Assembly (NCBI RefSeq): GCF_009725755.1
Contig: NZ_WNIJ01000001.1
Location: 1,054,001-1,118,000 of the forward strand
Reading direction: 5' to 3'
DNA: 64,000 nt
Origin: Bombella sp. ESL0385
GTDB taxonomy: Bacteria > Pseudomonadota > Alphaproteobacteria > Acetobacterales > Acetobacteraceae
The position numbers were made by a program, and so were the translations under genes. This document shows, piece after piece, positions 1-64,000 of this stretch. How positions within the stretch are numbered: position 1 is the first letter of the stretch; each line of letters begins with the position of its first letter. A model generated the notes under the pieces. The model saw nothing but the letters and a program-made list of their open reading frames with translations, made no database searches and was not told where the DNA came from.

Positions 1-2
1 CC

Positions 3-845
3 GCCCTTTTAATAGGGGGGAGCTGCTTTTGGGGGGCGGGGGTTGGGATGGCTCAGTCATCTCCCTTACCTCCTGCAATGGTGGCTAAAGAAAAACCTAT
101 AGGGCAGAATATTCATCTCCATTATAATATATATGTACGTGGCTATCATTTTGTAAATGTTGATGCTGATTATGTGCTTCACCCTTGGGGTTATGGCATA
201 CAGACGCATCTTTATAGCGTTGGCTTAGCGAGTTGGTTTTTTACAGTTAATTTACTCAGCACCGCGCAAGGTCATTTTAATGAAGCGAGCACACGGCCCT
301 TGTCTTATGATAATCGCGGCTTCTCTCGCGGAGAAGAGCTGCATACACACATTGAGTTCGACCATGCAGGCCCTCATGTCACGGTGCTTCAACCGCCGGA
401 AACAGGGCGAGAGGCTATGCCAGAAGTAGAGTTCCGGCAGTCTGTGGATATGCTCAGCTATCTCATCGGGTTAGTCCATCACATGGATGTCCATCAGAGC
501 TGTACTACGGGGCAATCCGTTTTTGATGGGATTCGTCTTTCTTACATGGATATGCACGGCCCCTTTAAAACAACACTCCCTAAAGACCATCACCCTTTCT
601 ATACCGGGGATGCGATGCGATGCGACTTTACGGGAAAGCAGATTGGCGGTTTTTCCATTGGGTCTCCCTTTAAGGATGCAAAAGCAACACCTCATCCCGG
701 GTCTGTATGGTTTGTTCGGGACCCAAAAGCGGGGCTAATCCCAGTACGATTGCAATTCTCGCACCCTAAGATAGGGATGCTCTTGGTCGTCTTACAAACG
801 CCCCCTTATTTATCGGCTGTTCCTGCTCAAGCAGCTCCAAAATAA
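3..845 (+). CDS. DUF3108-like exported protein, 5' end outside the window
   Basis: The reading frame is open to the left edge. The first internal ATG is at 48, but the 15 codons before it (3-47) contain no stop and encode a hydrophobic Ala-Leu-Leu-Ile-Gly-Gly stretch ending in Gly-Met-Ala-Gln, which looks like the core and cleavage site of a signal peptide. I therefore read the gene as starting upstream of the window, with ATG 48 internal. The mature part has beta-rich segments such as YNIYVRG and GYGIQTHLYSVG near its start, resembling the DUF3108 family of periplasmic proteins; that assignment is from memory and tentative. It ends 16 nt before glmU. No catalytic motif is visible and the function is unknown. 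Confidence 0.6.
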   Translation, partial: ALLIGGSCFWGAGVGMAQSSPLPPAMVAKEKPIGQNIHLHYNIYVRGYHFVNVDADYVLHPWGYGIQTHLYSVGLASWFFTVNLLSTAQGHFNEASTRPLSYDNRGFSRGEELHTHIEFDHAGPHVTVLQPPETGREAMPEVEFRQSVDMLSYLIGLVHHMDVHQSCTTGQSVFDGIRLSYMDMHGPFKTTLPKDHHPFYTGDAMRCDFTGKQIGGFSIGSPFKDAKATPHPGSVWFVRDPKAGLIPVRLQFSHPKIGMLLVVLQTPPYLSAVPAQAAPK

Positions 846-861
846 TGTTACGAGGTCATTT

Positions 862-2190
862 ATGAGTTCCATCACCACTGCCATTATTTTGGCCGCCGGG
901 ATGGGGTCGCGTATGAAGTCCCGCTACCCTAAAGCAATGCAACGCTTGGGAAACCGCCCTATGATTGGCCATTTACTAGAGACGGCCCAACATAGTGTTG
1001 ACCAAATTATCGTTGTGGTCGGCCCGGGGATGGAGGAACTTACCCATTATGTTCAGCCGCATCAAACTATTATTCAAGCCGAGCGGTTAGGGACGGGACA
1101 TGCAGCGAAAATAGGCGTCTCTTCGCTGACAGAGGGGAAAGCTGTTATCCTCTATGCAGATAATCCCCTTCTCACAGAAGATACAATGCAACGTCTGTTA
1201 GAGGCTCATACGCACGATAACAAATTATCCCTTTTAGGTATGCGTCCGCACAATCCGGGGCATTATGGACGTATTATTGTGGACCAAAAGGGCATGGTCG
1301 AACGTATTGTTGAGTATAAAGATGCCACCGAGGCAGAAAAACAGACGACCCTTTGTAATGCTGGGATGATGTGTGCCGATGTAAGTGACCTCAAGCGGTG
1401 GTTGGCGGAAATTACCCCTAATAATGCGCAAAATGAATATTATCTAACAGATATTGTCGCCCTTGCTGCGCGTGAAGGCCATGTAACATGCGTTGAAGGT
1501 GGGGAGGAGGAGCTTGCGGGTATTAATTCCCGCGCGGAATTAGCGCAAGCTGAAGCACGGCTCCAAGATAGATTGCGTTTTCGCGCTATGGAGCAGGGGG
1601 TTACGCTGATTGACCCTGCTAGTACTTTCCTCAGTATAGATACAAAGCTCGCCCCTGATGTCATCATTGAGCCACATGTTTTCATCGGCCCCGGCGTTAC
1701 GCTGGAGGAAGGCTGTCTTATTCGTGCTTTTTCACATCTGGAGGGCTGTCACGTTAAAGCAAATGCAGTGATAGGGCCTTATGCCCGCCTACGACCGGGG
1801 ACGCTTTGCCATGAAGAAACGCATGTTGGTAATTTTGTAGAGCTTAAAAATACGACTCTTGGAGCAGGCAGTAAGGTTAACCATCTCAGCTATTTGGGGG
1901 ATAGTGAGGTCGGCACGCACAGCAATATCGGGGCCGGAAGCATTAGCTGTAATTATGATGGCGTCTTTAAACATAAAACGATGATTGGTGATGATTGTTT
2001 TATAGGCTCCAACAGCGTTATGGTGGCTCCTGTAAAGATAGAAGATGAGGCCATGACAGCTGCAGGCAGTATCATCACTCATGATGTCCCAGCGGGGGCT
2101 CTTGCCTTTGGGCGCGCACGTCAGGCAAATAAGCTGGAGCAAGGACGTGCCCTTCAGGCAGCGTTGAGGAAAAAGAAGGAGCGGGGCTGA
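862..2190 (+). CDS. glmU: GlmU, bifunctional GlcNAc-1-P uridyltransferase / GlcN-1-P acetyltransferase
   Basis: Catalyses the last two steps to UDP-N-acetylglucosamine in the cytoplasm: acetylation of glucosamine-1-phosphate, then UMP transfer from UTP. The 442 residues match the family length (about 450). Residues 10-26 carry the nucleotidyltransferase signature LAAGMGSRMKS with a following Lys-Ala. The C-terminal half is a left-handed beta-helix with hexapeptide repeats and contains NHLSYLGD, the segment holding the acetyltransferase histidine, followed by NIGAGSISCNYDG. The stop codon TGA at 2188-2190 shares its A with the ATG of glmS, so the two are translationally coupled. The product feeds peptidoglycan and lipid A synthesis. 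Confidence 0.96.
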   Translation: MSSITTAIILAAGMGSRMKSRYPKAMQRLGNRPMIGHLLETAQHSVDQIIVVVGPGMEELTHYVQPHQTIIQAERLGTGHAAKIGVSSLTEGKAVILYADNPLLTEDTMQRLLEAHTHDNKLSLLGMRPHNPGHYGRIIVDQKGMVERIVEYKDATEAEKQTTLCNAGMMCADVSDLKRWLAEITPNNAQNEYYLTDIVALAAREGHVTCVEGGEEELAGINSRAELAQAEARLQDRLRFRAMEQGVTLIDPASTFLSIDTKLAPDVIIEPHVFIGPGVTLEEGCLIRAFSHLEGCHVKANAVIGPYARLRPGTLCHEETHVGNFVELKNTTLGAGSKVNHLSYLGDSEVGTHSNIGAGSISCNYDGVFKHKTMIGDDCFIGSNSVMVAPVKIEDEAMTAAGSIITHDVPAGALAFGRARQANKLEQGRALQAALRKKKERG

Positions 2191-4013
2191 TGTGTGGTAT
2201 CTGTGGTGTTGTTGGGCATCGTCCCGCTACCCCTATTGTTTTTGAAGGGCTACGCCGGCTGGAATATCGTGGTTATGATTCGGCTGGTATCGCAACGGTG
2301 GAACATGGGAAGCTCTCGCGGTGTCGTGCAGCAGGGAAACTAGATAATTTAAAGCATGCGTTGGAGAAAACACCGCTCTCTGGCACAACAGGGATTGGCC
2401 ATACCCGTTGGGCAACGCATGGTGCCCCTACAACACAGAATGCTCACCCTCATCATGCTGGACAAGTCACTATTGTCCATAATGGTATCATTGAGAACTT
2501 TGTAGCCCTTAAACAACGCTTAGAAACTAAGGGACGGAGCTTTGAGACAGAGACGGACTCAGAGGCTGTAGCGCATCTCTTAGATGATTATATTCAACAA
2601 GGATTATCCCCTAAAGATGCCGCCTTTGCGACCATCAAGCAGTTGCAGGGGGCTTACGCTATTGCCATGATTTTTGAGGGGCATGATAATTTGCTCATCG
2701 GTGCGCGGCATGGTGCTCCTCTAGCCGTTGGGTATGGGGAAGGGGAGATGTTCCTCGGCTCAGATAGTCTGGCCTTAGCTCCTTTATCCAATCAAATCAG
2801 CTATCTTGAAGATGGTGATTGGTGCGTCCTAACGCGTGATCATGTTGAAATCTTTGATGCACATGGCGATGTAGTTCATCGCCCAATCCAAACCACCTCC
2901 CTTACAACAGGGCAGATTGGCAAAGACGGTTATCGTCATTTTATGGAGAAGGAGCTGCATGAGCATCCAGTAGCGATTGGCCAGACCCTTCAGAGAATTA
3001 CGGATTCTGTAACGCGGCGCATTGCTCTGCCGCCTATGCCTTTTGATGTTGCCACTTTGCCACGAGTAACTATTACTGCGTGTGGGTCTGCTTTTTACGC
3101 CGGTATGGTAGGGCGTTATTGGCTAGAGGAATTGGCACGCCTTCCCATTGATATTGATGTCGCCTCAGAGCTTCGCTACCGCAATCCGCCACAACCTAAT
3201 CATGGTCTTGCATTGCTTATCTCGCAATCTGGCGAAACGGCCGATACGCTTGGGGTCTTGCGGGAGTTAAAAGCAGCGGGGCAGCATGTTGTCTCGGTTT
3301 TAAATGTAGAACATTCTACAATGGGACGCGAGAGCGATTTGGTTCTTGGCATGGTCGCTGGGCCGGAGATTTCTGTGGCCTCTACAAAGGCCTTCACAGC
3401 ACAACTTTCCGTTCTTGCTGCTTTAACCATCGATTTTGCTCGTCAACGAGGTCTTATTGATGAGGCAAAAGAGCGTGAACTCACCGATAGTCTTTTAGAC
3501 CTTCCTTCCCATGCGATGGAGGTTTTGGGGCTTTTTGACCAAATCCGTGGTATGGCGCGTGTTATTGCACAAGCGCGCGATATTTTATATTTGGGGCGCG
3601 GTATTTGTATGCCTATCGCGCAAGAAGGGGCGTTAAAGCTTAAAGAAATCAGCTATATCCATGCGGAAGCCTATGCGGCAGGGGAGTTAAAGCATGGGCC
3701 TATCAGCTTGATAGACCCTAGCGTCCCTGTGGTTGCGATTGCCCCCTCAACAATATTGTTTGAGAAGACACTCTCCAACCTGCAAGAAGCCCGTGCCCGT
3801 GGGGGGCGCATCCTTGTCTTTACGGATGCCAAAGGAGCGGAGCAATTAAAGGATATTGCAGAGCATATTATTATCCTACCGGATGTTAATGCCTTTGTAG
3901 CTCCCATCCTTTATACAATCCCCGTGCAGATTTTGGCATATGAGGTTGCTTTGTTGAAAGGGACGGATGTGGACCAACCGCGCAATCTAGCCAAATCTGT
4001 AACGGTGGAATAA
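2190..4013 (+). CDS. glmS: GlmS, glutamine--fructose-6-phosphate aminotransferase (isomerizing)
   Basis: Makes glucosamine-6-phosphate from fructose-6-phosphate and glutamine, the entry step to UDP-GlcNAc. The protein begins MCGICG, so the catalytic cysteine is residue 2 after Met removal, as in all class II glutamine amidotransferases. Two SIS sugar-isomerase domains follow: ITACGSAFYAG and SQSGETADT mark the first, EISVASTKAFTAQL the sugar-phosphate site. The end PRNLAKSVTVE is the conserved GlmS C-terminus. Length 607 residues is normal. The start overlaps the glmU stop by 1 nt. No glmS ribozyme-like leader is possible here because there is no intergenic space. Confidence 0.97.
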   Translation: MCGICGVVGHRPATPIVFEGLRRLEYRGYDSAGIATVEHGKLSRCRAAGKLDNLKHALEKTPLSGTTGIGHTRWATHGAPTTQNAHPHHAGQVTIVHNGIIENFVALKQRLETKGRSFETETDSEAVAHLLDDYIQQGLSPKDAAFATIKQLQGAYAIAMIFEGHDNLLIGARHGAPLAVGYGEGEMFLGSDSLALAPLSNQISYLEDGDWCVLTRDHVEIFDAHGDVVHRPIQTTSLTTGQIGKDGYRHFMEKELHEHPVAIGQTLQRITDSVTRRIALPPMPFDVATLPRVTITACGSAFYAGMVGRYWLEELARLPIDIDVASELRYRNPPQPNHGLALLISQSGETADTLGVLRELKAAGQHVVSVLNVEHSTMGRESDLVLGMVAGPEISVASTKAFTAQLSVLAALTIDFARQRGLIDEAKERELTDSLLDLPSHAMEVLGLFDQIRGMARVIAQARDILYLGRGICMPIAQEGALKLKEISYIHAEAYAAGELKHGPISLIDPSVPVVAIAPSTILFEKTLSNLQEARARGGRILVFTDAKGAEQLKDIAEHIIILPDVNAFVAPILYTIPVQILAYEVALLKGTDVDQPRNLAKSVTVE

Positions 4014-4136
4014 AAGACACTCCCTTCTACCTTCTTTCATTAGAGAAGTGGGTAAGGGGAGGCGGGTTGCTTAATGATGATTTTCTGCGTAACCTTGCCG
4101 GGGTATTACGCTAGAGGAAGTAAGAGGGGATAAGTT

Positions 4137-6725
4137 ATGGAAGTGGGGCTTGCTGAGGTTCTGCTGACGCTTGCCTTCCTGTTGGGTCTAATTAGCTTCA
4201 TCCCCCCTCTTGCTAAGAAGATCAACTTACCGGAAACCGTTATTATCGCCTTATTGGGGATTGTCCTTGGCGGTGTTTCATCCCTTATCAATAGCTCAAT
4301 GGGGTTGGACCTTTTAGAAGGCCCTGCAAGTGCTCTCTTATCTTTTCCTATAGATAGTGAAGGTTTTCTCCTCATATTTCTTCCCTTATTGGTCTTTAAG
4401 GGAGCAATGGGGATTAATGTCCGTAGCTTAACACATGAGATCGCGACGGTGTTGCTGCTCGCGATTGTCGCTGTGATTGTGTCTACAGCAACAATCGGTT
4501 TTGCACTTTATCCTTTTGCACAACAAACATTAGTAGCCTGCCTATTATTAGGTGCCATTGTCGCCACGACCGACCCTTCTGCCGTGGCAAGTATTTTCCG
4601 CGAGATTGGGGCCGCTGCACGGTTAAGCCGTTTGGTGGAGGGAGAAGCCCTTTTAAATGATGCCGCAGCTATTGCCATCTTTACCATTCTTGCAGGGGCC
4701 ATCACGGCGCATCATGAAATAAGCTTTCGTGAAGCCGTTACTGACTTTTTAACCAATTTTGCTGGGGCTGTAATTATTGGCGTGGCCGTTGCCCGCTTAG
4801 CTTTGCTTATCATCACCGCGATTAGTGGTTTCCCAGCAGCAGAAATTACCCTTTCGGTCGTACTGCCTTACGGTGTTTATATTCTATGCGATAATATTTT
4901 GGGATTTTCGGGCGTGGTGGCCACCGCATCTGCTGGGCTAACCGTATCTGCGCTAGGGCCGTCCACATTCCGCCCTTTGACATGGAACTTTCTTAAAGAA
5001 TTATGGGAACAGCTAGAGTTTTGGGCAAGTACACTTGTCTTTATGCTAGCGGCGTTGCTCGTTCCCCGTATGATGATTGGTATCACACGCTGGGACCTTG
5101 TCCTCATCCTTATTGCAAGTCTAGCAGGGCTGTTAGCACGATCGGTTGTGATTTTCGGGATGCTTCCGATTTTGACAGTCACGCGTTTATCTCCGCCTGT
5201 TCCTACGCGCTTTAAGGTGACAATGGCATGGGGGGGACTACGCGGGGCCATTACGCTTGCCCTCGCGCTCGCTGTGAATGAAAACCCACATATCAATGAT
5301 TCCATCACCCATTTTGTAGGGATTGTCGCTACGGGTTTCGTGCTTGTCACGCTGCTTGTAAATGGCACCACCCTGCGCTCTTTGGTGTTATTTCTCAAAC
5401 TAGATCGTCTCTCACCGATTGATGAAGCTCTTAGAAATCAAATCATCGGGATTGGTCTTAGTCATGTTGCCCAACGGGTCTCTCATGTTTCTGATGAGCT
5501 AAGCTTTAGCTTCCGTACCCGCAGCGGGGTGATTAGCCGTCTGGAGCAACGTGCTGAAAAAGAAAAAGCCAGCAATAATTTTGAGACTGCTTTAAGTGAT
5601 AGAGAGCGTGTGAATCTCGCCCTTTTGACTATTGCCAACCAAGAACGGTCCTTATTGTTGGATCTTTTTTGTGTCCAAGGCATGTCGAGCCGCCGTGTCA
5701 TTGAGACGCTTTTGCGCGGGATAGAAGCCATTATCGATGCTACTCAATTAGAGGGACGATATGGGTATGTTAAAAGTCGGCGCAAAAGTCTCCAGCCTTC
5801 TTTACGCCTGCGCTTAGCACAGATGTTGCATAGGCGGTTTCATATTGACCGCCCTTTAACACTTTGCATGATGGAGCGTTTTGAGACGCTCATCATCTCG
5901 CATCTGGTTTCTACCTCTTTAATCCGCTTTGTGCGTGAGAGGATGGAGCCAACTTTGGGACGCCGTATTACGGAAATCGTCTCCGAAGTACTAGGCCGTC
6001 AACGTAAATTGCTGGAGGATGCGCTCGCAACCTTACGCCTGCATTATTCGGGTTATTCCGAAGCGTTGGAAAGCCGTCTATTACGGCAAATCGCCCTCCG
6101 TTTGGAGGATGAAGAATATGCAACACTTGCGAAAGATAATCTCATCTCAGAGGAGCTTCATCGTGAACTTCGCCGCTCGATTGAACGGCAAAGAACGCGC
6201 CTAGATACACCGTTGCGCTTTAACCTTCGTAGTGGGATTGAGCAGCGGTTAAGGATGTTCCAAGCCTTTAATGGCGTGCCAGATGGGGCTTTGCATGAGC
6301 TAGCTGCACGCGTCTTTATTTGCTTTCTATCCCCCGGTGAGGTGTTGATTCATAAAGGTGAGCGTATTCATACCATTTACGCACAAGTAGCAGGGCTTGT
6401 AGAATCAGCAACAAGTGTAGGAGATGCCCAAGAGGTCATGCTTGGGGCAGGAGACCTCATTGGAGCTAATAGCCATATCCAAGGGCTGCGGGCGCAAAAT
6501 ACTGTACGCTCCTTGCAATTCTCGCATTTACTGGCCATTCCTCAGGCTGATTTTGATAAGCTTTTACGCGCTTTCCCCATCGTGAAGCGGCAAATCATTA
6601 GGCGTCATGGGATGCGCCTAGACGGTACATTAGAGGCCAATGTCGTTATCACAAAAGAGGGGGAGACAATCTCCCCAGCGCATGAGGCGGGTTTCATCAT
6701 TTCCCCTTCTGTAGAGAAGTCATAA
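4137..6725 (+). CDS. CPA1-type cation/proton antiporter with C-terminal cyclic-nucleotide-binding-like domain
   Basis: A large inner-membrane sodium or potassium/proton exchanger of 862 residues. The first 410 residues are a chain of hydrophobic helices. They hold the ion-binding signature TDPSAVASIF near residue 143, followed by EGEALLNDAAAI with the paired Asn-Asp typical of CPA1 exchangers. A long soluble region (about 410-700) rich in charged helices follows, then a cNMP-binding-like domain at about 705-800 with PGEVLIHKGERI and GAGDLIGANS. The architecture resembles plant SOS1-like exchangers. Its 3' end overlaps the convergent transporter gene by 6 nt. The ion specificity cannot be read from sequence. 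The 123 nt before it show no clear promoter. Confidence 0.85.
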   Translation: MEVGLAEVLLTLAFLLGLISFIPPLAKKINLPETVIIALLGIVLGGVSSLINSSMGLDLLEGPASALLSFPIDSEGFLLIFLPLLVFKGAMGINVRSLTHEIATVLLLAIVAVIVSTATIGFALYPFAQQTLVACLLLGAIVATTDPSAVASIFREIGAAARLSRLVEGEALLNDAAAIAIFTILAGAITAHHEISFREAVTDFLTNFAGAVIIGVAVARLALLIITAISGFPAAEITLSVVLPYGVYILCDNILGFSGVVATASAGLTVSALGPSTFRPLTWNFLKELWEQLEFWASTLVFMLAALLVPRMMIGITRWDLVLILIASLAGLLARSVVIFGMLPILTVTRLSPPVPTRFKVTMAWGGLRGAITLALALAVNENPHINDSITHFVGIVATGFVLVTLLVNGTTLRSLVLFLKLDRLSPIDEALRNQIIGIGLSHVAQRVSHVSDELSFSFRTRSGVISRLEQRAEKEKASNNFETALSDRERVNLALLTIANQERSLLLDLFCVQGMSSRRVIETLLRGIEAIIDATQLEGRYGYVKSRRKSLQPSLRLRLAQMLHRRFHIDRPLTLCMMERFETLIISHLVSTSLIRFVRERMEPTLGRRITEIVSEVLGRQRKLLEDALATLRLHYSGYSEALESRLLRQIALRLEDEEYATLAKDNLISEELHRELRRSIERQRTRLDTPLRFNLRSGIEQRLRMFQAFNGVPDGALHELAARVFICFLSPGEVLIHKGERIHTIYAQVAGLVESATSVGDAQEVMLGAGDLIGANSHIQGLRAQNTVRSLQFSHLLAIPQADFDKLLRAFPIVKRQIIRRHGMRLDGTLEANVVITKEGETISPAHEAGFIISPSVEKS

Positions 6726-8171
6726 TCTCTGCGCTTTGGGGGAATCAGTAGGGAAGAGCCTTTGTGAAAGACGATTGGATGCTAATAGACCGAGTGTCGA
6801 TAATAAGGCGGCACCGGAATGTAGCAGCCAGAAAAGGCTGTCAGGGATTTGATGCAACATAGCCGCCAATTTACCGACAAGCAGATTGCCTATGAAGATA
6901 TGTAACGTAAAGCAGGAAATAAGCGTTGTATTATGTTGTGGGGGCGCGTACCGCGAGAAAAGGGCCATACCAATAGGAAAGGTCATCCCACAACCGATGT
7001 CATTAATGGTATGAAATGCCACACCCCACCAGAGGCTCACCTGATGCGCTCCCGGGTGGAGCCACTCTCCACAAATTAAAAAGAGAGGGCCTAATGTCGC
7101 GATAGCACTCCCGATGATAATCTTCATCATGTCGCGCACAATGCCATAGCGGTGGTCGTACCACTGCCAAAACCACAGAACAATAAACCCTGTTATCATG
7201 CTAATAACGCTATCTAAAGACACTAATGAGCTAACAGGGCATGTAACGCCCAATACTGTGAGTTGATAATGTTCTCCTCCCCATAGTAGATAGCCGTCCA
7301 TGATCTCTTGGTTAGGAAGCACACCAAGAGCAAAAACCACTACAAGCCACATAAGGAAAAAGATGCGTTGTTTTTCTATTTTAGAGCAACGTGATTTTAT
7401 AGGTATATCAGGAAAAGATACATTTTTTTGCTCATCTAAAGGCAGATAATGATGCCCCATAATATAGCATAGCAAGCCAATTATCATCGCACATGCTGTT
7501 GAAAGAAACGCCCAGTACCATGCAATCGTACCCAAAAAAGCACAGAGGAGGGGGGAGATTATCGCCATGATTTGGATACTTTGGCTATAGATTTGGTAAG
7601 CATCCGACCGGCGGCGGTCATCTAACTTATAGAGCGCGCCGACTTGGGCTTTCAAACTTCCTGAAAACCCAACCCCAATTAAAAACAGCCATAACGCGAT
7701 GACAAAGAACGATTCTACTGCCATGAGGCAAAAGCTGAGGGTTAGTATAGTAATACCAATCACCCCGGAGCGTGTACGGCCTAAGCCGCGATCGGCAATA
7801 AAACTTCCTAAAAAGGGAGCAGCAAAAATAACGGCCATGATAAGCCCGGAGAGGCTTCCTGCCGTAGCGTCTACACCGTTTGGGTTATAAAAAGCTTGGT
7901 TAATGACTAAAAGAGAGCGCAGCCCAATAACATACTGCGTGCGCTCTGGATGTTGGAGCAGGTCTTTAAGATATAAGACCAATATAGAGAGCATGCCATA
8001 TTGGGCAAAGGATAACCAACCTTCTGTCCCAAATAAAACCCATAACCCTTTAGGATGCCCCCATATTTCTGTCGAGGCAGGAGTGTGAGCATGAGAAGGA
8101 GGCGTAGATGTAGGGTTAGTCGTCATCCAACGCTTATAACAAGACTTTACCCAAAACGCACCTGGAGGCAT
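6720..8171 (-). CDS. POT/PTR-like major facilitator transporter with altered proton motif
   Basis: A 483-residue inner-membrane protein with about 12-14 hydrophobic helices. The start HPKGLWVLFGTEGWLSFAQYG aligns by eye with the first helix of proton-dependent oligopeptide transporters, whose signature is ExxERFxYYG. Here only the first Glu, the Phe and the YG remain; the second Glu and Arg are replaced by Leu-Ser. Further family-like segments are GGLIAD-like GSFIADRGLGR and the helix WYWAFLSTACAMIIG before GHHYLP. The ATG at 8171 is used; an internal ATG at 8126 fits equally well, since neither has a clear ribosome site. It lies 101 nt downstream of alr and could be cotranscribed. The substrate is unknown. 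Confidence 0.72.
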   Translation of the reverse strand: MPPGAFWVKSCYKRWMTTNPTSTPPSHAHTPASTEIWGHPKGLWVLFGTEGWLSFAQYGMLSILVLYLKDLLQHPERTQYVIGLRSLLVINQAFYNPNGVDATAGSLSGLIMAVIFAAPFLGSFIADRGLGRTRSGVIGITILTLSFCLMAVESFFVIALWLFLIGVGFSGSLKAQVGALYKLDDRRRSDAYQIYSQSIQIMAIISPLLCAFLGTIAWYWAFLSTACAMIIGLLCYIMGHHYLPLDEQKNVSFPDIPIKSRCSKIEKQRIFFLMWLVVVFALGVLPNQEIMDGYLLWGGEHYQLTVLGVTCPVSSLVSLDSVISMITGFIVLWFWQWYDHRYGIVRDMMKIIIGSAIATLGPLFLICGEWLHPGAHQVSLWWGVAFHTINDIGCGMTFPIGMALFSRYAPPQHNTTLISCFTLHIFIGNLLVGKLAAMLHQIPDSLFWLLHSGAALLSTLGLLASNRLSQRLFPTDSPKAQRL

Positions 8172-8195
8172 GATCGAGCGGATGGAGAAAAATCA

Positions 8196-8211
8196 CATAA
8201 TATATATTATG
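8196..8211. promoter_or_regulatory. 16-bp perfect AT-rich palindrome upstream of the POT-like gene
   Basis: The sequence CATAATATATATTATG is its own reverse complement. It lies 25 nt upstream of the ATG at 8171 in the alr to transporter gap, a position suited to a repressor operator or to a symmetrical -10 region. No regulator is encoded next to it. Function is inferred only from symmetry and place. Confidence 0.35.
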
Positions 8212-8272
8212 CCAACTTATCTATGTTTCAATCTCTTTCCCATAGTCACATAAAGCTGAAACTTTTCACGGC

Positions 8273-9415
8273 TCAAATATCATCATCGTCATCATGATAA
8301 AAACGAGCGAAACGATGCCCCAAAGATGTTAATATCTCATACCCAATTGTCCCAGACTGCGCGGCAACTGTGGCTATATCCTGTTCTGGGCCAATTACGC
8401 TCAGCCAGCTGCCTTCTGCCAACTGCTCCTCTGGCACGGCTGTAACATCCACAGTTAGGCTATCCATAGAGACCCGGCCAATAATTGGTAATCGTATCCC
8501 TTTATGCCATAAATGGCCTCCTCCCTCCGAGAAAGCACGGAACACACCATCAGCATAACCAATCCCTACAGTAGCAAGACGCATAGAATGAGTGGCGTGA
8601 TAACTTAGCCCGTAGCCAACACCGGCTCCTTTTGATATTTTTCTTAATTGTAAGATTTGTGCTTCTAGCTCTAAAACAGGATGAAGTGATGTATCCATTT
8701 CATTCGGTGGTAAACCATACAAAGCAACACCCGGGCGAACCAAATCAAAATGATAATCTGTTCCTAAGAAAATCCCTGATGAAGCCGCTAGAGAGCGTGG
8801 CACATGCGGGAAAGCAGCACTCATTTTTATAAAACGCTTACGTTGCTCCTCATTTGCTGGATGATCAAGATGATCGGCACAGGCCAGGTGGCTCATCACC
8901 AATATGGGCTTAAAGCCTTTTAAGGCCTCATTCTGTATATCCTCTTCTGCGAGGCCAAAACGAGACATTCCGGTATCGAACTGTAAAGCGGCTGGGTAAT
9001 CCCTTCCTTTTCGTGAGCAGAAAGCACGCCACCCCCTCACCTGCTCCAGACTATTGAGAACCGGAATGAGGTTATAATCCGCCATAAGACCCGGACCATC
9101 AGGCAGGAAGCCATGTAACACAAAGATGCGCTTATTCGGTAGAATCTTCCTAAGAAGGCACCCTTCCTCTGGCTGGGCTACAAAAAAGCTTTTCACCTGC
9201 CCTGCTAAGGCCGTTGCAATTTTGTCCATACCCAGCCCATAGGCATCCGCCTTCACAACAGCTGCACAATCTGCCCCCACTGCGTAGCGTGAGAGCCTTG
9301 CATAATTCTTCCTAATGGCAGAAAGATCCACCTTTAGCCGTGCGCTTTTATGTTCGCAGAGCCCCCTCACACGCGGCCTCCTCATTCCCCATAGTGATGC
9401 TGAGATGATGCACAA
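8273..9415 (-). CDS. alr: Alanine racemase
   Basis: Interconverts L- and D-alanine with PLP, supplying D-Ala for peptidoglycan. The PLP lysine lies in VVKADAYGLG near residue 54. The opposing catalytic tyrosine is in GVGYGLSYHAT near residue 265, and RVSMDSLTVDV is the usual C-terminal domain segment. Length 380 residues is normal. The annotated ATG gives a 25-residue N-terminal leader before RLKVDLSAIRKNY; the ATG 10 codons later would be nearer to the family start. The protein ends in five aspartates and Ile, encoded by a near-repeat of GAT codons, which is unusual. It is divergent from the fatty acyl-AMP ligase gene. Confidence 0.94.
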   Translation of the reverse strand: MCIISASLWGMRRPRVRGLCEHKSARLKVDLSAIRKNYARLSRYAVGADCAAVVKADAYGLGMDKIATALAGQVKSFFVAQPEEGCLLRKILPNKRIFVLHGFLPDGPGLMADYNLIPVLNSLEQVRGWRAFCSRKGRDYPAALQFDTGMSRFGLAEEDIQNEALKGFKPILVMSHLACADHLDHPANEEQRKRFIKMSAAFPHVPRSLAASSGIFLGTDYHFDLVRPGVALYGLPPNEMDTSLHPVLELEAQILQLRKISKGAGVGYGLSYHATHSMRLATVGIGYADGVFRAFSEGGGHLWHKGIRLPIIGRVSMDSLTVDVTAVPEEQLAEGSWLSVIGPEQDIATVAAQSGTIGYEILTSLGHRFARFYHDDDDDI

Positions 9416-9536
9416 TCTTACAGAAAATGAAGCTGTTAGATATTATTTTCTCAAAAAACTGCTTATTTTATATGGATTAGAAGGATATTTTCACGCTCCC
9501 ATCGCCTCCATCATCACCTAAAATGTGTCCTCTTTG

Positions 9537-9557
9537 CAATTTTGTCGCTGAAAATTG
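9537..9557. promoter_or_regulatory. Inverted repeat CAATTTT-N7-AAAATTG in the alr / acyl-AMP ligase gap
   Basis: Two perfect 7-bp arms separated by GTCGCTG sit in the 248-nt divergent gap between alr and the sphingolipid genes. The geometry (7-7-7) fits a dimeric helix-turn-helix regulator site. There is no experimental or comparative support; it could be chance in an AT-rich gap. Confidence 0.3.
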
Positions 9558-9598
9558 TGACAGAAGCTTGAGGAGAAGCCCCTTTTTGTATTAGAGAG

Positions 9599-9649
9599 CA
9601 GGGCACAGATGCTGTTTGGCTATTTCGCTAAACGGCTTTGCCCTGTTTT
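9599..9649 (+). promoter_or_regulatory. Two-stem hairpin with T-tract just before the acyl-AMP ligase gene
   Basis: An outer perfect 7-bp stem (CAGGGCA at 9599-9605 with TGCCCTG at 9639-9645) encloses an inner 9-bp stem (9612-9620 with 9627-9635, two wobble pairs) closed by a 6-nt loop. TTTTA follows directly. This looks like an intrinsic terminator or attenuator placed in the leader of the sphingolipid operon, only 15 nt before the probable start codon at 9664. It may end a short leader RNA, or act as a switch; I do not recognise a known riboswitch class. Confidence 0.5.
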
Positions 9650-9663
9650 ATGGGTAAGATTTT

Positions 9664-11472
9664 TTGATTTCGCAGGGGCCTAAGATAGTTCAATCTGAAG
9701 GTCCAAACGGAGCTAGTCTAGGTTTGACCGAGGCCAACCAAAACACCAATCCCGCGCTCTCCATCACGCCGAGCCGTTCAGGAATCGAACGCCGCTATGG
9801 AGACTTTCCCAGCTTCCCTGCTGCTCTGGACTATGCAGCCCAGGGTAAGAGTGGCTTTAACATTTATTCTGGTCGCGGCACCCTGCTGGAGGTTTTGCCT
9901 TACAGTAAGCTACGCCAGCAAGCCCATGCTACAGCACGACGCTTGCTTGGTGCAGGACTGAAAGCGGGTGATAGAGTCGCTATTGTGGCTGAGAGCGATG
10001 GGGATTTTGCCCGTATCTTCTTCGGTTGCCAATATGCGGGCCTTGTTCCAGCACCGTTGCCTTTACCGGTCGCCTTCGGCGGAAAGGAAGGCTATATTGA
10101 GACCCTGCGCGGGATGATTACTAGCGCAGATGCGCGCGCTGTTATTGTTCCTGATGTGATTGGAGGCTGGACAGCTGATATTATTAAGGGCTTCCCTCTT
10201 GTTTTTGGTGGTTCCCCTGCTGAATTAATGACCCTTGAGGAAAGAGACATCCCCCTGCCGGAAATATCAGGTGATGGGTTGTCTTATCTTCAATTCTCCT
10301 CAGGAAGTACGCGCTTCCCTATGGGGATAAGTGTGACCCAAAAAGCTGGTATGGCTAATGCTCATGCTATCGCAAAATATGGGTTACAAGTTTACCCAAG
10401 TGATGATGTGCGTGATGACCGTTGCGTCTCGTGGTTGCCTCTCTATCATGATATGGGGCTTGTTGGCTTCTTTCTCACCCCGATGACATGCCAACTTTCG
10501 GTCGATTTACTACCTACTCGTGAGTTTGCACGCCGCCCGAATGTTTGGTTGGAGTTGATTGCCCGTAACAAGGGTACGATGTCCTATAGCCCGTCTTTCG
10601 GTTATGAATTATGCGCACGCCGTGGCGCACGTGAGGATATAGACCTCTCCTCATGGCGTGTTGCGGGGATTGGCGGCGATATGATTCGCCCGCACATCAT
10701 CCATAGCTTTGCAGAGACGTTTGAGAAAAGTGGCTTCGATAAGCGTGCTTTTGTTGCGAGCTACGGTATGGCTGAGACAACTCTCGCCATTAGCTTTGCT
10801 CCGCTCAATACGGGTCTTCGTGTTGATACGATTGACCTTGCCGCTATGGAGCGTGAGGATTTTGCTCGCCCCGCTCATGAAAGAACAGACACGGCGCGGG
10901 ATTTCGTCTTATGTGGCGTTTGCTTGCCTGAGCATCAAATTGAGGTGCGTGACCCTGCCGGTAAGCCGCTCAAAGAACGTGAGGTTGGGACTGTCTTCGT
11001 CCGTGGGCCAAGTCTAATGTCCGGTTATTTCAACCGTCCTGAAGAGACAGAGGCCGTGCTTTCCCCAGATGGTTGGCTCAATACCGGTGATATTGGCTAC
11101 ATGCTGGATGGGCAGATTGTTATTACCGGCCGGGCGAAAGACCTCATCATCATCAATGCACGCAATATCTGGCCCCAAGATTTGGAATGGGCGGCTGAGC
11201 ATGAGGTGAACTCCCTCCGCTCGCGTGATGTCGCAGTTTTCTCCGTTGATTCTGGTGAAGGCGAACAAGTTGTTGCATTGGTGCAATGTCGTTTCACGGA
11301 TGAGGAGCCACGCACAACGCTGCGCAATGAGCTGGTCGGCCTTTTCCGCCGTATGCATGGCATTGATGTTAATGTTGTTCTCGTACCGCCGCGGTCTCTC
11401 CCACAGACCTCCTCTGGGAAGTTGACACGGGCACGGGCGCGGGCAATGTACCTCAACAAAGAATTTGAATAA
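9664..11472 (+). CDS. Fatty acyl-AMP ligase (acyl-ACP synthetase), sphingolipid cluster
   Basis: A 602-residue adenylating enzyme that probably activates a fatty acid as acyl-AMP and loads it on the acyl carrier protein encoded just downstream. Motifs of the ANL superfamily are visible: FSSGSTRFPMG (phosphate loop, Ser-Gly-Ser-Thr), SYGMAETTLAI, GWLNTGDIGYM, GRAKDLIIINARN, and SSGKLTR with the C-terminal catalytic lysine. The overall pattern is of the fatty acyl-AMP ligase type. The start is TTG: a TAA at 9655-9657 closes the frame upstream and no ATG or GTG lies before the conserved part. An out-of-frame ATG at 9650 reads MGKIF and stops at TGA 9665-9667, overlapping the TTG. One extra T in the run 9660-9665 would put that ATG in frame. 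Confidence 0.88.
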   Translation: MISQGPKIVQSEGPNGASLGLTEANQNTNPALSITPSRSGIERRYGDFPSFPAALDYAAQGKSGFNIYSGRGTLLEVLPYSKLRQQAHATARRLLGAGLKAGDRVAIVAESDGDFARIFFGCQYAGLVPAPLPLPVAFGGKEGYIETLRGMITSADARAVIVPDVIGGWTADIIKGFPLVFGGSPAELMTLEERDIPLPEISGDGLSYLQFSSGSTRFPMGISVTQKAGMANAHAIAKYGLQVYPSDDVRDDRCVSWLPLYHDMGLVGFFLTPMTCQLSVDLLPTREFARRPNVWLELIARNKGTMSYSPSFGYELCARRGAREDIDLSSWRVAGIGGDMIRPHIIHSFAETFEKSGFDKRAFVASYGMAETTLAISFAPLNTGLRVDTIDLAAMEREDFARPAHERTDTARDFVLCGVCLPEHQIEVRDPAGKPLKEREVGTVFVRGPSLMSGYFNRPEETEAVLSPDGWLNTGDIGYMLDGQIVITGRAKDLIIINARNIWPQDLEWAAEHEVNSLRSRDVAVFSVDSGEGEQVVALVQCRFTDEEPRTTLRNELVGLFRRMHGIDVNVVLVPPRSLPQTSSGKLTRARARAMYLNKEFE

Positions 11473-11548
11473 CTCTGCAAGGGCTATCTCCTCGCGAAGG
11501 AAGCTTCTATAATCGTCTTATCCTTCGCAGGCTATAAAGGGACAAAAC

Positions 11549-11803
11549 ATGACCGACAATGTTGCTGATATTTCTCAGATGATTCTCCAAAAATTGCTGG
11601 AGAACCCTAAAGTCCCGCGCGATATCACCGGGGATAGTCGCATTGTGGAGGATTTAGCCTTTGATAGCCTTGCTGTAATGAACTTCGTGATGGAAATTGA
11701 AGACACGCTTGATGTTTCCGTCCCACTTGATAAATTGGCCGATATCCGCACGATTAACGATCTTGCTGGCTGCTTGCAGGCCATTAAGGCAGAACAAGCA
11801 TGA
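11549..11803 (+). CDS. Dedicated acyl carrier protein for sphingolipid synthesis
   Basis: An 84-residue carrier protein. The phosphopantetheine serine is residue 40 in AFDSLAVMNF, followed by the acidic recognition helix MEIEDTLDVSVP. It differs from the housekeeping AcpP at 25016-25258, which has GADSLDTVE. Its TGA overlaps the ATG of the serine palmitoyltransferase gene by 4 nt (ATGA), so the two products are likely made in fixed ratio. By analogy with the Caulobacter spt locus, where an ACP and an acyl-ACP synthetase accompany serine palmitoyltransferase, it probably hands the acyl group to that enzyme. Confidence 0.9.
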   Translation: MTDNVADISQMILQKLLENPKVPRDITGDSRIVEDLAFDSLAVMNFVMEIEDTLDVSVPLDKLADIRTINDLAGCLQAIKAEQA

Positions 11804-12999
11804 GTGCAGGGTTATTTGATAAATACGCGACCTTACGGGGGAATTATGAATCCCTTATGGCCGCTAGCCCACGCAACCCTTTTGGGGTTGTTATTGAGCG
11901 TCCCCTCTCAGCAACAGTTGGCATTATAGAGGGGCGTGAAACCCTTTTATTTGGCACAAATAACTATCTTGGTCTCAGCCAGTCTAACGCAGCACGGGAT
12001 GCGGCTATCCATGCCGCTCAGACAATGGGGGTCGGAACGACTGGTTCCCGTATTGCCAATGGGACTTTCGGCCTGCATCAAAAGCTAGAGCATGCTCTTG
12101 CCAAAGTCTTCCAGAGAAAACATGCTATGATTTTCTCGACGGGCTATCAGGCAAATTTGGGCACGATTTCGGCTCTTGTAAATAAAGATGATACGCTTTT
12201 CCTAGATGCAGATAGCCATGCCTCCATTTATGATGGGGCGCGTCTCTCTGGGGCGCAAATTATCCGTTTCCGCCATAATGACCCTGCTGACCTTGAGAAG
12301 CGCATCGCTCGGACAAGCAATAGCACAGGGGCTCGCCTCATCATTGCTGAGGGCATTTACTCCATGACGGGGAATATTGCCCCTTTAAAGGAGTTTGTTG
12401 AGGTCAAAAAACGCCACAACGTCCCCCTCCTCGTAGATGAGGCTCACTCCTTTGGTGTGCTTGGTGCGCATGGCCGTGGTGTTGCAGAGATGCAAAATTG
12501 CGAAGCGGACATAGACTTCATCGTGGGGACCTTCTCCAAATCTTTGGGAACGGTAGGTGGTTATTGCGTTACAAATCATGATGAGATTGACCTCATCCGG
12601 CTTTGCTCGCGGCCTTATATGTTTACAGCCTCCCTCCCCCCGGAGATTATTGCTGCCACCCTCGCCGCTTTAGAGGAAATCGAAACAAAACCTGAGTTGC
12701 GTGAGAAGCTGCAAAAAAACGCTGCACGGTTGCATGAGGGCTTTAAGTCTGTTGGGTTGAATACCAGCAACTTCATCTCTCCTGTCATCGCTGTGACGTT
12801 GGAGGATATACCGCAAGCTCTCGCCTTCTGGAATGCGCTGCTGGCTGCGGGTGTTTATGTAAACCTCTCACTTCCCCCAGCAACGCCTGATAATCGTCCA
12901 TTGTTGCGTTGCTCTGTCATGGCAGCACATTCTTTTGATGAAATTGACCGCGCTGTAGAGACATTTGGTACAATCGCTAAAGAACTACAGGTCGCTTAA
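11800..12999 (+). CDS. spt: Serine palmitoyltransferase (alpha-oxoamine synthase)
   Basis: Condenses L-serine with a long-chain acyl thioester to 3-ketosphinganine, the first committed step of sphingolipid synthesis. The fold type I PLP enzyme of 399 residues shows GTTGSRIANGTFGLH, the aspartate-histidine pair in VDEAHSFGVLG, and the PLP lysine near residue 246 in GTFSKSLGTVGGY. Other alpha-oxoamine synthases (BioF, Kbl, HemA) share these motifs; the preceding acyl-AMP ligase and carrier protein make serine palmitoyltransferase the best call. No 3-ketosphinganine reductase or ceramide synthase is visible in the window, so those steps must be encoded elsewhere. Confidence 0.9.
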   Translation: MSAGLFDKYATLRGNYESLMAASPRNPFGVVIERPLSATVGIIEGRETLLFGTNNYLGLSQSNAARDAAIHAAQTMGVGTTGSRIANGTFGLHQKLEHALAKVFQRKHAMIFSTGYQANLGTISALVNKDDTLFLDADSHASIYDGARLSGAQIIRFRHNDPADLEKRIARTSNSTGARLIIAEGIYSMTGNIAPLKEFVEVKKRHNVPLLVDEAHSFGVLGAHGRGVAEMQNCEADIDFIVGTFSKSLGTVGGYCVTNHDEIDLIRLCSRPYMFTASLPPEIIAATLAALEEIETKPELREKLQKNAARLHEGFKSVGLNTSNFISPVIAVTLEDIPQALAFWNALLAAGVYVNLSLPPATPDNRPLLRCSVMAAHSFDEIDRAVETFGTIAKELQVA

Positions 13000-13004
13000 A
13001 ATAT

Positions 13005-13036
13005 TCCCCCCTCTTTAATTAAGAGGGGGGATTTTT
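13005..13036 (+). terminator. Intrinsic terminator after the serine palmitoyltransferase gene
   Basis: A perfect 11-bp stem (13005-13015 with 13021-13031, six G-C pairs in a row) with loop TAATT is followed by TTTTT. It ends the acyl-AMP ligase/ACP/spt operon and separates it from the convergent gene ending at 13041. Confidence 0.93.
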
Positions 13037-13040
13037 ATAC

Positions 13041-13976
13041 TTACTTTGTCGTTTTCCGAAAATGTCTAGCACGCCATAAGAAGAAAGGCAGAGTTAAGAT
13101 AGGGTGCTTGCGCTCAAAAGTGAAAACATGCACCTGCTTACCGGTATGACGTTGTATCTTCCATAGTAGATAAGAAACGCCGTCCTTAAAGGTAAAAGCC
13201 GCTTTAATAAGGCGACTGAGATTAAGAGGGCGACCATAAGCAGCAATTTTTTGCCAGTTTTTGGCAGCTTTCTTCCGAGATGACGCTGTCAGATAAGGGC
13301 GCAGTGTTTCATTATTCGTTTGATAACTCAAACCTGCCTGTTGCCACGACGCTTTTAAAAGAGCTTCATATCGCTCCTCGCGCCCTTTAAGCAACTTATG
13401 ACCACGCCCTTTTTTCTCTACTCGCAGCTCTGCGGCATAAGTATGAGCAAAGAGAGTACGCCAATAATCTATTGCTTCCCCTTCTTTTGGCCCAAGGAGA
13501 GCCGCCCAGCATGATGCGGTTATCAAGCATTGCCGCAATGCCTGCAAAATGCGATCAGCCGCACGGCCATTGCGTACCCAAACTAAACGCACAGGCTGAC
13601 AAAAGCGCGCCCAAATGGTCGTATCAAGGCTAAAAAGCGTCCCTCTCCTTAAAAATTGCTCTTGAGAGAGAACAGCAACCTTAGCACGCAAGGTTGCGGC
13701 TTCAGTTTGATGCTCCATATAATAAACATTAGGCGGTAGAACTCGATTAGCGAACCGAGCGAAGGGATTGCCGCTTAAACTTGCTGGTTTCTCCGTAATA
13801 ACATAAAAATCTAAAATCCCTGTCGGGTCCACTTCCCGCAGGAGAGAGCCGTAAAATAATATCCCTAAAGGAGGCTCCCCCATTTTATATGCGATGGCCT
13901 CAGCAAATTGTGCAATCTCGTGCGGGACAGGCGTTGTTAACTCTTGGATGAGGGTTTTATCAATAAAATCAGACAT
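13041..13976 (-). CDS. Tam41-like nucleotidyltransferase (putative lipid-phosphate cytidylyltransferase)
   Basis: A 311-residue soluble protein. Residues 40-60 hold the nucleotidyltransferase signature FYGS followed at a distance of 12 by LDFYV (Gly-Ser at 43-44, Asp 56). Later, YYMEHQTEAATLRAKVAVLS and a segment ending FCQPVRLVW look like the middle of Tam41, the mitochondrial CDP-diacylglycerol synthase. The last 80 residues are very basic. It overlaps the lipid kinase gene by 8 nt and follows it, so kinase then cytidylyl transfer is the natural order. I infer that it activates a lipid phosphate, perhaps ceramide-1-phosphate, as a CDP-lipid. The family match is by eye and the substrate is a guess. 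Confidence 0.6.
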   Translation of the reverse strand: MSDFIDKTLIQELTTPVPHEIAQFAEAIAYKMGEPPLGILFYGSLLREVDPTGILDFYVITEKPASLSGNPFARFANRVLPPNVYYMEHQTEAATLRAKVAVLSQEQFLRRGTLFSLDTTIWARFCQPVRLVWVRNGRAADRILQALRQCLITASCWAALLGPKEGEAIDYWRTLFAHTYAAELRVEKKGRGHKLLKGREERYEALLKASWQQAGLSYQTNNETLRPYLTASSRKKAAKNWQKIAAYGRPLNLSRLIKAAFTFKDGVSYLLWKIQRHTGKQVHVFTFERKHPILTLPFFLWRARHFRKTTK

Positions 13977-14940
13977 GTAAAAACCGGAAACTCGGCCCCT
14001 CTTCTAACATGATTTGCTTATTGGAGGACGCAGGAAATACCTCTCCATCTAAGACAAAATCACTATCTGTCTCCAAGATCATCTTCTGAGCAATCATGCT
14101 ACTATAATCTTCATGCGACCATAACCAGTTAGGAACATGCCCTCTCAAAAGGTGAAAAAACGCCGCAGGAAGACGCTTGGGAAAGGCATGAACATCTAGA
14201 AAATGAAAGCCTTTCCGATTGGAACCAGTATTCCAAAACGGCCAAATACCATAGGATAACTTTTCTAAGGCGGTTGCCATATAAAGAAAACTATAACCTT
14301 CTCTTTGCTCCTTTAAATCATCCCCCTCGGCATGCCATGACAAAACATTCCCACTCAGCCATGACTGACGGCTACTCCGCCATAAAAGGCTCGCCACACT
14401 GCTAAATAATGTGAAAAATACGGCTAAATCATGAGGAGCAAATCTCAATACCGTTGGAGAATGGGCAATACGCACAGCGCGTGCATAACCAGTACAGCCA
14501 CCAAACATCCCCAATACGGAGGGCATATCCTGCCCCGGCCAAGATAATTTTATGGGAGCGCGCACGCTACTTTTTAAGCTTTCAGGCTGTAAAATACGAT
14601 CAACGGCCGCCTCACCACGCAGCCCAAAACCAACATCACCAGCAATGAGGTTCGTATTACCAGAGGGCAGCACTGCGACAGCCGGCAAAGGTGAGCCGCG
14701 ATATGTGTTAGCGATGGCCGTAAGGGAGGCACTCACAGTGCCATCCCCACCATCAATAGCAATAAAATTAACGCCTTTCTTCTTCAACACTGCCAAATGG
14801 GCAGGGAGATGACTATCATTAAGTGTGGCAATGCAAAACTCTCCCATCTTCTGGCGCGCCATGCGCATAAAGCGACCGTTATCTTGTATATTTCTACGGC
14901 TATTGGGATTGTGAATGAGGGCAGCTTGTACGTTTTTCAT
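13969..14940 (-). CDS. Diacylglycerol-kinase-family lipid kinase (candidate ceramide kinase)
   Basis: Phosphorylates a lipid hydroxyl with ATP. The catalytic domain signature GGDGTVSASL begins at residue 64, and LPSGNTNLIAGD near 91 is the second nucleotide-site motif. The C-terminal part (FVLDGEVFP) is the usual family ending. Length 323 residues is typical. In Caulobacter a member of this family next to spt phosphorylates ceramide, so its place here beside the serine palmitoyltransferase operon supports a ceramide or long-chain-base substrate; diacylglycerol remains possible. It is divergent from the phosphoesterase-lptF operon with 155 nt between them, and its 3' end overlaps the Tam41-like gene by 8 nt. 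Confidence 0.85.
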   Translation of the reverse strand: MKNVQAALIHNPNSRRNIQDNGRFMRMARQKMGEFCIATLNDSHLPAHLAVLKKKGVNFIAIDGGDGTVSASLTAIANTYRGSPLPAVAVLPSGNTNLIAGDVGFGLRGEAAVDRILQPESLKSSVRAPIKLSWPGQDMPSVLGMFGGCTGYARAVRIAHSPTVLRFAPHDLAVFFTLFSSVASLLWRSSRQSWLSGNVLSWHAEGDDLKEQREGYSFLYMATALEKLSYGIWPFWNTGSNRKGFHFLDVHAFPKRLPAAFFHLLRGHVPNWLWSHEDYSSMIAQKMILETDSDFVLDGEVFPASSNKQIMLEEGPSFRFLHV

Positions 14941-15095
14941 GAATCTCTACATTTTATCCATCACATACCCGCCCAGAAACAAGAAGCCATGTTGTTTCCC
15001 AAGCTGGTCGAAATCCTTTAACATGGCTATGCTATAGGAACCAGAAGGGAGTTCCCCTGTAAAGACTGTTCTCTATCGCAATCTATGGTGCCGCC

Positions 15096-16019
15096 ATGTT
15101 TTTCGACTCCTTAGCCTCTTTCCCCAACCGGCGCGCTCCCGCTATTCATCTGGCACATATGTCAGACCCGCATCTTCCACCTCCGCACATTCCTTGGACT
15201 TCTTTTTTTAATAAGCGATTGCTGAGCCGTACGTTATGGCGCAGCAAAAGACGCCATATTTTGCGCCCTGATATTACGCATCAATTGGTTGAAGATATTG
15301 CCTCTCATAAAGAAATACGCGCTGTTCTTATCAGCGGAGACATTACCAATTTTGGCACGAAGGAGGAGTATAAACAGGCCGCAACATGGCTGAAAGGGCT
15401 GCCTGTTTCCCCCGTTATTGTGCCTGGTAATCATGATTTTATGGCACCGATTGCCCATAAGCACAGCCTCGCGCAATGGGAAGAATGGTCCGACAAAACA
15501 TTTCCCTTTGTGCGTTTTTTCGGCAAGGTGGCTGTTATCGGTTTAAACTCCGCGCTCCCGACCTTACCTTTTACGGCCTATGGCCTCATTAACAAAAAAC
15601 AACGTAATAATCTGGCCAGATTGCTTGCGGAATTAGGCAAAGAGGGATACTGCCGGGTTGTTATGCTTCATCACCCCCCGCGGAAGGGGCTTCTACCCTA
15701 CAGGAAGTCCCTCATCAATACATCACGCTTGAGTAAGATATTACGTACTTACGGGGCGGAGCTTGTGCTGCATGGTCATTCCCACGATGCCACGCTAACT
15801 ACAGTGGAAGGCACGGATATTCCCCTCCTTGGGGTGAGTGCCGCGGCAATGGATAGCCACATTATAAGCCGTAAAGCGAGCTGGAATCATCTCAGCTTCA
15901 CACCCCATACAAAAGGATGGCACATCGCTGTGCAACGCATAGATGCCACAGGGCATGTTTTCGCACAGATGGAATGGGACAGCAGTTCTTCTTTAAGGCC
16001 GGTAAATGTTCATTCGTAA
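15096..16019 (+). CDS. Calcineurin-like metallophosphoesterase, head of lptFG operon
   Basis: All five metal-ligand blocks of the family are present: MSDPHLPPPH, SGDITNFG, PGNHDF, MLHHPP and LHGHSHD. No signal peptide is evident, so the 307-residue enzyme is probably cytoplasmic or peripheral. It overlaps lptF by 14 nt and begins the operon lptF-lptG-hydroxylase-nucleotidyltransferase. Family members cleave phosphomonoesters, phosphodiesters or pyrophosphates (for example LpxH and LpxG). In this setting a pyrophosphatase acting on a CDP-lipid or a lipid phosphate phosphatase is plausible, but nothing in the sequence fixes the substrate. Confidence 0.82.
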   Translation: MFFDSLASFPNRRAPAIHLAHMSDPHLPPPHIPWTSFFNKRLLSRTLWRSKRRHILRPDITHQLVEDIASHKEIRAVLISGDITNFGTKEEYKQAATWLKGLPVSPVIVPGNHDFMAPIAHKHSLAQWEEWSDKTFPFVRFFGKVAVIGLNSALPTLPFTAYGLINKKQRNNLARLLAELGKEGYCRVVMLHHPPRKGLLPYRKSLINTSRLSKILRTYGAELVLHGHSHDATLTTVEGTDIPLLGVSAAAMDSHIISRKASWNHLSFTPHTKGWHIAVQRIDATGHVFAQMEWDSSSSLRPVNVHS

Positions 16020-17172
16020 GTCTTCTCTACCGACACTAGATCGTTATTTATTACGCCAATTAGTCCCACCTTTTACGATTGCTCTTGGGACAATGCTGGT
16101 CGCCTTGTTGCTTGATAGGTTATTGGCCCTTTTTAATCGGCTCGCCAGTAGTGGTAGCTCTATTGCCACCTTATTAACATTGCTAAGCGACCTGCTGCCT
16201 CATTATATGGGCTTAGCCCTACCAGCGGCTTTATGCATTGCTGTCTTTATGACCATTAACCGCATGAGCGAGCATAATGAGATTGACGTGCTCTATGCGG
16301 GCCATATCTCACTCCTCCGCATTAGCCAGCCTTATATTAAAGTGGGTGCGGTTCTCGCTGTTTTAAGCGTCCTTCTCTATGGTTATTTGCAGCCAATCGC
16401 GCGCTATGATTACCGTGAGGGCTTTTATTTTGCACGCCATACAGGCTGGGCCCCTCACCTACAATCCGATATGTTCGCAACTACCTCCACCACAACGCTT
16501 CTAACAGCAGATTACGTGGACCATGGAGGCTCTCGTTTACGCCGTATTTTCATCCGCGATGTGAAAGATGATGGGACAACGGAGCTTATTACAGCCCCTA
16601 AAGGTCTACTCACCCTCTCTGAACGTGATAAATCTACACAGCTTGATCTTTGGAATGGTCAGATCATACGCGCTAAATCGCCTAACCTTCCTGATAGCCA
16701 TGTTTCAGTTACCCATTTTGAACATATTGCCCGCTTAATTGAACGCTCTGGCAACCAAGAAGCTTTTCGCTCCCGTGGGAATGATGAGAGAGAGATGACA
16801 ACATTGGAGATTCTTTCTGCGATTCGGCATAATTCATCGCATATTTCTCCTAAAACGCTGCGAGCGGAAATAGATTTTCGCTTAGCCCGCGCGATTAGTA
16901 TTATGTTTATACCGTTTCTCTCCATCGCCTTTGCCGTCCGAAAAAAGCGTAAACGCTCTGCCCTCGGGCAAATTATGCTAGCCATTATCCTTGTAGGGTT
17001 TGATGAAGTTTTGCTCTTTGGTGATAGCCTCGCCGCTAATGGGACAGCACCTGTGTGGCTAAGCCTTTGGGTGCCAGAAGCTATTTTCTGCCTCGGATGT
17101 ACATTTGCGCTACTTGCACGCTCCAAAGTAAGTTGGCGGCATAGAGAGCAAAAAAGCTCAAGGACTGCGTGA
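16006..17172 (+). CDS. lptF: LptF-family permease in the sphingolipid island
   Basis: A 388-residue inner-membrane subunit of the LptFG type. It has the N-terminal helices from LDRYLLRQLVPPF to about residue 125, a periplasmic beta-jellyroll (about 130-285), and C-terminal helices starting at RLARAISIMFIPFL. In known systems LptF and LptG form the permease that LptB2 powers to lift a lipid into the periplasmic bridge. The gene overlaps the phosphoesterase gene (14 nt) and is 4 nt before lptG. Usual alphaproteobacterial lptFG lie near lptD, pdxA and ksgA; their place among sphingolipid genes is unusual. Either this is the sole copy that moved or a paralogue for sphingolipid export. Confidence 0.83.
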   Translation: MFIRKSSLPTLDRYLLRQLVPPFTIALGTMLVALLLDRLLALFNRLASSGSSIATLLTLLSDLLPHYMGLALPAALCIAVFMTINRMSEHNEIDVLYAGHISLLRISQPYIKVGAVLAVLSVLLYGYLQPIARYDYREGFYFARHTGWAPHLQSDMFATTSTTTLLTADYVDHGGSRLRRIFIRDVKDDGTTELITAPKGLLTLSERDKSTQLDLWNGQIIRAKSPNLPDSHVSVTHFEHIARLIERSGNQEAFRSRGNDEREMTTLEILSAIRHNSSHISPKTLRAEIDFRLARAISIMFIPFLSIAFAVRKKRKRSALGQIMLAIILVGFDEVLLFGDSLAANGTAPVWLSLWVPEAIFCLGCTFALLARSKVSWRHREQKSSRTA

Positions 17173-17176
17173 TATT

Positions 17177-18277
17177 ATGAGATTTCCCCTACTCCACGCT
17201 ACGTTGTTAAAAGTCTTTTTGCGCCCTCTTATCACTAAAATCCTCATTTGCTGCTGTGTGTTGACGGCACTCTTAGAGATATTGGCCCTTCTTGATGATG
17301 CTTCCACGATTTTGGACCGTCATCTTGGGTTCCACGGTATCCTAAAATATGTCGGGCTGCATTTGCCTACCCTGCTTGTCGAGATTATGCCTCTTTCGGT
17401 CATGATTGGGGGGTTGTTCACATTGCTGCAAATGGCACTCTCTAGTGAGATTGCTGTGCTGCGTGCAGCGGGCCTTTCTACCCTAAATATGTTCCGTTAT
17501 CTTTTGCCCGGCCCGTTAATCTTGAGCGTCATCTGCATCGCGCTAAAGTTATGGGTCGTCCCTCCTTTTGAGCAAGAACTTAACCGTTGGTGGAATGAAG
17601 GGGCGACACAGGCTAACGCTACAAATGACCTCCACAGCCTTTGGTTTCGTGATGGGTCAGATATTGTACGGGTGGAAATGATTAGCCATGGCGGTAATAC
17701 GCTTTCACAGGTTACGCTCTATCATCGCAACCCCAGTAACGGTGCCTTAACCTCCACTCAACATTATGAGCAGCTAAATTACGAACATAATCAATGGGTG
17801 GCGCATGGCACTTTCGATCGTACCGACCTCTACCAAGATAGTACAAAAGCTAGAATTACCTCGGAGTTTATTGTCCCTCTCCTATCTGCCACCCCGATGG
17901 ATATCATCAATATGACTTTGCCGGGTGTCTATTATACGCCACACCAATTTCGGCAAATTTTTTCCAAAAAAGCACCCTCAAATTTACCTAGATCAAATTA
18001 TTTGATGACCTTATATGCTATCTTATTCCTACCGTTGCAGATGGCCGTGATGCTTCTCGTTACGCTGCCTATTACATATATCCCGCCGCGGGCAGGGTTA
18101 CGAACCCCCTTGCCTGTATATGTTATGGCAGCTGGGTTAGGGATTGTTATCCTCCAAGGTATGATTTCGGCCTTGGGGAATGCGGGTTCCTTGCCTATAT
18201 TACTCGCTACATGTTCTGGTCAGGTTGTGGCGGCCCTGTTCAGCTTGGCTTGGATATTGCGAATGGAGGAAAAATGA
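17177..18277 (+). CDS. lptG: LptG-family permease in the sphingolipid island
   Basis: The partner of the preceding LptF: 366 residues with helices 1-3 (RPLITKILICCC to about residue 125), a periplasmic domain containing NDLHSLWFRDGSDIVRVE, and three C-terminal helices beginning at NYLMTLYAILFLPLQ. The segment SSEIAVLRAAGLS after helix 2 is the coupling-helix region that contacts the ABC ATPase. The stop overlaps the start of the membrane hydroxylase gene by 4 nt (ATGA). No lptB, lptC or lptA is in the window, so an ATPase must come from elsewhere. Confidence 0.85.
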   Translation: MRFPLLHATLLKVFLRPLITKILICCCVLTALLEILALLDDASTILDRHLGFHGILKYVGLHLPTLLVEIMPLSVMIGGLFTLLQMALSSEIAVLRAAGLSTLNMFRYLLPGPLILSVICIALKLWVVPPFEQELNRWWNEGATQANATNDLHSLWFRDGSDIVRVEMISHGGNTLSQVTLYHRNPSNGALTSTQHYEQLNYEHNQWVAHGTFDRTDLYQDSTKARITSEFIVPLLSATPMDIINMTLPGVYYTPHQFRQIFSKKAPSNLPRSNYLMTLYAILFLPLQMAVMLLVTLPITYIPPRAGLRTPLPVYVMAAGLGIVILQGMISALGNAGSLPILLATCSGQVVAALFSLAWILRMEEK

Positions 18278-19080
18278 GTACATTTAAAAACTTTTTTCAG
18301 GGCACGACTCTTATGCATAAGGGTCGAAGCTATGATCTAGGGAAGATGAACCTGTCTCAATTATGGGCAGCCTATCTCACCTACCCCACGATTCTACTTT
18401 ATTTCGCCCTTATTATAGGGACAGCTGTACTCAGCGTGTATCTACGCCATAGCTGGTGGGGGGTATTGATCCCCGTTCCTGTTATCATCGCTGTTTATCC
18501 TACGGCATGGTATATTATTCATCGTTATATCCTTCATGGGCGTTGGTTTTATCGCAATCCAATCACCGCCGCGATGTGGAAGCGTATTCATTTTGACCAT
18601 CACCAAGACCCGCATCTTTTGGAGGTGTTGTTCGGCTCCCCTCTAAACACTGTGCCAACCATGATGGCAATTACCATGCCTATTGGTGCACTTATTGGCG
18701 GATGGGGTGGTGCTTTTTCTGCTCTTGCCACCGCACTGGTGATGACCTGCATTTATGAGTTCTTTCACTGCATTCAGCATTTGGCCTACAAGCCTCGCTG
18801 GCAGTGGGTGGTGTATATTAAGCAGCTTCATGTTCTACACCATTTCCATGATGAAGACGGCAATTACGGCATTACAAACTATCTGCCAGACCGGATTATG
18901 GGGACATTCTACCGCGCAGCGAAGGATCGCCCTCGTAGCCCTTATGTCTTTAACTTGGGATATACGGTGGAAGAAGCTGAGCGTTATCCTTGGGTGATGC
19001 GCCGTACGGGGGCTCCGCCGCGTGACCGGCCCGACCCAGCACGCGCTCCTAAAAAAGAAGAACTCGCCAAGAGCGCATGA
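18274..19080 (+). CDS. Membrane-bound fatty acid hydroxylase superfamily protein
   Basis: A 268-residue integral-membrane di-iron enzyme of the sterol desaturase/fatty acid hydroxylase superfamily. The histidine clusters are HRYILH, HFDHHQD, HCIQH and HVLHHFHDE, and the tail PDRIMGTFY is the usual end of the catalytic domain. I start at ATG 18274, which has GGAGG 5 nt upstream and overlaps lptG by 4 nt; the longer frame from 18211 is a read-through of lptG. Ceramides of acetic acid bacteria contain 2-hydroxy fatty acid, so hydroxylation of the acyl chain or long-chain base is an attractive role, but hopanoid or other lipid substrates are possible. Confidence 0.85.
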   Translation: MSTFKNFFQGTTLMHKGRSYDLGKMNLSQLWAAYLTYPTILLYFALIIGTAVLSVYLRHSWWGVLIPVPVIIAVYPTAWYIIHRYILHGRWFYRNPITAAMWKRIHFDHHQDPHLLEVLFGSPLNTVPTMMAITMPIGALIGGWGGAFSALATALVMTCIYEFFHCIQHLAYKPRWQWVVYIKQLHVLHHFHDEDGNYGITNYLPDRIMGTFYRAAKDRPRSPYVFNLGYTVEEAERYPWVMRRTGAPPRDRPDPARAPKKEELAKSA

Positions 19081-19832
19081 CAGTTCCTGTTTTAATTCTG
19101 GCGGGTTCACGCGATGGAGAGCGTGACCCGCTAGCGCAGATGGGCAAGGTTACGCATAAGGCCCTCCTCCCTATTGGAGGAACCCCGATGATTGACCGTG
19201 TTGTCCACTCTTTAGAGCAAACATCGGGCATCGGGCGTATTTGGGTAAGTATAGAGCACCCCGAATATTTAGCGCATTTGGGGGATCGCGTTGCTCTTAT
19301 AAAGGCGTCCCCTTCACCTAGCGAGAGCGTTCTCAATGCTGTGCGCATGATAGGGACGCCTTGCCTCGTTACCACGGCTGATCACGCCCTTTTACAACCT
19401 CAATGGGTCGAGGAGTTCCTAGAAAAAAGTTGTGCAGCGCAAGTGGACCTTACAGCCGGGATTGCTCTTAGGGAGACCATCCAACGGGATGTCCCGCAAA
19501 CAGAAAGAACGTATATTCATCTCTCTGATATAAGCTTTTCAGGTTGTAATTTATTTTGGCTAGGTAATGAGACCTCACTTGAGGTTATCGCCCTCTGGCG
19601 TCAACTTCAGCGTTATCGTAAGCGGCCATGGCGTATGGCTCTTACCCTTGGACTCTCCACTATTCTGCGCGTCTTAACTAAGACACTCACCTCTCGGCGG
19701 TTGGAGGAGCGAATCCATACTCTCACCGGGGCGTCTGTCCGTCTTATCCCCCTCTCTGATGGTCGCGCTGCTGTGGATGTAGATAAGCCATCTGATGCCC
19801 ATCTTGTTGCACAACTTTTAGAGACGTGGTGA
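19077..19832 (+). CDS. MobA-like nucleotidyltransferase
   Basis: A 251-residue protein that starts VLILAGSRDGERD and continues KVTHKALLPIGGTPMIDRV, the P-loop-like nucleotide and metal-binding pattern of small-molecule NTP transferases such as MobA, CofC and inositol-1-phosphate cytidylyltransferase. TTADHALL near residue 102 gives the metal aspartate, and AAVDVDKPSDA near the end is the second. It overlaps the hydroxylase gene by 4 nt and ends the operon. A plausible role is making an activated polar head group (for example a CDP-polyol) for a complex sphingolipid. Molybdenum cofactor roles are less likely in this context. Confidence 0.7.
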   Translation: MTVPVLILAGSRDGERDPLAQMGKVTHKALLPIGGTPMIDRVVHSLEQTSGIGRIWVSIEHPEYLAHLGDRVALIKASPSPSESVLNAVRMIGTPCLVTTADHALLQPQWVEEFLEKSCAAQVDLTAGIALRETIQRDVPQTERTYIHLSDISFSGCNLFWLGNETSLEVIALWRQLQRYRKRPWRMALTLGLSTILRVLTKTLTSRRLEERIHTLTGASVRLIPLSDGRAAVDVDKPSDAHLVAQLLETW

Positions 19833-19851
19833 GGGGAATACATCCCCTCAC
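19829..19851. terminator. Hairpin between convergent genes
   Basis: A perfect 9-bp stem GTGAGGGGA / TCCCCTCAC with loop ATACA begins at the stop codon of the MobA-like gene, in the 29-nt gap before the convergent gene ending at 19862. There is no clear T-tract on either side, so it may be a weak bidirectional terminator or an RNA end-protecting hairpin. Confidence 0.45.
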
Positions 19852-19861
19852 GAGCTTCCTC

Positions 19862-20752
19862 TCATCTTTTCAACAGTTCTTTTTTGAGTTTGAAAAAGGC
19901 CGGGCGCAGACCGTGTCGAATCTTTTTAAAATCAACCAAAGTGACTTTGCCCGCAGCAGAGAGCGTGTGCATACCATCAGGATAATCCTTCAAGATAGGC
20001 GTATGTAACGGAACAGCCTCTCCCCCGCACAGCACGGGACGTCCTTTTCCAAAGCCTGATAAATGGAGAAAACGTAAGCCACCTCCATAAGTTACGCTAC
20101 AATCTTGCACAGGGAGAAACACGTCGTCCCCCTCCACAAATGGGGTCCCTCCCGGGCGCGCACCACTTTTATCAATAAGGAACCGGCCTAAATCACACCA
20201 AGGCCCGGTTAATTCTTCAGCTAACGCAATATGTAACGTACTCTGTCGGCATGTCTTTGGCTCTGGCGGCGTCCAGAATAACCACCACCGCCCAGCATGA
20301 TAAAGTGGCGTTGCATCAATCGCCCCAATAGGAAATACAAAACTTGAAACTTTCTCCCATTCATAAGGGAAAGAACGTGCTTTATATAAAGTCAAACGGT
20401 CAGATTTATAACCCTCTGGCAGCATATAAGTAACCCCTTCATGCTGGAATACATAAGGGTAAGAGAGGTGCCAATCTTCTTTTAAAACGGTGCGATGTTC
20501 TAATAAAGTAAAGGTCTCATCATAAATAAGGACATCTATGACGCCTTTACTTTGGTGATAGTCATAATATTCCGCGAAGACATATAGCTTACCATCCCGC
20601 CAAAGCCCGAAAGGATCCGCCAAAAAACCATCATTCCCACAAGATGGCAGAAAGGTCATCTCAATATCATCGAGACCATTTTGCCGGATAATCTGCTCAA
20701 AAGGGGCGTGCAAGATTGCTGACCGCCAGTAATCCATTTTAAACAGTTTCAT
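19862..20752 (-). CDS. Beta-propeller protein resembling the N-terminal domain of glucosamine inositolphosphorylceramide transferase
   Basis: About 296 residues from ATG 20752 (the longer frame to 20827 adds an unlikely basic leader). Repeated blade motifs are FLADPFGLWRDGKLYVFAE, HLSYPYVFQHEGVTYMLPE, ATPLYHAGRWWLFWT and ARPGGTPFVEGDDVFLPVQD, a five-bladed propeller like that of glycoside hydrolase 43-related proteins and of the GINT1 N-terminal domain. In plants that domain is part of a sphingolipid glycosyltransferase; in bacteria it is mostly uncharacterised and often occurs with glycan genes. Its place at the end of the sphingolipid island suggests a role in head-group decoration, but the activity is unknown. 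No signal peptide or membrane helix is seen. Confidence 0.65.
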   Translation of the reverse strand: MKLFKMDYWRSAILHAPFEQIIRQNGLDDIEMTFLPSCGNDGFLADPFGLWRDGKLYVFAEYYDYHQSKGVIDVLIYDETFTLLEHRTVLKEDWHLSYPYVFQHEGVTYMLPEGYKSDRLTLYKARSFPYEWEKVSSFVFPIGAIDATPLYHAGRWWLFWTPPEPKTCRQSTLHIALAEELTGPWCDLGRFLIDKSGARPGGTPFVEGDDVFLPVQDCSVTYGGGLRFLHLSGFGKGRPVLCGGEAVPLHTPILKDYPDGMHTLSAAGKVTLVDFKKIRHGLRPAFFKLKKELLKR

Positions 20753-20916
20753 AACCTTGCATCCTACGGATTTATTTATGCGATGCTGTATCATACATCG
20801 CCCTTTCCTCAGACGAAAGGGCAGCATGCATAACAGACCTAAAATTGTACCATATCCTTTGTAAGCTTATTGTGATTATTATACCTCATTCTGCTTATTC
20901 ATAACGAGACTCTATC

Positions 20917-21711
20917 ATGCCAAATACCTCCGCTATTAATGAACGCTTTCATGCGGCACAAAAAATCATCAAAGATGCTGCACAGCTTGCCAAAAATATG
21001 CAATCTGCGCCGGGAAAAGCTACAGCCGAGCTAAAAGGCCATCAAGATTATGTCACTGAGGCTGATAGAGCTGTTGAGACTTTCCTTGTAAAGGAATTAT
21101 CCGCCCTCTTTCCTGATGATGCTTTTTTAGGAGAGGAATATGGAGCCACGCAGTCGGGGGCGTTTCGTTGGGTTATTGACCCTATTGATGGCACCTCCAA
21201 TTATGCACGAGGGCGTAATCGTTGGTGTATTTCTATAGGTCTTATGCACCATGACACACCCGTTGCAGGGATTATTGAAGCCCCAACTTTACGGGAAAGC
21301 TTTACCGCTCGCATAGGCCAAGGTGCCTTTCTTAACGGGACCCCTATCCAAGCCTCCAAAACAGATAAATTAAGGGAGGCTATGGTGGAAATCGGCTGGT
21401 CCCCTTATGTCCCAGAGGGATGGTATCCCCAAAAAATGGGCGCACTCCTCACCGAAGGAAGCATGCCACGCTCTCTTGGCTCTGGCGCATTAGCCCTTGC
21501 GGATGTCGCTTGCGGTCGCTCGGATGGTTATCATGAATATGTCATATTCTTATGGGACGTTGCCGCCGCACTTGTCTTGCTACAAGAGGCGGGAGCTTGT
21601 GTATCTCCCTTCCTAAAGAATGGGGGCCTAACACAACGTACGCCTATCCTCGCTTGCGCCCCGCTCATAGCACCCTCGCTTTCCAAAACTCTAGGCGTCT
21701 CACTAGATTAA
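20917..21711 (+). CDS. Inositol monophosphatase family enzyme
   Basis: A 264-residue magnesium-dependent phosphatase. The metal ligands are GEE at 72-74 and DPIDGT at 88-93, with the C-terminal LWDVAAALVLLQEAG supplying the last aspartate. Family members hydrolyse inositol-1-phosphate, histidinol phosphate or 3'-phosphoadenosine 5'-phosphate. The neighbouring GINT1-like and MobA-like genes would fit an inositol link, but HisN-type or CysQ-type function cannot be excluded. It stands alone on the plus strand, with a SYLF protein gene 48 nt downstream. Confidence 0.85.
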   Translation: MPNTSAINERFHAAQKIIKDAAQLAKNMQSAPGKATAELKGHQDYVTEADRAVETFLVKELSALFPDDAFLGEEYGATQSGAFRWVIDPIDGTSNYARGRNRWCISIGLMHHDTPVAGIIEAPTLRESFTARIGQGAFLNGTPIQASKTDKLREAMVEIGWSPYVPEGWYPQKMGALLTEGSMPRSLGSGALALADVACGRSDGYHEYVIFLWDVAAALVLLQEAGACVSPFLKNGGLTQRTPILACAPLIAPSLSKTLGVSLD

Positions 21712-21759
21712 GTTTATATTGCTGAAGTTCACCTCTATTTCCCTTGTTAGGAGAGATTC

Positions 21760-22449
21760 GTGTTTAAGCCTTTTGCGTTTGTCTCACGTTCCGTTGCCAT
21801 TGCGGCAAGCTTACTTGCTGTCAATGCGTGTGCCGCTAATATTTCCACACCGCGGAAGCAGCAAGCTCTTGTTGATAAAGCCGCTTTTGCTGTGCATTCC
21901 GCCTTTATCAATTCAAAAACTAACCCTCATACTGCACAGATTCTGCGTGAAGCGAAAGCTATGGTCATTTGCCCAGATGTGACCAAGATGTCTCTCGTTT
22001 TCGGTGGTACAGGCGGGGCATGTGTTCTTGTTGGACGTGGTGCTAATAACTCTTGGTCTGACCCGGCTTTCTATACCCTTAGTGCAGGCTCCTTTGGGTT
22101 GCAGGCCGGTTATCAGCATAGCCAGCTCTTCCTCATCATCACATCCAAGAATGCTGTTCTCTCCATGATGGACCGTGAATACACTTTTGATGCAAGTGCT
22201 GATGCTGCCTTTGGGTCTCATGGAACCAGCGCAAGCAATGACCATCGTGAAGTTTATGCTCTGCAAAAGACTAACGGCGTCTTCGCTGGGGTTTCTTTAG
22301 GGAGCAGCAAGCTCAAAGCTAACAATGCTGCAAACCGTGATTATTACGGCCAAGTTGTTGGGGCTGAGGATATTGTTATCAATATGCGTGTTAATAACAA
22401 AGCCGCCGACCCACTACGCCGTAGCGTTATGAAGGCTGTGTCTCGCTAA
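21760..22449 (+). CDS. Exported SYLF (YSC84-type) lipid-binding protein
   Basis: Starts at GTG 21760 with AGGAGAG 5-11 nt upstream. A signal peptide (residues 1 to about 25, ending LLAVNACAA) is followed by the SYLF domain: AKAMVICPDVTKMSLVFGG, a glycine-rich central part, GVFAGVSLGSSKL, and YYGQ near the end. The cysteine at about residue 24 has Ala before it, so a lipoprotein is possible, but Asn at the -2 position is not typical of a lipobox. SYLF proteins bind phosphoinositides or other membrane lipids in eukaryotes; bacterial roles are unclear. A strong terminator follows. Confidence 0.85.
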   Translation: MFKPFAFVSRSVAIAASLLAVNACAANISTPRKQQALVDKAAFAVHSAFINSKTNPHTAQILREAKAMVICPDVTKMSLVFGGTGGACVLVGRGANNSWSDPAFYTLSAGSFGLQAGYQHSQLFLIITSKNAVLSMMDREYTFDASADAAFGSHGTSASNDHREVYALQKTNGVFAGVSLGSSKLKANNAANRDYYGQVVGAEDIVINMRVNNKAADPLRRSVMKAVSR

Positions 22450-22473
22450 GAGCTTATACTTTTATAGCAAGGA

Positions 22474-22503
22474 GGCCATTCCTTATTAGGAATGGCCTTT
22501 TTT
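22474..22503 (+). terminator. Intrinsic terminator after the SYLF gene
   Basis: A perfect 9-bp stem GGCCATTCC / GGAATGGCC with a 6-nt loop is followed by six T residues. It lies directly before the end of the convergent mltG gene. Confidence 0.95.
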
Positions 22504-22507
22504 ATAA

Positions 22508-23554
22508 TTACTGAACGTCTGCTTTAGTTCGGCGATATGTCCGAACATGCTCTATGTGCTCAGCTAATGTATGTGAAAAATGATGCCCACCATGACCCGT
22601 AGCCACAAAATAAAGCGCATCCCCATCAGCTGGATGGGCTACGGCCTCTAAAGCACTTTTCCCCGGTGAACATATAGGCCCCGGTGGTAGGCCCACATGT
22701 TGGTAACTATTATAAGGGCTATCAAATTGCAGGTCGTCTTTTGTCAAAGGGCGTGTTAACAGCCCTTCCCCATTGCTAACAGCATAAATGACGGTTGGGT
22801 CTGTCTGTAACTTCATCCCCTGTTTTAAACGATTTAGAAAGACACGCGCTATTTGTGGTCGTTCCTCTGGTAGGGAGGTCTCACGTTCAACTATAGAGGC
22901 AAGGATCAATAATTGCTCTGGTGTGGTGATGATACCTACTAACGCCTCTTGGTCTCGCCCCGCCCAAACCTCTTTGAGGAGAGTATTCATTAAGGTTTCC
23001 ATATGGGTTAGTAGGGTTTGACGCTCCATCCCCCATACATAAAAGAAAGTTTGCGGTGCAACGCGGCCTTCTTGAATCTCCCCTATTGTGCCCTGTAAGG
23101 CGGGAGCCTGCATCAGTAGAGCTTGAATACGCCGTGCTGTTAGCCCTTCAGCGATTGTAAGGCTATGAGAAACAGGCTGCCCATGCCGCAAAATAGCTAA
23201 ACTATGAGCGATGGAGACGCGATCGGGAAACTTGAGCTCTGCCGCATGGAGCGCCCCTTGCGATTTTGTAAGGAACAAGGCCAGTTTAAAGAAAAGAGAA
23301 GATACACTCCCACGCGCTAGCACACCGTTCTCTTGCAACACATGCACAACGCGATCCGTTCCCCCATGAGGAATGATAACCACGCGCTCTACTTGTAACG
23401 GGCCGGGGTCTGTGTAATGGCCGTATCCTGCAAAGACAGTTCCACCCGCTCCGGCAAGTAAAAGGGCCAACACACGCCCTTTTGTAATGAGGCGAAAGTG
23501 TTTTGACGTTTTTATTTGTTTATCTTGCGCCTCGGGGACGGGGGATTCTGGCAT
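22508..23554 (-). CDS. mltG: MltG, endolytic murein transglycosylase
   Basis: Cuts nascent glycan strands and so sets peptidoglycan strand length. The 348-residue protein has one transmembrane helix (about 28-46) after a charged N-terminus and a periplasmic YceG-type domain. The catalytic glutamate is E223 in LASIVERETSLPEERP; LKQGMKLQTDPTVIYA and SPYNSYQHVGLPPGPI are further family blocks. It follows fabF by 56 nt, the order found in many proteobacterial fab clusters. Confidence 0.95.
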   Translation of the reverse strand: MPESPVPEAQDKQIKTSKHFRLITKGRVLALLLAGAGGTVFAGYGHYTDPGPLQVERVVIIPHGGTDRVVHVLQENGVLARGSVSSLFFKLALFLTKSQGALHAAELKFPDRVSIAHSLAILRHGQPVSHSLTIAEGLTARRIQALLMQAPALQGTIGEIQEGRVAPQTFFYVWGMERQTLLTHMETLMNTLLKEVWAGRDQEALVGIITTPEQLLILASIVERETSLPEERPQIARVFLNRLKQGMKLQTDPTVIYAVSNGEGLLTRPLTKDDLQFDSPYNSYQHVGLPPGPICSPGKSALEAVAHPADGDALYFVATGHGGHHFSHTLAEHIEHVRTYRRTKADVQ

Positions 23555-23610
23555 GCTATACTCTCCTCACCATGTAACGAGTATTACCAAGCCATCCCTC
23601 CCCCGGCAAA

Positions 23611-24894
23611 TCAAGCTTTAAAGCGTTTCAATACAAGACTTGCATTCGTTCCGCCAAAGCCAAAGCTGTTGGAGAGAGCGATATCGACATGCTTCTCCTT
23701 AGCTGTATGAGGAATACGATCCATCACACTCTCGCGCGATGGCTTATCAAGATTAAGCGTTGGCGGCAGAACACCATCACGCATAGCTTGCAAACAGAAA
23801 ATAGCTTCTACAGCCCCAGCCGCACCGAGCAAATGCCCGATAGCAGACTTGGTGGAGGACATACTCGCCCCAGCCGCAGCATCGCCAAAGAGACGCTCTA
23901 CAGCACCAAGCTCTAAATCGTCAGCCATGGTGGATGTACCATGAGCATTAACATAGCCAATCTCGGAAGGCGTTACGCGCGCATCTTTTAAGGCTGCTTG
24001 CATAGCCCGGAAGGCACCTTCATGATTCTCAGCGGGAGCAGTGATGTGATAAGCATCGCCAGAGAGGCCATATCCTGCAATCTCACCGTAAATCTTGGCA
24101 CCGCGGCGTTTAGCATGTTCGTATTCTTCCAATACGACAACACCAGCCCCCTCACCCATAATGAAGCCATCACGCGCTTCATCCCACGGGCGAGACGCTG
24201 TCGTTGGGCTATCATTAAAGCTGGTAGAAAGCGCACGCGCAGAGCAGAAACCGGCAATCCCCAACTCGCAGATAGCAGCCTCAGCACCACCAGCAATCAT
24301 CACATCAGCATCGCCATGCTGAATCAACCGTGAGGCATCGCCAATCGCATGGGTCCCAGAGGCACAAGCCGTTACAACGGCATGATTCGGACCTTTAAAG
24401 CCATAACGGATGGACAGGTGTCCCGCCGTCAAATTGATTAAGGAAGATGGGATGAAGAAAGGCGACAGGCGGCGTGCCTTCCCAGAGGAGACCAGAACAG
24501 AATTGTCATAGATCGTCTTCAATCCGCCAATGCCGGAGCCAATCATGACACCTGTTGCGCAACGGTCTTCCTCAGACTCTGGCTTCCATCCAGAATCCTC
24601 TACGGCTTGAATTCCCGCTGCCAAACCAAGATGGATAAAACGATCCATCTTCTTTTGCTCTTTAACAGGAACCCAATCAGAGAGGGTCAAACCACCCTCT
24701 GCCGTTGGTCCTTCTGGCACTTCCCCGGCAATTTGTGCCGGCAAACCGGAAGCATCAAACTGCGTGATGCGCCCAATACCAGATTGTGACTCGATAAGGC
24801 GTTTCCACGTCAGTTCTGCACCAACAGCCAACGGGCTTACTACGCCTATTCCCGTAACGACCACACGTTTTCTGCTCGTTCCAGAACCGCTCAT
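23611..24894 (-). CDS. fabF: FabF, beta-ketoacyl-ACP synthase II
   Basis: Condenses malonyl-ACP with acyl-ACP in chain elongation. The catalytic triad is visible: Cys 177 in VTACASGTH, His in NAHGTSTMADD and His in AIGHLLGAAG. The protein ends in LSNSFGFGGTNASLVL as usual. Length 427 residues is normal; the N-terminus MSGSGTSRKRVVVTGIG gives a clear start. Between acpP and this gene are two strong hairpins, which may change the ratio of the very abundant ACP to the synthase. Confidence 0.97.
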   Translation of the reverse strand: MSGSGTSRKRVVVTGIGVVSPLAVGAELTWKRLIESQSGIGRITQFDASGLPAQIAGEVPEGPTAEGGLTLSDWVPVKEQKKMDRFIHLGLAAGIQAVEDSGWKPESEEDRCATGVMIGSGIGGLKTIYDNSVLVSSGKARRLSPFFIPSSLINLTAGHLSIRYGFKGPNHAVVTACASGTHAIGDASRLIQHGDADVMIAGGAEAAICELGIAGFCSARALSTSFNDSPTTASRPWDEARDGFIMGEGAGVVVLEEYEHAKRRGAKIYGEIAGYGLSGDAYHITAPAENHEGAFRAMQAALKDARVTPSEIGYVNAHGTSTMADDLELGAVERLFGDAAAGASMSSTKSAIGHLLGAAGAVEAIFCLQAMRDGVLPPTLNLDKPSRESVMDRIPHTAKEKHVDIALSNSFGFGGTNASLVLKRFKA

Positions 24895-24929
24895 CGCCGC
24901 CTTACCTCATAATTCCTAATATGCATAAA

Positions 24930-24994
24930 GCGAAACGGAACTATTCCGCTTCGCTCTTATGATGGCGGGGCGCGCTTTTGCACGCCCGTCCATC
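24930..24994 (-). other. Tandem hairpins between acpP and fabF
   Basis: In the direction of transcription acpP is followed by a stem-loop at 24961-24994 (GATGG/CCATC and GGGCG/CGCCC separated by a small internal loop). It is followed by a second at 24930-24954 (11 positions, one mismatch, loop of 3). Neither has a long T-tract. They could be partial terminators, processing sites or a 3' barrier that stabilises the acpP message. Confidence 0.5.
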
Positions 24995-25015
24995 ATTTTC
25001 CGTCACCTAGCTAGA

Positions 25016-25258
25016 TCAGGCAGCTTTCTGCTTGCTGATATACTCAATCGCATCATTCACTGTTGCGATCTTCTCGGCGGCATCCTCAGGAATCTCAACG
25101 GAAAATGCTTCCTCAAAAGCCATCACAAGCTCAACTGTATCCAAGCTGTCAGCACCGAGATCATCGATGAAGGAAGCATCTGGCTTTACCTTATCTTCCT
25201 CAACACCCAAATGCTCGACAACAATCTTCTTCACCTTGTCAGCGATTTCGTTGCTCAT
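25016..25258 (-). CDS. acpP: AcpP, housekeeping acyl carrier protein
   Basis: An 80-residue carrier of growing acyl chains. The phosphopantetheine serine is residue 38 in [16 protein letters not shown]. The sequence is typical of proteobacterial AcpP and clearly different from the second carrier protein of the sphingolipid operon (11549-11803). A promoter-like element lies about 50 nt upstream, so acpP can be expressed apart from fabD-fabG. Confidence 0.98.
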
Positions 25259-25311
25259 CTGTCTTAAATCCTTACTACCCTAGTGGGTTTGTTTAAGCAA
25301 AAACCTGCCCG

Positions 25312-25340
25312 ATTAGAAGCCATACTCTGAACCTTGTCAG
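25312..25340 (-). promoter_or_regulatory. Predicted sigma-70 promoter of acpP
   Basis: Read on the minus strand, CTGACA (25340-25335) and TCTAAT (25317-25312) each match the consensus -35 and -10 at five of six positions, and their spacing is exactly 17 nt. Transcription would start near 25305, giving a leader of about 47 nt before the acpP ATG. This fits the need for high ACP levels. Confidence 0.6.
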
Positions 25341-25387
25341 GCAAAGCAGGGCGCGCTTAGCACGTTTTTTAGCAAACGCCAAACTTT

Positions 25388-26134
25388 TCAAACCATGGCC
25401 ATCCCACCATTAACATGAAGTGTCGTACCCGTCACCCATCCAGCCTCATCAGAAGCGAGATAAACAACAGCGGCAGCTACATCTTCTGGCTTGCCCATAC
25501 GCCCAAGTGGAATACTACCCAAGAGCTTCTCACGCACGGAGTCTGGCAAAGCATCTGTCATAGCGGTCTCGACAAAGCCCGGGGCTACAACATTAATCGT
25601 TACCCCACGACGCCCAGCCTCTTGGGCAAGAGATTTGCTCATCCCGACAAGGCCAGCCTTAGCCGCTGCGTAATTGGCCTGACCGGGATTACCAGTTGTC
25701 CCTACGATGGAGGAAATAGAAATAATCCGCCCGCTCCGCCGCCGTTGCATGCCCCTTAAGGCTGCACGGGCGAGGCGAAATGGACTCTCCAAATCCACCT
25801 TGAGCACCTGCGCCCAATCTTCATCTTTCATCCGTACTGCCAAAGTATCCCGCGTCAGACCGGCATTATTGACGAGAATATCCAAGGGCTGCCCCGCTGC
25901 CTCCTCTGCACGGCTGACAAGCTCATCTGCGGCTGTGGCATCAGAGAGGTTGGCTGTCACGATATGAACACGCCCTTGCCCTAGAGTCGCAGCGACCTCC
26001 TGCAAGGCCCCCTCACGCGTGCCACTAAGGACTACAATAGCACCGCGCTCATGTAGCTGGCGTGCAATGGCGGCACCAATCCCGCCAGATGCCCCCGTAA
26101 TCAATGCCATTTTACCTGATAAAGAAAACATCAC
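25388..26134 (-). CDS. fabG: FabG, 3-oxoacyl-ACP reductase
   Basis: NADPH-dependent reduction of beta-ketoacyl-ACP. A short-chain dehydrogenase of 248 residues with TGASGGIG near residue 14, NNAGLTRD, the catalytic serine in ISISSIVG, YAAAKAG with the Tyr-Lys pair, and the C-terminal VTGTTLHVNGGMAMV characteristic of FabG. The gene begins 9 nt after the fabD stop codon. Confidence 0.96.
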   Translation of the reverse strand: MMFSLSGKMALITGASGGIGAAIARQLHERGAIVVLSGTREGALQEVAATLGQGRVHIVTANLSDATAADELVSRAEEAAGQPLDILVNNAGLTRDTLAVRMKDEDWAQVLKVDLESPFRLARAALRGMQRRRSGRIISISSIVGTTGNPGQANYAAAKAGLVGMSKSLAQEAGRRGVTINVVAPGFVETAMTDALPDSVREKLLGSIPLGRMGKPEDVAAAVVYLASDEAGWVTGTTLHVNGGMAMV

Positions 26135-26143
26135 TTATTCCTC

Positions 26144-27088
26144 TTAAAACGTCTTCAACATCGCTTCAATTTCTGCCGGGGTCCCGGCATGGTCGGCTGA
26201 TAAATCCGGTACGATGCGGCGTGCAAGCCCTGTCAGCACCTTACCAGCCCCTAGCTCATGCTGGTTTGTAATAGCTTTATCAGCCATAGCGAGAACCGTC
26301 TCCCGCCACCGTACACGTCCAGTTACTTGTTGCACTAATAAAGACCGAATCTCATCCGGTTGGGAGACGATCGCAGCAGTCACATTAGCGATGACCGGAA
26401 TCTCTGCTGGATGAAGTTCTGCCTCTGCCAACGCTTCCTTCATCTCCTGCGCGGCTGGAGCCATCAGGGAAGAATGGAAGGGAGCGGATACCGGCAATTT
26501 GACAACGCGGCGGATACCCTGCGCTTTTGCTGCCTCCATAGCGCGCTCTATTGCCGCTATATGGCCAGAAAGAACAATCTGACCACCGCCATTGTCATTA
26601 GCAATTTCTAACACGTCCCCTTTGGCACATTCGGCACAAATATTTTGTGCTACATCTGGCTCTACACCTAGGAGAGCAGCCATACCGCCTTGCCCAACAG
26701 GGACTGCGCGTTGCATAGCTTGCCCACGCAACCGTAAAAGACGTGCGCCCTCGCTAATCCCCATAACACCAGCGGCGGTTAAAGCGGCATATTCCCCTAA
26801 AGAATGGCCTGCTAGCACTGCAGCTTTCTCTTTAAGGACAAACCCACCCTCATGTTCCAAAACACGCACAACGGCCATAGAGACGGCAAATAACGCGGGT
26901 TGGGTATTTTCTGTTGCTGTAAGCTCTGCAGCATCCCCCTCGAACATCAACCGAGACAGATTGAAGCTAAGAGCCTCGTCCACTTCCTCAAAAACAGCGC
27001 GGGCAACGGGGAAGGCCTTATGAAGCTCCGCCCCCATCCCGACAGATTGACTCCCCTGACCGGGGAAAACAAATGCCTGACCTGTCAT
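26144..27088 (-). CDS. fabD: FabD, malonyl-CoA:ACP transacylase
   Basis: Loads malonyl groups on AcpP. From ATG 27088 the protein is 314 residues and starts MTGQAFVFPGQGSQSVGMG. This start has GGAGAGAG 5-12 nt upstream; the longer frame begins at a TTG inside that ribosome site and is rejected. The catalytic serine is in GHSLGEYAAL near residue 96, and SAPFHSSLM holds the active histidine. It follows the OpuAC-like gene by 27 nt, so both may share a transcript. Confidence 0.96.
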   Translation of the reverse strand: MTGQAFVFPGQGSQSVGMGAELHKAFPVARAVFEEVDEALSFNLSRLMFEGDAAELTATENTQPALFAVSMAVVRVLEHEGGFVLKEKAAVLAGHSLGEYAALTAAGVMGISEGARLLRLRGQAMQRAVPVGQGGMAALLGVEPDVAQNICAECAKGDVLEIANDNGGGQIVLSGHIAAIERAMEAAKAQGIRRVVKLPVSAPFHSSLMAPAAQEMKEALAEAELHPAEIPVIANVTAAIVSQPDEIRSLLVQQVTGRVRWRETVLAMADKAITNQHELGAGKVLTGLARRIVPDLSADHAGTPAEIEAMLKTF

Positions 27089-27115
27089 ATTCACTCTCTC
27101 CAAACTACTAGATTA

Positions 27116-27841
27116 TTACCGAGGAATCAGCCGGCCACGCTGCCATGATTCAGCGGCCTCCTCCGGCCCCATACCATCAACGCTCACTGCATAATCCAAA
27201 GCACTCATTACCTTATTACTGAGCATCATGATGGATAATTCATCCAACATATCCTCATCCACCTCATCGCGCAGTCCTTTACGCAAAACCAGCCGTGCAG
27301 TTTGCTCCTGCCCCGCTAAGAGGTCTCCCCCCGGTAGCTCGACCAACATATCGGTATGGAAGATAGCGTGAGGCTGCCATAGAGCAATCAATGGGCATTC
27401 CCCCGCTTCTTCTGCCTGCTTTACACGCTCTAAAACAGCCTCCGGGGCTAGAACCTCTAGGGGCAATTCTTTAAGCTCCGGCCGGGTTTCCATAACTTTT
27501 TCAAGATAAGGCTGCGCTGCTGCGGTGCTCAGCAAGGAGGTAAACTCCCCCACTGTCCAATTCGCCCCTTTCCCTGCTTTTTTAAGAGCAGAAAGCTTGA
27601 GTTCTGGATGATATAAACTGCCGAGAATCTCATGACCATGAGCTAACAAAGCCTCATCCTGCGGGAACCATGCTGAGACAAGAATATCAACACGCCCCTC
27701 ATCCAACGCAGCTAAGCGTTCATCTGCGCTTAAATCCGCATAGGCGACATCCTCACCATTCGCCTCGATAACACGGGCCACGCCACTAGCACAGGCAGCA
27801 TGTAACGCCGTGTAGAGATGACCAATAGTGAGATATGACAT
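27116..27841 (-). CDS. Cytoplasmic OpuAC-like (glycine-betaine-binding fold) protein at the head of the fab cluster
   Basis: A 241-residue protein whose pattern resembles the substrate-binding protein of betaine/choline ABC importers: VDILVSAWFPQDEALL early, LYHPELKLSALKKAGKG after it, LIALWQPHAIF in the middle, and LSIMMLSNKVMSALDYAV with EEAAESWQRG at the end. Unlike those proteins it has no signal peptide; it starts MSYLTIGHLYTALHAAC. No permease or ATPase gene is adjacent. It lies 27 nt upstream of fabD on the same strand. A cytoplasmic ligand sensor or an orphan solute-binding fold used for another purpose is possible. The family call is by eye. Confidence 0.6.
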   Translation of the reverse strand: MSYLTIGHLYTALHAACASGVARVIEANGEDVAYADLSADERLAALDEGRVDILVSAWFPQDEALLAHGHEILGSLYHPELKLSALKKAGKGANWTVGEFTSLLSTAAAQPYLEKVMETRPELKELPLEVLAPEAVLERVKQAEEAGECPLIALWQPHAIFHTDMLVELPGGDLLAGQEQTARLVLRKGLRDEVDEDMLDELSIMMLSNKVMSALDYAVSVDGMGPEEAAESWQRGRLIPR

Positions 27842-27962
27842 AGAAAACTGCCTTACGTTTATAAAAGATGCCTTGGGATAGCTATAGCCTACCCCTTTGT
27901 GAAGCCCTTAGCTCTGTTTTCCCACCCGCTAAAGGCCTCTATAAAAGATTTGCTCCTAGGAG

Positions 27963-30074
27963 CTACCAGATTTTAACGCGCTCTTGCGGTGGTAGGTAAA
28001 GCGCATCTCCCGCATGAACTGCAAAAGCTTTATACCAGAGGTCGATATTATGAGCGGGCATATTCACCCGGCTACGCGCTGGTGCATGCTCGTTCGATAA
28101 GACCTGACGCCGCAGCGCATCGGGGCGGTCCTTCTCGCGCCATACCTGCGCCCAGCCTAGGAACACACGCTGGTCCCCTGTCCAGCCATGCAATGGTTGG
28201 TCATCCTTACCGTGAAGGCTATTATGATAGGCTTGGAGGGCAAGATTCAGCCCGCCAAGGTCTGCAATATTCTCCCCCATGGTCATCGTGCCATTTACAT
28301 GCAGCCCCGGTAGAACTTCTTGGGCGTCATATTGCGCCCCGAGCCGTTTTGCTCGTGCCTCAAAAGCCCGTGAAGATGCTTGGCTCCACCAATCATGCAA
28401 ACGGCCATGCTCATCATAATGGCGGCCTTGGTCATCAAAACCATGGCTCATCTCATGGCCAATAACGCCGCCAATCCCACCATAATTCACCGCCATATCG
28501 CCTTTAGGGTCAAAAAAGGGCGGTTGAAGAATGGCTGCGGGGAAGACAATTTCGTTCTTTACCGGGTCATTATAGGCATTGACGGTTTGTGGCGTCATAT
28601 CCCATTCGTCCCGGTCCACGGGGCGGTCAAGCTGATGAAGGCGATGCTGCCAATTAAACGCCGTTGCGCGTGAAGCATTGCCATACACATCCCCCGCTCG
28701 GACCTCCAAAGCGGAATAATCCCACCATTTCCGCGGGTAGCCAACCTGCATAGCGAAATGATCCAACTTTACCAACGCAGCTTTACGCGTGGGGCTGTCC
28801 ATCCAGTCATTATGCTCTAGTCGCCAGCGGAAGGCGGTTTTTAGCTCATTAACAAGGTTGGTGATGCGCTCTTTGGCTTCTGGAGGGAAATAATGCTGCA
28901 CATAAAGCCGTCCTAAAGCCCAACCCATTGCCGTGTTTGTGACACGCACAGCCCGCTTCCAACGGACTGGCTGTTGCGTAATACCGCTTAGCGTACGACC
29001 ATTAAAAGCAAAGGACGCATCGGAGATATCATGGGACAGATAGGGGGCAGCATTATCGGCGAGATGAAATGCCAGCCATGCCCGCAATGTTGTGCTCTCT
29101 GTCCCTGCAATAATCTGCGCCATCGCCGCAATTGAGTGAGGCTCCCGCACATCAATCACACGCTCTGCTAAACCACGCTCCGGCAGCCCCATAGAGCGTA
29201 AGTAGGTCATCCAATCTATAGAGGGTGCGAGAGTGATGAGCTCTTTCACCTTCATCGGGTTGAACATTTTTAACGGGTCACGCGTTTGATCCCGTGGTGT
29301 CTCAACCTTCGCGAGGGCTGTCTCTAACTCTATAATAGCAGCGGCGTTATGCTCTGGCTCCGGCCATTGAATAAGCTTGAGCATTTGCAAGATATAAGCC
29401 TGATATGCTTGCTTTTGCGGGGCTAATTTAGGATTTGTATAATAGCTAATGTCAGGCAAGCCCAAGCCACCGCTAATGCCAATACTCATCCCTTGGTCCA
29501 GCATTAACATATACCGGGTTGGGTCTGCTTGGTCTTGCTCAATATCCAATGCAAAAGGACTAAACGATAAGGAGCCTGCCGCTGCTCCAAAGAGATGAGC
29601 AAAGGAAGGCGCATCTTTTGCAGCTTGGATTTGTGCTAACTCATCATGCAAAGGGGTTATCCCTTGTGCATCCACAGCGGCTTGGTCCAAATAGCTATGG
29701 TAAAAGATAGCAAGCTTATTTTGCTCATCATTCTTCCCTGAAGGCGATAAAGACTCCAATAAGCTCCGCTGCCGCGCTTGGGATAACTCAAATAGAATAT
29801 GAAACGGCCCATAGCTACTCATATCATCGGGAATATGCAGCTGCGTGATGTAACGCCCATTAGCGTAGGTGAAGAAATCTTGCCCCGGTGGGGTGGTTGG
29901 GTCCATGCCCTCTTGGTCAAACCCCCAGCTATTTTGGTAAGGCTGAATAGATGATGCAGGCTCTTGAGCAAGGCTAGGCGTTACAACCCCACCCATAAAT
30001 CCAGCCCCCATCATCATGAGGATGCTGCCCTGCTTTAATAATTTACGCAATGATAGAGCGTTAACTTTCATCAT
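27963..30074 (-). CDS. M13 family metallopeptidase (PepO/neprilysin type), exported
   Basis: A 703-residue zinc peptidase. A signal peptide runs to about residue 36 (MMMGAGFMGGVVTPSLAQE). The zinc site is HEMSH at 540-544, with the third ligand in ENIADLGGL about 60 residues later, and the family segment NAYNDPVKNEIVFPAAILQ precedes it. The C-terminal VNMPAHNIDLWYKAFAVH is typical. It probably degrades peptides in the periplasm. It is 4 nt downstream of the ferritin-like gene on the same strand. Confidence 0.93.
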   Translation of the reverse strand: MMKVNALSLRKLLKQGSILMMMGAGFMGGVVTPSLAQEPASSIQPYQNSWGFDQEGMDPTTPPGQDFFTYANGRYITQLHIPDDMSSYGPFHILFELSQARQRSLLESLSPSGKNDEQNKLAIFYHSYLDQAAVDAQGITPLHDELAQIQAAKDAPSFAHLFGAAAGSLSFSPFALDIEQDQADPTRYMLMLDQGMSIGISGGLGLPDISYYTNPKLAPQKQAYQAYILQMLKLIQWPEPEHNAAAIIELETALAKVETPRDQTRDPLKMFNPMKVKELITLAPSIDWMTYLRSMGLPERGLAERVIDVREPHSIAAMAQIIAGTESTTLRAWLAFHLADNAAPYLSHDISDASFAFNGRTLSGITQQPVRWKRAVRVTNTAMGWALGRLYVQHYFPPEAKERITNLVNELKTAFRWRLEHNDWMDSPTRKAALVKLDHFAMQVGYPRKWWDYSALEVRAGDVYGNASRATAFNWQHRLHQLDRPVDRDEWDMTPQTVNAYNDPVKNEIVFPAAILQPPFFDPKGDMAVNYGGIGGVIGHEMSHGFDDQGRHYDEHGRLHDWWSQASSRAFEARAKRLGAQYDAQEVLPGLHVNGTMTMGENIADLGGLNLALQAYHNSLHGKDDQPLHGWTGDQRVFLGWAQVWREKDRPDALRRQVLSNEHAPARSRVNMPAHNIDLWYKAFAVHAGDALYLPPQERVKIW

Positions 30075-30078
30075 ACCC

Positions 30079-30906
30079 TCAAGCCTGTTGTGCTAAATAG
30101 CGCGCGTAGGATTTCTGCTTCCATGCAATAATTTTATGGAACAGCTTTGCTAACCATGCCTGCATCTTGGAATGTGGTGTCAAACCAGAAGTTTTGAGAA
30201 TCATTGCCGTTACACGGTCCAGATGCTTCTGCTGATAAAAAGACAAAGCACGCGCCATATAAGCCGCGATGAAGTCTTTATGATTATAATGTGCGTCACC
30301 GCGCGTATTTGTGATGTAATAAGCTGTGGCTAATTCATCATCTTCACTTTCCATCACGCGGCTAAGGGCAATCCTCAACCGGAACCAACGGCCTAATTTT
30401 TCACGGTCTAAATAACGGTGCATATTGTCATAAAAGAGCTTGAAATGCCGGTATTCGTCGGCGGCTATTTGTTTGCAGACGGCCTTTAAAACGGGTTCAT
30501 CTGTCGCATCGGCTAACGCGGTGTAAAAGGAGGATGTCCCCGTCTCCACCATACAACGCGCAATCAACTCGCCCGTGCGTGAGCCACGGATGGAGGATGA
30601 AACGTCCGTATCGATTTTATAAGCTTCACGGTAGTGGTTAAAAGCCTCAACATAATCCCAACTAGGATCTGCCAGCATGGCCCATTTACCTAATGCATCG
30701 CCATGTTGGACTTCTTCTTCAGCCCAATTCTCTGCAGCATCACGAAAACCTGAATCATCATGAAAGACATTGCGGAGGTAAATTGTGTAATCCCGTGCGT
30801 TACGCTCCACAACGGAGGCAGCCTTTACCAAGGCCAGAATGTCTGGGTTCACTTTTGTGGCATCAAAAGCATCCCAATCCATTTGGTCGATCTGCCAATG
30901 TTTCAT
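30079..30906 (-). CDS. Ferritin-like di-iron protein
   Basis: A 275-residue soluble helical protein with a complete set of six carboxylate-bridged di-iron ligands: Glu 34, Glu 65-x-x-His 68, Glu 121 and Glu 151-x-x-His 154. The spacing fits rubrerythrin-like or acyl-ACP desaturase-like enzymes, and its length is closer to the latter. No signal peptide is present. It is divergent from bioB with 122 nt between them and 4 nt upstream of the M13 peptidase gene. Oxygenase, desaturase or iron-handling roles are all possible; the sequence does not decide. Confidence 0.75.
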   Translation of the reverse strand: MKHWQIDQMDWDAFDATKVNPDILALVKAASVVERNARDYTIYLRNVFHDDSGFRDAAENWAEEEVQHGDALGKWAMLADPSWDYVEAFNHYREAYKIDTDVSSSIRGSRTGELIARCMVETGTSSFYTALADATDEPVLKAVCKQIAADEYRHFKLFYDNMHRYLDREKLGRWFRLRIALSRVMESEDDELATAYYITNTRGDAHYNHKDFIAAYMARALSFYQQKHLDRVTAMILKTSGLTPHSKMQAWLAKLFHKIIAWKQKSYARYLAQQA

Positions 30907-31028
30907 ACAACCACACTCCTTATAGCCGTGATGATGCCGTAACCTTCATACATTTAGCACACTTTTCAGATGGCATAGCGCGCTCGTTTTGGATAGGTGT
31001 AGACAGCTAACTAGGAGAGAAAAGCTTA

Positions 31029-32012
31029 ATGACTGAACAACCCTGCCCTGTGCCGCACGCCCCTCGCCTTCGGCATGATTGGACACGAGAGGAGGCAGAA
31101 GCCCTATTAGCCCTGCCCTTCCCCGAGTTAATCTTCCAAGCGCAACAGGCACATCGTCAGTTTTTTGACCCTACCAAAGTGCAGATATCGACTCTACTCT
31201 CCATCAAGAGTGGGGGCTGCCCAGAGGATTGCGCCTACTGCCCACAAAGTGCCCATCACGAGAAGCGCATGGAGGCAGAAAAACTCATGCCGTTAGAGCG
31301 CGTTATCGCTGATGCCAAACGCTCTAAAGAGGCTGGGGCAGGCCGGTTTTGTATGGGAGCCGCCTGGCGCGCACCTAAAGACCGCGACCTTGATGCCGTT
31401 TGCCGCATGGTAGAGGAGGTAAAAGCTTTGGGCCTTGAGACATGCCTAACCATTGGGATGCTCACCCCTAGCCAGTCTGCACGGTTAAAGGATGCCGGGT
31501 TGGATTATTACAACCATAACCTTGATACGTCCGAGGATTTTTACGGTAAGATTATCACCACACGCACCTACCAAGAGCGTTTGGATACGCTGGCGAATGT
31601 GCGTGATGCGGGGATTAAAATCTGTTGTGGCGGGATTATCGGCATGGGCGAAGATAGCCAAGACCGTGCCGGTTTGCTCACCACCTTAGCGAATCTTCCC
31701 ACTCACCCTGAAAGTGTGCCGATTAATCTCCTAGTCCGTGTGGAAGGCACCCCTTTAGCGGATGAGACCACAGTGGACCCGATTACTTTTGCTCGCGTCA
31801 TTGCAACAGCACGCATTATGATGCCTGCAAGCCATGTTCGCCTTGCCGCAGGGCGTGAGTCCATGTCCGAATCCACACATGCACTCTGTTTCCTCGCGGG
31901 GGCCAACTCTATCTTCTGGGGTGAGAAACTGCTCACGACACCCAACCCCGCCCAAAACCGTGATACCGAACTCTTGGCCATGCTAGGCATGACGCCTATG
32001 GTTCATGCCTAA
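31029..32012 (+). CDS. bioB: BioB, biotin synthase
   Basis: Radical SAM enzyme that inserts sulfur into dethiobiotin. The 4Fe-4S cysteines are C64, C68 and C71 in [19 protein letters not shown] and [10 protein letters not shown] are further BioB blocks, and [14 protein letters not shown] is the conserved end. Length 327 residues is normal. AGGAGAG lies upstream of the ATG. It stands alone, without other bio genes in the window, and is followed by a strong terminator. Confidence 0.97.
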
Positions 32013-32020
32013 TAGTTTCA

Positions 32021-32054
32021 AACAGGCTCCCATTCTTACGCGGGAGCCTGTTTT
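32021..32054. terminator. Intrinsic terminator after bioB
   Basis: A perfect 11-bp stem AACAGGCTCCC / GGGAGCCTGTT with a 10-nt loop and a short T-tract on the plus strand. It lies between convergent bioB and the Mla-like operon and may serve both. Confidence 0.9.
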
Positions 32055-32063
32055 CTAACGCAT

Positions 32064-32855
32064 TTACGGGGTGGAGTGTGTTTTCTGACTATCCACTGCT
32101 TGCTGAAGGAGGTCACGGGCGGCGTCATCCTGCCCCATCGCGCGCAAAGCTTGGGCCCGCATCCTAAGAGCGCGCCGCATCGACTCGTAATGCAATGCCT
32201 CCTCCCGGATTTGGGCAAGATTATGGGCATCATCCGCAGCGCGCTGCCATTGTTGGTCCATCAATTCACGATGAATGAGCAGCTCTTTCATGTTGGCTTG
32301 GTCACGCCCATCATGGCTTTTAGAAAGGAAGGCGATAGCGTCATCCATATGTGAGGGATCACGTAATTCAGCCGCATCTAATCCTGCAAGAGCATAGGCT
32401 TCCGCTTGGGTAGCACCCTCTAGGCTTTGTTTAGCGCGTTCCGCCTCTGCGAAAGAGGCCTGCCATTGTTTTTGCTCATAAAACACACTGGCACGAATGA
32501 GATGTAAATCTGCTTGCTGCGCGTCTGTCCATCCTCGCACAGTAAGAGCTTGCGTGATATGTTGCAGCGTTGCAAGGCAATCTTGAAACAACTTCAAACG
32601 CAGTTCGCTCAACGCAAGGTTAAAGCCTGCATCATGAATAGCCTGTGCATTATTAGCCATAAAAGCACGGTCCAGCGCGGCCCTATATTGCTGTCGTGCA
32701 GGCTTTAGATGCTCTAGGTCGAATACACTATTACCGACATCCATCAAACTTTCATAACGCGGGTCATGCCAGCCCTTTGGGTTTCCTCCACCAAAGCAGC
32801 CTGAGAGCATCCCCGCTATGCATATAAGGGAACATGCAAGAACCCCCACCTTCAT
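32064..32855 (-). CDS. TPR-like lipoprotein, last gene of the Mla-like operon
   Basis: A 263-residue lipoprotein: signal peptide with lipobox LSGC at residues 17-20, followed by a Gly-rich linker. The rest is alpha-helical with tetratricopeptide-like repeats, for example ARQQYRAALDRAF, ASVFYEQKQWQASFAEAERAK and AQALRAMGQDDAARDLLQQA. Its ATG overlaps the mlaD stop by 4 nt. In known Mla systems a lipoprotein (MlaA) or an accessory lipoprotein (PqiC, LetB-associated) completes the route; this one is not MlaA-like. It may scaffold the MCE complex. Function is inferred from context only. Confidence 0.75.
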   Translation of the reverse strand: MKVGVLACSLICIAGMLSGCFGGGNPKGWHDPRYESLMDVGNSVFDLEHLKPARQQYRAALDRAFMANNAQAIHDAGFNLALSELRLKLFQDCLATLQHITQALTVRGWTDAQQADLHLIRASVFYEQKQWQASFAEAERAKQSLEGATQAEAYALAGLDAAELRDPSHMDDAIAFLSKSHDGRDQANMKELLIHRELMDQQWQRAADDAHNLAQIREEALHYESMRRALRMRAQALRAMGQDDAARDLLQQAVDSQKTHSTP

Positions 32856-33823
32856 GGCTTCACCTCCCGCGCGGGAAGCCGGCGTGTATGATGTTTTTTA
32901 CTGCTCCCGTGCCCCCCAAGGAACCACAAGCCACGCAGCTGCTCACTCAACTGTCGCAAACTCTCTGCGGTAGCTTCTGCCTCAGCCAAAACGGCGGGGA
33001 GTTGCTCTGTAGCCTCTGCCACATTACGCACTGTCCGATTAACATCGGGAACGGAGGTTTTTAAGCCGTTTGTCATATTGTTCACATTCTTCATCGTCCC
33101 ATTAGCTTCATCTAATGTGATCTGAAGTTTACGCTCTAACGGCTGCACATTCTCGATCGCTTGGTTTAGGCTAATAAGAATGGCATTAATATGATTCGCT
33201 GTTTCCTCCCTTGTAAGGAGAGCACCGGCTGTACCCTTCCCTGCATGTAGGTCTGTCATAATATCGCGCGCTTGCTTCGTAATATCCTGAACATTGCTCA
33301 TCGCAGGGAGAAGACTTGCCCGTAAATCCGTTAAGGTTTGGATGATCATATCCGCTGGGTTAGGATCAATATTGGTGTTAAGGACCGCGTACCCCCAATT
33401 TAACGGCTGGCCCTGCCCGCGTGTAATCTCAATATATCCAGCACCGGTTACAACAAGGCGTCTCTTAATGGTGGCAATGCTATCACTACGAATATAACGC
33501 TCAAAATGCGGCTCAATCGTCCCTTCAGCATACATCCGGCCAGACTCATTGAGGTCTAGCTTGCGTATTTCCCCAACACGAACCCCCATGACTTCAATAT
33601 CATTATTAACGGCCAGACCTGCAACGCCACTTTCAGGCAAGACAAAATGAATCCGCCCAGCAGGGGTTAGCCATTGTTTAAGCAAACCAGCCTCTACCAA
33701 GGTTGCTGTTAAAATAACAATCGCAATTAAAACCAGCAGCCCTACCCACTCATCCACAAAAGTGCTTCGGAATAACGGAGCTGATAAACCTGTCTGGCGG
33801 CGCAAACGCAGGGAACGCATCAT
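32852..33823 (-). CDS. mlaD: MlaD-like MCE protein
   Basis: A 323-residue periplasmic lipid-binding subunit anchored by one N-terminal helix (about 25-46, VGLLVLIAIVILTATLVEAG). The MCE domain follows with LPESGVAGLAVNNDIEVMGVRVGEI, and a long helical tail (about 170-300) can form a hydrophobic channel in the hexamer. It is encoded 7 nt after the degenerate ABC-like gene and overlaps the lipoprotein gene by 4 nt. It probably binds lipids moving between the inner membrane and the cell envelope. Confidence 0.9.
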   Translation of the reverse strand: MMRSLRLRRQTGLSAPLFRSTFVDEWVGLLVLIAIVILTATLVEAGLLKQWLTPAGRIHFVLPESGVAGLAVNNDIEVMGVRVGEIRKLDLNESGRMYAEGTIEPHFERYIRSDSIATIKRRLVVTGAGYIEITRGQGQPLNWGYAVLNTNIDPNPADMIIQTLTDLRASLLPAMSNVQDITKQARDIMTDLHAGKGTAGALLTREETANHINAILISLNQAIENVQPLERKLQITLDEANGTMKNVNNMTNGLKTSVPDVNRTVRNVAEATEQLPAVLAEAEATAESLRQLSEQLRGLWFLGGHGSSKKHHTRRLPAREVKP

Positions 33824-33830
33824 TTATCTC

Positions 33831-34568
33831 TCACTTTAAGAGTCCATTATCACCAAGACGAAAGCATTGCATACCCTGCTGAAGATAGCCAGACCATGCA
33901 GAACGCTCCGCCCCCACCCATATGACGGCACAGCCTCGCTCTCTTGCGGCTGTCAACTCGGTAAAAAACGCATTATAAAGCTCAACCGGTGCGGTAAGAC
34001 TGACGGGATTTTCCAATAAAAGCAAGGAGGGGTTATTCATAAAAGCCCGCACATATTCTGCCCTTTTTCTATCAAGAGCAGAAAGCTTCTCGGGGAGCTG
34101 TGTTGGCAAACCCGGCAAACCAAATGATTGACATAATTTAACAGCCTCCCCCACTAATCTATCATAAGGGGCACGGCTATGATGCAAGCTCGGCCATAAG
34201 ATATTGAGGTGCATTTCATAAAGGTCAATCCAGCCACTCTCAACTGTGATGCGCCCTATACGACCGCGCAAGGCATTGGCTCGCCGCTCATCCAGCTCCG
34301 CCCAATCTAACCCCATACAGCTGACAGCACCGCGCCTTTTCCCCGTTGCAGGGTCCTCTTTAACAGGCAAAATGCCAGCACAGAAATCTGCAAATTGGGC
34401 TGAACGGAACTCATCACGACACTCTACAAAGACACATTCGCCCGGCTCGACAAAGAGATTATATTTTACCGGTGGAAGGCCTGTTGAATCTGATGAAGGG
34501 ACGGCTTCATCCAATTTTAAGATGAAGTCATAATCGCGCCCCATTCCGGTAAGGGTATTATCCATCAA
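33831..34568 (-). CDS. Degenerate ABC ATPase-like protein in the MlaF position
   Basis: A 245-residue protein with the layout of an ABC nucleotide-binding domain but without its catalytic motifs. After the strand EPGECVFVEC (41-50) the Walker A loop GxxGxGKS is replaced by RDEFRSAQ. The signature position reads LSALDRKRAEYVRAF instead of LSGGQ. The Walker B strand SLLLLENP has Glu-Asn where Asp-Glu is expected, and the switch histidine is missing in AVIWVGAERSA. It overlaps mlaE by 4 nt and precedes mlaD. It could be a structural partner of MlaE that needs another ATPase, or a diverged regulator. The reading frame is intact, so it is not an obvious pseudogene. Confidence 0.75.
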   Translation of the reverse strand: MMDNTLTGMGRDYDFILKLDEAVPSSDSTGLPPVKYNLFVEPGECVFVECRDEFRSAQFADFCAGILPVKEDPATGKRRGAVSCMGLDWAELDERRANALRGRIGRITVESGWIDLYEMHLNILWPSLHHSRAPYDRLVGEAVKLCQSFGLPGLPTQLPEKLSALDRKRAEYVRAFMNNPSLLLLENPVSLTAPVELYNAFFTELTAARERGCAVIWVGAERSAWSGYLQQGMQCFRLGDNGLLK

Positions 34569-35383
34569 AGACTCCCCAAAATAACGTCAATGAGGACATT
34601 AATCACCAAAATGGACATAATCCCCCGTGAGAAGCCGCGTGGCATTAATGTCGCCAAATTATCCTCTGCAGTCACATCAATACCTGACAGGCAACAACAT
34701 AGCCCAACAGTGGAACCACTAAGTAAAAACTTTAAAGGGATACCAATATAATCCACCAACTGCATGCTATTTACGACTTCAAAAAGGAAAGACCAAATAG
34801 ATACGGTGACAATTCCCTTCGCCCAGCATGCCACATAGCCAGTGGCCAGGGCCATTGCTCCAAACAAAGTCCCTAATGTCACCCCCCCAACAGTCATGGC
34901 GATTGTGCGCGGTACAACAAAGATAAGGAACGGGTCCATCCCCATACCGCTGAGGGTATTAAGCCGCCCTCCTTTTGTTAAATTACCCATTTCCGTCAGC
35001 ATCAACATGCCAGAGCGACCTAGCAGAATGACCCCCACTAAAATGGGAGCTATTTCCCGCAGCAAGATACTGGACAAAAGGCCGCCTGTCATCTGAGACA
35101 TACCGGCAAAACCTAGCCAATAAACAGCTTGGGAAACCAAGCCAAACCCGGTCAAACACGCCACAACAACAACGCTAAAAAATCCACCGCCTATTAACTG
35201 GCGCAAGCTTCGGCGGAACTCAATCATTACAGTTCGCCGCCACGCGCTAGGGCGGAGAACCGTATAAAGCACCCCCCATCCTCCCCCAATTACAATGAGG
35301 AAAAAGCGTGGGAGGGAACGAGAAAAACGCCCTAAAAAAGCAAGGCCAATATGTAAGATGGAAAAGCGTTCAGAAAAGTTCAT
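34565..35383 (-). CDS. mlaE: MlaE-like permease
   Basis: The 272-residue inner-membrane permease of an Mla-type lipid transporter. LREIAPILVGVILLGRSG followed by LTEMGNLTKGGRLNTLSGMGMDPF is the family core, with five or so hydrophobic helices. It overlaps the upstream sensor gene and the downstream ABC-like gene by 4 nt each. In canonical systems MlaE pairs with MlaF, which hydrolyses ATP; here the gene in the mlaF position is degenerate. Confidence 0.9.
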   Translation of the reverse strand: MNFSERFSILHIGLAFLGRFSRSLPRFFLIVIGGGWGVLYTVLRPSAWRRTVMIEFRRSLRQLIGGGFFSVVVVACLTGFGLVSQAVYWLGFAGMSQMTGGLLSSILLREIAPILVGVILLGRSGMLMLTEMGNLTKGGRLNTLSGMGMDPFLIFVVPRTIAMTVGGVTLGTLFGAMALATGYVACWAKGIVTVSIWSFLFEVVNSMQLVDYIGIPLKFLLSGSTVGLCCCLSGIDVTAEDNLATLMPRGFSRGIMSILVINVLIDVILGSL

Positions 35384-37755
35384 GTTTTATCTGTCGCTCC
35401 TATATCCCCCTTACCGGCGAGGATATAGCTATTGGCAATGCCACTCCCCGGTAAGAAGAACTCCCCTCTCAAGCGGAATAGGAAGACCCCTTGCAGCACT
35501 TGATAGGCACGGTCCGACACTTGAATCTGCCCGCCATCTGGCACGTTATGGGCCAAAGCCCCGGCCATGGTTAGCCCTTCCCCCCAGAGGTTGAAGACGT
35601 CACGTTTCTGCCCTAACCGCGCTACAAGGACTGCGCCAACATCAATCCCGATACGGAACATAAGCCGCGTATTAGTTTGTGAAATCGTCATCAAGCATGC
35701 TTCGCGGATACCAATCGCTGCATCAGCTATATTAGCTGCCCCCTCGGAATCCGCAGTTTGAGAACAACTCCCTAGAAAAATAAATCGATTCCCCGCCACT
35801 TGTACTGAGAACAACTTATGTTCACGCGCAATAGCTTGGATCTTATCGGTCAACTCACTGACCAAATCCAACATCACACGCGCCGCATCATGATTGGCGG
35901 AATACGCCTCGGAGAACTCCAAGACCATAATAGGTACACTTGGATATAACCCTGATTCTGGGAGATCATTTGGATGATGTTCCTCCTCCCCAGAACGCAG
36001 GAGGAAGCCTTCGATAATCCGCATTGGCGGCCTAGATTGCGTTGCTGATGCTTGCTGTGCCACAGAAGGCGGCAGGGGAGACGCTTCTTGCGTGTGTTTA
36101 TCTTCCTCTTGAGCCTGACTAAAACGCACCGCCAAAATAGAGGCTACTAACGTCATCACTCGCTCGGATTCCGTAATCTGGTTTGGGTCCTCCACCATAA
36201 TAGCCCCAACGAGGTGATGTTCCTCTAAGATAGGAAGCAAAACAAGATGGTGCGTATCAATCATACGCATCACAACACGTTGCACACTCTGAAGACGAGG
36301 ATCATCTTCTGCATTTGGCACATCGATGAGATGTCCGTCCTCTAAGCACTCAAACAAGCCGGGATGACCCATCTTTGTTAGCTCCATACCGAGACGATGG
36401 GCGTTGCGTTCCCGGTCGAACATATCTTCACAAAGAAGGCGATTACCATCAGATAAAAGCCGCCAAATACTAACACGCCGCGCCACAGACCTGTCGGCTA
36501 AAGCCTCACATAAATAAGGCTGCTCTTTACTGGGGTCTAACAAGCCCGTGGTGTTAATAATTTTGAGGAGGATGATATTATCTTCTTTTCTCTCCGTTGC
36601 AAAAGACCCTAACTTCTTCTGTAAGTTTTCAACACGACGCCCTTGATAAATAAGCCCCGCGGCCAAAACTAAAGCCAAACCAACGATAATAATGGAGAAG
36701 TAAAGTGTTTGATGCTTCACAACTTGTGTAAAATTAGCAAAATCATTCTCAGGAGCATTAAGTAAAAGCACCCAAGAGCGTTTTGCTAAAGGCATAGCTG
36801 CGGCAATTGTTACATAATTTAACCCACGCGTATGAACCAGACCAGAACCATCCCCCATAACGCGGAAGACATCTAACGCACGTACAAAAACAGGTTGTGT
36901 TTTAGGGTCTAGCCTCACATTAGCAGCATCAAAGCCGGGCTTGCCAATGTCAGCCATATTATGGCCCGCGATGACATGACCATCTAAATCGACAATAACG
37001 GCCTGCCCACTTTTACCGACTTTAAGGCTGTTTACAAACTTAGTAAGCTGATTAAGGGAAATATTAATTGCAAAAACAATCTTATGTCCATCCAATGCTT
37101 GGAAAGCCAAAGACGCTGTTACAATAAATTGACGTGTTGAAAGATGCAAATATGGTGCCGTCCAGAATAAACGGCGATCAGGCGTTCTACTTTCACGCTC
37201 TACAGCCTTTTTATACCAAAGCCGTAAGCGAGGGTCGTATCCTTCAGCCGAAAAACGATCTGTCGAGATAAAGCGACCATCTTTATCCGTGACTTTATGA
37301 CGATAATAGGGAGCACCGTCCTCCATTTGCATGGTTGTTTCTTCATAATCATCATCTCGCCGGCTCGTCATCCAAAAATGACCTTGGTCATCCGCGAGAT
37401 AAAAGCTATCGACATGCGGCATATCACGCAGGACGGAACGACCAAGGGTCATGAAGGTTGCGACATTTTGTTTCTGGTCGTCACCTGTCAGCATATTGCT
37501 AGCCATAAAGGAGATCCCCGTAGCGGGGGAGAGATAATGGCTGACCTCCTCGGTAATGTAGCGTTGTTGGCTACGCAGCAAGTTGCGCGATAGGGTAATC
37601 GCCCCTTCCCGCATGGTGCGATATGTGTAGAGCGTCACCATCGCGATGGTCACAATGACCAAAATAACGCCCAAAATCGGCCCAATAAATTGGAAGAGCT
37701 GCCACCGCCGCCCTGTGGTATCAATAGCGGGGTCAACGATTTCATCTGTCAGCAA
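35380..37755 (-). CDS. Membrane sensor with Cache-like domain, GAF-like region and degenerate cyclase domain
   Basis: A 791-residue protein: helix 1 at about 22-46, a large periplasmic double-Cache-like domain (about 55-345; YDPRLRLWYKKAVE is typical), helix 2 at about 352-374, a GAF-like cytoplasmic region (about 395-550) and a class III nucleotide cyclase-like domain (about 605-775). The cyclase metal aspartates are missing: the first site reads VLEFSEAYS and the second VAGNRFIFLG, and the GDxVN block is WGEGLTMAG. It is therefore probably a ligand-binding or protein-binding module and not an active cyclase. It heads the operon with mlaE, overlapping it by 4 nt, so it may control lipid transport directly. 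Confidence 0.8.
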   Translation of the reverse strand: MLTDEIVDPAIDTTGRRWQLFQFIGPILGVILVIVTIAMVTLYTYRTMREGAITLSRNLLRSQQRYITEEVSHYLSPATGISFMASNMLTGDDQKQNVATFMTLGRSVLRDMPHVDSFYLADDQGHFWMTSRRDDDYEETTMQMEDGAPYYRHKVTDKDGRFISTDRFSAEGYDPRLRLWYKKAVERESRTPDRRLFWTAPYLHLSTRQFIVTASLAFQALDGHKIVFAINISLNQLTKFVNSLKVGKSGQAVIVDLDGHVIAGHNMADIGKPGFDAANVRLDPKTQPVFVRALDVFRVMGDGSGLVHTRGLNYVTIAAAMPLAKRSWVLLLNAPENDFANFTQVVKHQTLYFSIIIVGLALVLAAGLIYQGRRVENLQKKLGSFATERKEDNIILLKIINTTGLLDPSKEQPYLCEALADRSVARRVSIWRLLSDGNRLLCEDMFDRERNAHRLGMELTKMGHPGLFECLEDGHLIDVPNAEDDPRLQSVQRVVMRMIDTHHLVLLPILEEHHLVGAIMVEDPNQITESERVMTLVASILAVRFSQAQEEDKHTQEASPLPPSVAQQASATQSRPPMRIIEGFLLRSGEEEHHPNDLPESGLYPSVPIMVLEFSEAYSANHDAARVMLDLVSELTDKIQAIAREHKLFSVQVAGNRFIFLGSCSQTADSEGAANIADAAIGIREACLMTISQTNTRLMFRIGIDVGAVLVARLGQKRDVFNLWGEGLTMAGALAHNVPDGGQIQVSDRAYQVLQGVFLFRLRGEFFLPGSGIANSYILAGKGDIGATDKT

Positions 37756-37854
37756 AGCTTAAAAATCCCCTCTAATCGTCCAGAACGCGAAGATGATCTC
37801 TTGTATCTCACCCCTAAATGGGGCGAAACTCCCCACACCTAAGATTTCACTATC

Positions 37855-38709
37855 ATGCGGACACTGATGAAGCGCAACCATCTTTCTCACCGTTCTGTCA
37901 TTTCATTAACAGGAAATGAACGCGCAAGCTTTCTCCAAGGGCTTATCACTAATGATGTCCTCACTCTGCCACCACAACAAAGTTGCTGGGCGGCCCTCCT
38001 TAATGCACAAGGCCGTATAGAATCGCTCTTCTTTCTCTGGAAGACAGAAGACGCTCTCTATCTCGACATTACTGCCGCGCAGGCTGAAAGCATCATTAAA
38101 ACACTCAAGCGGTTTCGCCTCCGGGCTGATGTGCAGATAGACCTAACAGAGTATGGCATCCTAACAGGTACGCCAGAAGATGCCCCCCCAGAACACACCC
38201 TCATCACCGTGACAGACCCGCGGCACCCTAGCCTTGGATGGCGGGCCATATGTCCCCCCTCTATCATCACGACACCTCATCACGACACGACATTAGCCTC
38301 TTTGGAACATCGCCTGACAATTGGTGTCCCTGATGATGCGGACATCATACCCGGCCAAACGCTCGTATTAGAAGCGAATATGGATTATTTGCATGGTGTC
38401 TCGTGGGAGAAAGGCTGTTACCTCGGCCAAGAAGTCACCGCTCGTACCCATTATCGTGGGCTTATCAAAAAGCGGATTTTGCCGATTTCATCACGAGATG
38501 GAACACCCTTCCCTGCTGATGCAGCTATCACGCTTGATGGGCAAGAGGTAGGCGAACTCCGCTCCTATAACGGATCTCACGGTCTTGCTCTGCTCCATCG
38601 CCGTGCTTGGGAGGCGACTAACCTTATGCTCGGACCATGCCCCATCACACTTAATTGGCCAGATTGGCTACCTCGTGAGGAGATGAAACATGACACAGCA
38701 GGACAATAA
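37855..38709 (+). CDS. ygfZ: YgfZ/GcvT-family folate-binding protein
   Basis: Supports repair or assembly of certain Fe-S enzymes such as MiaB. The signature Lys-Gly-Cys-Tyr-x-Gly-Gln-Glu occurs as KGCYLGQE near residue 185, and the N-terminus ISLTGNERASFLQGLITNDV is typical. The protein has 284 residues from ATG 37855; an ATG four codons later is an alternative. It overlaps hisI by 20 nt. Both miaB and bioB, possible clients, are in this window but not adjacent. Confidence 0.9.
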   Translation: MRTLMKRNHLSHRSVISLTGNERASFLQGLITNDVLTLPPQQSCWAALLNAQGRIESLFFLWKTEDALYLDITAAQAESIIKTLKRFRLRADVQIDLTEYGILTGTPEDAPPEHTLITVTDPRHPSLGWRAICPPSIITTPHHDTTLASLEHRLTIGVPDDADIIPGQTLVLEANMDYLHGVSWEKGCYLGQEVTARTHYRGLIKKRILPISSRDGTPFPADAAITLDGQEVGELRSYNGSHGLALLHRRAWEATNLMLGPCPITLNWPDWLPREEMKHDTAGQ

Positions 38710-39133
38710 AGTGGAATGGGCCCCTATAGCCACGCCTATTTTGACAGAGCTTTTGGGAAAAGTCCGCTTTAATGAGCAAGGGCTTATCAGTGCCATTGCT
38801 CAAGATGAGAGCAGAAACGTCCTTATGCTCGCCTGGATGAATCGAGAGGCCCTGGCAGAAACACTCACAACGGGCCGGGTATGTTATTATTCACGCAGCC
38901 GCAAAACACTCTGGCGTAAAGGGGAAAGCTCTGGCCAAGTGCAGCATCTTCTTGCCGCTACGCTAGATTGTGATTTGGATTGTCTCTTGCTGACTGTAAG
39001 ACAAAAAGGTGTGGCCTGCCATACAGGGCGGCGTAGCTGTTTTTATAACGCCCTTACCCCTACCGGCCTCATAGAACTTACCGAGCCAGACATCACACCA
39101 GATGCCCTTTATGGGGCAAAAACATCATCATAA
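38690..39133 (+). CDS. hisI: HisI, phosphoribosyl-AMP cyclohydrolase
   Basis: Third step of histidine synthesis. Conserved blocks are MLAWMNREAL, YYSRSRKTLWRKGESSG, the metal site DCDLDCLLL and ACHTGRRSCF. The 147-residue protein is the stand-alone cyclohydrolase without a HisE domain. It overlaps ygfZ by 20 nt and is followed by a strong terminator. Confidence 0.96.
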   Translation: MTQQDNKVEWAPIATPILTELLGKVRFNEQGLISAIAQDESRNVLMLAWMNREALAETLTTGRVCYYSRSRKTLWRKGESSGQVQHLLAATLDCDLDCLLLTVRQKGVACHTGRRSCFYNALTPTGLIELTEPDITPDALYGAKTSS

Positions 39134-39137
39134 AAGG

Positions 39138-39177
39138 AAAATCCCCTTCCTCTTATACAACAGGAAGGGGATTTTTT
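39138..39177. terminator. Bidirectional terminator between hisI and fghA
   Basis: A perfect 13-bp stem (39138-39150 with 39163-39175), loop of 12, is flanked by an A-run on the left and six T residues on the right, so it can stop transcription from both convergent genes. Confidence 0.95.
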
Positions 39178-39189
39178 ATAATAAGGACC

Positions 39190-40041
39190 TTACAGCAAGC
39201 CTTTAGCATGATGAGCGAGGTGATCTTTCACAAAGCTTTGCACAAACCAATAGGAATGGTCATAGCCTTTATGGCGGCGTAGCATGAGAGCTTGGCCTGC
39301 CTTCGCGGCCGCTTCCTCCAACAAATCAGGGCGTAAGCGGTCGAGGAACTCATCATCTGTACCCTGATCAACCAGCAAAGGCCCGGGATGAGTCTTCCCT
39401 GCGGCTAAAAGTAAACAAGGGTCATATTGCCCCCATTCAGCCTCATAGCCCCCAAAATAAGCCTTTGTGACTTTCTGGCCCCATTCGACGCGCGCAGGGG
39501 CAGAAATAGGCGCAAAAGCGGAGACCGTTTGCCAAGCAGAGGCATCCCCCAACGCAATGGCTAACGCTCCCATCCCGCCCATAGAATGGCCCATAATGCC
39601 ACGGCATCCCGCTTTAAGGGGGAAATGGGCTTCCATCAAAGCAGGAAGCTCTTTGCAGATATAGGAGCCCATACGATAATGAGCTGCCCAAGGGTCCGCA
39701 GTGGCGTCCAGATAATAACCAGCCGCTGTCCCTAGGTCGTAAGCCTCATCTTCCCCCGCGACATCTGCGCCACGTGGAGAAGTATCAGGCGCAATAAGGG
39801 CCAAGCCATGCGCTGCCGCATAGCGGATGGCATTGCTTTTAATCAAAAACGTATCTTGGTCGCATGTCAGCCCAGCCAGACAATACACAGCCGGGACAGC
39901 CGCACCCGCCACGGCACTTTCTGGGAGGAAAAGATTAACCCGCGCTGGCAAGCCTAGCTCACGGGATTGATGGGAGAGGAAGCGTACTTCCCCCCCACAA
40001 CATGCATGGCTCTCAAGAAGTGTGAAAGGATTTGCCGTCAT
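39190..40041 (-). CDS. fghA: S-formylglutathione hydrolase
   Basis: Hydrolyses S-formylglutathione to formate and glutathione in formaldehyde detoxification. A 283-residue alpha/beta hydrolase with the nucleophile S153 in GHSMGGMG, aspartate in VDQGTDDEFL and histidine in KGYDHSYWF; CLAGLTCDQDTF near residue 55 is a family mark. Its ATG overlaps the adhC stop by 4 nt, giving a two-gene operon that also matters for alcohol-oxidising acetic acid bacteria. Confidence 0.97.
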   Translation of the reverse strand: MTANPFTLLESHACCGGEVRFLSHQSRELGLPARVNLFLPESAVAGAAVPAVYCLAGLTCDQDTFLIKSNAIRYAAAHGLALIAPDTSPRGADVAGEDEAYDLGTAAGYYLDATADPWAAHYRMGSYICKELPALMEAHFPLKAGCRGIMGHSMGGMGALAIALGDASAWQTVSAFAPISAPARVEWGQKVTKAYFGGYEAEWGQYDPCLLLAAGKTHPGPLLVDQGTDDEFLDRLRPDLLEEAAAKAGQALMLRRHKGYDHSYWFVQSFVKDHLAHHAKGLL

Positions 40042-41159
40042 AATCTGTAATTCACGACATTACGAATCCCTTCGCCGCGCCCCATCATGTCAAAACCTTT
40101 ATTGATGTCCTCTAGCTTCATCTCATGGGTGATGAGGTCATCAATATTGATGCGTCCTTCCATGTACCAATCAACAATTTTGGGCACATCCGTCCGGCCA
40201 CGCGCCCCCCCAAAGGCGGAACCAATCCAACGCCGACCTGTCACAAGCTGGAAGGGACGCGTGCTAATTTCTTCCCCCGCACCGGCAACACCAATCACGC
40301 AGGAAACACCCCAACCGCGATGGGCACTCTCTAGGGCCTGACGCATGAGGCTAACATTACCCACACATTCGAACGTATAATCCGCCCCACCATTGGTCAG
40401 CTCAATTAAGTGCGCAACAAGGTCACCCTTCTCACCAAGCTCTTTAGGATTCACAAAATCTGTCATCCCAAACTTACGGGCAATGGCCTCACGCTCTGGG
40501 TTCACATCAATACCGATGATGCGGTTTGCCCCGACCATTTTAGCCCCTTGGATGACATTCAGCCCAATACCGCCAAGGCCAAACACAGCCACGGTGGAGC
40601 CTGCTTCAACCTTCGCCGTAAATAATACCGCGCCGATACCCGTGGTCACACCGCAGCCAATATAGCAAACTTTATCAAACGGTGCGTCAGAGCGAATCTT
40701 TGCCAAAGCAATCTCCGGCATGACCGTGAAATTAGCAAAGGTAGAGCAGCCCATATAATGATGAACAGGCTTCCCTTTATAGGAAAAACGTGTCGTCCCA
40801 TCAGGCATAAGGCCCTTGCCCTGTGTGCTGCGGATAGACGTGCACAGATTCGTCTTACGAGAGAGGCAAGACGGACATTCCCGACATTCCGGCGTGTAAA
40901 GAGGAATGACGTGATCGCCGGGTCTCAGATGCTTCACACCTGCGCCTACCTCACGCACAATCCCTGCACCCTCATGCCCCAAGATAGAGGGGAACAGCCC
41001 CTCCGGGTCTTTACCGGAGAGTGTATATTTATCCGTATGGCATAGCCCGGTAGCCATCAGCTCTACCAAAACTTCCCCTTCGCGAGGGCCTTCAAGCTGA
41101 ACAGTATCGACAACCAGCGGTTGTCCTGCCTCTAAAGCGATTGCAGCGCGAACATCCAT
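40038..41159 (-). CDS. adhC: S-(hydroxymethyl)glutathione dehydrogenase / class III alcohol dehydrogenase
   Basis: Zinc-dependent medium-chain dehydrogenase that oxidises S-hydroxymethylglutathione to S-formylglutathione with NAD. The catalytic zinc cysteine is in GLCHTDKYTLSG, the structural zinc lobe in CRECPSCLSRKTNLC, and the coenzyme fold in VFGLGGIGLNVIQGAKM. The ending RNVVNYRL and the 373 residues fit class III enzymes. It is cotranscribed with fghA and divergent from the bestrophin gene. Confidence 0.97.
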   Translation of the reverse strand: MDVRAAIALEAGQPLVVDTVQLEGPREGEVLVELMATGLCHTDKYTLSGKDPEGLFPSILGHEGAGIVREVGAGVKHLRPGDHVIPLYTPECRECPSCLSRKTNLCTSIRSTQGKGLMPDGTTRFSYKGKPVHHYMGCSTFANFTVMPEIALAKIRSDAPFDKVCYIGCGVTTGIGAVLFTAKVEAGSTVAVFGLGGIGLNVIQGAKMVGANRIIGIDVNPEREAIARKFGMTDFVNPKELGEKGDLVAHLIELTNGGADYTFECVGNVSLMRQALESAHRGWGVSCVIGVAGAGEEISTRPFQLVTGRRWIGSAFGGARGRTDVPKIVDWYMEGRINIDDLITHEMKLEDINKGFDMMGRGEGIRNVVNYRL

Positions 41160-41269
41160 TGCGTAATTACCTTGTTTCCACAGTTTCTGTTATCTGGATT
41201 GTGCCACAGAATGAGCGGGCTTCAAGCCCTGATGTCATCACTGCTAATTTATGTGAGGATTCTGCCCCC

Positions 41270-42145
41270 GTGATCATCAAACGCCGGTACGGCTTCTCCA
41301 TATTATTTAAGGAAATTATCCCCCCTCTCGTTATCCTGACAGGATGGGATTGCGTGGTTGTGATTCTCTTCCAAATCTTCCATCAGGAATGGATGGAGCA
41401 ACCTGCCTTACCCTTCTCCCTGATGGGGTCGGCTTTAGCTATCTTCCTCGGTATCCGCAATAATGCTGCTTATGCGCGCTGGTGGGAGGGACGTACCTTA
41501 TGGGGCTCTGTCACCAATAATTGCCGCTCTTTTGGCCGTGAGGTCGACTCCCTTCTCGGCGGAGCACCGGATCTTGCACGGGCTATGGCAGCCTATCCTT
41601 ATATCCTCAAATCTTCCCTCAGTAATAATGAACCTGATGCTGTCATTCGCACATTGCTAGATGAAGATACCTATAACTTTGTATTTTCATGCGGCAATCC
41701 AGCCAATGCATTGCTTTATAAGCTGGGTCAGTCTGTCCGCCATCTTGTTATAGAACGTAATGTTGATGGTGCTGTTCATGGAACAGTGGATCGCATCCTC
41801 TCCGACCTTGCCAATGCACAAGGGGGGTTAGAGCGTATTCGTAATACACCATTACCGATTCAATATTCGATGCTACCGAATATCGTTACGCATTTATTTT
41901 GTATCTTACTTCCGCTTTCGGCTGTACAAACCTTAGGGTGGATTACTCCCTTAGGCTCCAGCATTATCGGGGTGCTCTTCCAAATGCTTGATAGAAGCGG
42001 GCGCAACCTGCAAGAACCCTTCCGCGATAGCCCTCATGCTCTACCTATGCTGACTATTAGCCGCACGATTGAGCGTGATTTGCTCCAACCCTTGGGGCAA
42101 AAGCCCCACCCCATGCCCACCCCACAATTTGGGCGTGTGCCGTAA
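41270..42145 (+). CDS. Bestrophin-family anion channel
   Basis: Inner-membrane protein of the bestrophin/UPF0187 family, 291 residues from GTG 41270. LGIRNNAAYARWWEGRTLWGSVTN is the family hallmark (Arg-x-x-x-Ala-Tyr-x-Arg-Trp-Glu). The frame extends to a TTG at 41141 inside the N-terminus of divergent adhC; I reject that and choose GTG 41270, where the protein starts IIKRRYGFSILFKEIIPP like family members, with TGAGGA about 10 nt upstream. GTG 41201 is another option. It probably conducts chloride or other anions. Confidence 0.85.
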   Translation: MIIKRRYGFSILFKEIIPPLVILTGWDCVVVILFQIFHQEWMEQPALPFSLMGSALAIFLGIRNNAAYARWWEGRTLWGSVTNNCRSFGREVDSLLGGAPDLARAMAAYPYILKSSLSNNEPDAVIRTLLDEDTYNFVFSCGNPANALLYKLGQSVRHLVIERNVDGAVHGTVDRILSDLANAQGGLERIRNTPLPIQYSMLPNIVTHLFCILLPLSAVQTLGWITPLGSSIIGVLFQMLDRSGRNLQEPFRDSPHALPMLTISRTIERDLLQPLGQKPHPMPTPQFGRVP

Positions 42146-42215
42146 TAACGGTATAAAAAGATTAACCAGTGCGTAAAAACAAGACAACTTCCTCTTTTTC
42201 TGGTAGGGTCGCTAC

Positions 42216-42806
42216 ATGAACAACAGCTTCAGAATGCCCCATAAGGGTGGTGTCACTGACGAGATGGCCCGCGCCGCCGCCGAGCACACTGCCCGTCAGA
42301 AAGACCCTGAGCAGGAAAAGAATCCTTTCCGCGAGGGAGACGCTATCGTTTACGCAGCCCATGGTGTTGGCCGGGTTGACCGCATCGGCGAAGAAGAAAT
42401 CGCTGATACGAAGATCGAAATGATTCAGATTTCCTTCCCCGGCAATCAAATGACTTTGCGCATCCCACTGGCTAAGGCGCGCAAATCCGGCTTGCGTAAA
42501 ATTGCAACGCGCGAGATTGTCGATAAAGCCATGGCTGTGGTCAAAGGTAAGCCCCATGTTAGCCGTGGTATGTGGGCGCGTCGTGCTGTAGCGTATCAAG
42601 AGAAGATTAACTCTGGCGATCTCGTCCAAATCGCCGAAGTACTGCGCGACCTCCGCCGCAATGTCGATAGTTTGGATGGTAGCTTCTCTGAGCGGAAACT
42701 TTTTGAAGCCGCACAGGAACGCTTTGTTGCAGAGCTTGCCGTGTTGGAAAATAAAGACCCCGGCAAAGTTTTGGATGACCTTACCCAAACGATGAAAAAC
42801 GCTTGA
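42216..42806 (+). CDS. carD: CarD/CdnL-family transcription regulator
   Basis: A 196-residue RNA polymerase-binding protein. The RNAP-interaction domain starts at FREGDAIVYAAHGVGRVDRI and contains GNQMTLRIPLAKA; a helical DNA-contacting domain follows with RRAVAYQEKINSGDLVQIAEVLRDL. The first 35 residues are a charged extension. CarD stabilises open complexes at rRNA and other promoters in alphaproteobacteria. An intrinsic terminator follows. Confidence 0.95.
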   Translation: MNNSFRMPHKGGVTDEMARAAAEHTARQKDPEQEKNPFREGDAIVYAAHGVGRVDRIGEEEIADTKIEMIQISFPGNQMTLRIPLAKARKSGLRKIATREIVDKAMAVVKGKPHVSRGMWARRAVAYQEKINSGDLVQIAEVLRDLRRNVDSLDGSFSERKLFEAAQERFVAELAVLENKDPGKVLDDLTQTMKNA

Positions 42807-42816
42807 TTTTCCTCTC

Positions 42817-42850
42817 CCTCTCCCACAGGATTCCTGCTGGGAGGGGTTTT
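42817..42850 (+). terminator. Intrinsic terminator after carD
   Basis: A 9-bp stem CCTCTCCCA / TGGGAGGGG with one G-T pair and a 12-nt loop is followed by TTTT, 11 nt after the carD stop codon. Confidence 0.85.
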
Positions 42851-42888
42851 CCTTCCCACAACCCTAACGGGAAAGGTTTGAGGTTTAT

Positions 42889-43689
42889 ATGTCCACAAAT
42901 CCATCAAAACGTTTTAAAGGGCAGAAGGTCCTCATCACTGGGGCATCTCAGGGAATTGGTGAGGCTGCTGCACAATATTTTGCCAAAGAAGGGGCCCGCG
43001 TTGCTATTAATGGCCGTAAAGAAGATAAGTTACGGGCCGTTTTAGAGACATTGCCTAAAGTCGAGGCAGGTGAACACGTCATCGCTACAGGTGATATTTC
43101 ACATGAGGAGACAGTCCAAAAGCTCTTTAAAGAGAGTATTGAGACCATGGGCGGCTTGGATGTACTCATTTGCAATGCCGGGTATCAAATCCCTTCCCCT
43201 TCTGAAGATGTCAAATTGGCGGATTTTGAAGGTGTATTATCCGTTAATGTCACAGGGGTGATGCTCTGCTGCCGCGAAGCCCTGCGCTATTGGCTAAAAC
43301 ACGGGATTAAAGGGAGGGTTGTTGTCAACTCCTCCGTGCATCAATTAATCCCTAAGCCCCATTATCTAGGTTATTCTGCCTCTAAAGGGGCAGTCGATAA
43401 TATGGTGCGTACATTAGCGTTGGAATATGCCTCCCGCGGCATCCGCGTTAACGCTGTCGCCCCCGGTGCTATTGTGACACCAATCAACGATTCATGGGTA
43501 AAAGACCCTGAGCAATATAAAGCCGTTGCCAGCCATATCCCTATGAAACGACCGGGTGAAAGCCAAGAAATTGCCGATGCTATGGGCTTCCTCGCTTCTG
43601 AGGAAAGCAGCTACATTACAGGGCAGACGCTCTATGTCGATGGGGGGTTAACCCTCTTTGGGGATTTTGAGAAGAACTGGTCTTCCTAA
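42889..43689 (+). CDS. Short-chain dehydrogenase, glucose 1-dehydrogenase-like
   Basis: A 266-residue classical SDR with cofactor motif TGASQGIG at about 18-25, NAGYQIP, catalytic serine in VVNSSVHQ and YSASKGA with the Tyr-Lys pair. The ending HIPMKRPGESQEIADAMGFLAS and ITGQTLYVDGGLTLFGDF closely resembles bacterial glucose 1-dehydrogenases; Asn-Gly-Arg after the second strand suggests NADP. Many SDRs share these features, so the substrate is uncertain, but a cytoplasmic sugar dehydrogenase suits an acetic acid bacterium. It is a single-gene unit. Confidence 0.82.
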   Translation: MSTNPSKRFKGQKVLITGASQGIGEAAAQYFAKEGARVAINGRKEDKLRAVLETLPKVEAGEHVIATGDISHEETVQKLFKESIETMGGLDVLICNAGYQIPSPSEDVKLADFEGVLSVNVTGVMLCCREALRYWLKHGIKGRVVVNSSVHQLIPKPHYLGYSASKGAVDNMVRTLALEYASRGIRVNAVAPGAIVTPINDSWVKDPEQYKAVASHIPMKRPGESQEIADAMGFLASEESSYITGQTLYVDGGLTLFGDFEKNWSS

Positions 43690-43709
43690 TCCCTTACCCT
43701 AGGGTCTAT

Positions 43710-43741
43710 GGAGGATGGTTTTCGTCAAGCGGCCATCCTCC
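43710..43741. terminator. Hairpin between convergent SDR and YceI genes
   Basis: A perfect 9-bp stem GGAGGATGG / CCATCCTCC with a 14-nt loop lies in the gap between convergent genes. There is no T-tract on either side, so terminator function is likely but weakly supported. Confidence 0.45.
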
Positions 43742-43761
43742 GCAGCATCTAACTATAACTA

Positions 43762-44406
43762 TTAATCGTCTTGATCTTTGGAGGCAGGCTGTACAGCCTG
43801 CCGCTCAAACGCACCAGCAATCCGCAATTCTACTTCATCGCTAATATATGGGACGAACATTTTAATCCCAAACTCACTCCGTTTGATGGTCCCTGTTGCG
43901 TCAAAGCCCACTGTGTATTGTTTATCCAGCATATTAACACCCGCCCCAATAAAATGAACATGCAAGGTCTCTGGGCGTGTTATCCCATGCAGGGTCAAGT
44001 TACCCGTTACAAGGGCATCATTAGGCCCTGTTTGCTTCACACTTACGGAGACAAACTCCGCCTTAGGGAATTGCGCGGCCCCTAGCCATGCGTCACTTTT
44101 CAATTCTTCTGTCAGTTTGCTGCTGGTTGTTTGGACAGAGGCAATGGGGAGAGACACTGTTAGACTAGAGGATTCAGGCTGCCGAGGGTCCAAAATAAGG
44201 GTACCAGACGCCCCAGAAAACAACCCCTCATAAACAGTAAAGCCCAGATGCAAAACTGAGAAACTAACCTGTGTATGGAGAGGCTCGACCCTATAATACC
44301 CCCCTTGGATTGCCGCTGACTCACCGCTTACTTGGGCGAAAGCCGCTACCGGTGCGGCGCATGTTAATGCCATTGCGGCAAGAAGACTACGAGAGGTCAA
44401 CAACAT
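43762..44406 (-). CDS. YceI-family periplasmic protein
   Basis: A 214-residue exported lipocalin-like protein: signal peptide ending AAPVAAFAQ near residue 25, then YRVEPLHTQVSFSVLHLGF with the typical start, GTLILDPRQPESSSLTVSLP in the middle and AGAFERQ near the end. YceI proteins bind long polyisoprenoids or similar lipids in the periplasm. No cytochrome b561 gene is adjacent. It lies 72 nt downstream of tamB on the same strand. Confidence 0.9.
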   Translation of the reverse strand: MLLTSRSLLAAMALTCAAPVAAFAQVSGESAAIQGGYYRVEPLHTQVSFSVLHLGFTVYEGLFSGASGTLILDPRQPESSSLTVSLPIASVQTTSSKLTEELKSDAWLGAAQFPKAEFVSVSVKQTGPNDALVTGNLTLHGITRPETLHVHFIGAGVNMLDKQYTVGFDATGTIKRSEFGIKMFVPYISDEVELRIAGAFERQAVQPASKDQDD

Positions 44407-44478
44407 ACCAAGGTCACCCTTTTTAGGACTGTAGAAACATAAATGTATAATTCTCTATCATCTTTACAGAGATGTCCC

Positions 44479-47400
44479 TTAATAATCTATCCCATAAGAA
44501 AGTCCAATGCTGGAGCCGGGGTCATTTTCTGGCGTGGTAAAGCCCGTCACTTGCCCGCCTGTACCAATAGTCGTGTTAAGTTGAAGCCTTTTTGTAAGGT
44601 CTACTTTTACCTGTGCTTGCGTCCCTTTACTGGAAAGCCCTTCCCTTGCGCCAACATAAACACGTTTTGTAATATATTTGCCAGCTTCCAAACTCGTACC
44701 GCCATTACCAACGCTACTCCCCCCACCTATAGCAAGATGATCTAACCCTAGGCCATTCCTCACCTTACTCATGGGATCAAAAGCCGAGCCACCCCCAATC
44801 TGCACAACCGCCACCCCCAAAGATGCTAATTGAGCAGGCGATAAGGAGCTACGCTTTGTCCCAAAAAGCAAAATCGATAATACCTCATCGCGCGGTAATT
44901 GAGGGTTAGAAACAAACTCAAACTTTGGCTCACTCGCATAACCACGAACGAGCAAACTCGCTAATGTGCCATCCGCATTACGATCAGCGCGAAAATCTAT
45001 TGTCGGATCTAATTTATGCACTGCACTAGCCCCAGAAAAACCAATTTCCCCCCGCGTAAAATTAAGATTAATCCCCGCTAAGTTAAAATTACCCTGCTTG
45101 AGGGAAATCCCCCCCGTCACAACGGGGGCCATACTCAACCCTCCAATATGTAATTTCCCCTGCATTTCAGCAAAAAGCCCATGCCCACGCACAAATAATG
45201 CCCCCGGGGACATGACATTAACATTCAAGCCAATAATCATCTTGGGCGGTGGCTTAACTGGCGTCTTGGTTTGTTCTGGTGTAATAATCTCTAGTTGCGG
45301 CACAGAGGCCGGCATGGAATCCGGTATCGTGATGGCTGCCTCTGGGATAGTAACATCCCCCTCTACATCCAACCGTGTTGCCACTTGGCCATAAATATGA
45401 AGCCGACTATCTATCCGCTCGGTCAATAAATCACTTTGAACTGGCTGCGCCTTATCCATGGTAAAATAGACATCCACCGGCAGACCGGGTTGTAACGCGC
45501 CAATCTGCCCCGTTACCCCTAAAGAGCCTTGCCCTGCGCGCGCGGTAAAATGCTCGATTGTGAGGCGATCGCCCTGCGCTTTGATGAGGCCATCTCCTGC
45601 CTCAACATGCACACCATCGGCATATTCCTCGAACGAGCCATTATGTAATTGAATTGACCCTGTAAGCTGCGGCTGTTTGAGAAGGCCATTTACGCCAAGG
45701 TCTAAGTCCAACTGTCCCCCGGCCCCCATACCATCAGCCCCTAAAAACGCATTGGCAATGGAAAGGTCCGCTCGTCCTTTTGCGGCTACAGCAAATTGTC
45801 CCGTAGGAGATAATGGCACCTTCCCTGAAAGTATGAAGACCAACGGCTCCCCCGCACGGAATGTCGTATGAAGGAGTGCCTGCGTCCCGGCTAAATCGGC
45901 CTCTATATGCAGTTGCCCCGCCGGTAAGGAAGCTGTCGCAGCACTGATGAAGCGAAGACCGCGCCCCTCCATCGTAAACCGTCCGGTAGGAGAGGCTAAT
46001 GTGCCACGTAGTTTTGCCGCCGCAGAGACATCCCCCTCCGCCTGTAAAGCCGGTAGAAACGGTGCGGCTAGCGCGGGGGTGATATGCTCCAATCGCGCTT
46101 CAAGAACCAGATTTGGCTTTATCGTCCCGTTGAGGAAAACACGCCCAGCCACGCCATGAGGCGGGCTAAGCTCTACCGCCATATGTTCCACGGCGAGGTC
46201 CGCCCCATAACGCACAATGGCAGGGGCTGTTAATTTGAATCTATCGCCCTTTATAGACGCTAACGCCCTATCCACTCTAACGCTGTGCTCTGGTAGATGG
46301 AGCTGTGCGGCGGCATCAAACCGCGCAGGCGCGTGCATAACATTTTCAAACGCTCCACGGGCTTGCACATCCAACGCTGTTTGCGGCCCTTTGAGAGAAA
46401 GCTGTGCCGCCCCCGTTATTTCTTTAAACCGCACCCCTGTAAGATGCAGATTCATCACCACATTAGGATCCTGCGTTATATTATGTAAATCAGCCTGCAA
46501 ATGCGCTGCCTTAACGGCATAATCTTTCATGAAGGCCTGACCATCAAGCGCAATCTGCATATGGTCATGCGCCGTATTTTCCATACCCACATGGAGATGC
46601 CCCGTAAGGGATTGGCCAATTAAGCGGCTAAATATATCCAATCGCGGCACATTAAGCATGACCTCCCCTTGCGGAACCATCGTCCCCGCTGGGAGCAACA
46701 AAGAGGCACGCCCCTGCGCGTCTTTCCACGCTAATTTATGGAGATCTGCTTTTATCGTCCCATCGCTCGCACGCTCAAATTGTGTATCTACAATAAGAGG
46801 TGCGCGATCCAACATGCCCTCTATATGTAACATCCCTTGAGGATGAGAAGGCAGATGCGCCACATCCGCCGTCATCTCCAACGGGGCTACAGGGAGGGAG
46901 GCTGAAGGATGAACAACGCCCAACGCCCCCGCAAGACGGGTATGGACTGCCATATCATCCAAAGGCCCTTGCAGCTCTGCCTGCAAGGCTGCATGGCCCC
47001 GCAAGACTTTGTGCAAAGCTTCTAAATCCGGCAATGATAGCTTTACAGAAGAAGATAAATGCCTCTTTGCATCAAGCTGCCCCTCTCCCTCTAGCTGAAA
47101 GCCACACCCTGTTAGAGCTGCCTGCTTTATGAGGAAGGCACCATCATTTTGCTGTGCAAGATGGAACGTAAGGGTGCCTTTCGGCCCGATGAGAGCCATA
47201 AGAGGCGGAGGGCCTTTGTCTATACCAAATTGCCCCCCTAACGCCGCGGATAATGCTCCGCTTTGCCGTAAGGGTACGGTAAAATCCCCCAATAAATGCG
47301 CTGTCCCCTCGACCTTCTGCCCCATAAGGGCTGTGAGGTCTGGTAGTTTGTCTATAGCAAGCTGCACATGGCCAGAAAGCTGGTTCTCTACCTTCCCCGT

Positions 47401-48657
47401 AACATCTAACGCCATAGCCTCATGCTTGATATGAATCTGATACGGCTTTCCCTCTTGCTGGGGTGCAAGCATGGCCTCTATCGTCAGAGGTGCTGAAGCC
47501 AAAAGGGACGAAGCCTTACCCGGCACGCTAATCCCATCAAAACGAGCGGATAAAGCGAGATGATCTGCCCCTCCGCCCACTATCTTTTGACGGAAGGTTG
47601 TATCATCTAAAGCAGCGGCTAGGCTGTTTCCTTGCCCTTCAAATTGTACGGACATATGCCCAATACCCGCACCTGCGGCGAGCAAACCCGCCCCTTCTAA
47701 CTTAACCGTGCCATAAGGTGCGCGGAGCGGGCCGTGAAGCTCCGCCTCCATCATCAAGCTCTCCCACCCCAAACCGGGGCGCAAGGTCATAGCCGGAGCA
47801 TTGAGGGAAAAATGCAGGTCATGTGTATATTGGATGAGGTTTAGCTTGCCCCTCAATATAACTGCCAGCGGTGTGGCCTGATGGATCATCGCCGCTTGTA
47901 TGTCCAAATTGGTCTTTAAGGCCTCATAAGGACCCTCCGCCGTAACATCAATCGACAACGGGTCTAGCACACCAACCGTTCCCGGCATGGCGGCAAAACC
48001 ATTTACGGATTCATCATAATGCACATTGCTCATCATCTGATGACGGTCCATCCGAAAGTGCAAGCGCAAATACGCTGGGTTATCTAACCGCTTCATGAAC
48101 AAATGGAGCTGCATAGGCGGCGCATCTGCAAAAGAGATGGGCTTAGAGAATGCACTCACATCCTTTATCTGCATATCACCAGACAGCTGCATAGACACTG
48201 CTTGCCCCATCACAGATGGGCCGAGTGTCAAACGCGGTATAGCTAGCTTATCAAGCCGCACACCCCATGCTGGCAGGCCTGTCGAAGGATGAGATGATGG
48301 AGGTGATGGTGGGAAAACGGGGTTACGCTTATAATCAAGCGTCTCAGCAGCGATCGTGCGTACACGGATGGTTTTTCCCAGCAGATCGAATAAACTTAGA
48401 CGCAGCTCTAGCCCACGCCCTTCCAACCAAATGCCTTGCTGGTCTTTCAAAACAATATGCGCCAAAGAGAAATGCCACGGCAAAACGCTTTGCATCCCCT
48501 CTATCGCCACCATCCCACCCGTCCAATTTGGGACTTTATGCTCAATAAAACGCTTCGTTGGGGGCAAATTGATGCCTATGAGAGCAACAATCACCACACA
48601 ATCCAGCACAATACCTACATAGGCACTATAACGGAGAAACCTACGCCAAAAGAGCAT
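44479..48657 (-). CDS. tamB: TamB-like translocation and assembly protein
   Basis: A very long inner-membrane-anchored periplasmic protein (1392 residues from ATG 48657). The frame extends 12 codons further, but this ATG overlaps the tamA stop as TGATG, a typical coupling. Helix 1 (about residues 5-30) is followed by a repetitive beta-rich region able to form a lipid groove. The C-terminal DUF490/TamB domain (about 950-1392) contains GNFNLAGINLNFTRGEIGFSG and LPRDEVLSILLFG. With TamA it bridges inner and outer membranes; TamB-type proteins are also implicated in phospholipid transport. Confidence 0.94.
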   Translation of the reverse strand: MLFWRRFLRYSAYVGIVLDCVVIVALIGINLPPTKRFIEHKVPNWTGGMVAIEGMQSVLPWHFSLAHIVLKDQQGIWLEGRGLELRLSLFDLLGKTIRVRTIAAETLDYKRNPVFPPSPPSSHPSTGLPAWGVRLDKLAIPRLTLGPSVMGQAVSMQLSGDMQIKDVSAFSKPISFADAPPMQLHLFMKRLDNPAYLRLHFRMDRHQMMSNVHYDESVNGFAAMPGTVGVLDPLSIDVTAEGPYEALKTNLDIQAAMIHQATPLAVILRGKLNLIQYTHDLHFSLNAPAMTLRPGLGWESLMMEAELHGPLRAPYGTVKLEGAGLLAAGAGIGHMSVQFEGQGNSLAAALDDTTFRQKIVGGGADHLALSARFDGISVPGKASSLLASAPLTIEAMLAPQQEGKPYQIHIKHEAMALDVTGKVENQLSGHVQLAIDKLPDLTALMGQKVEGTAHLLGDFTVPLRQSGALSAALGGQFGIDKGPPPLMALIGPKGTLTFHLAQQNDGAFLIKQAALTGCGFQLEGEGQLDAKRHLSSSVKLSLPDLEALHKVLRGHAALQAELQGPLDDMAVHTRLAGALGVVHPSASLPVAPLEMTADVAHLPSHPQGMLHIEGMLDRAPLIVDTQFERASDGTIKADLHKLAWKDAQGRASLLLPAGTMVPQGEVMLNVPRLDIFSRLIGQSLTGHLHVGMENTAHDHMQIALDGQAFMKDYAVKAAHLQADLHNITQDPNVVMNLHLTGVRFKEITGAAQLSLKGPQTALDVQARGAFENVMHAPARFDAAAQLHLPEHSVRVDRALASIKGDRFKLTAPAIVRYGADLAVEHMAVELSPPHGVAGRVFLNGTIKPNLVLEARLEHITPALAAPFLPALQAEGDVSAAAKLRGTLASPTGRFTMEGRGLRFISAATASLPAGQLHIEADLAGTQALLHTTFRAGEPLVFILSGKVPLSPTGQFAVAAKGRADLSIANAFLGADGMGAGGQLDLDLGVNGLLKQPQLTGSIQLHNGSFEEYADGVHVEAGDGLIKAQGDRLTIEHFTARAGQGSLGVTGQIGALQPGLPVDVYFTMDKAQPVQSDLLTERIDSRLHIYGQVATRLDVEGDVTIPEAAITIPDSMPASVPQLEIITPEQTKTPVKPPPKMIIGLNVNVMSPGALFVRGHGLFAEMQGKLHIGGLSMAPVVTGGISLKQGNFNLAGINLNFTRGEIGFSGASAVHKLDPTIDFRADRNADGTLASLLVRGYASEPKFEFVSNPQLPRDEVLSILLFGTKRSSLSPAQLASLGVAVVQIGGGSAFDPMSKVRNGLGLDHLAIGGGSSVGNGGTSLEAGKYITKRVYVGAREGLSSKGTQAQVKVDLTKRLQLNTTIGTGGQVTGFTTPENDPGSSIGLSYGIDY

Positions 48658-50708
48658 CAAAATGTCTCCCCCAACCCTAAATAAAGTTCCCACCGGTCTC
48701 CCCGTTCAGCCCGATGAAGCGGGAAGGCGACATCCACACGCACAGGGCCTATGGGCGTAAAATACCGCACACCACCACCATACCCAACCCGTAGCTTACC
48801 ATGCGCAGGGATAGAGCCTGAACTTACCTGACCTGCATCAACAAACCCAACTACCCCCAGATTCTTAGGCAGTCTTTGACGAAACTCCACAGTCCCTGCA
48901 TCCATAGCTGTGCCACCAATCGCATATTTTGTATGTTGATATTGCGGCCCAACCCCTTGATACCGATAACCACGAACAGAGCCCGGTCCCCCGGCATAGA
49001 GCCTTTGGTCTGGTGGTAAATGCCATGTCGTTGCCCCTTGTACGGACCCAACCATTGCACGCAGGGCAATAACACTATTCCCCGGTTTGGTTAGCCCTAG
49101 ATGGGTAAGGTCAAAATATGTGGAGGCCTGTGCATTCATAGGGATAAAAAAGGAGGTTTGATGCTCTAGCGATAAAGAAGGCGTCACCCCAATAGAGGCT
49201 TTCACACCATGAGTTGCTGGTTCAATCGGATTGGAGCGATGGGTGCCGTCATAATCCAACTGAAGGGGAAGAGACGCGATGAAATATTCCGCCTTATGGC
49301 CAAATTGCCGAATATGCTCTTGTTCCACCGTAGCCCCTATACTGCCTGAAAGGTCCTTCCCTAACGGACGAGACACCCCACCATGAAGCAAGAAGGCCGT
49401 TTGTCCATAGGAATAAAGGAGCTGTCGAATCCCCTCCAACCGCACATTAAGCGTCTGACTACGTTTGAGAAAATCAGGCTTTGTAAAATCGACATAAGCG
49501 TCATAGCCCACACCTTGTTGTGCCGTACCGCCCAGCCCGGTTGCCAAAGCCGCAACACGCAACTGCTCCCCATTCCCCAAAAGGTTGCGATGCAGCCACG
49601 AAACACCTGCTCGCCCGCCAAGGTCAGTCGAATACCCAACATCGCCAGTGATACGATGGCGTTTGCCTTCATCAAAATCAAAGCTGAGAGGCAATGCCCC
49701 CTCTGCCCCAGCGGGTAAGGGAGGAGCTTTCCCTTTTTTATCAACCTTCCCTTTTGCTGAAGCCCCTTGAGGGGGCAAAGGCAGGACATAATCCGCATTA
49801 CGTTGTTGGATGGAGGAAAATAGACCTGTACTCCCTAAATCCAATCGTGCTTGCTCAATAGCAGAGGGTTGATAAAGCTGCCCCTCTTTTAACGCTAAAC
49901 GCCGCCTTACATATCGCTCCTTAACGCGCTTTAGCCCCTCCAACGCGATAGGGCCGACAATCAATTTGGGCCCGCGTTTCATCTTGATATAAACGTCAAT
50001 CTGATGATTCGGCCGCAACATCGCTTGGGGGGTCTGTACGTCTGCAAGGCCATACCCTTCCTCTTGCAGAAAATGAGAAAGCCGCCCTTGCGCTGCTAAA
50101 ATATCCCCTGCAATGGCCGGTTGCCCTTCTTGCACTCCCATACTCTTACGCTCTGCTTCAGAGAGGCTAGGCTCTTTATCCTTCGCAAGCCCCTCCGCAG
50201 GCGTGGCCGCTAAGGGAGTAATAACAATCTGTCCTATCGTAAATTGTATGCCCGGTTCTGCTTGGATGCGCACCTGAACCTTATCGTCTGCTTCAGCCTC
50301 ATTAAGAAAAGAAGCGAGGTCAGGAGCGGTCCCCTCAAGAGTTTTGCCATGCAGGGACACGCGCACCACAACACGCCCTGCATAATATCCACGCGACTGC
50401 AACGCCCCTTGCAAACGCGCATAATCCCCCCTTATGCGCCCTGCTAACGCATAAGGCCCCACATGCCGCGTTTTTTGCAAACTCACAAGCTGAGAGGCCG
50501 CTGCCATATTATCGCTAATGGTTGTATCATCTGTTTGAGCAATATCGACCTCATAAGCGACGCCCTTTTTGGGAAGGGCCTGCACCTTAGGGAGGCTGTC
50601 ATTTTGTTCTGCGGCAAAAAGATGCGTTGGTACGATGAGAGAGGCTATACACAGCACTCTCCTAACACCGCACAGTTTTTTATTGATGCCCTCAGTCAAA
50701 CGCTGCAC
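48657..50708 (-). CDS. tamA: TamA, Omp85-family outer-membrane protein
   Basis: A 683-residue outer-membrane barrel: signal peptide ending LIVPTHLFAAEQ near residue 34, POTRA-like domains (about 50-330, for example LIVGPIALEGLKRVKERYVRRRLAL) and a C-terminal Omp85 barrel with the VRGY motif (PGSVRGYRYQG) used as substrate gate. It ends in VDVAFPLHRAERGDRWELYLGLGETF-like strands with a terminal Phe, split here only for brevity. The TGA overlaps the tamB ATG by 1 nt. A Lys/Pro-rich insert of about 30 residues lies between the last POTRA domain and the barrel. Confidence 0.93.
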   Translation of the reverse strand: MQRLTEGINKKLCGVRRVLCIASLIVPTHLFAAEQNDSLPKVQALPKKGVAYEVDIAQTDDTTISDNMAAASQLVSLQKTRHVGPYALAGRIRGDYARLQGALQSRGYYAGRVVVRVSLHGKTLEGTAPDLASFLNEAEADDKVQVRIQAEPGIQFTIGQIVITPLAATPAEGLAKDKEPSLSEAERKSMGVQEGQPAIAGDILAAQGRLSHFLQEEGYGLADVQTPQAMLRPNHQIDVYIKMKRGPKLIVGPIALEGLKRVKERYVRRRLALKEGQLYQPSAIEQARLDLGSTGLFSSIQQRNADYVLPLPPQGASAKGKVDKKGKAPPLPAGAEGALPLSFDFDEGKRHRITGDVGYSTDLGGRAGVSWLHRNLLGNGEQLRVAALATGLGGTAQQGVGYDAYVDFTKPDFLKRSQTLNVRLEGIRQLLYSYGQTAFLLHGGVSRPLGKDLSGSIGATVEQEHIRQFGHKAEYFIASLPLQLDYDGTHRSNPIEPATHGVKASIGVTPSLSLEHQTSFFIPMNAQASTYFDLTHLGLTKPGNSVIALRAMVGSVQGATTWHLPPDQRLYAGGPGSVRGYRYQGVGPQYQHTKYAIGGTAMDAGTVEFRQRLPKNLGVVGFVDAGQVSSGSIPAHGKLRVGYGGGVRYFTPIGPVRVDVAFPLHRAERGDRWELYLGLGETF

Positions 50709-50872
50709 ACCACCATAGACGAGACTGCCCTCCCTTTATCGCACCCACTGGCCAATGCAAAAGTGTCTATTCTGTCATTTATCGTTAAGATAGCTGTTAA
50801 GAGAGTATAAACAATATCCCCTATGTCGGATAATGATTGTCTCTCTCCCCTAAAACGCTTATTTAATGCATT

Positions 50873-51850
50873 ATGTCTTTTGCTGAGCTTCCTTCCCCCA
50901 AACGCCGCAACAAAAATCGTCCGGTTTTTGATCCTGACCTCCTTTTTGCGGAAGATGAACGTGCCGCTGCACATGATACAATCTGCGACCGGCTGCGTAT
51001 TCGCTTGCGTGCGTTAGCTCTCTTATTCTGGGCGGCATGTGGGTGTGTTGGCCAAGGAACATGCCTCCTTTTACCGGGGAAGATGTTTCGCCGTTTTCCG
51101 CTCTTTTTCTGGACAGTAGCTTGCCGAATCCTCAATATAAAAGTGCGGACTATCGGCAAGATGGAAGGCTCACTAACGCTGCGCCCTGATGGGCGGCGTG
51201 TTATTTATGTCGCTAATCATAGCTCATGGTTGGATGTCCTCGTACTGGGCAAGGTGCTGCCTGCCTTCTTCATTGCTAAGCAGGAAGTCCGCCATTGGCC
51301 ATTGATTGGTTATTTAACCTATCTGGGTCGGACAATTTTCATTAATCGCAACCGGCAAGAAGCTGGGCAGGATGTGCAGGAGGTTATTAACCAACTCCGC
51401 AAAGGGTATAATATCGCCTTCTTCCCGGAGGGGACGACCTCAAAAGGAACACAGCTTTTACCCTTTATGTCCTCCCTTTTTGCCATTGCTAGGCCTGTAC
51501 GCCGGCGTGATGACCCAACAGAAGATGACCATCCAACCTGCCTTATCCAGCCCGTAACTGTTACTTATGACCGCTTAGAAGGGCTACCTGTCGGGCGGCA
51601 TAGGCGGTCCTTCGTCTTCTCATGGTTTGGTGATATGGATTTCGGCCCCCATCTTGTGGGCTTAACACGGTGGCGTTCTATGCGCGCGACAGTCCTCTTC
51701 CATCCTCCTCTAAAGCCGGAGGATTTCCCCTCCCGTAAGGCACTCTCTAACGCAGCTCGCGCGGCTATCGAACAAGGGAGTGAGGACCTCCGGCAAAATC
51801 GCCTCCCAGAGGACCATCTCCTCCCCACAACCGACCATACTGACCATTAA
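50873..51850 (+). CDS. plsC: 1-acyl-sn-glycerol-3-phosphate acyltransferase (PlsC family)
   Basis: Transfers an acyl chain to lysophosphatidic acid or a related acceptor. The catalytic HX4D motif is H116 to D121 in NHSSWLD; the glycerol-phosphate site is [11 protein letters not shown] hydrophobic segment at about 45-62 anchors it. It has 325 residues, somewhat longer than E. coli PlsC (245) because of extensions at both ends. The family also includes ornithine-lipid acyltransferases. It is 23 nt upstream of miaB and may share its transcript. Confidence 0.88.
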
Positions 51851-51873
51851 CGGATAATCACACCTCTCTACTT

Positions 51874-53259
51874 ATGCCAGAACAGCTCACCCCCTCCCCC
51901 GCTCGCGGTCTGCACATCATCACATGGGGCTGTCAGATGAATGTTTATGACAGTGCGCGTATGGCAGATGTGTTGCGCCCGCTCGGTTATAGTCCGGTAG
52001 ATAGTCCTGACCATGCCGATATGATTATCCTCAATACCTGCCATATTCGTGAAAGAGCGGCAGAAAAGGTGTTTTCCGAGCTAGGGCGTCTGCGGCAAAT
52101 CCGGGAAGCGCGCAAATTAGAGGGCAAGCAAACCCTCATTGCCGTTGCGGGCTGTGTTGCTCAAGCGGAAGGGAAAGAGCTTCTTGCCCGCGCTCCTTAT
52201 GTGGACCTCGTCCTCGGCCCACAAACCTACCATCGCTTACCGGAAATGGTCGCCCGCATTGCGCGTGCTGGCGGTAGTGTGATTGATACAGACTTCCCCG
52301 TTGAATCGAAGTTCGACCTTCTACCGGAGGATGCCGCCCCACAGAATGAGGGCAACCTCACCGCCTTTCTGACCATTCAGGAAGGATGCGATAAGTTTTG
52401 TTCCTTCTGCGTAGTCCCTTACACACGCGGGGCAGAAACAAGCCGCCCCGTAGCCTCCATCCTTGCTGAGGCGGAGCGACTTGTCGCCAGTGGGGTGAAA
52501 GAAATCACCCTGTTGGGACAAAATGTAAACGCCTTCCATGGGGAATGGCAGGACGGTATCGCCAGCCTGCCAGAGCTTGCCTCATTGCTCCATGAGCGGA
52601 TTCCCGCGCTCAAACGTCTGCGCTATGTTACGTCTCATCCGCGCGATATGGAGCAAGCCCTGATTAATGCTCATCGCGATAACCCCATCTTTATGCCTTA
52701 TTTGCATCTCCCTGTGCAGAGTGGCTCCGACAAAGTGCTTAAAGCCATGAATCGTGGCCATACAGCGGATGAATATCGCGACATCATCCGTAAATTAAGG
52801 GCAGCTCGGCCTGACATTGCACTAACATCGGACTTTATTGTCGGCCATCCGGGGGAAACGGATGAGGATTTTGAGGCAACAATGCAACTGGTCCGTGATG
52901 TGCGCTTTGCCAGTGCCTATAGCTTTAAATACTCCCAACGCCCTGGCACACCCGCTGCGGGGCAGCCCTTCCAAGTGGCAGAAGATGTAAAAGAAAAACG
53001 CCTCGCAGCCTTGCAAGCCCTCCTTAGAGAGCAGCAAGATGCCTTCAATGCGTCTCTGATTGGCACAGTTCAGGATATTCTTGTGACGGGAATCGGTCGT
53101 AAACCGGGGCAGCTAAATGGACGCTCGCCTTACCTTCAGCCTGTGCATTTTGAGGGCGACCCTGCCCTTATTGGGCAGATTGTGAAGGTACATATTACAA
53201 CCCCCTTCACCAATTCCCTCGGCGGTCATCTCTCTAAACAAGAAGGCACAACCATTTGA
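51874..53259 (+). CDS. miaB: MiaB, tRNA-2-methylthio-N6-dimethylallyladenosine synthase
   Basis: Radical SAM methylthiotransferase acting on A37 of tRNAs. The N-terminal UPF0004 domain has cysteines in [17 protein letters not shown] and [10 protein letters not shown]; the radical SAM cluster is [10 protein letters not shown]-terminal TRAM domain (about 380-450) binds tRNA. Length 461 residues is normal. The stop codon overlaps the phoH start by 4 nt. Confidence 0.96.
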
Positions 53260-54314
53260 GCAGCTCTGCTGAAGGATATCGCACGACAACCTTGCGATTT
53301 GAGGATAACCAAAGGCTACAAAACGTCCTTGGGGACCATGACCGCCATCTCATTCGCCTAGAGCAAGGGACAGGAACACGGCTTGTGTGCCGTGGCAATC
53401 GTGTTGCCATCTCTGGCGAGAATGACGCTGTAGAGCGGGCACAAGCCGTGTTACACGCACTCTATAAGCAAGCGGGGAACGGCATGACGGTCGATAGTGA
53501 ACAGGTTGATGGCGTGATTCGCCTCACCGCACTCCCTTCTCATCGCCGGGCAGTGCAAAATCCTGCCCCCCATACCCAAGATGACGCCTTACCGCCGGGG
53601 GCTCTACCGCAAATACAAACCAAACGGGGGGTTATTTCGCCACGCTCTCCGGGTCAGATGCACTATATGCAGGCTCTTGCTCGCAAAGAGCTTGTCTTTG
53701 GCCTTGGCCCAGCAGGAACGGGGAAAACATATCTCGCTGTAGCGCAAGCGGTGGCTCTCTTCCAAGCAGGGCAGGTGGACCGGATTATCCTCTCCCGCCC
53801 TGCGGTGGAAGCAGGCGAGCGGCTCGGCTTCCTCCCCGGTGATATGCGAGAAAAAATCGACCCATATCTCCGTCCACTTTATGACGCCTTGCATGACATG
53901 ATGCCCGGGGATCAAGTCAGTCGCCGCATGGCTAGTGGCGAGATTGAAGTCGCCCCCCTCGCCTTCATGCGGGGGCGGACGTTAGCTCATGCCTATGTCA
54001 TTCTTGATGAAGCCCAAAATACCACCTCAGCTCAGATGAAGATGTTCCTCACCCGTATGGGGCCGGGGACCCGTATGGCAATTACGGGAGATATGAGCCA
54101 AATTGACCTCCCCCGTGGGGTCACCTCTGGCCTGCGTGATGCTGTTACAACTCTTGAAGGGGTAAAAGGTATTTCGATTTGCCCCCTCACCGCGGCGGAT
54201 GTGGTCCGTCATCCTCTTGTCGCACGCATTGTAGACGCTTACGATCGCCACGCAGATGAGACCTCTTACCCCTACCGGACGCATCATGAAACGCCCTATC
54301 GCCCCACGCGCTGA
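53256..54314 (+). CDS. phoH: PhoH-family ATPase
   Basis: A 352-residue ATP-binding protein with an N-terminal KH-like region (about 20-70) and the PhoH domain. Walker A is GPAGTGKT at 151-158, Walker B is VILDEAQN, and [12 protein letters not shown] is the family-specific block. The start is TTG within TTGA, overlapping the miaB stop by 4 nt; no ATG is suitable. The miaB-phoH-ybeY-corC order is widely conserved and links it to ribosome and RNA quality control. Confidence 0.94.
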
Positions 54315-54804
54315 GATTATCGTTTCCGACCCTCGTTGGCGTGCTAGCGTGGGAAATATTGAGCAGCTCGTCCAACGCACATGCCAGATGGTTCAGCGTT
54401 ATGGGATGATATTCGCACCAGATGCACCGGGGCCTTCATTTGTCTTTTCGGATAATCGGCATATTCAACGGTTGAATGCGCAATTCCGCGGTAAGAACAA
54501 ACCAACTAATGTTCTTACATTCGAGCCACCGTCTCCCCTTATGGGAGGAGATATTATTCTTGCTTATCAAACCATGCAGCGCGAGGCTGAACAGGGGCGT
54601 AAGAGCCTGCGGGAACATACAACGCATCTTCTTGTTCACGGGTTGCTTCATCTTGCTGGTTATGACCATCATCACCCCGGTGAAGCCCGCAAAATGGAAG
54701 GGTTAGAGACCTTCATCCTCCGCCGGATGGGCCTCCCAGACCCATGGAAGCCACGCCTACAAGGCCATATGTCAGCCCCTGCTCCTCTCATTTTGTCGCG
54801 TTAA
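54286..54804 (+). CDS. ybeY: YbeY, endoribonuclease in rRNA maturation
   Basis: A 172-residue zinc enzyme for 16S rRNA 3'-end processing and 70S quality control. The zinc histidines form HGLLHLAGYDH with H118, H122 and H128. I choose ATG 54286, which overlaps phoH by 29 nt and begins [18 protein letters not shown]; an earlier ATG at 54256 would overlap by 59 nt. KPTNVLTFE is another family mark. Confidence 0.94.
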   Translation: MKRPIAPRAEIIVSDPRWRASVGNIEQLVQRTCQMVQRYGMIFAPDAPGPSFVFSDNRHIQRLNAQFRGKNKPTNVLTFEPPSPLMGGDIILAYQTMQREAEQGRKSLREHTTHLLVHGLLHLAGYDHHHPGEARKMEGLETFILRRMGLPDPWKPRLQGHMSAPAPLILSR

Positions 54805-54821
54805 GGAAGACCGCTCTTACA

Positions 54822-55706
54822 ATGAAACTTTTCAATCGCAAGGCCCGTACCAAGACTATTAGGCAGCAAATTGCTGACCTTGTCCGGGAAGCTGCCAGCC
54901 TTGGAAAGAATAGCCACGAAACACCAGAGCTCGACCGGCAAGAGCGCGCGCTCATCATGAATGTGCTGCGCCTACGCACTAGCACCGCTGATGATGTTAT
55001 GATCCCCAGAGCGGACATCATCGCCATGTCCGATGACCTCTCATTTGATGAAGCCTTAGCCCTCATGCGGGAGGAAAATCATTCCCGTATGCCTGTCTAT
55101 CATGGCGAGTTAGACGATATTATCGGGATGATTCATGTTAAAGACCTCGTAGCCCATATCGGAACGGACGAACCTTTCCGCCTACGCGCGCTTTTGCGCC
55201 AACCTCTTTTGGTAGCTCCTAGTATTCCCGTTTTGGACCTTCAGCTCCAAATGCGCCAACGCCGGACACATATGGCCCTCGTCATTGATGAATATGGCAG
55301 TATTGATGGCCTCGTCACGATTGAAGACCTCATCGAAACCATTGTGGGCGATATTTCTGATGAGCATGATGAGCCTGTCACAACCCCATGGTTCAACCGC
55401 CCTGATGGTACCATAGACCTTGATGCCCGCCTCACCGTCCAAGAGCTTGAAGACCGCCTTGGCCCTATCCTCACGCGTGAAGAACGTGAAGCCGAAATTG
55501 AAACGGTAGGCGGTTTAGTCTTTCACCTTGCCGAGCATGTTCCCGCGCGTGATGAAGTCCTCGCTCATCCTAGCGGGTTGGAGTTTCGTGTTATTGATTC
55601 TGATGCGCGGCATATCCTTACATTACGGATGCGCGTTCCCCCGCATCTTAGACGCCAGCCCCCTACGGCTGAGGGTCAAGCAGCAAACACACCTTCTCCC
55701 TCTTGA
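54822..55706 (+). CDS. corC: CorC/hemolysin-C-like CBS-domain protein
   Basis: A 294-residue cytoplasmic protein with two CBS domains (about 50-170; IMNVLRLRTSTADDVMIPRADI and SRMPVYHGELDDIIGMIHVKDL). A C-terminal transporter-associated domain follows (about 200-275; ETVGGLVFHLAEHVP). The start ATG 54822 follows GGAAG 18 nt after the ybeY stop; the longer frame from 54744 overlaps ybeY and is unlikely. E. coli CorC affects magnesium/cobalt efflux. No DUF21 membrane domain is present. Confidence 0.9.
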   Translation: MKLFNRKARTKTIRQQIADLVREAASLGKNSHETPELDRQERALIMNVLRLRTSTADDVMIPRADIIAMSDDLSFDEALALMREENHSRMPVYHGELDDIIGMIHVKDLVAHIGTDEPFRLRALLRQPLLVAPSIPVLDLQLQMRQRRTHMALVIDEYGSIDGLVTIEDLIETIVGDISDEHDEPVTTPWFNRPDGTIDLDARLTVQELEDRLGPILTREEREAEIETVGGLVFHLAEHVPARDEVLAHPSGLEFRVIDSDARHILTLRMRVPPHLRRQPPTAEGQAANTPSPS

Positions 55707-55791
55707 CGGCAGGGCTATCTTGCCGTTCATGTTCGCCTAGCGTGGTCTCCTAGACCTCTGCCTCACCTATTGCCATCGCAAAGGAGCTACC

Positions 55792-56421
55792 ATGTCCACC
55801 CAGCCTTCTCTCTCCCGCCGTAACCTCCTTATAGGGGGGGCTACCCTGCTCGCTGCTCCCTTCATCACGATGGGCCGTGCCCACGCACAAGCTGCACAAG
55901 ACCCACGCATGGGTCCGCGCATTATTGGTAATCCACAAGCGCCTATCCTTGTGCAAGAATGGTTCTCCCTCACTTGCACCCATTGCGCTCATTTCGCGAC
56001 AGAATTATTCCCCAAAATTAAAGAGCAATTCATCGATACAGGGAAGATTCGTTTTCAATTCCACGATTTCCCACTAGACCAAGTCGCCCTCATCGCCGCT
56101 ATGGTTGCACGCTCCCTGCCAGAGGAGCGTTATGTACCCTTCATTGAATCTCTGTTCTCCCGGCAAATGCAATGGGCCTTCTCCGGCAATGACCCGGTCG
56201 CTCACCTCAAGCAAGAAGCCGCTTTAGCGGGCATCGCTCCGGCTGAGTTTGATAAAATCAGCAAGGATATGAGCTTTGGTCAGGCTCTTTATCAGCAGAC
56301 ACAAAAAGAGGGCCAAGAGTACGACATTAAAGGGACGCCTTATTTCCGCTTCAATAATACCCCTTATGCGCAAGACCCCGAAACGGTGGAAAAATTTGCG
56401 GAGCTTGTCAGTAAGGCCTAA
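55792..56421 (+). CDS. DsbA-family thiol:disulfide oxidoreductase, probable Tat substrate
   Basis: A 209-residue exported thioredoxin-fold protein. The N-terminus SRRNLLIGGATLLAAPF has a twin-arginine signal, ending near HAQAAQ. The active site is C62-T-H-C65 in SLTCTHCAHF and the cis-proline is in IKGTPYFRF. It resembles DsbA-like proteins of the BdbD/DSBA-2 type. It lies 41 nt upstream of smc. Tat export is unusual for Dsb proteins and suggests folding before transport. Confidence 0.88.
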   Translation: MSTQPSLSRRNLLIGGATLLAAPFITMGRAHAQAAQDPRMGPRIIGNPQAPILVQEWFSLTCTHCAHFATELFPKIKEQFIDTGKIRFQFHDFPLDQVALIAAMVARSLPEERYVPFIESLFSRQMQWAFSGNDPVAHLKQEAALAGIAPAEFDKISKDMSFGQALYQQTQKEGQEYDIKGTPYFRFNNTPYAQDPETVEKFAELVSKA

Positions 56422-56461
56422 AAGGCTCTCACTCACCTCATCCCAGCGTTTATAGGGTGCA

Positions 56462-59400
56462 ATGACACAACATAAGGCGATCACAACCCGCCTCGATATT
56501 GTTGGCTTCAAAAGCTTTGCTGATGAGGTCCATCTGGATATCCTCCCCGGCCTAACGGGGATTGTCGGCCCTAATGGCTGCGGCAAATCTAATATTGTCG
56601 AAGCCTTACGCTGGACCATGGGGGAAAGCTCCGCCCGTGCCTTACGCGGCGGGGATAGTGATGACCTCATTTTTGCGGGTACAGGCAGTCGCCCTGCGCG
56701 TAACCTAGCCCGTGTCACGCTTCATCTTGCCGAGGCTACGGGCCTTGCTCCCGCCCCCTTCCACCAAGCAGGAGAGTTAGAAGTCTCCCGCCAAGCAGAG
56801 CGTGGGACGGGTAGCACCTACCGTATTAATAATCGGGTCATGCGCGCGCGGGATGTGCAAACCATCTTTGCCGACCTCTCCTCAGGGGCGCGTAGCTCCT
56901 CTATCATCAGCCAAAATCGTGTTAGCCAGCTTATTGCCGCTAAGCCGGAGGAAAGACGCCTCTTATTGGAAGAAGCTGCGGGCATTAGTGGCCTCTATGT
57001 ACGCCGCCGTGATGCGGAACTTAAACTCCGCCAAGCAGAAGCAAATCTAGAGCGTGCTGAAGAACACCGCCAAAGCCTTGAGCAACAACTCACCACATTA
57101 GCTCGCCAGTCAGAAAAAGCACAAACTTACCGCGCTGTTTCAGAGGAAATCCGCCAGCATGAGCGTTCTCTCCTCATCCTCCAACATGCCCGTGCGGAAC
57201 AGCTTGTCCAAACCCGCCGCACCGCTTTGGACAAAGCGCAAGAGACACTCACTAAGAATGATGCAGCCCTAAAAGAAGCCCAAGAGCAGCTTGCTCAAAA
57301 AACACACTCGCTCCAGCAAAAAGAGGATGAACACGCAGCCCTGCGCCCTCGTTTGGAGCAGCATCGCATCCATATTGAGGTCGCCCAGGCCTCTCTCCAG
57401 CATCAACGGCAGGCCTCTGAGGACCACGCACGCCAAAAAGCCCAACTTGATGAAGACATAGCCCGCCTTAAAGAGGACCTGCACCGCCTTGACGGCCAGC
57501 AAAAAGACGCCCAACAGACATTAGAGGACCTCACCGCTCAGCAACATACGCTCAACGCGCAACACCCAACTATAACAGAGCAAATTGCCGCTCTACGCAC
57601 CCAAGAGACCGAGCAACATACCCAACTTGAGAGCGCATCATCCCAGTATCATACCGGGTTGCTCCAGCAAGAACGGTTACAAAGCCGCCAACAAGCTCTC
57701 GCTCGGCAAATCTCAGATGATTGCAACACATTAGACCATCTCAAAGCTGAACTGAAACGCCTTGAAGATGACTGCGCGCAACACACCCCTACGGACGATG
57801 CTGCCCAACATGTAGCGGATGCTATAACCGAGGCAAAGCAGCAAGACGAACAAGCCCATGAAGCGGCAGAACATTTCCAAGAGCAACGCCTCATCACAGA
57901 GCGTGCCCAACGAGATGTACAGGAAATGCGCGCGCATCTACAGCAGCTTCAGCAGCGGGAGGAGGAGCTTACACAACGCTTCACCAAACAGAAGGCGCGC
58001 CTTACAGCAGAGCAAGCACAAGCCAAACACACCCAAGCCACCTTGCTGGATGACCACGCCAAAGCAGCCCTTCATCAAACCCAACAAACCGCTCAACAAG
58101 CCGCCCATAAAGCGACGGAGGTGGAGCAGGCCCTCACACAACGCCGCCAAGAGGCTGAAAAATGCTGGTTAGACGAGCAAGCCGAAACAGAAAAACAACA
58201 ACAACGCCGCACCTCTTTGCAGCACGATATCACCCGCCTCGCCGAACAACTAAAGGCACAAGCAGCACGCTCGGCTACATTACAAGCCGCTCTTGAGGAT
58301 GTTCATGCCAAAGCCATCCCTCATCATGCGCTTGAGGAAGCGCAAAAAAACCTCGCATCATTAGAGGCTCAAAACACAAGCCAACATAACGCGATTGAAG
58401 AAACGGAAGCCCAGCTTGCTACACAACAGCACGCTACGCAGAAAGCACAAACGCTCCTCCGTGACATAGATACGGCTTTACTCCGCCATAAAGGCGAATA
58501 TGAAGGGCTACAGCAAAGCCTTGCAAGCAGCTTAAAAACCATTCCTCACCCTGTGATGGAGCAACTCCACATCCCAGAGGAGCTTATCAATGCTTTGGCC
58601 AGTGCCCTAACTGATGGTTTAGAGGCCTCTTTGCCACAAGCTGATGCCCCTCTGGCAGATACCCCACGGCAATGGTGTTTATTACCCGATGATGGGGCTA
58701 CCCTGCGGCCTGCTCCTGCCATCGCCGCCCTCCCTTGTTTGGCTGCTCTTATTAACGCCCCGGCCCCTCTTAGTCGGGCTCTCCATGCTATCTTTTTGCT
58801 TGATACGCCAGAAGATGGCCCAGATTTGCAAACCCAGCTACAACCGGGGCAATCGCTTGTTACAAAAGATGGGGCGTTATGGCGATGGGATGGTTTTATC
58901 CGCCAGCCGAACAGCCCTACTGCTGAAATGATTCGCCTTCAGCATATTCAAAAACTAAAGAAAACAGCCCATCTTATTGAAAAACTGACACAAGATTATA
59001 ATGCCCAAAAACAGATAACCACACAAAGCGCACATCAATGCGCGGTGCTGGAACATACGCTAAAGGACTTACGCGACAACTATACCACAATGCGTGAGGA
59101 TTATGCTCAACAACGTCACGCGCTGGAGGGGCTAAAACAACGCCATGCGTTGCATCAAGACCAACTTGCCCTCATCAACCATGAGGTCCAAACCCATGAG
59201 GCGCACATTGCACAGATAAAGGCCGAACATCATGCTGCACAGGAGGCTTTAACCACCCTCCCACCCCCCAAAACTGAACCCTCAGAAGCCGCTCTGACGC
59301 TTAAAACGCTACAAGCTGAAGAACAAGCCGCCCGCGAGGCGTTAGAACAGGCCCGCGCCCGCGCACAAGAGGCAACCACACACCAACAGCAAGCTCTCTT

Positions 59401-61009
59401 TCAGGATGACGCACGTCTTACACGCTTAAAGGAAATAGAGCAAAATATCGCCCAGCTTACGCAAGAGCTGGAGGACATCACAGCCCAAAAACACGCTTTA
59501 GAAGCAGAACGCGCCAAGAGCGACCTCCCCGCACGCCAAGCTTGTTACGAAAACGCTCATTCCGCCCTTCAACAGGCGCAAAGCACCGCAGAGGCAGCGG
59601 CTAAGCATGCTGCAGAAGCACGCCAAAACGCCACGCAGCTAGAGCAGGCTTTGCAGGAAAAGAAACGCTTGCTCACAGGATTGCAAGCGCGCCGCGATGG
59701 GTTGGTCCAGCATATTCAATCAAGTGAGGCTACACTCACGACACGTCAGCAGGAAGAACGAACTTGCCAAGCAGAGCAAGCCGCCCTACCGGACCTCTCT
59801 GCCCTAAAAGAAACGGTGGATCGCCTCACTGAGCACCTCAACCATACACAAGAGGCCCTCAGACGCGCACATGGCAAACGCCACGCCCTTACCCAGCAAC
59901 TTTCCCTTCTCAAAGAACGTGAGGAGCATCTAAACCACACCTATCAGCAAGCGAAAGACCGACAAAATCAGCTTAATATGCAGCTTCAAGGCCTCACAGA
60001 GCGTCAGGCTGCCTTACAAAAAACAGCCTCCGCGCAAAAAGATGACGATAGCCTCGCGCGCCATGAGCAACAGCTTCAACGCGATAGTGAAGCCCTTAAA
60101 CAGCTAGAAGAGCAAGAGCAAACACTCCTAGCCACTCTGGCTCAAGCACGACAGCATCTCCAAGAACAGCAAACCCTGTTAGAGCATCATCAAGAAGGGG
60201 CACATCGCTATCGTGAAGACACAATCCGCCTTAATGAGCGGCTCGCCCAAGCTCAAGAGGCCCTAGCCCTCCTCCAACATGAGACCCCTTTGCCTGACGA
60301 TGCCGAAGCCCCAGAGACACTCTCGGCAGACACAGAGCAAGCTTTACGACAAACCCTCAAACGCGCGAACAAGAGACGTGATGAGCTAGGAGCTGTTAAT
60401 CTCTGCGCTGAGGAGGAGTTCCGCACCGCCCAAGAGGAAGCAGAACGCATCACTAAAGAGCATCAAGACCTCTCCACGGCCATTGCCCGGCTGCGCGGTG
60501 GGGTTGGGGCTATTAATCGTGAAGGCCGGCAACGTCTTATGGCCGTCTTTACCGATATTAACACCCATTTCCAAACGCTTTTCACCCGGATGTTTAATGG
60601 GGGGCAAGCACATTTGCAGATGGTCGGCAGTGATGATCCGCTCGAAGCTGGATTGGAGATTTTTGCCCAACCACCGGGTAAGAAGCTCTCTACCCTCTCG
60701 CTCCTTTCGGGTGGGGAGCAAGCCCTTACGGCCTTATCGCTCATTTTTGCCGCCTTCCATTGCACCCCGGCCCCCATCTGCGTGCTTGATGAAGTCGATG
60801 CCCCTTTAGATGATGCTAATGTGGAACGTTTCTGCACCTTATTACGCGATATGACAGAACAAACCAAAACGCGCTTTTTAGTCATTACCCATCACCAACT
60901 CACAATGGCCCATATGGACCGGCTCTATGGCATTACGATGCAAGAGCGCGGAGTGAGTCGTCTCCTCTCTGTCAATCTTGATGAAAGTATCCGCATGGTA
61001 AATGGTTGA
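56462..61009 (+). CDS. smc: SMC chromosome-segregation ATPase, unusually long
   Basis: A 1515-residue SMC protein. Walker A is GPNGCGKS at 36-43; the C-terminal head has the ABC signature LLSGGEQALTAL near 1415 and Walker B/D-loop DEVDAPLDDANV near 1440. Two long coiled coils (about 170-660 and 830-1330), rich in Gln, His, Ala and Glu, flank a hinge at about 670-815 that ends SLVTKDGALWRWDGF. Typical SMCs have 1150-1200 residues, so each coil is lengthened by well over 100. No scpA or scpB is nearby. Confidence 0.95.
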   Translation: MTQHKAITTRLDIVGFKSFADEVHLDILPGLTGIVGPNGCGKSNIVEALRWTMGESSARALRGGDSDDLIFAGTGSRPARNLARVTLHLAEATGLAPAPFHQAGELEVSRQAERGTGSTYRINNRVMRARDVQTIFADLSSGARSSSIISQNRVSQLIAAKPEERRLLLEEAAGISGLYVRRRDAELKLRQAEANLERAEEHRQSLEQQLTTLARQSEKAQTYRAVSEEIRQHERSLLILQHARAEQLVQTRRTALDKAQETLTKNDAALKEAQEQLAQKTHSLQQKEDEHAALRPRLEQHRIHIEVAQASLQHQRQASEDHARQKAQLDEDIARLKEDLHRLDGQQKDAQQTLEDLTAQQHTLNAQHPTITEQIAALRTQETEQHTQLESASSQYHTGLLQQERLQSRQQALARQISDDCNTLDHLKAELKRLEDDCAQHTPTDDAAQHVADAITEAKQQDEQAHEAAEHFQEQRLITERAQRDVQEMRAHLQQLQQREEELTQRFTKQKARLTAEQAQAKHTQATLLDDHAKAALHQTQQTAQQAAHKATEVEQALTQRRQEAEKCWLDEQAETEKQQQRRTSLQHDITRLAEQLKAQAARSATLQAALEDVHAKAIPHHALEEAQKNLASLEAQNTSQHNAIEETEAQLATQQHATQKAQTLLRDIDTALLRHKGEYEGLQQSLASSLKTIPHPVMEQLHIPEELINALASALTDGLEASLPQADAPLADTPRQWCLLPDDGATLRPAPAIAALPCLAALINAPAPLSRALHAIFLLDTPEDGPDLQTQLQPGQSLVTKDGALWRWDGFIRQPNSPTAEMIRLQHIQKLKKTAHLIEKLTQDYNAQKQITTQSAHQCAVLEHTLKDLRDNYTTMREDYAQQRHALEGLKQRHALHQDQLALINHEVQTHEAHIAQIKAEHHAAQEALTTLPPPKTEPSEAALTLKTLQAEEQAAREALEQARARAQEATTHQQQALFQDDARLTRLKEIEQNIAQLTQELEDITAQKHALEAERAKSDLPARQACYENAHSALQQAQSTAEAAAKHAAEARQNATQLEQALQEKKRLLTGLQARRDGLVQHIQSSEATLTTRQQEERTCQAEQAALPDLSALKETVDRLTEHLNHTQEALRRAHGKRHALTQQLSLLKEREEHLNHTYQQAKDRQNQLNMQLQGLTERQAALQKTASAQKDDDSLARHEQQLQRDSEALKQLEEQEQTLLATLAQARQHLQEQQTLLEHHQEGAHRYREDTIRLNERLAQAQEALALLQHETPLPDDAEAPETLSADTEQALRQTLKRANKRRDELGAVNLCAEEEFRTAQEEAERITKEHQDLSTAIARLRGGVGAINREGRQRLMAVFTDINTHFQTLFTRMFNGGQAHLQMVGSDDPLEAGLEIFAQPPGKKLSTLSLLSGGEQALTALSLIFAAFHCTPAPICVLDEVDAPLDDANVERFCTLLRDMTEQTKTRFLVITHHQLTMAHMDRLYGITMQERGVSRLLSVNLDESIRMVNG

Positions 61010-61076
61010 CCTTCGGCCATTATCATCAGAGAATTGCCTCCCCTTTTAGAGAACCGGAGGCTGAGTTACCAAAACC

Positions 61077-61814
61077 GTGAACGAGCGACCTATTTTTTCA
61101 GAACCACGGCTTGCCGAATCGGTTTTATCCCGTATTCGCAAGTATGGGCTGCGCGTTGTCGGAGACGTCCACGGTGACCTCAATGCCTTTCGTCACGCTA
61201 TCGCAACAAAACGTTTTATCATTCAACTTGGCGACCTCGTGGATCACGGGCCTGATAGTGCCGGCGTGTTAGAGACAATGCTGGACCTACAAGAAACCGA
61301 ACGCGGCATGTTTGTTCTTGGGAATCATGACCGTAAATTAGGCCGCGCTTTAGAGGGAAGACGTTTAAGACGTGACCTCCCGCTAGAGACCACATTACAG
61401 CAAATCCAAGCCTCCCTCATGGAAGACCTCGCCCAACGGACCTATCATGCCGTTGCTACAGCCCCAGCATGGCAACGCCTTGGCAATTTACTGTTTGTTC
61501 ATGGGGGATTTCATACAGCTATGCTCTCCGGCCCCCCGCCTGAAACAGGCCTTGCTGATATGTCCGCCCCGCTATCACGCGCACTCTTTGGGGAGACTAC
61601 AAGCCGCCTCCAACCTGATGGCTACCCAGAACGCCGATTAAGTTGGATAAACCGCATCCCAGAAGGCATTACAGTTTATGTAGGCCATGATAGACGCTCC
61701 CTTGATGGCCGCCCCCTTTACAAAACAGGTCGTTTGGGGGGTAAGGCTATCTTTATGGACCTTGGTGCCGGTAAAGGCGGGCATCTCGCATGGATTGATC
61801 TCAATGACTTCTGA
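61077..61814 (+). CDS. Metallophosphoesterase, PPP-type (protein phosphatase or diadenosine tetraphosphatase-like)
   Basis: A 245-residue calcineurin-like enzyme starting at GTG 61077. Metal-binding blocks are GDVHGD (29-34), GDLVDHGPDS (52-61) and GNHDRKL (82-88), with HGGFH and VGHDRRS later. The pattern matches serine/threonine phosphatases of the PrpA/PP1-like bacterial type and ApaH-related enzymes. It overlaps aroQ by 11 nt at its end. Confidence 0.87.
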   Translation: MNERPIFSEPRLAESVLSRIRKYGLRVVGDVHGDLNAFRHAIATKRFIIQLGDLVDHGPDSAGVLETMLDLQETERGMFVLGNHDRKLGRALEGRRLRRDLPLETTLQQIQASLMEDLAQRTYHAVATAPAWQRLGNLLFVHGGFHTAMLSGPPPETGLADMSAPLSRALFGETTSRLQPDGYPERRLSWINRIPEGITVYVGHDRRSLDGRPLYKTGRLGGKAIFMDLGAGKGGHLAWIDLNDF

Positions 61815-62106
61815 CGCCACACAGCAGCTTTCTATCCTTCGTCAACGCATTGATAATATTGATGCCGCTTTGATTTATATGCTAGCCGAGCGTTTCCGTT
61901 GTACTAATGAGGTTGGGCATTTAAAGGCTGCTACGCATCTCCCCGCCTGTGACCCTGCACGAGAGGCAGAACAAATCCAGCGTTTAAAAAAACTTGCTGA
62001 AGATGCTGGGTTAGATATGGCCTTCACAAAAGCTTTTTTCACATTCCTTGTGGGGGAAGTAGTCGCAAAACATAAAATCATTGCACGTCAAAATCAGGCT
62101 AAATAA
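61804..62106 (+). CDS. aroQ: Chorismate mutase, AroQ class
   Basis: A 100-residue helical protein: LRQRIDNIDAALIYMLAERF with the catalytic arginine, then VGHLKA with the lysine, PAREAEQIQRL and a final helix. It converts chorismate to prephenate for Phe and Tyr synthesis. I start at ATG 61804, which overlaps the phosphoesterase gene by 11 nt; a longer frame from 61687 is an artefact of that overlap. Confidence 0.9.
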   Translation: MTSDATQQLSILRQRIDNIDAALIYMLAERFRCTNEVGHLKAATHLPACDPAREAEQIQRLKKLAEDAGLDMAFTKAFFTFLVGEVVAKHKIIARQNQAK

Positions 62107-62140
62107 GCACGGACGGCCTCCAGCCTGCTATTCTAATATA

Positions 62141-62171
62141 GATAAAACCTTTCAATGATATAGGTTTTATC
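62141..62171. promoter_or_regulatory. Perfect 10-bp inverted repeat upstream of sldB
   Basis: GATAAAACCT at 62141-62150 and AGGTTTTATC at 62162-62171 are perfectly complementary, with an 11-nt spacer, and the symmetry continues outward into TATA-rich flanks. It lies between aroQ and sldB, 75 nt before the sldB start. It could be a terminator of the aroQ operon (T-rich but no T-run) or an operator controlling the polyol dehydrogenase. Confidence 0.5.
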
Positions 62172-62246
62172 TTATATATTTACTTTCCAAGTTGTTAATT
62201 TTTGACTCATATCAAATCATGGTCCCTACCAACTGGAGGCAACAAC

Positions 62247-62627
62247 GTGCCATCACTCTCATCTCGTAAAACCTCATTAGGATTCGCTGATTGGGTTATT
62301 TTTGCCCTCGCAGCCATCATTCTGTTTTTTGGCCTTTATTTCATCATAGGTGGTGTTTGGCTCGCTTGGTTAGGTGGATCATGGTATTATATCCTATGCG
62401 GCATCGTCCTTTTCCTCTCGGGCTTTTATCTGTTCCGCCGTAAGCCCCTTGGGGCATGGCTCTATCTTCTCGCTTGGGCAGCAACAATCCCATGGACAAT
62501 TTATGAGGTTGGGTTTGATTGGTGGGGATGGCTGCCACGCCTTTTTGGTCCTACTTTATTGGCTATTCCTGTCGTGGTTTCCCTGCTTTTCCTCGTCCGT
62601 AAGCAAAGGGAATACCCTCATGCGTAA
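62247..62627 (+). CDS. sldB: SldB, small membrane subunit of PQQ-dependent polyol (glycerol/sorbitol) dehydrogenase
   Basis: A 126-residue protein of five hydrophobic helices, homologous to the N-terminal membrane domain of PQQ glucose dehydrogenase (GGSWYYILCGIVLFLSG, then YEVGFDWWGWLPR). I choose GTG 62247, which has GGAGG 7 nt upstream; this gives exactly the length known for SldB of Gluconobacter. The TTG start at 62202 is rejected. SldB is needed for activity of SldA and for ubiquinone contact. Its end overlaps sldA by 8 nt. Confidence 0.92.
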   Translation: MPSLSSRKTSLGFADWVIFALAAIILFFGLYFIIGGVWLAWLGGSWYYILCGIVLFLSGFYLFRRKPLGAWLYLLAWAATIPWTIYEVGFDWWGWLPRLFGPTLLAIPVVVSLLFLVRKQREYPHA

Positions 62628-64000
62628 ACATACTTATGCACTCACCGCACTGCTTACTGGGACAATCCTAGGGGCTTCCTTTTTTGTCTCACCCTCTCTG
62701 GCGCAGATTCCGCCGTCAGTTGAGACACCCGGCCCCGGCAATGCTGATGATTCCTCAGCCGATCCATCTCCCAGCATTTACCACGACCCCTCCCCTAACA
62801 CCCCTCAAGCACCGGGTGTGAATGCGGCGAATCTGCCCGATATTGATGAGCTTCCCATCGACCAGCTTCCACAAGCTGTCCCGCAGGAAAGTGCCAACCC
62901 TAAGCCAGAGGACTGGCCCGCTTATGGCCGAGATGATTCAGCGAGCCGTTATTCACCGCTCACCCAAATCACACCTGCAAATGTTGGCCAACTAAAACGG
63001 GCCTTCGTCTATCATACTGGCAGCCTTCCGCCAAAAGATAAGGCAAATAAATGGGCCGCAGAGACAACCCCCATTAAGGTTGGGGATTCCCTCTATCTCT
63101 GCTCCGCTACAAACGACATGATGCGCGTTGATGCCGCAACAGGGCAGGAGAAATGGCATTTCCACTCTCATGAGAGTTATGATGCCATCCCCTACACAGC
63201 TGCTTGTAAGGCTGTAACCTATTACACCTCCTCCACCAGTGCGGAAGGCCAGCCCTGCCACAATCGCATCATTGAAGCCACATTGGATAACCGTCTCATC
63301 GCTGTTGACGCTGAAAATGGCAAATTATGCGAAAGCTTCGGCCATGGGGGGCAGGTCAATCTCATGCAGGGGATGGGATGGTCTGTCCCCGGTTTTGTCG
63401 CCATGACAAGCCCGCCGCCCATTATTAATGGCGTTATTGTCGTCAATCATGAGGTGTTAGATGGCCAACGCCGCTGGGCTCCCTCTGGCGTTATTCGTGG
63501 GTATGATGCTGAGAGCGGTAAGTTCCTCTGGGCGTGGGATGTCAATAATCCCGATAATCACCATCAGCCTGATAAAGACCATTTCTATAGCCGAGGCACG
63601 CCTAATTCTTGGGCCGCAATGACGGGCGATAACGCCCTAGGCCTTGTCTATGTCCCTACGGGTAACTCCGCTGCGGATTATTATAGTGCAATGCGCAGCG
63701 AGGCGGAAAATAAAGTCTCCTCCGCTGTTGTCGCTCTGGATGTCCGCACAGGTGAGCCACGCTGGGTCTTCCAAACAGTTCATAAAGATGTGTGGGATTA
63801 CGATATTGGCTCTCAGCCCACATTATTCGACTACCATGCTGATGATGGCACCATCATCCCTGCCCTCATCATGCCAACCAAACGGGGGCAGACCTTCATC
63901 CTAGACCGCCGCACGGGCAAACCTTTGCCAGACTTCCCCGTGGTGGAAAAACCCGCCCCAAGCCCCGGCTTTGTAAAGGATGACCCACGCTCCCCTACAC
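62620..64000 (+). CDS. sldA: SldA, PQQ-dependent polyol dehydrogenase large subunit, 3' end outside the window
   Basis: The first 460 codons of an exported quinoprotein, in frame to the window edge. A signal peptide runs to about residue 28 (MRKHTYALTALLTG to SPSLAQ). Then come ANPKPEDWPAYGRDD and the eight-bladed propeller with KWAAETTPIKVGDSLYLC, GHGGQVNLMQGMG, VNHEVLDGQRRWAPSGVIRG, VYVPTGNSAADYY and DVWDYDIGSQPT. These blocks match Gluconobacter SldA better than membrane-bound glucose dehydrogenase. The enzyme oxidises glycerol, sorbitol, arabitol or gluconate at the periplasmic face and passes electrons to ubiquinone. Confidence 0.93.
   Translation, partial: MRKHTYALTALLTGTILGASFFVSPSLAQIPPSVETPGPGNADDSSADPSPSIYHDPSPNTPQAPGVNAANLPDIDELPIDQLPQAVPQESANPKPEDWPAYGRDDSASRYSPLTQITPANVGQLKRAFVYHTGSLPPKDKANKWAAETTPIKVGDSLYLCSATNDMMRVDAATGQEKWHFHSHESYDAIPYTAACKAVTYYTSSTSAEGQPCHNRIIEATLDNRLIAVDAENGKLCESFGHGGQVNLMQGMGWSVPGFVAMTSPPPIINGVIVVNHEVLDGQRRWAPSGVIRGYDAESGKFLWAWDVNNPDNHHQPDKDHFYSRGTPNSWAAMTGDNALGLVYVPTGNSAADYYSAMRSEAENKVSSAVVALDVRTGEPRWVFQTVHKDVWDYDIGSQPTLFDYHADDGTIIPALIMPTKRGQTFILDRRTGKPLPDFPVVEKPAPSPGFVKDDPRSPT

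Follow-up and report, generated by a model that had tools for sequence, protein, structure and literature searches.

The Caulobacter phosphosphingolipid cluster has an Acetobacteraceae counterpart in a Bombella gene island with a second LptF/LptG pair

A block of genes in Bombella sp. ESL0385, identified by gene content and domain profiles and running from aasR at position 9664 to the end of a propeller gene at 20827 of the window (the whole 64,000-nucleotide stretch analysed, positions 1,054,001 to 1,118,000 of contig NZ_WNIJ01000001.1), is the form that the Caulobacter CC_1168-CC_1152 phosphosphingolipid cluster takes in Acetobacteraceae: a cluster known in kind but new as a variant. From the observed gene content, synteny, co-occurrence, predicted fold and tree topology we infer the enzymatic steps, the lipid and its transport, and we consider it likely that a phosphosphingolipid is synthesised, modified and exported by the products of the block. 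Every gene listed in the initial annotation of this DNA was found, in the order given there and with short overlaps between neighbours:

9664..11472, + strand, aasR-type fatty acyl-AMP/ACP ligase (NF006624, 875 bits, cut-off 600)
11549..11803, + strand, acpR-type dedicated acyl carrier protein (PF00550)
11800..12999, + strand, spt, serine palmitoyltransferase (NF047599, 601 bits, cut-off 500)
13041..13976, - strand, CpgC-like (CC_1161-type) Tam41-fold nucleotidyltransferase, predicted CDP-ceramide synthase
13969..14940, - strand, CpgB-like (CC_1160-type) predicted ceramide kinase (PF00781, 40.5 bits)
15096..16019, + strand, metallophosphoesterase (mpe) in the CC_1158 position (PF00149)
16006..17172, + strand, lptF2, second LptF (PF03739, 188 bits)
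17177..18277, + strand, lptG2, second LptG (PF03739, 190 bits)
18271..19080, + strand, FA_hydroxylase-family sphingolipid hydroxylase (PF04116, 68.7 bits, cut-off 31); the start is our choice, the longest open reading frame beginning at 18211
19077..19832, + strand, ntp, MobA/IspD-fold nucleotidyltransferase of the CC_1153 type
19862..20827, - strand, GINT1_N-type beta-propeller, a loosely associated accessory (PF24793, 108.5 bits, cut-off 27; start uncertain)

The block is flanked by a gene of the inositol monophosphatase family, which is a very broad one.

With Phenylobacterium loci standing in for the Caulobacter sequences, the island shares aasR, acpR, spt, cpgC, cpgB, the phosphoesterase, lptF2, lptG2 and the CC_1153-type nucleotidyltransferase with the cluster for ceramide phosphoglycerate (CPG) and CPG2, in the same relative order. 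Two Phenylobacterium loci (L263 and L297) run from spt through cpgC, the kinase gene and cpgA to mpe, lptF2, lptG2, cerS and ntp, two more (L269 and L275) keep this order without a scored mpe, and the Caulobacter order given in the sections of PMC11324152 drawn on here matches them. The differences are that the island lacks CpgA, with no CpgD seen in the loci; that in the window's genome cerS is displaced by about 40 kb and a short-chain dehydrogenase (SDR) replaces the CerR epimerase; that an FA_hydroxylase gene is added between lptG2 and ntp, as is the GINT1_N propeller; and that aasR adjoins alr rather than CC_1166-type genes.

Both profiles and identities place the aasR-acpR-spt core of the Caulobacter-type cluster in the window. 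AasR is 73% identical to the island copy of Gluconobacter thailandicus and 44% to the copy adjoining spt in E. coli BL21(DE3), and its gene lies upstream of acp-spt in relatives too. AcpR, whose gene overlaps the start of spt by 4 bp, is 82% identical to its G. thailandicus counterpart, and Spt is 50% identical to the annotated Spt of BL21(DE3). As in the window, the published Gluconobacter oxydans genes aasR (GOX2058), acpR (GOX2057) and spt (GOX2056) lie together, while aca (GOX2417) is elsewhere in the genome, as is the cerS homologue here; the sections of that account used here end at ceramide, with the epimerase Epi (GOX1849) as reductase, and head-group, hydroxylase and LptF2/LptG2 genes fall outside them (PMC9386255).

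Co-occurrence was scored in 150 Acetobacteraceae genomes, 48 with and 102 without spt; as Fisher tests treat related genomes as independent, the counts weigh more than the p-values. At least four LptF/LptG matches occurred in 47/48 spt-positive versus 2/102 spt-negative genomes, the latter two belonging to one genus that carries other island genes. CpgC (41/48 versus 1/102), the hydroxylase (42/48 versus 2/102) and ntp (40/48 versus 1/102) were likewise concentrated in genomes with spt, the opposite of the distribution, mostly in genomes without spt, that the initial annotation had named as counting against its reading. The idea that everything from kinase to propeller belongs with spt is supported for the kinase (through the cpgC loci) to the MobA-like gene and holds only loosely for the propeller, which occurs in 33/48 spt-positive and 12/102 spt-negative genomes and in 15 of the 40 fetched cpgC loci; on this distribution its core membership was rejected. 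The propeller protein has the N-terminal family PF24793 in common with plant GINT1 (glucosamine inositolphosphorylceramide transferase), but apart from GINT1_N the search found in it just a GH43 match below the cut-off, and no glycosyltransferase domain. One exception among the spt-positive genomes (G021) has only two LptF/LptG matches and no cpgC. Six others (G068, G100, G140, G098, G086 and G049) combine spt and four LptF/LptG genes without cpgC, so export and this head group are separable.

The head-group genes point to a product close to one already described. CpgC is 38-39% identical to Phenylobacterium CpgC at the equivalent position and has a predicted Tam41 fold. It matched no Pfam family at E 0.01, and its profile (A1) matched no PDB Tam41 chain at E 10; it thus shares with the Tam41 CDP-diacylglycerol synthase a fold without a sequence-level match, and its predicted role is CTP-dependent, with ceramide 1-phosphate as predicted substrate. 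The kinase, present in 40/40 cpgC loci, is only 29% identical to its Phenylobacterium counterparts at the CC_1160 position, and a comparison with PDB sequences gave nothing decisive. Its family carries the GGDG motif in 31 of 33 members and the eukaryotic CxxxCxxC motif in none of the 33, the features described for bacterial CpgB ceramide kinases in the part of PMC10331486 drawn on here; by motifs and locus it is predicted to be a CpgB-type ceramide kinase. A search of the window's genome for CpgA found nothing at E 0.001, and matches above 440 bits occur in only 4/150 genomes. No CpgD phosphoglycerate cytidylyltransferase was seen in the fetched acetic-acid-bacterial loci, the CpgD-like genes that were found occurring where the locus or genome also has CpgA, with one exception in a short locus truncated by its contig end.

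The initial annotation had called the head group undescribed, whereas the orthologous Caulobacter cluster makes CPG and CPG2, which offers a close described head group; according to the sections of PMC11324152 consulted, CPG requires CpgB and CpgC, CpgA is needed only for CPG2, and CPG2 also requires CC_1153. Nevertheless, ntp and the phosphoesterase are kept in 33/40 Acetobacteraceae cpgC loci without CpgA, so either the published scheme or the transfer of function is partly wrong. For acetic acid bacteria, no head-group study was found in the titles and abstract openings of a literature collection with few subscription papers, nor did that literature yield a paper on bacterial CDP-ceramide.

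The same retention of ntp and the phosphoesterase, in a genome without CpgA and loci without CpgD, counts in favour of a different head altogether: CDP-ceramide could take inositol, serine, an amino alcohol or a sugar, the new head group could come from ntp, a GT4 glycosyltransferase (found in 17/40 cpgC loci) or the propeller, and the flanking inositol monophosphatase-family gene would fit. The breadth of that family and the Caulobacter requirement for CpgB and CpgC, but not CpgA, in making CPG both speak against it, and we regard this reading as a tentative one, clearly less probable than a glycerate-type head. Its predicted fold puts ntp in a broad group of nucleotidyltransferases and singles out no substrate. 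The phosphoesterase is 38-39% identical to the copies of L263 and L297 sited between cpgA and lptF2; because a HIT-domain gene separates mpe and lptF2 in L297, it fits CC_1158 by position, and an assignment to CC_1157 was dropped. Thermus lipids carry a glyceroyl unit. An attempt to read the head group from 2dpw, the Thermus relative of ntp, gained no support: the examined Thermus and Bacillota loci showed only ntp among the island genes, and the six ntp neighbours scanned comprised five of housekeeping types and one unmatched.

The initial annotation noted that a ketoreductase and a ceramide synthase are absent here. A divergent SDR/ceramide-synthase pair sits about 40 kb upstream of spt in the same genome, and we infer that its cerS homologue (CC_1154 type; G000:C1:1024684-1025865), 31-33% identical to Phenylobacterium CerS and 30% to BL21(DE3) YghO, is a candidate for the pathway's N-acyltransferase. 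This homologue is found in 48/48 spt-positive Acetobacteraceae genomes. Of the contexts fetched from genomes without CerR, 18 of 19 have the SDR next to cerS and divergent from it; in those from genomes with CerR the SDR is beside cerS in 0/4, and in one genome (G056) the pair adjoins an spt-like gene. Comparison of the SDR with PDB sequences (E 1e-20) was not decisive. It is unlikely, in our estimation, that the ketoreductase is instead an epimerase-type protein encoded elsewhere, like GOX1849 of G. oxydans, and the SDR unrelated. GOX1849 was assigned as reductase by homology in the part of PMC9386255 used here, and SDRs are abundant and promiscuous; however, CerR-type (CC_1164) matches of at least 337 bits occur in only 14/150 genomes with profile A2, whose best match in the window's genome (3.6e-20) is weaker than the generic epimerases of many spt-negative genomes, and the SDR recurs beside cerS where CerR is lacking. 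For acetic acid bacteria the SDR and cerS homologue provide candidates for the ketoreductase and the ceramide synthase, a pair that departs from the published reductase assignment.

The claim that the block also moves its sphingolipid gains support from a dedicated LptF/LptG paralogue pair, the second such pair of the window's genome, while transport itself stays a prediction from sequence. Like the LptB2FG extractor of LPS, the island has two adjacent PF03739 permease genes, but in a quick 94-row tree the island LptF proteins form one group (SH-aLRT 100) and the island LptG proteins another (97), apart from the LPS permeases; these are the groups of the alphaproteobacterial island copies. Against the NCBIfam equivalogs, the island pair scores 174 bits for LptF (cut-off 230) and 184 for LptG (cut-off 240), and the genome's other pair 217 and 251. 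Since that LPS-type LptF also misses 230 bits, with only its LptG meeting the cut-off, the cut-offs do not separate the pairs, and their use as proof against an LPS role was dropped. The pair beside spt in BL21(DE3), at 318 and 308 bits, lies above both. Unlike Caulobacter, which has LptC2 (CC_1168 type), the window's genome shows a single LptC by PF06835, a profile that a divergent LptC2 could escape; 127/150 genomes had one match to this profile, 4 had two and 19 had none, independently of spt, and at that sensitivity the idea that LptC is a third dedicated component of the transport system was rejected. That LptF2 and LptG2 are extra or backup LPS permeases, chance neighbours of genes that do make a sphingolipid, is improbable: both are full-length LptF_LptG proteins, PF06835 finds no second LptC and the BL21(DE3) pair passes the LPS cut-offs, but presence follows spt, the alphaproteobacterial copies group separately, two genomes (G029 and G116) hold four LptF/LptG genes although the pair has left the block, and, as an LptF/LptG match is present in each of the 126 genomes with a completeness of 90% or more and a contamination of 5% or less, a backup would be expected in spt-negative genomes too.

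In the pathway that we propose, AasR would load a fatty acid onto AcpR, Spt would join the AcpR-bound acyl chain and serine, and the divergent pair of cerS and SDR, about 40 kb upstream, would N-acylate and reduce the product to dihydroceramide. The hydroxylase, whose histidine motifs (HRYILH, HFDHH, HCIQH and HVLHH, read from the sequence) we take to fit the FA2H/Scs7 pattern, would then act, probably on the amide-linked acyl chain. The next product, ceramide 1-phosphate, would come from the CpgB-like kinase, and the Tam41-like CpgC could convert it with CTP to CDP-ceramide, the source of a glycerate-type head; the enzyme joining the two is not among the assigned genes. With the CPG2 extension missing, given a genome without CpgA and loci without CpgD, the final lipid would be a mono-phosphoglycerate ceramide, or a derivative made through ntp, the phosphoesterase and, in relatives, the GT4 glycosyltransferase. 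LptF2/LptG2 would stand in for LptF/LptG in the Lpt machine and draw the sphingolipid out of the inner membrane, with LptC and probably the remaining bridge in shared use. The predicted product is a dihydroceramide that is hydroxylated, bears a phosphoglycerate-type head and is exported through LptF2/LptG2.

The sections of PMC11324152 consulted state that the route of sphingolipids to the bacterial outer membrane is unknown. We propose, with confidence evenly balanced, that LptF2/LptG2 are a sphingolipid extractor feeding the LPS bridge, gained and lost with spt in ceramide-making bacteria, and that acetic acid bacteria couple the pair to a shortened, hydroxylated phosphosphingolipid in which the MobA-like enzyme works with CpgB/CpgC rather than CpgA/CpgD, contradicting the published role of CC_1153. 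With four LptF/LptG genes in 47/48 versus 2/102 genomes and separate groups in the tree, the earlier suggestion concerning LptF2/LptG2 becomes directly testable in the easily cultured Gluconobacter and Acetobacter, and the acetic acid bacteria, organisms of foods and insect guts, gain a predicted phosphosphingolipid.

The block at 9664..20752, in which serine palmitoyltransferase (spt) lies beside head-group and permease genes, is a real, conserved phosphosphingolipid island and a variant of an already known cluster. Its co-occurrence with spt was assessed in 150 genomes drawn evenly from the window's family, Acetobacteraceae, of which 48 were counted as spt-positive (47 above the curated cut-off plus one fragment, G126) and 102 as spt-negative. 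In raw counts over these related genomes, the Tam41-fold nucleotidyltransferase CpgC was found in 41/48 spt-positive versus 1/102 spt-negative genomes, the hydroxylase in 42/48 versus 2/102 and the MobA-like nucleotidyltransferase ntp in 40/48 versus 1/102 (both at E < 1e-80), at least four LptF/G permeases in 47/48 versus 2/102, the propeller in 33/48 versus 12/102, and a ceramide synthase (cerS)-like gene in 48/48 versus 14/102. Three LptF/G were present in four more spt-negative genomes, and G021 was the sole spt-positive exception for the permeases. The spt-negative genomes counted for CpgC, hydroxylase, ntp or LptFG all come from one genus: G056, where the island adjoins a divergent spt-like gene, and G132, a fragmented assembly with hydroxylase, cerS and a short-chain dehydrogenase (SDR), in which the analysis identified no spt-like gene. 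At class level, CpgC occurred in 34/289 genomes, and the fetched loci with cpgC of at least 12 kb contained spt in 17/23 and lptF2 in 19/23 cases. In G126 (locus L118; contig 1 near 577 kb), the island genes and the distant cerS are jointly split or stop-bearing, possibly through sequencing error, since a neighbouring inositol-phosphatase gene is also split.

The initial annotation had listed ketoreductase and ceramide synthase as absent here; the genome has a candidate pair for both steps outside the window. With a cerS-like GNAT protein as query, a cerS homologue was located at G000:C1:1024684-1025865 (the window's genome). It lies 28 kb beyond the window, ~40 kb away from spt, and is divergent from an SDR gene. 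Among 23 cerS contexts, hand-picked from 62 genomes with a cerS match, an SDR adjoined cerS in 18/19 from genomes lacking the epimerase-type reductase CerR (the exception being G015, spt-negative) and in 0/4 from CerR-bearing genomes; in G056 the pair directly adjoins the spt-like gene. Strong CerR matches were found in only 14/150 family genomes, the window's genome not among them. In Gluconobacter oxydans, the aca gene GOX2417 has an SDR gene and a glucokinase gene, GOX2418 and GOX2419, on its flanks. The synteny in the cerS contexts sampled favours the SDR, rather than the epimerase type, as the reductase, over the assignment of GOX1849 in a published figure on Gluconobacter (PMC9386255). 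Separately, nine genomes below the spt cut-off (G005, G015, G016, G028, G075, G088, G095, G106 and G115) have an spt-like synthase adjoining a cerS-like GNAT gene; this pairing may mark a second type of sphingolipid or sulfonolipid-like pathway.

Of the two LptFG pairs in the window's genome, the stronger match is that on contig 2. The island pair misses both NCBIfam cut-offs, which nevertheless do not separate the two pairs, because the other LptF also misses its own. From 75 LptF and 72 LptG rows (300 to 560 residues), a tree of 94 was built in a short search, with island rows thinned to every second. Island LptF (29 rows; SH-aLRT 100) and island LptG (27 rows; SH-aLRT 97) each formed one group separate from LPS-type rows; a G132 row labelled LPS-type grouped with E. 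coli LptG. In E. coli BL21(DE3) (NC_012971.2 2989282-2997066, L212), yghO, acyl-AMP ligase, epimerase, ACP, spt and genes annotated lptG and lptF are adjacent. This lptG/lptF pair may represent a separate recruitment, or have a plain LPS role, since in the tree it clusters, on long branches, with the LPS pair of E. coli itself, and it scores above the LPS cut-offs. In L117 (G029) and L116 (G116), the metallophosphoesterase gene mpe, lptF2 and lptG2 are gone from an otherwise complete block, with four LptF/G kept in the genome. PF06835 gave one LptC match in the window's genome and two matches in 4 of the 150, hence no doubling of LptC at this sensitivity. The Caulobacter LptF2/LptG2 were named probable sphingolipid transporters, without a test, in PMC11324152.

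The same source describes the Caulobacter phosphosphingolipid cluster, linking the ceramide phosphoglycerate head group CPG to CpgB and CpgC, and CPG2 to CpgA, CC_1158, CC_1153 and CC_1152. It had already pointed out a CDP-DAG-synthase-type domain in CpgC, which our fold result supports. CDP-glycerate is given as the product of CpgD in PMC12275187 and PMC13228409, where the mechanism of CpgC is called unidentified. Related clusters were seen in Phenylobacterium.

Gene order in Phenylobacterium loci
L297: spt / cpgC, kinase, cpgA / mpe, HIT, lptF2, lptG2, cerS, ntp / cpgD
L263: as L297, without a HIT call
L269, L275: as L297, without a scored mpe

Unlike this type, the window's genome has no match to CpgA, and no CpgD was seen in the acetic-acid-bacterial loci fetched; hydroxylase, SDR and propeller occur instead or in addition. 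The hydroxylase is more than a local oddity, as it is also present in 16/23 class-level and 18/39 named loci with cpgC (at least 12 kb).

In Acetobacteraceae cpgC loci, ntp occurs without CpgA in 35/40, of which 33 include mpe and 2 lack it. The same holds for 18/39 named loci, a set found through ntp and hence containing it by construction. Because ntp is kept without CpgA, and directly follows kinase and cpgC in Altericroceibacterium (L303) and a Sphingomonas bin (L308), a role restricted to CPG2 formation is hard to square with the loci. By structure, ntp most resembles an uncharacterised protein from Thermus. Loci L234-L259 contain relatives of ntp from Thermus and Bacillota, away from any sphingolipid context; the neighbours of several Bacillota copies include purine-repressor, glmU-like and prs genes.

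Four spt islands, L069 (G068), L078 (G100), L128 (G140) and L121 (G098), carry a CDP-OH_P-transferase-like gene (weak cpgA-profile matches, Pfam-confirmed in L069) and no cpgC or kinase; each genome has four LptF/G. Their gene content points to a different head-group module built on this ceramide core. Many acetic acid bacteria have a GT4 glycosyltransferase gene downstream of ntp (L074, L088, L089, L092, L102, L281 and others); none was found in the window or the nearest relatives' loci (L106, L109, L110, L111, L115).

What is new in this variant is the tight tie of spt to a second LptFG pair, the relocation of the cerS/SDR pair away from the island, and the retention of ntp despite loss of the CPG2 extension.
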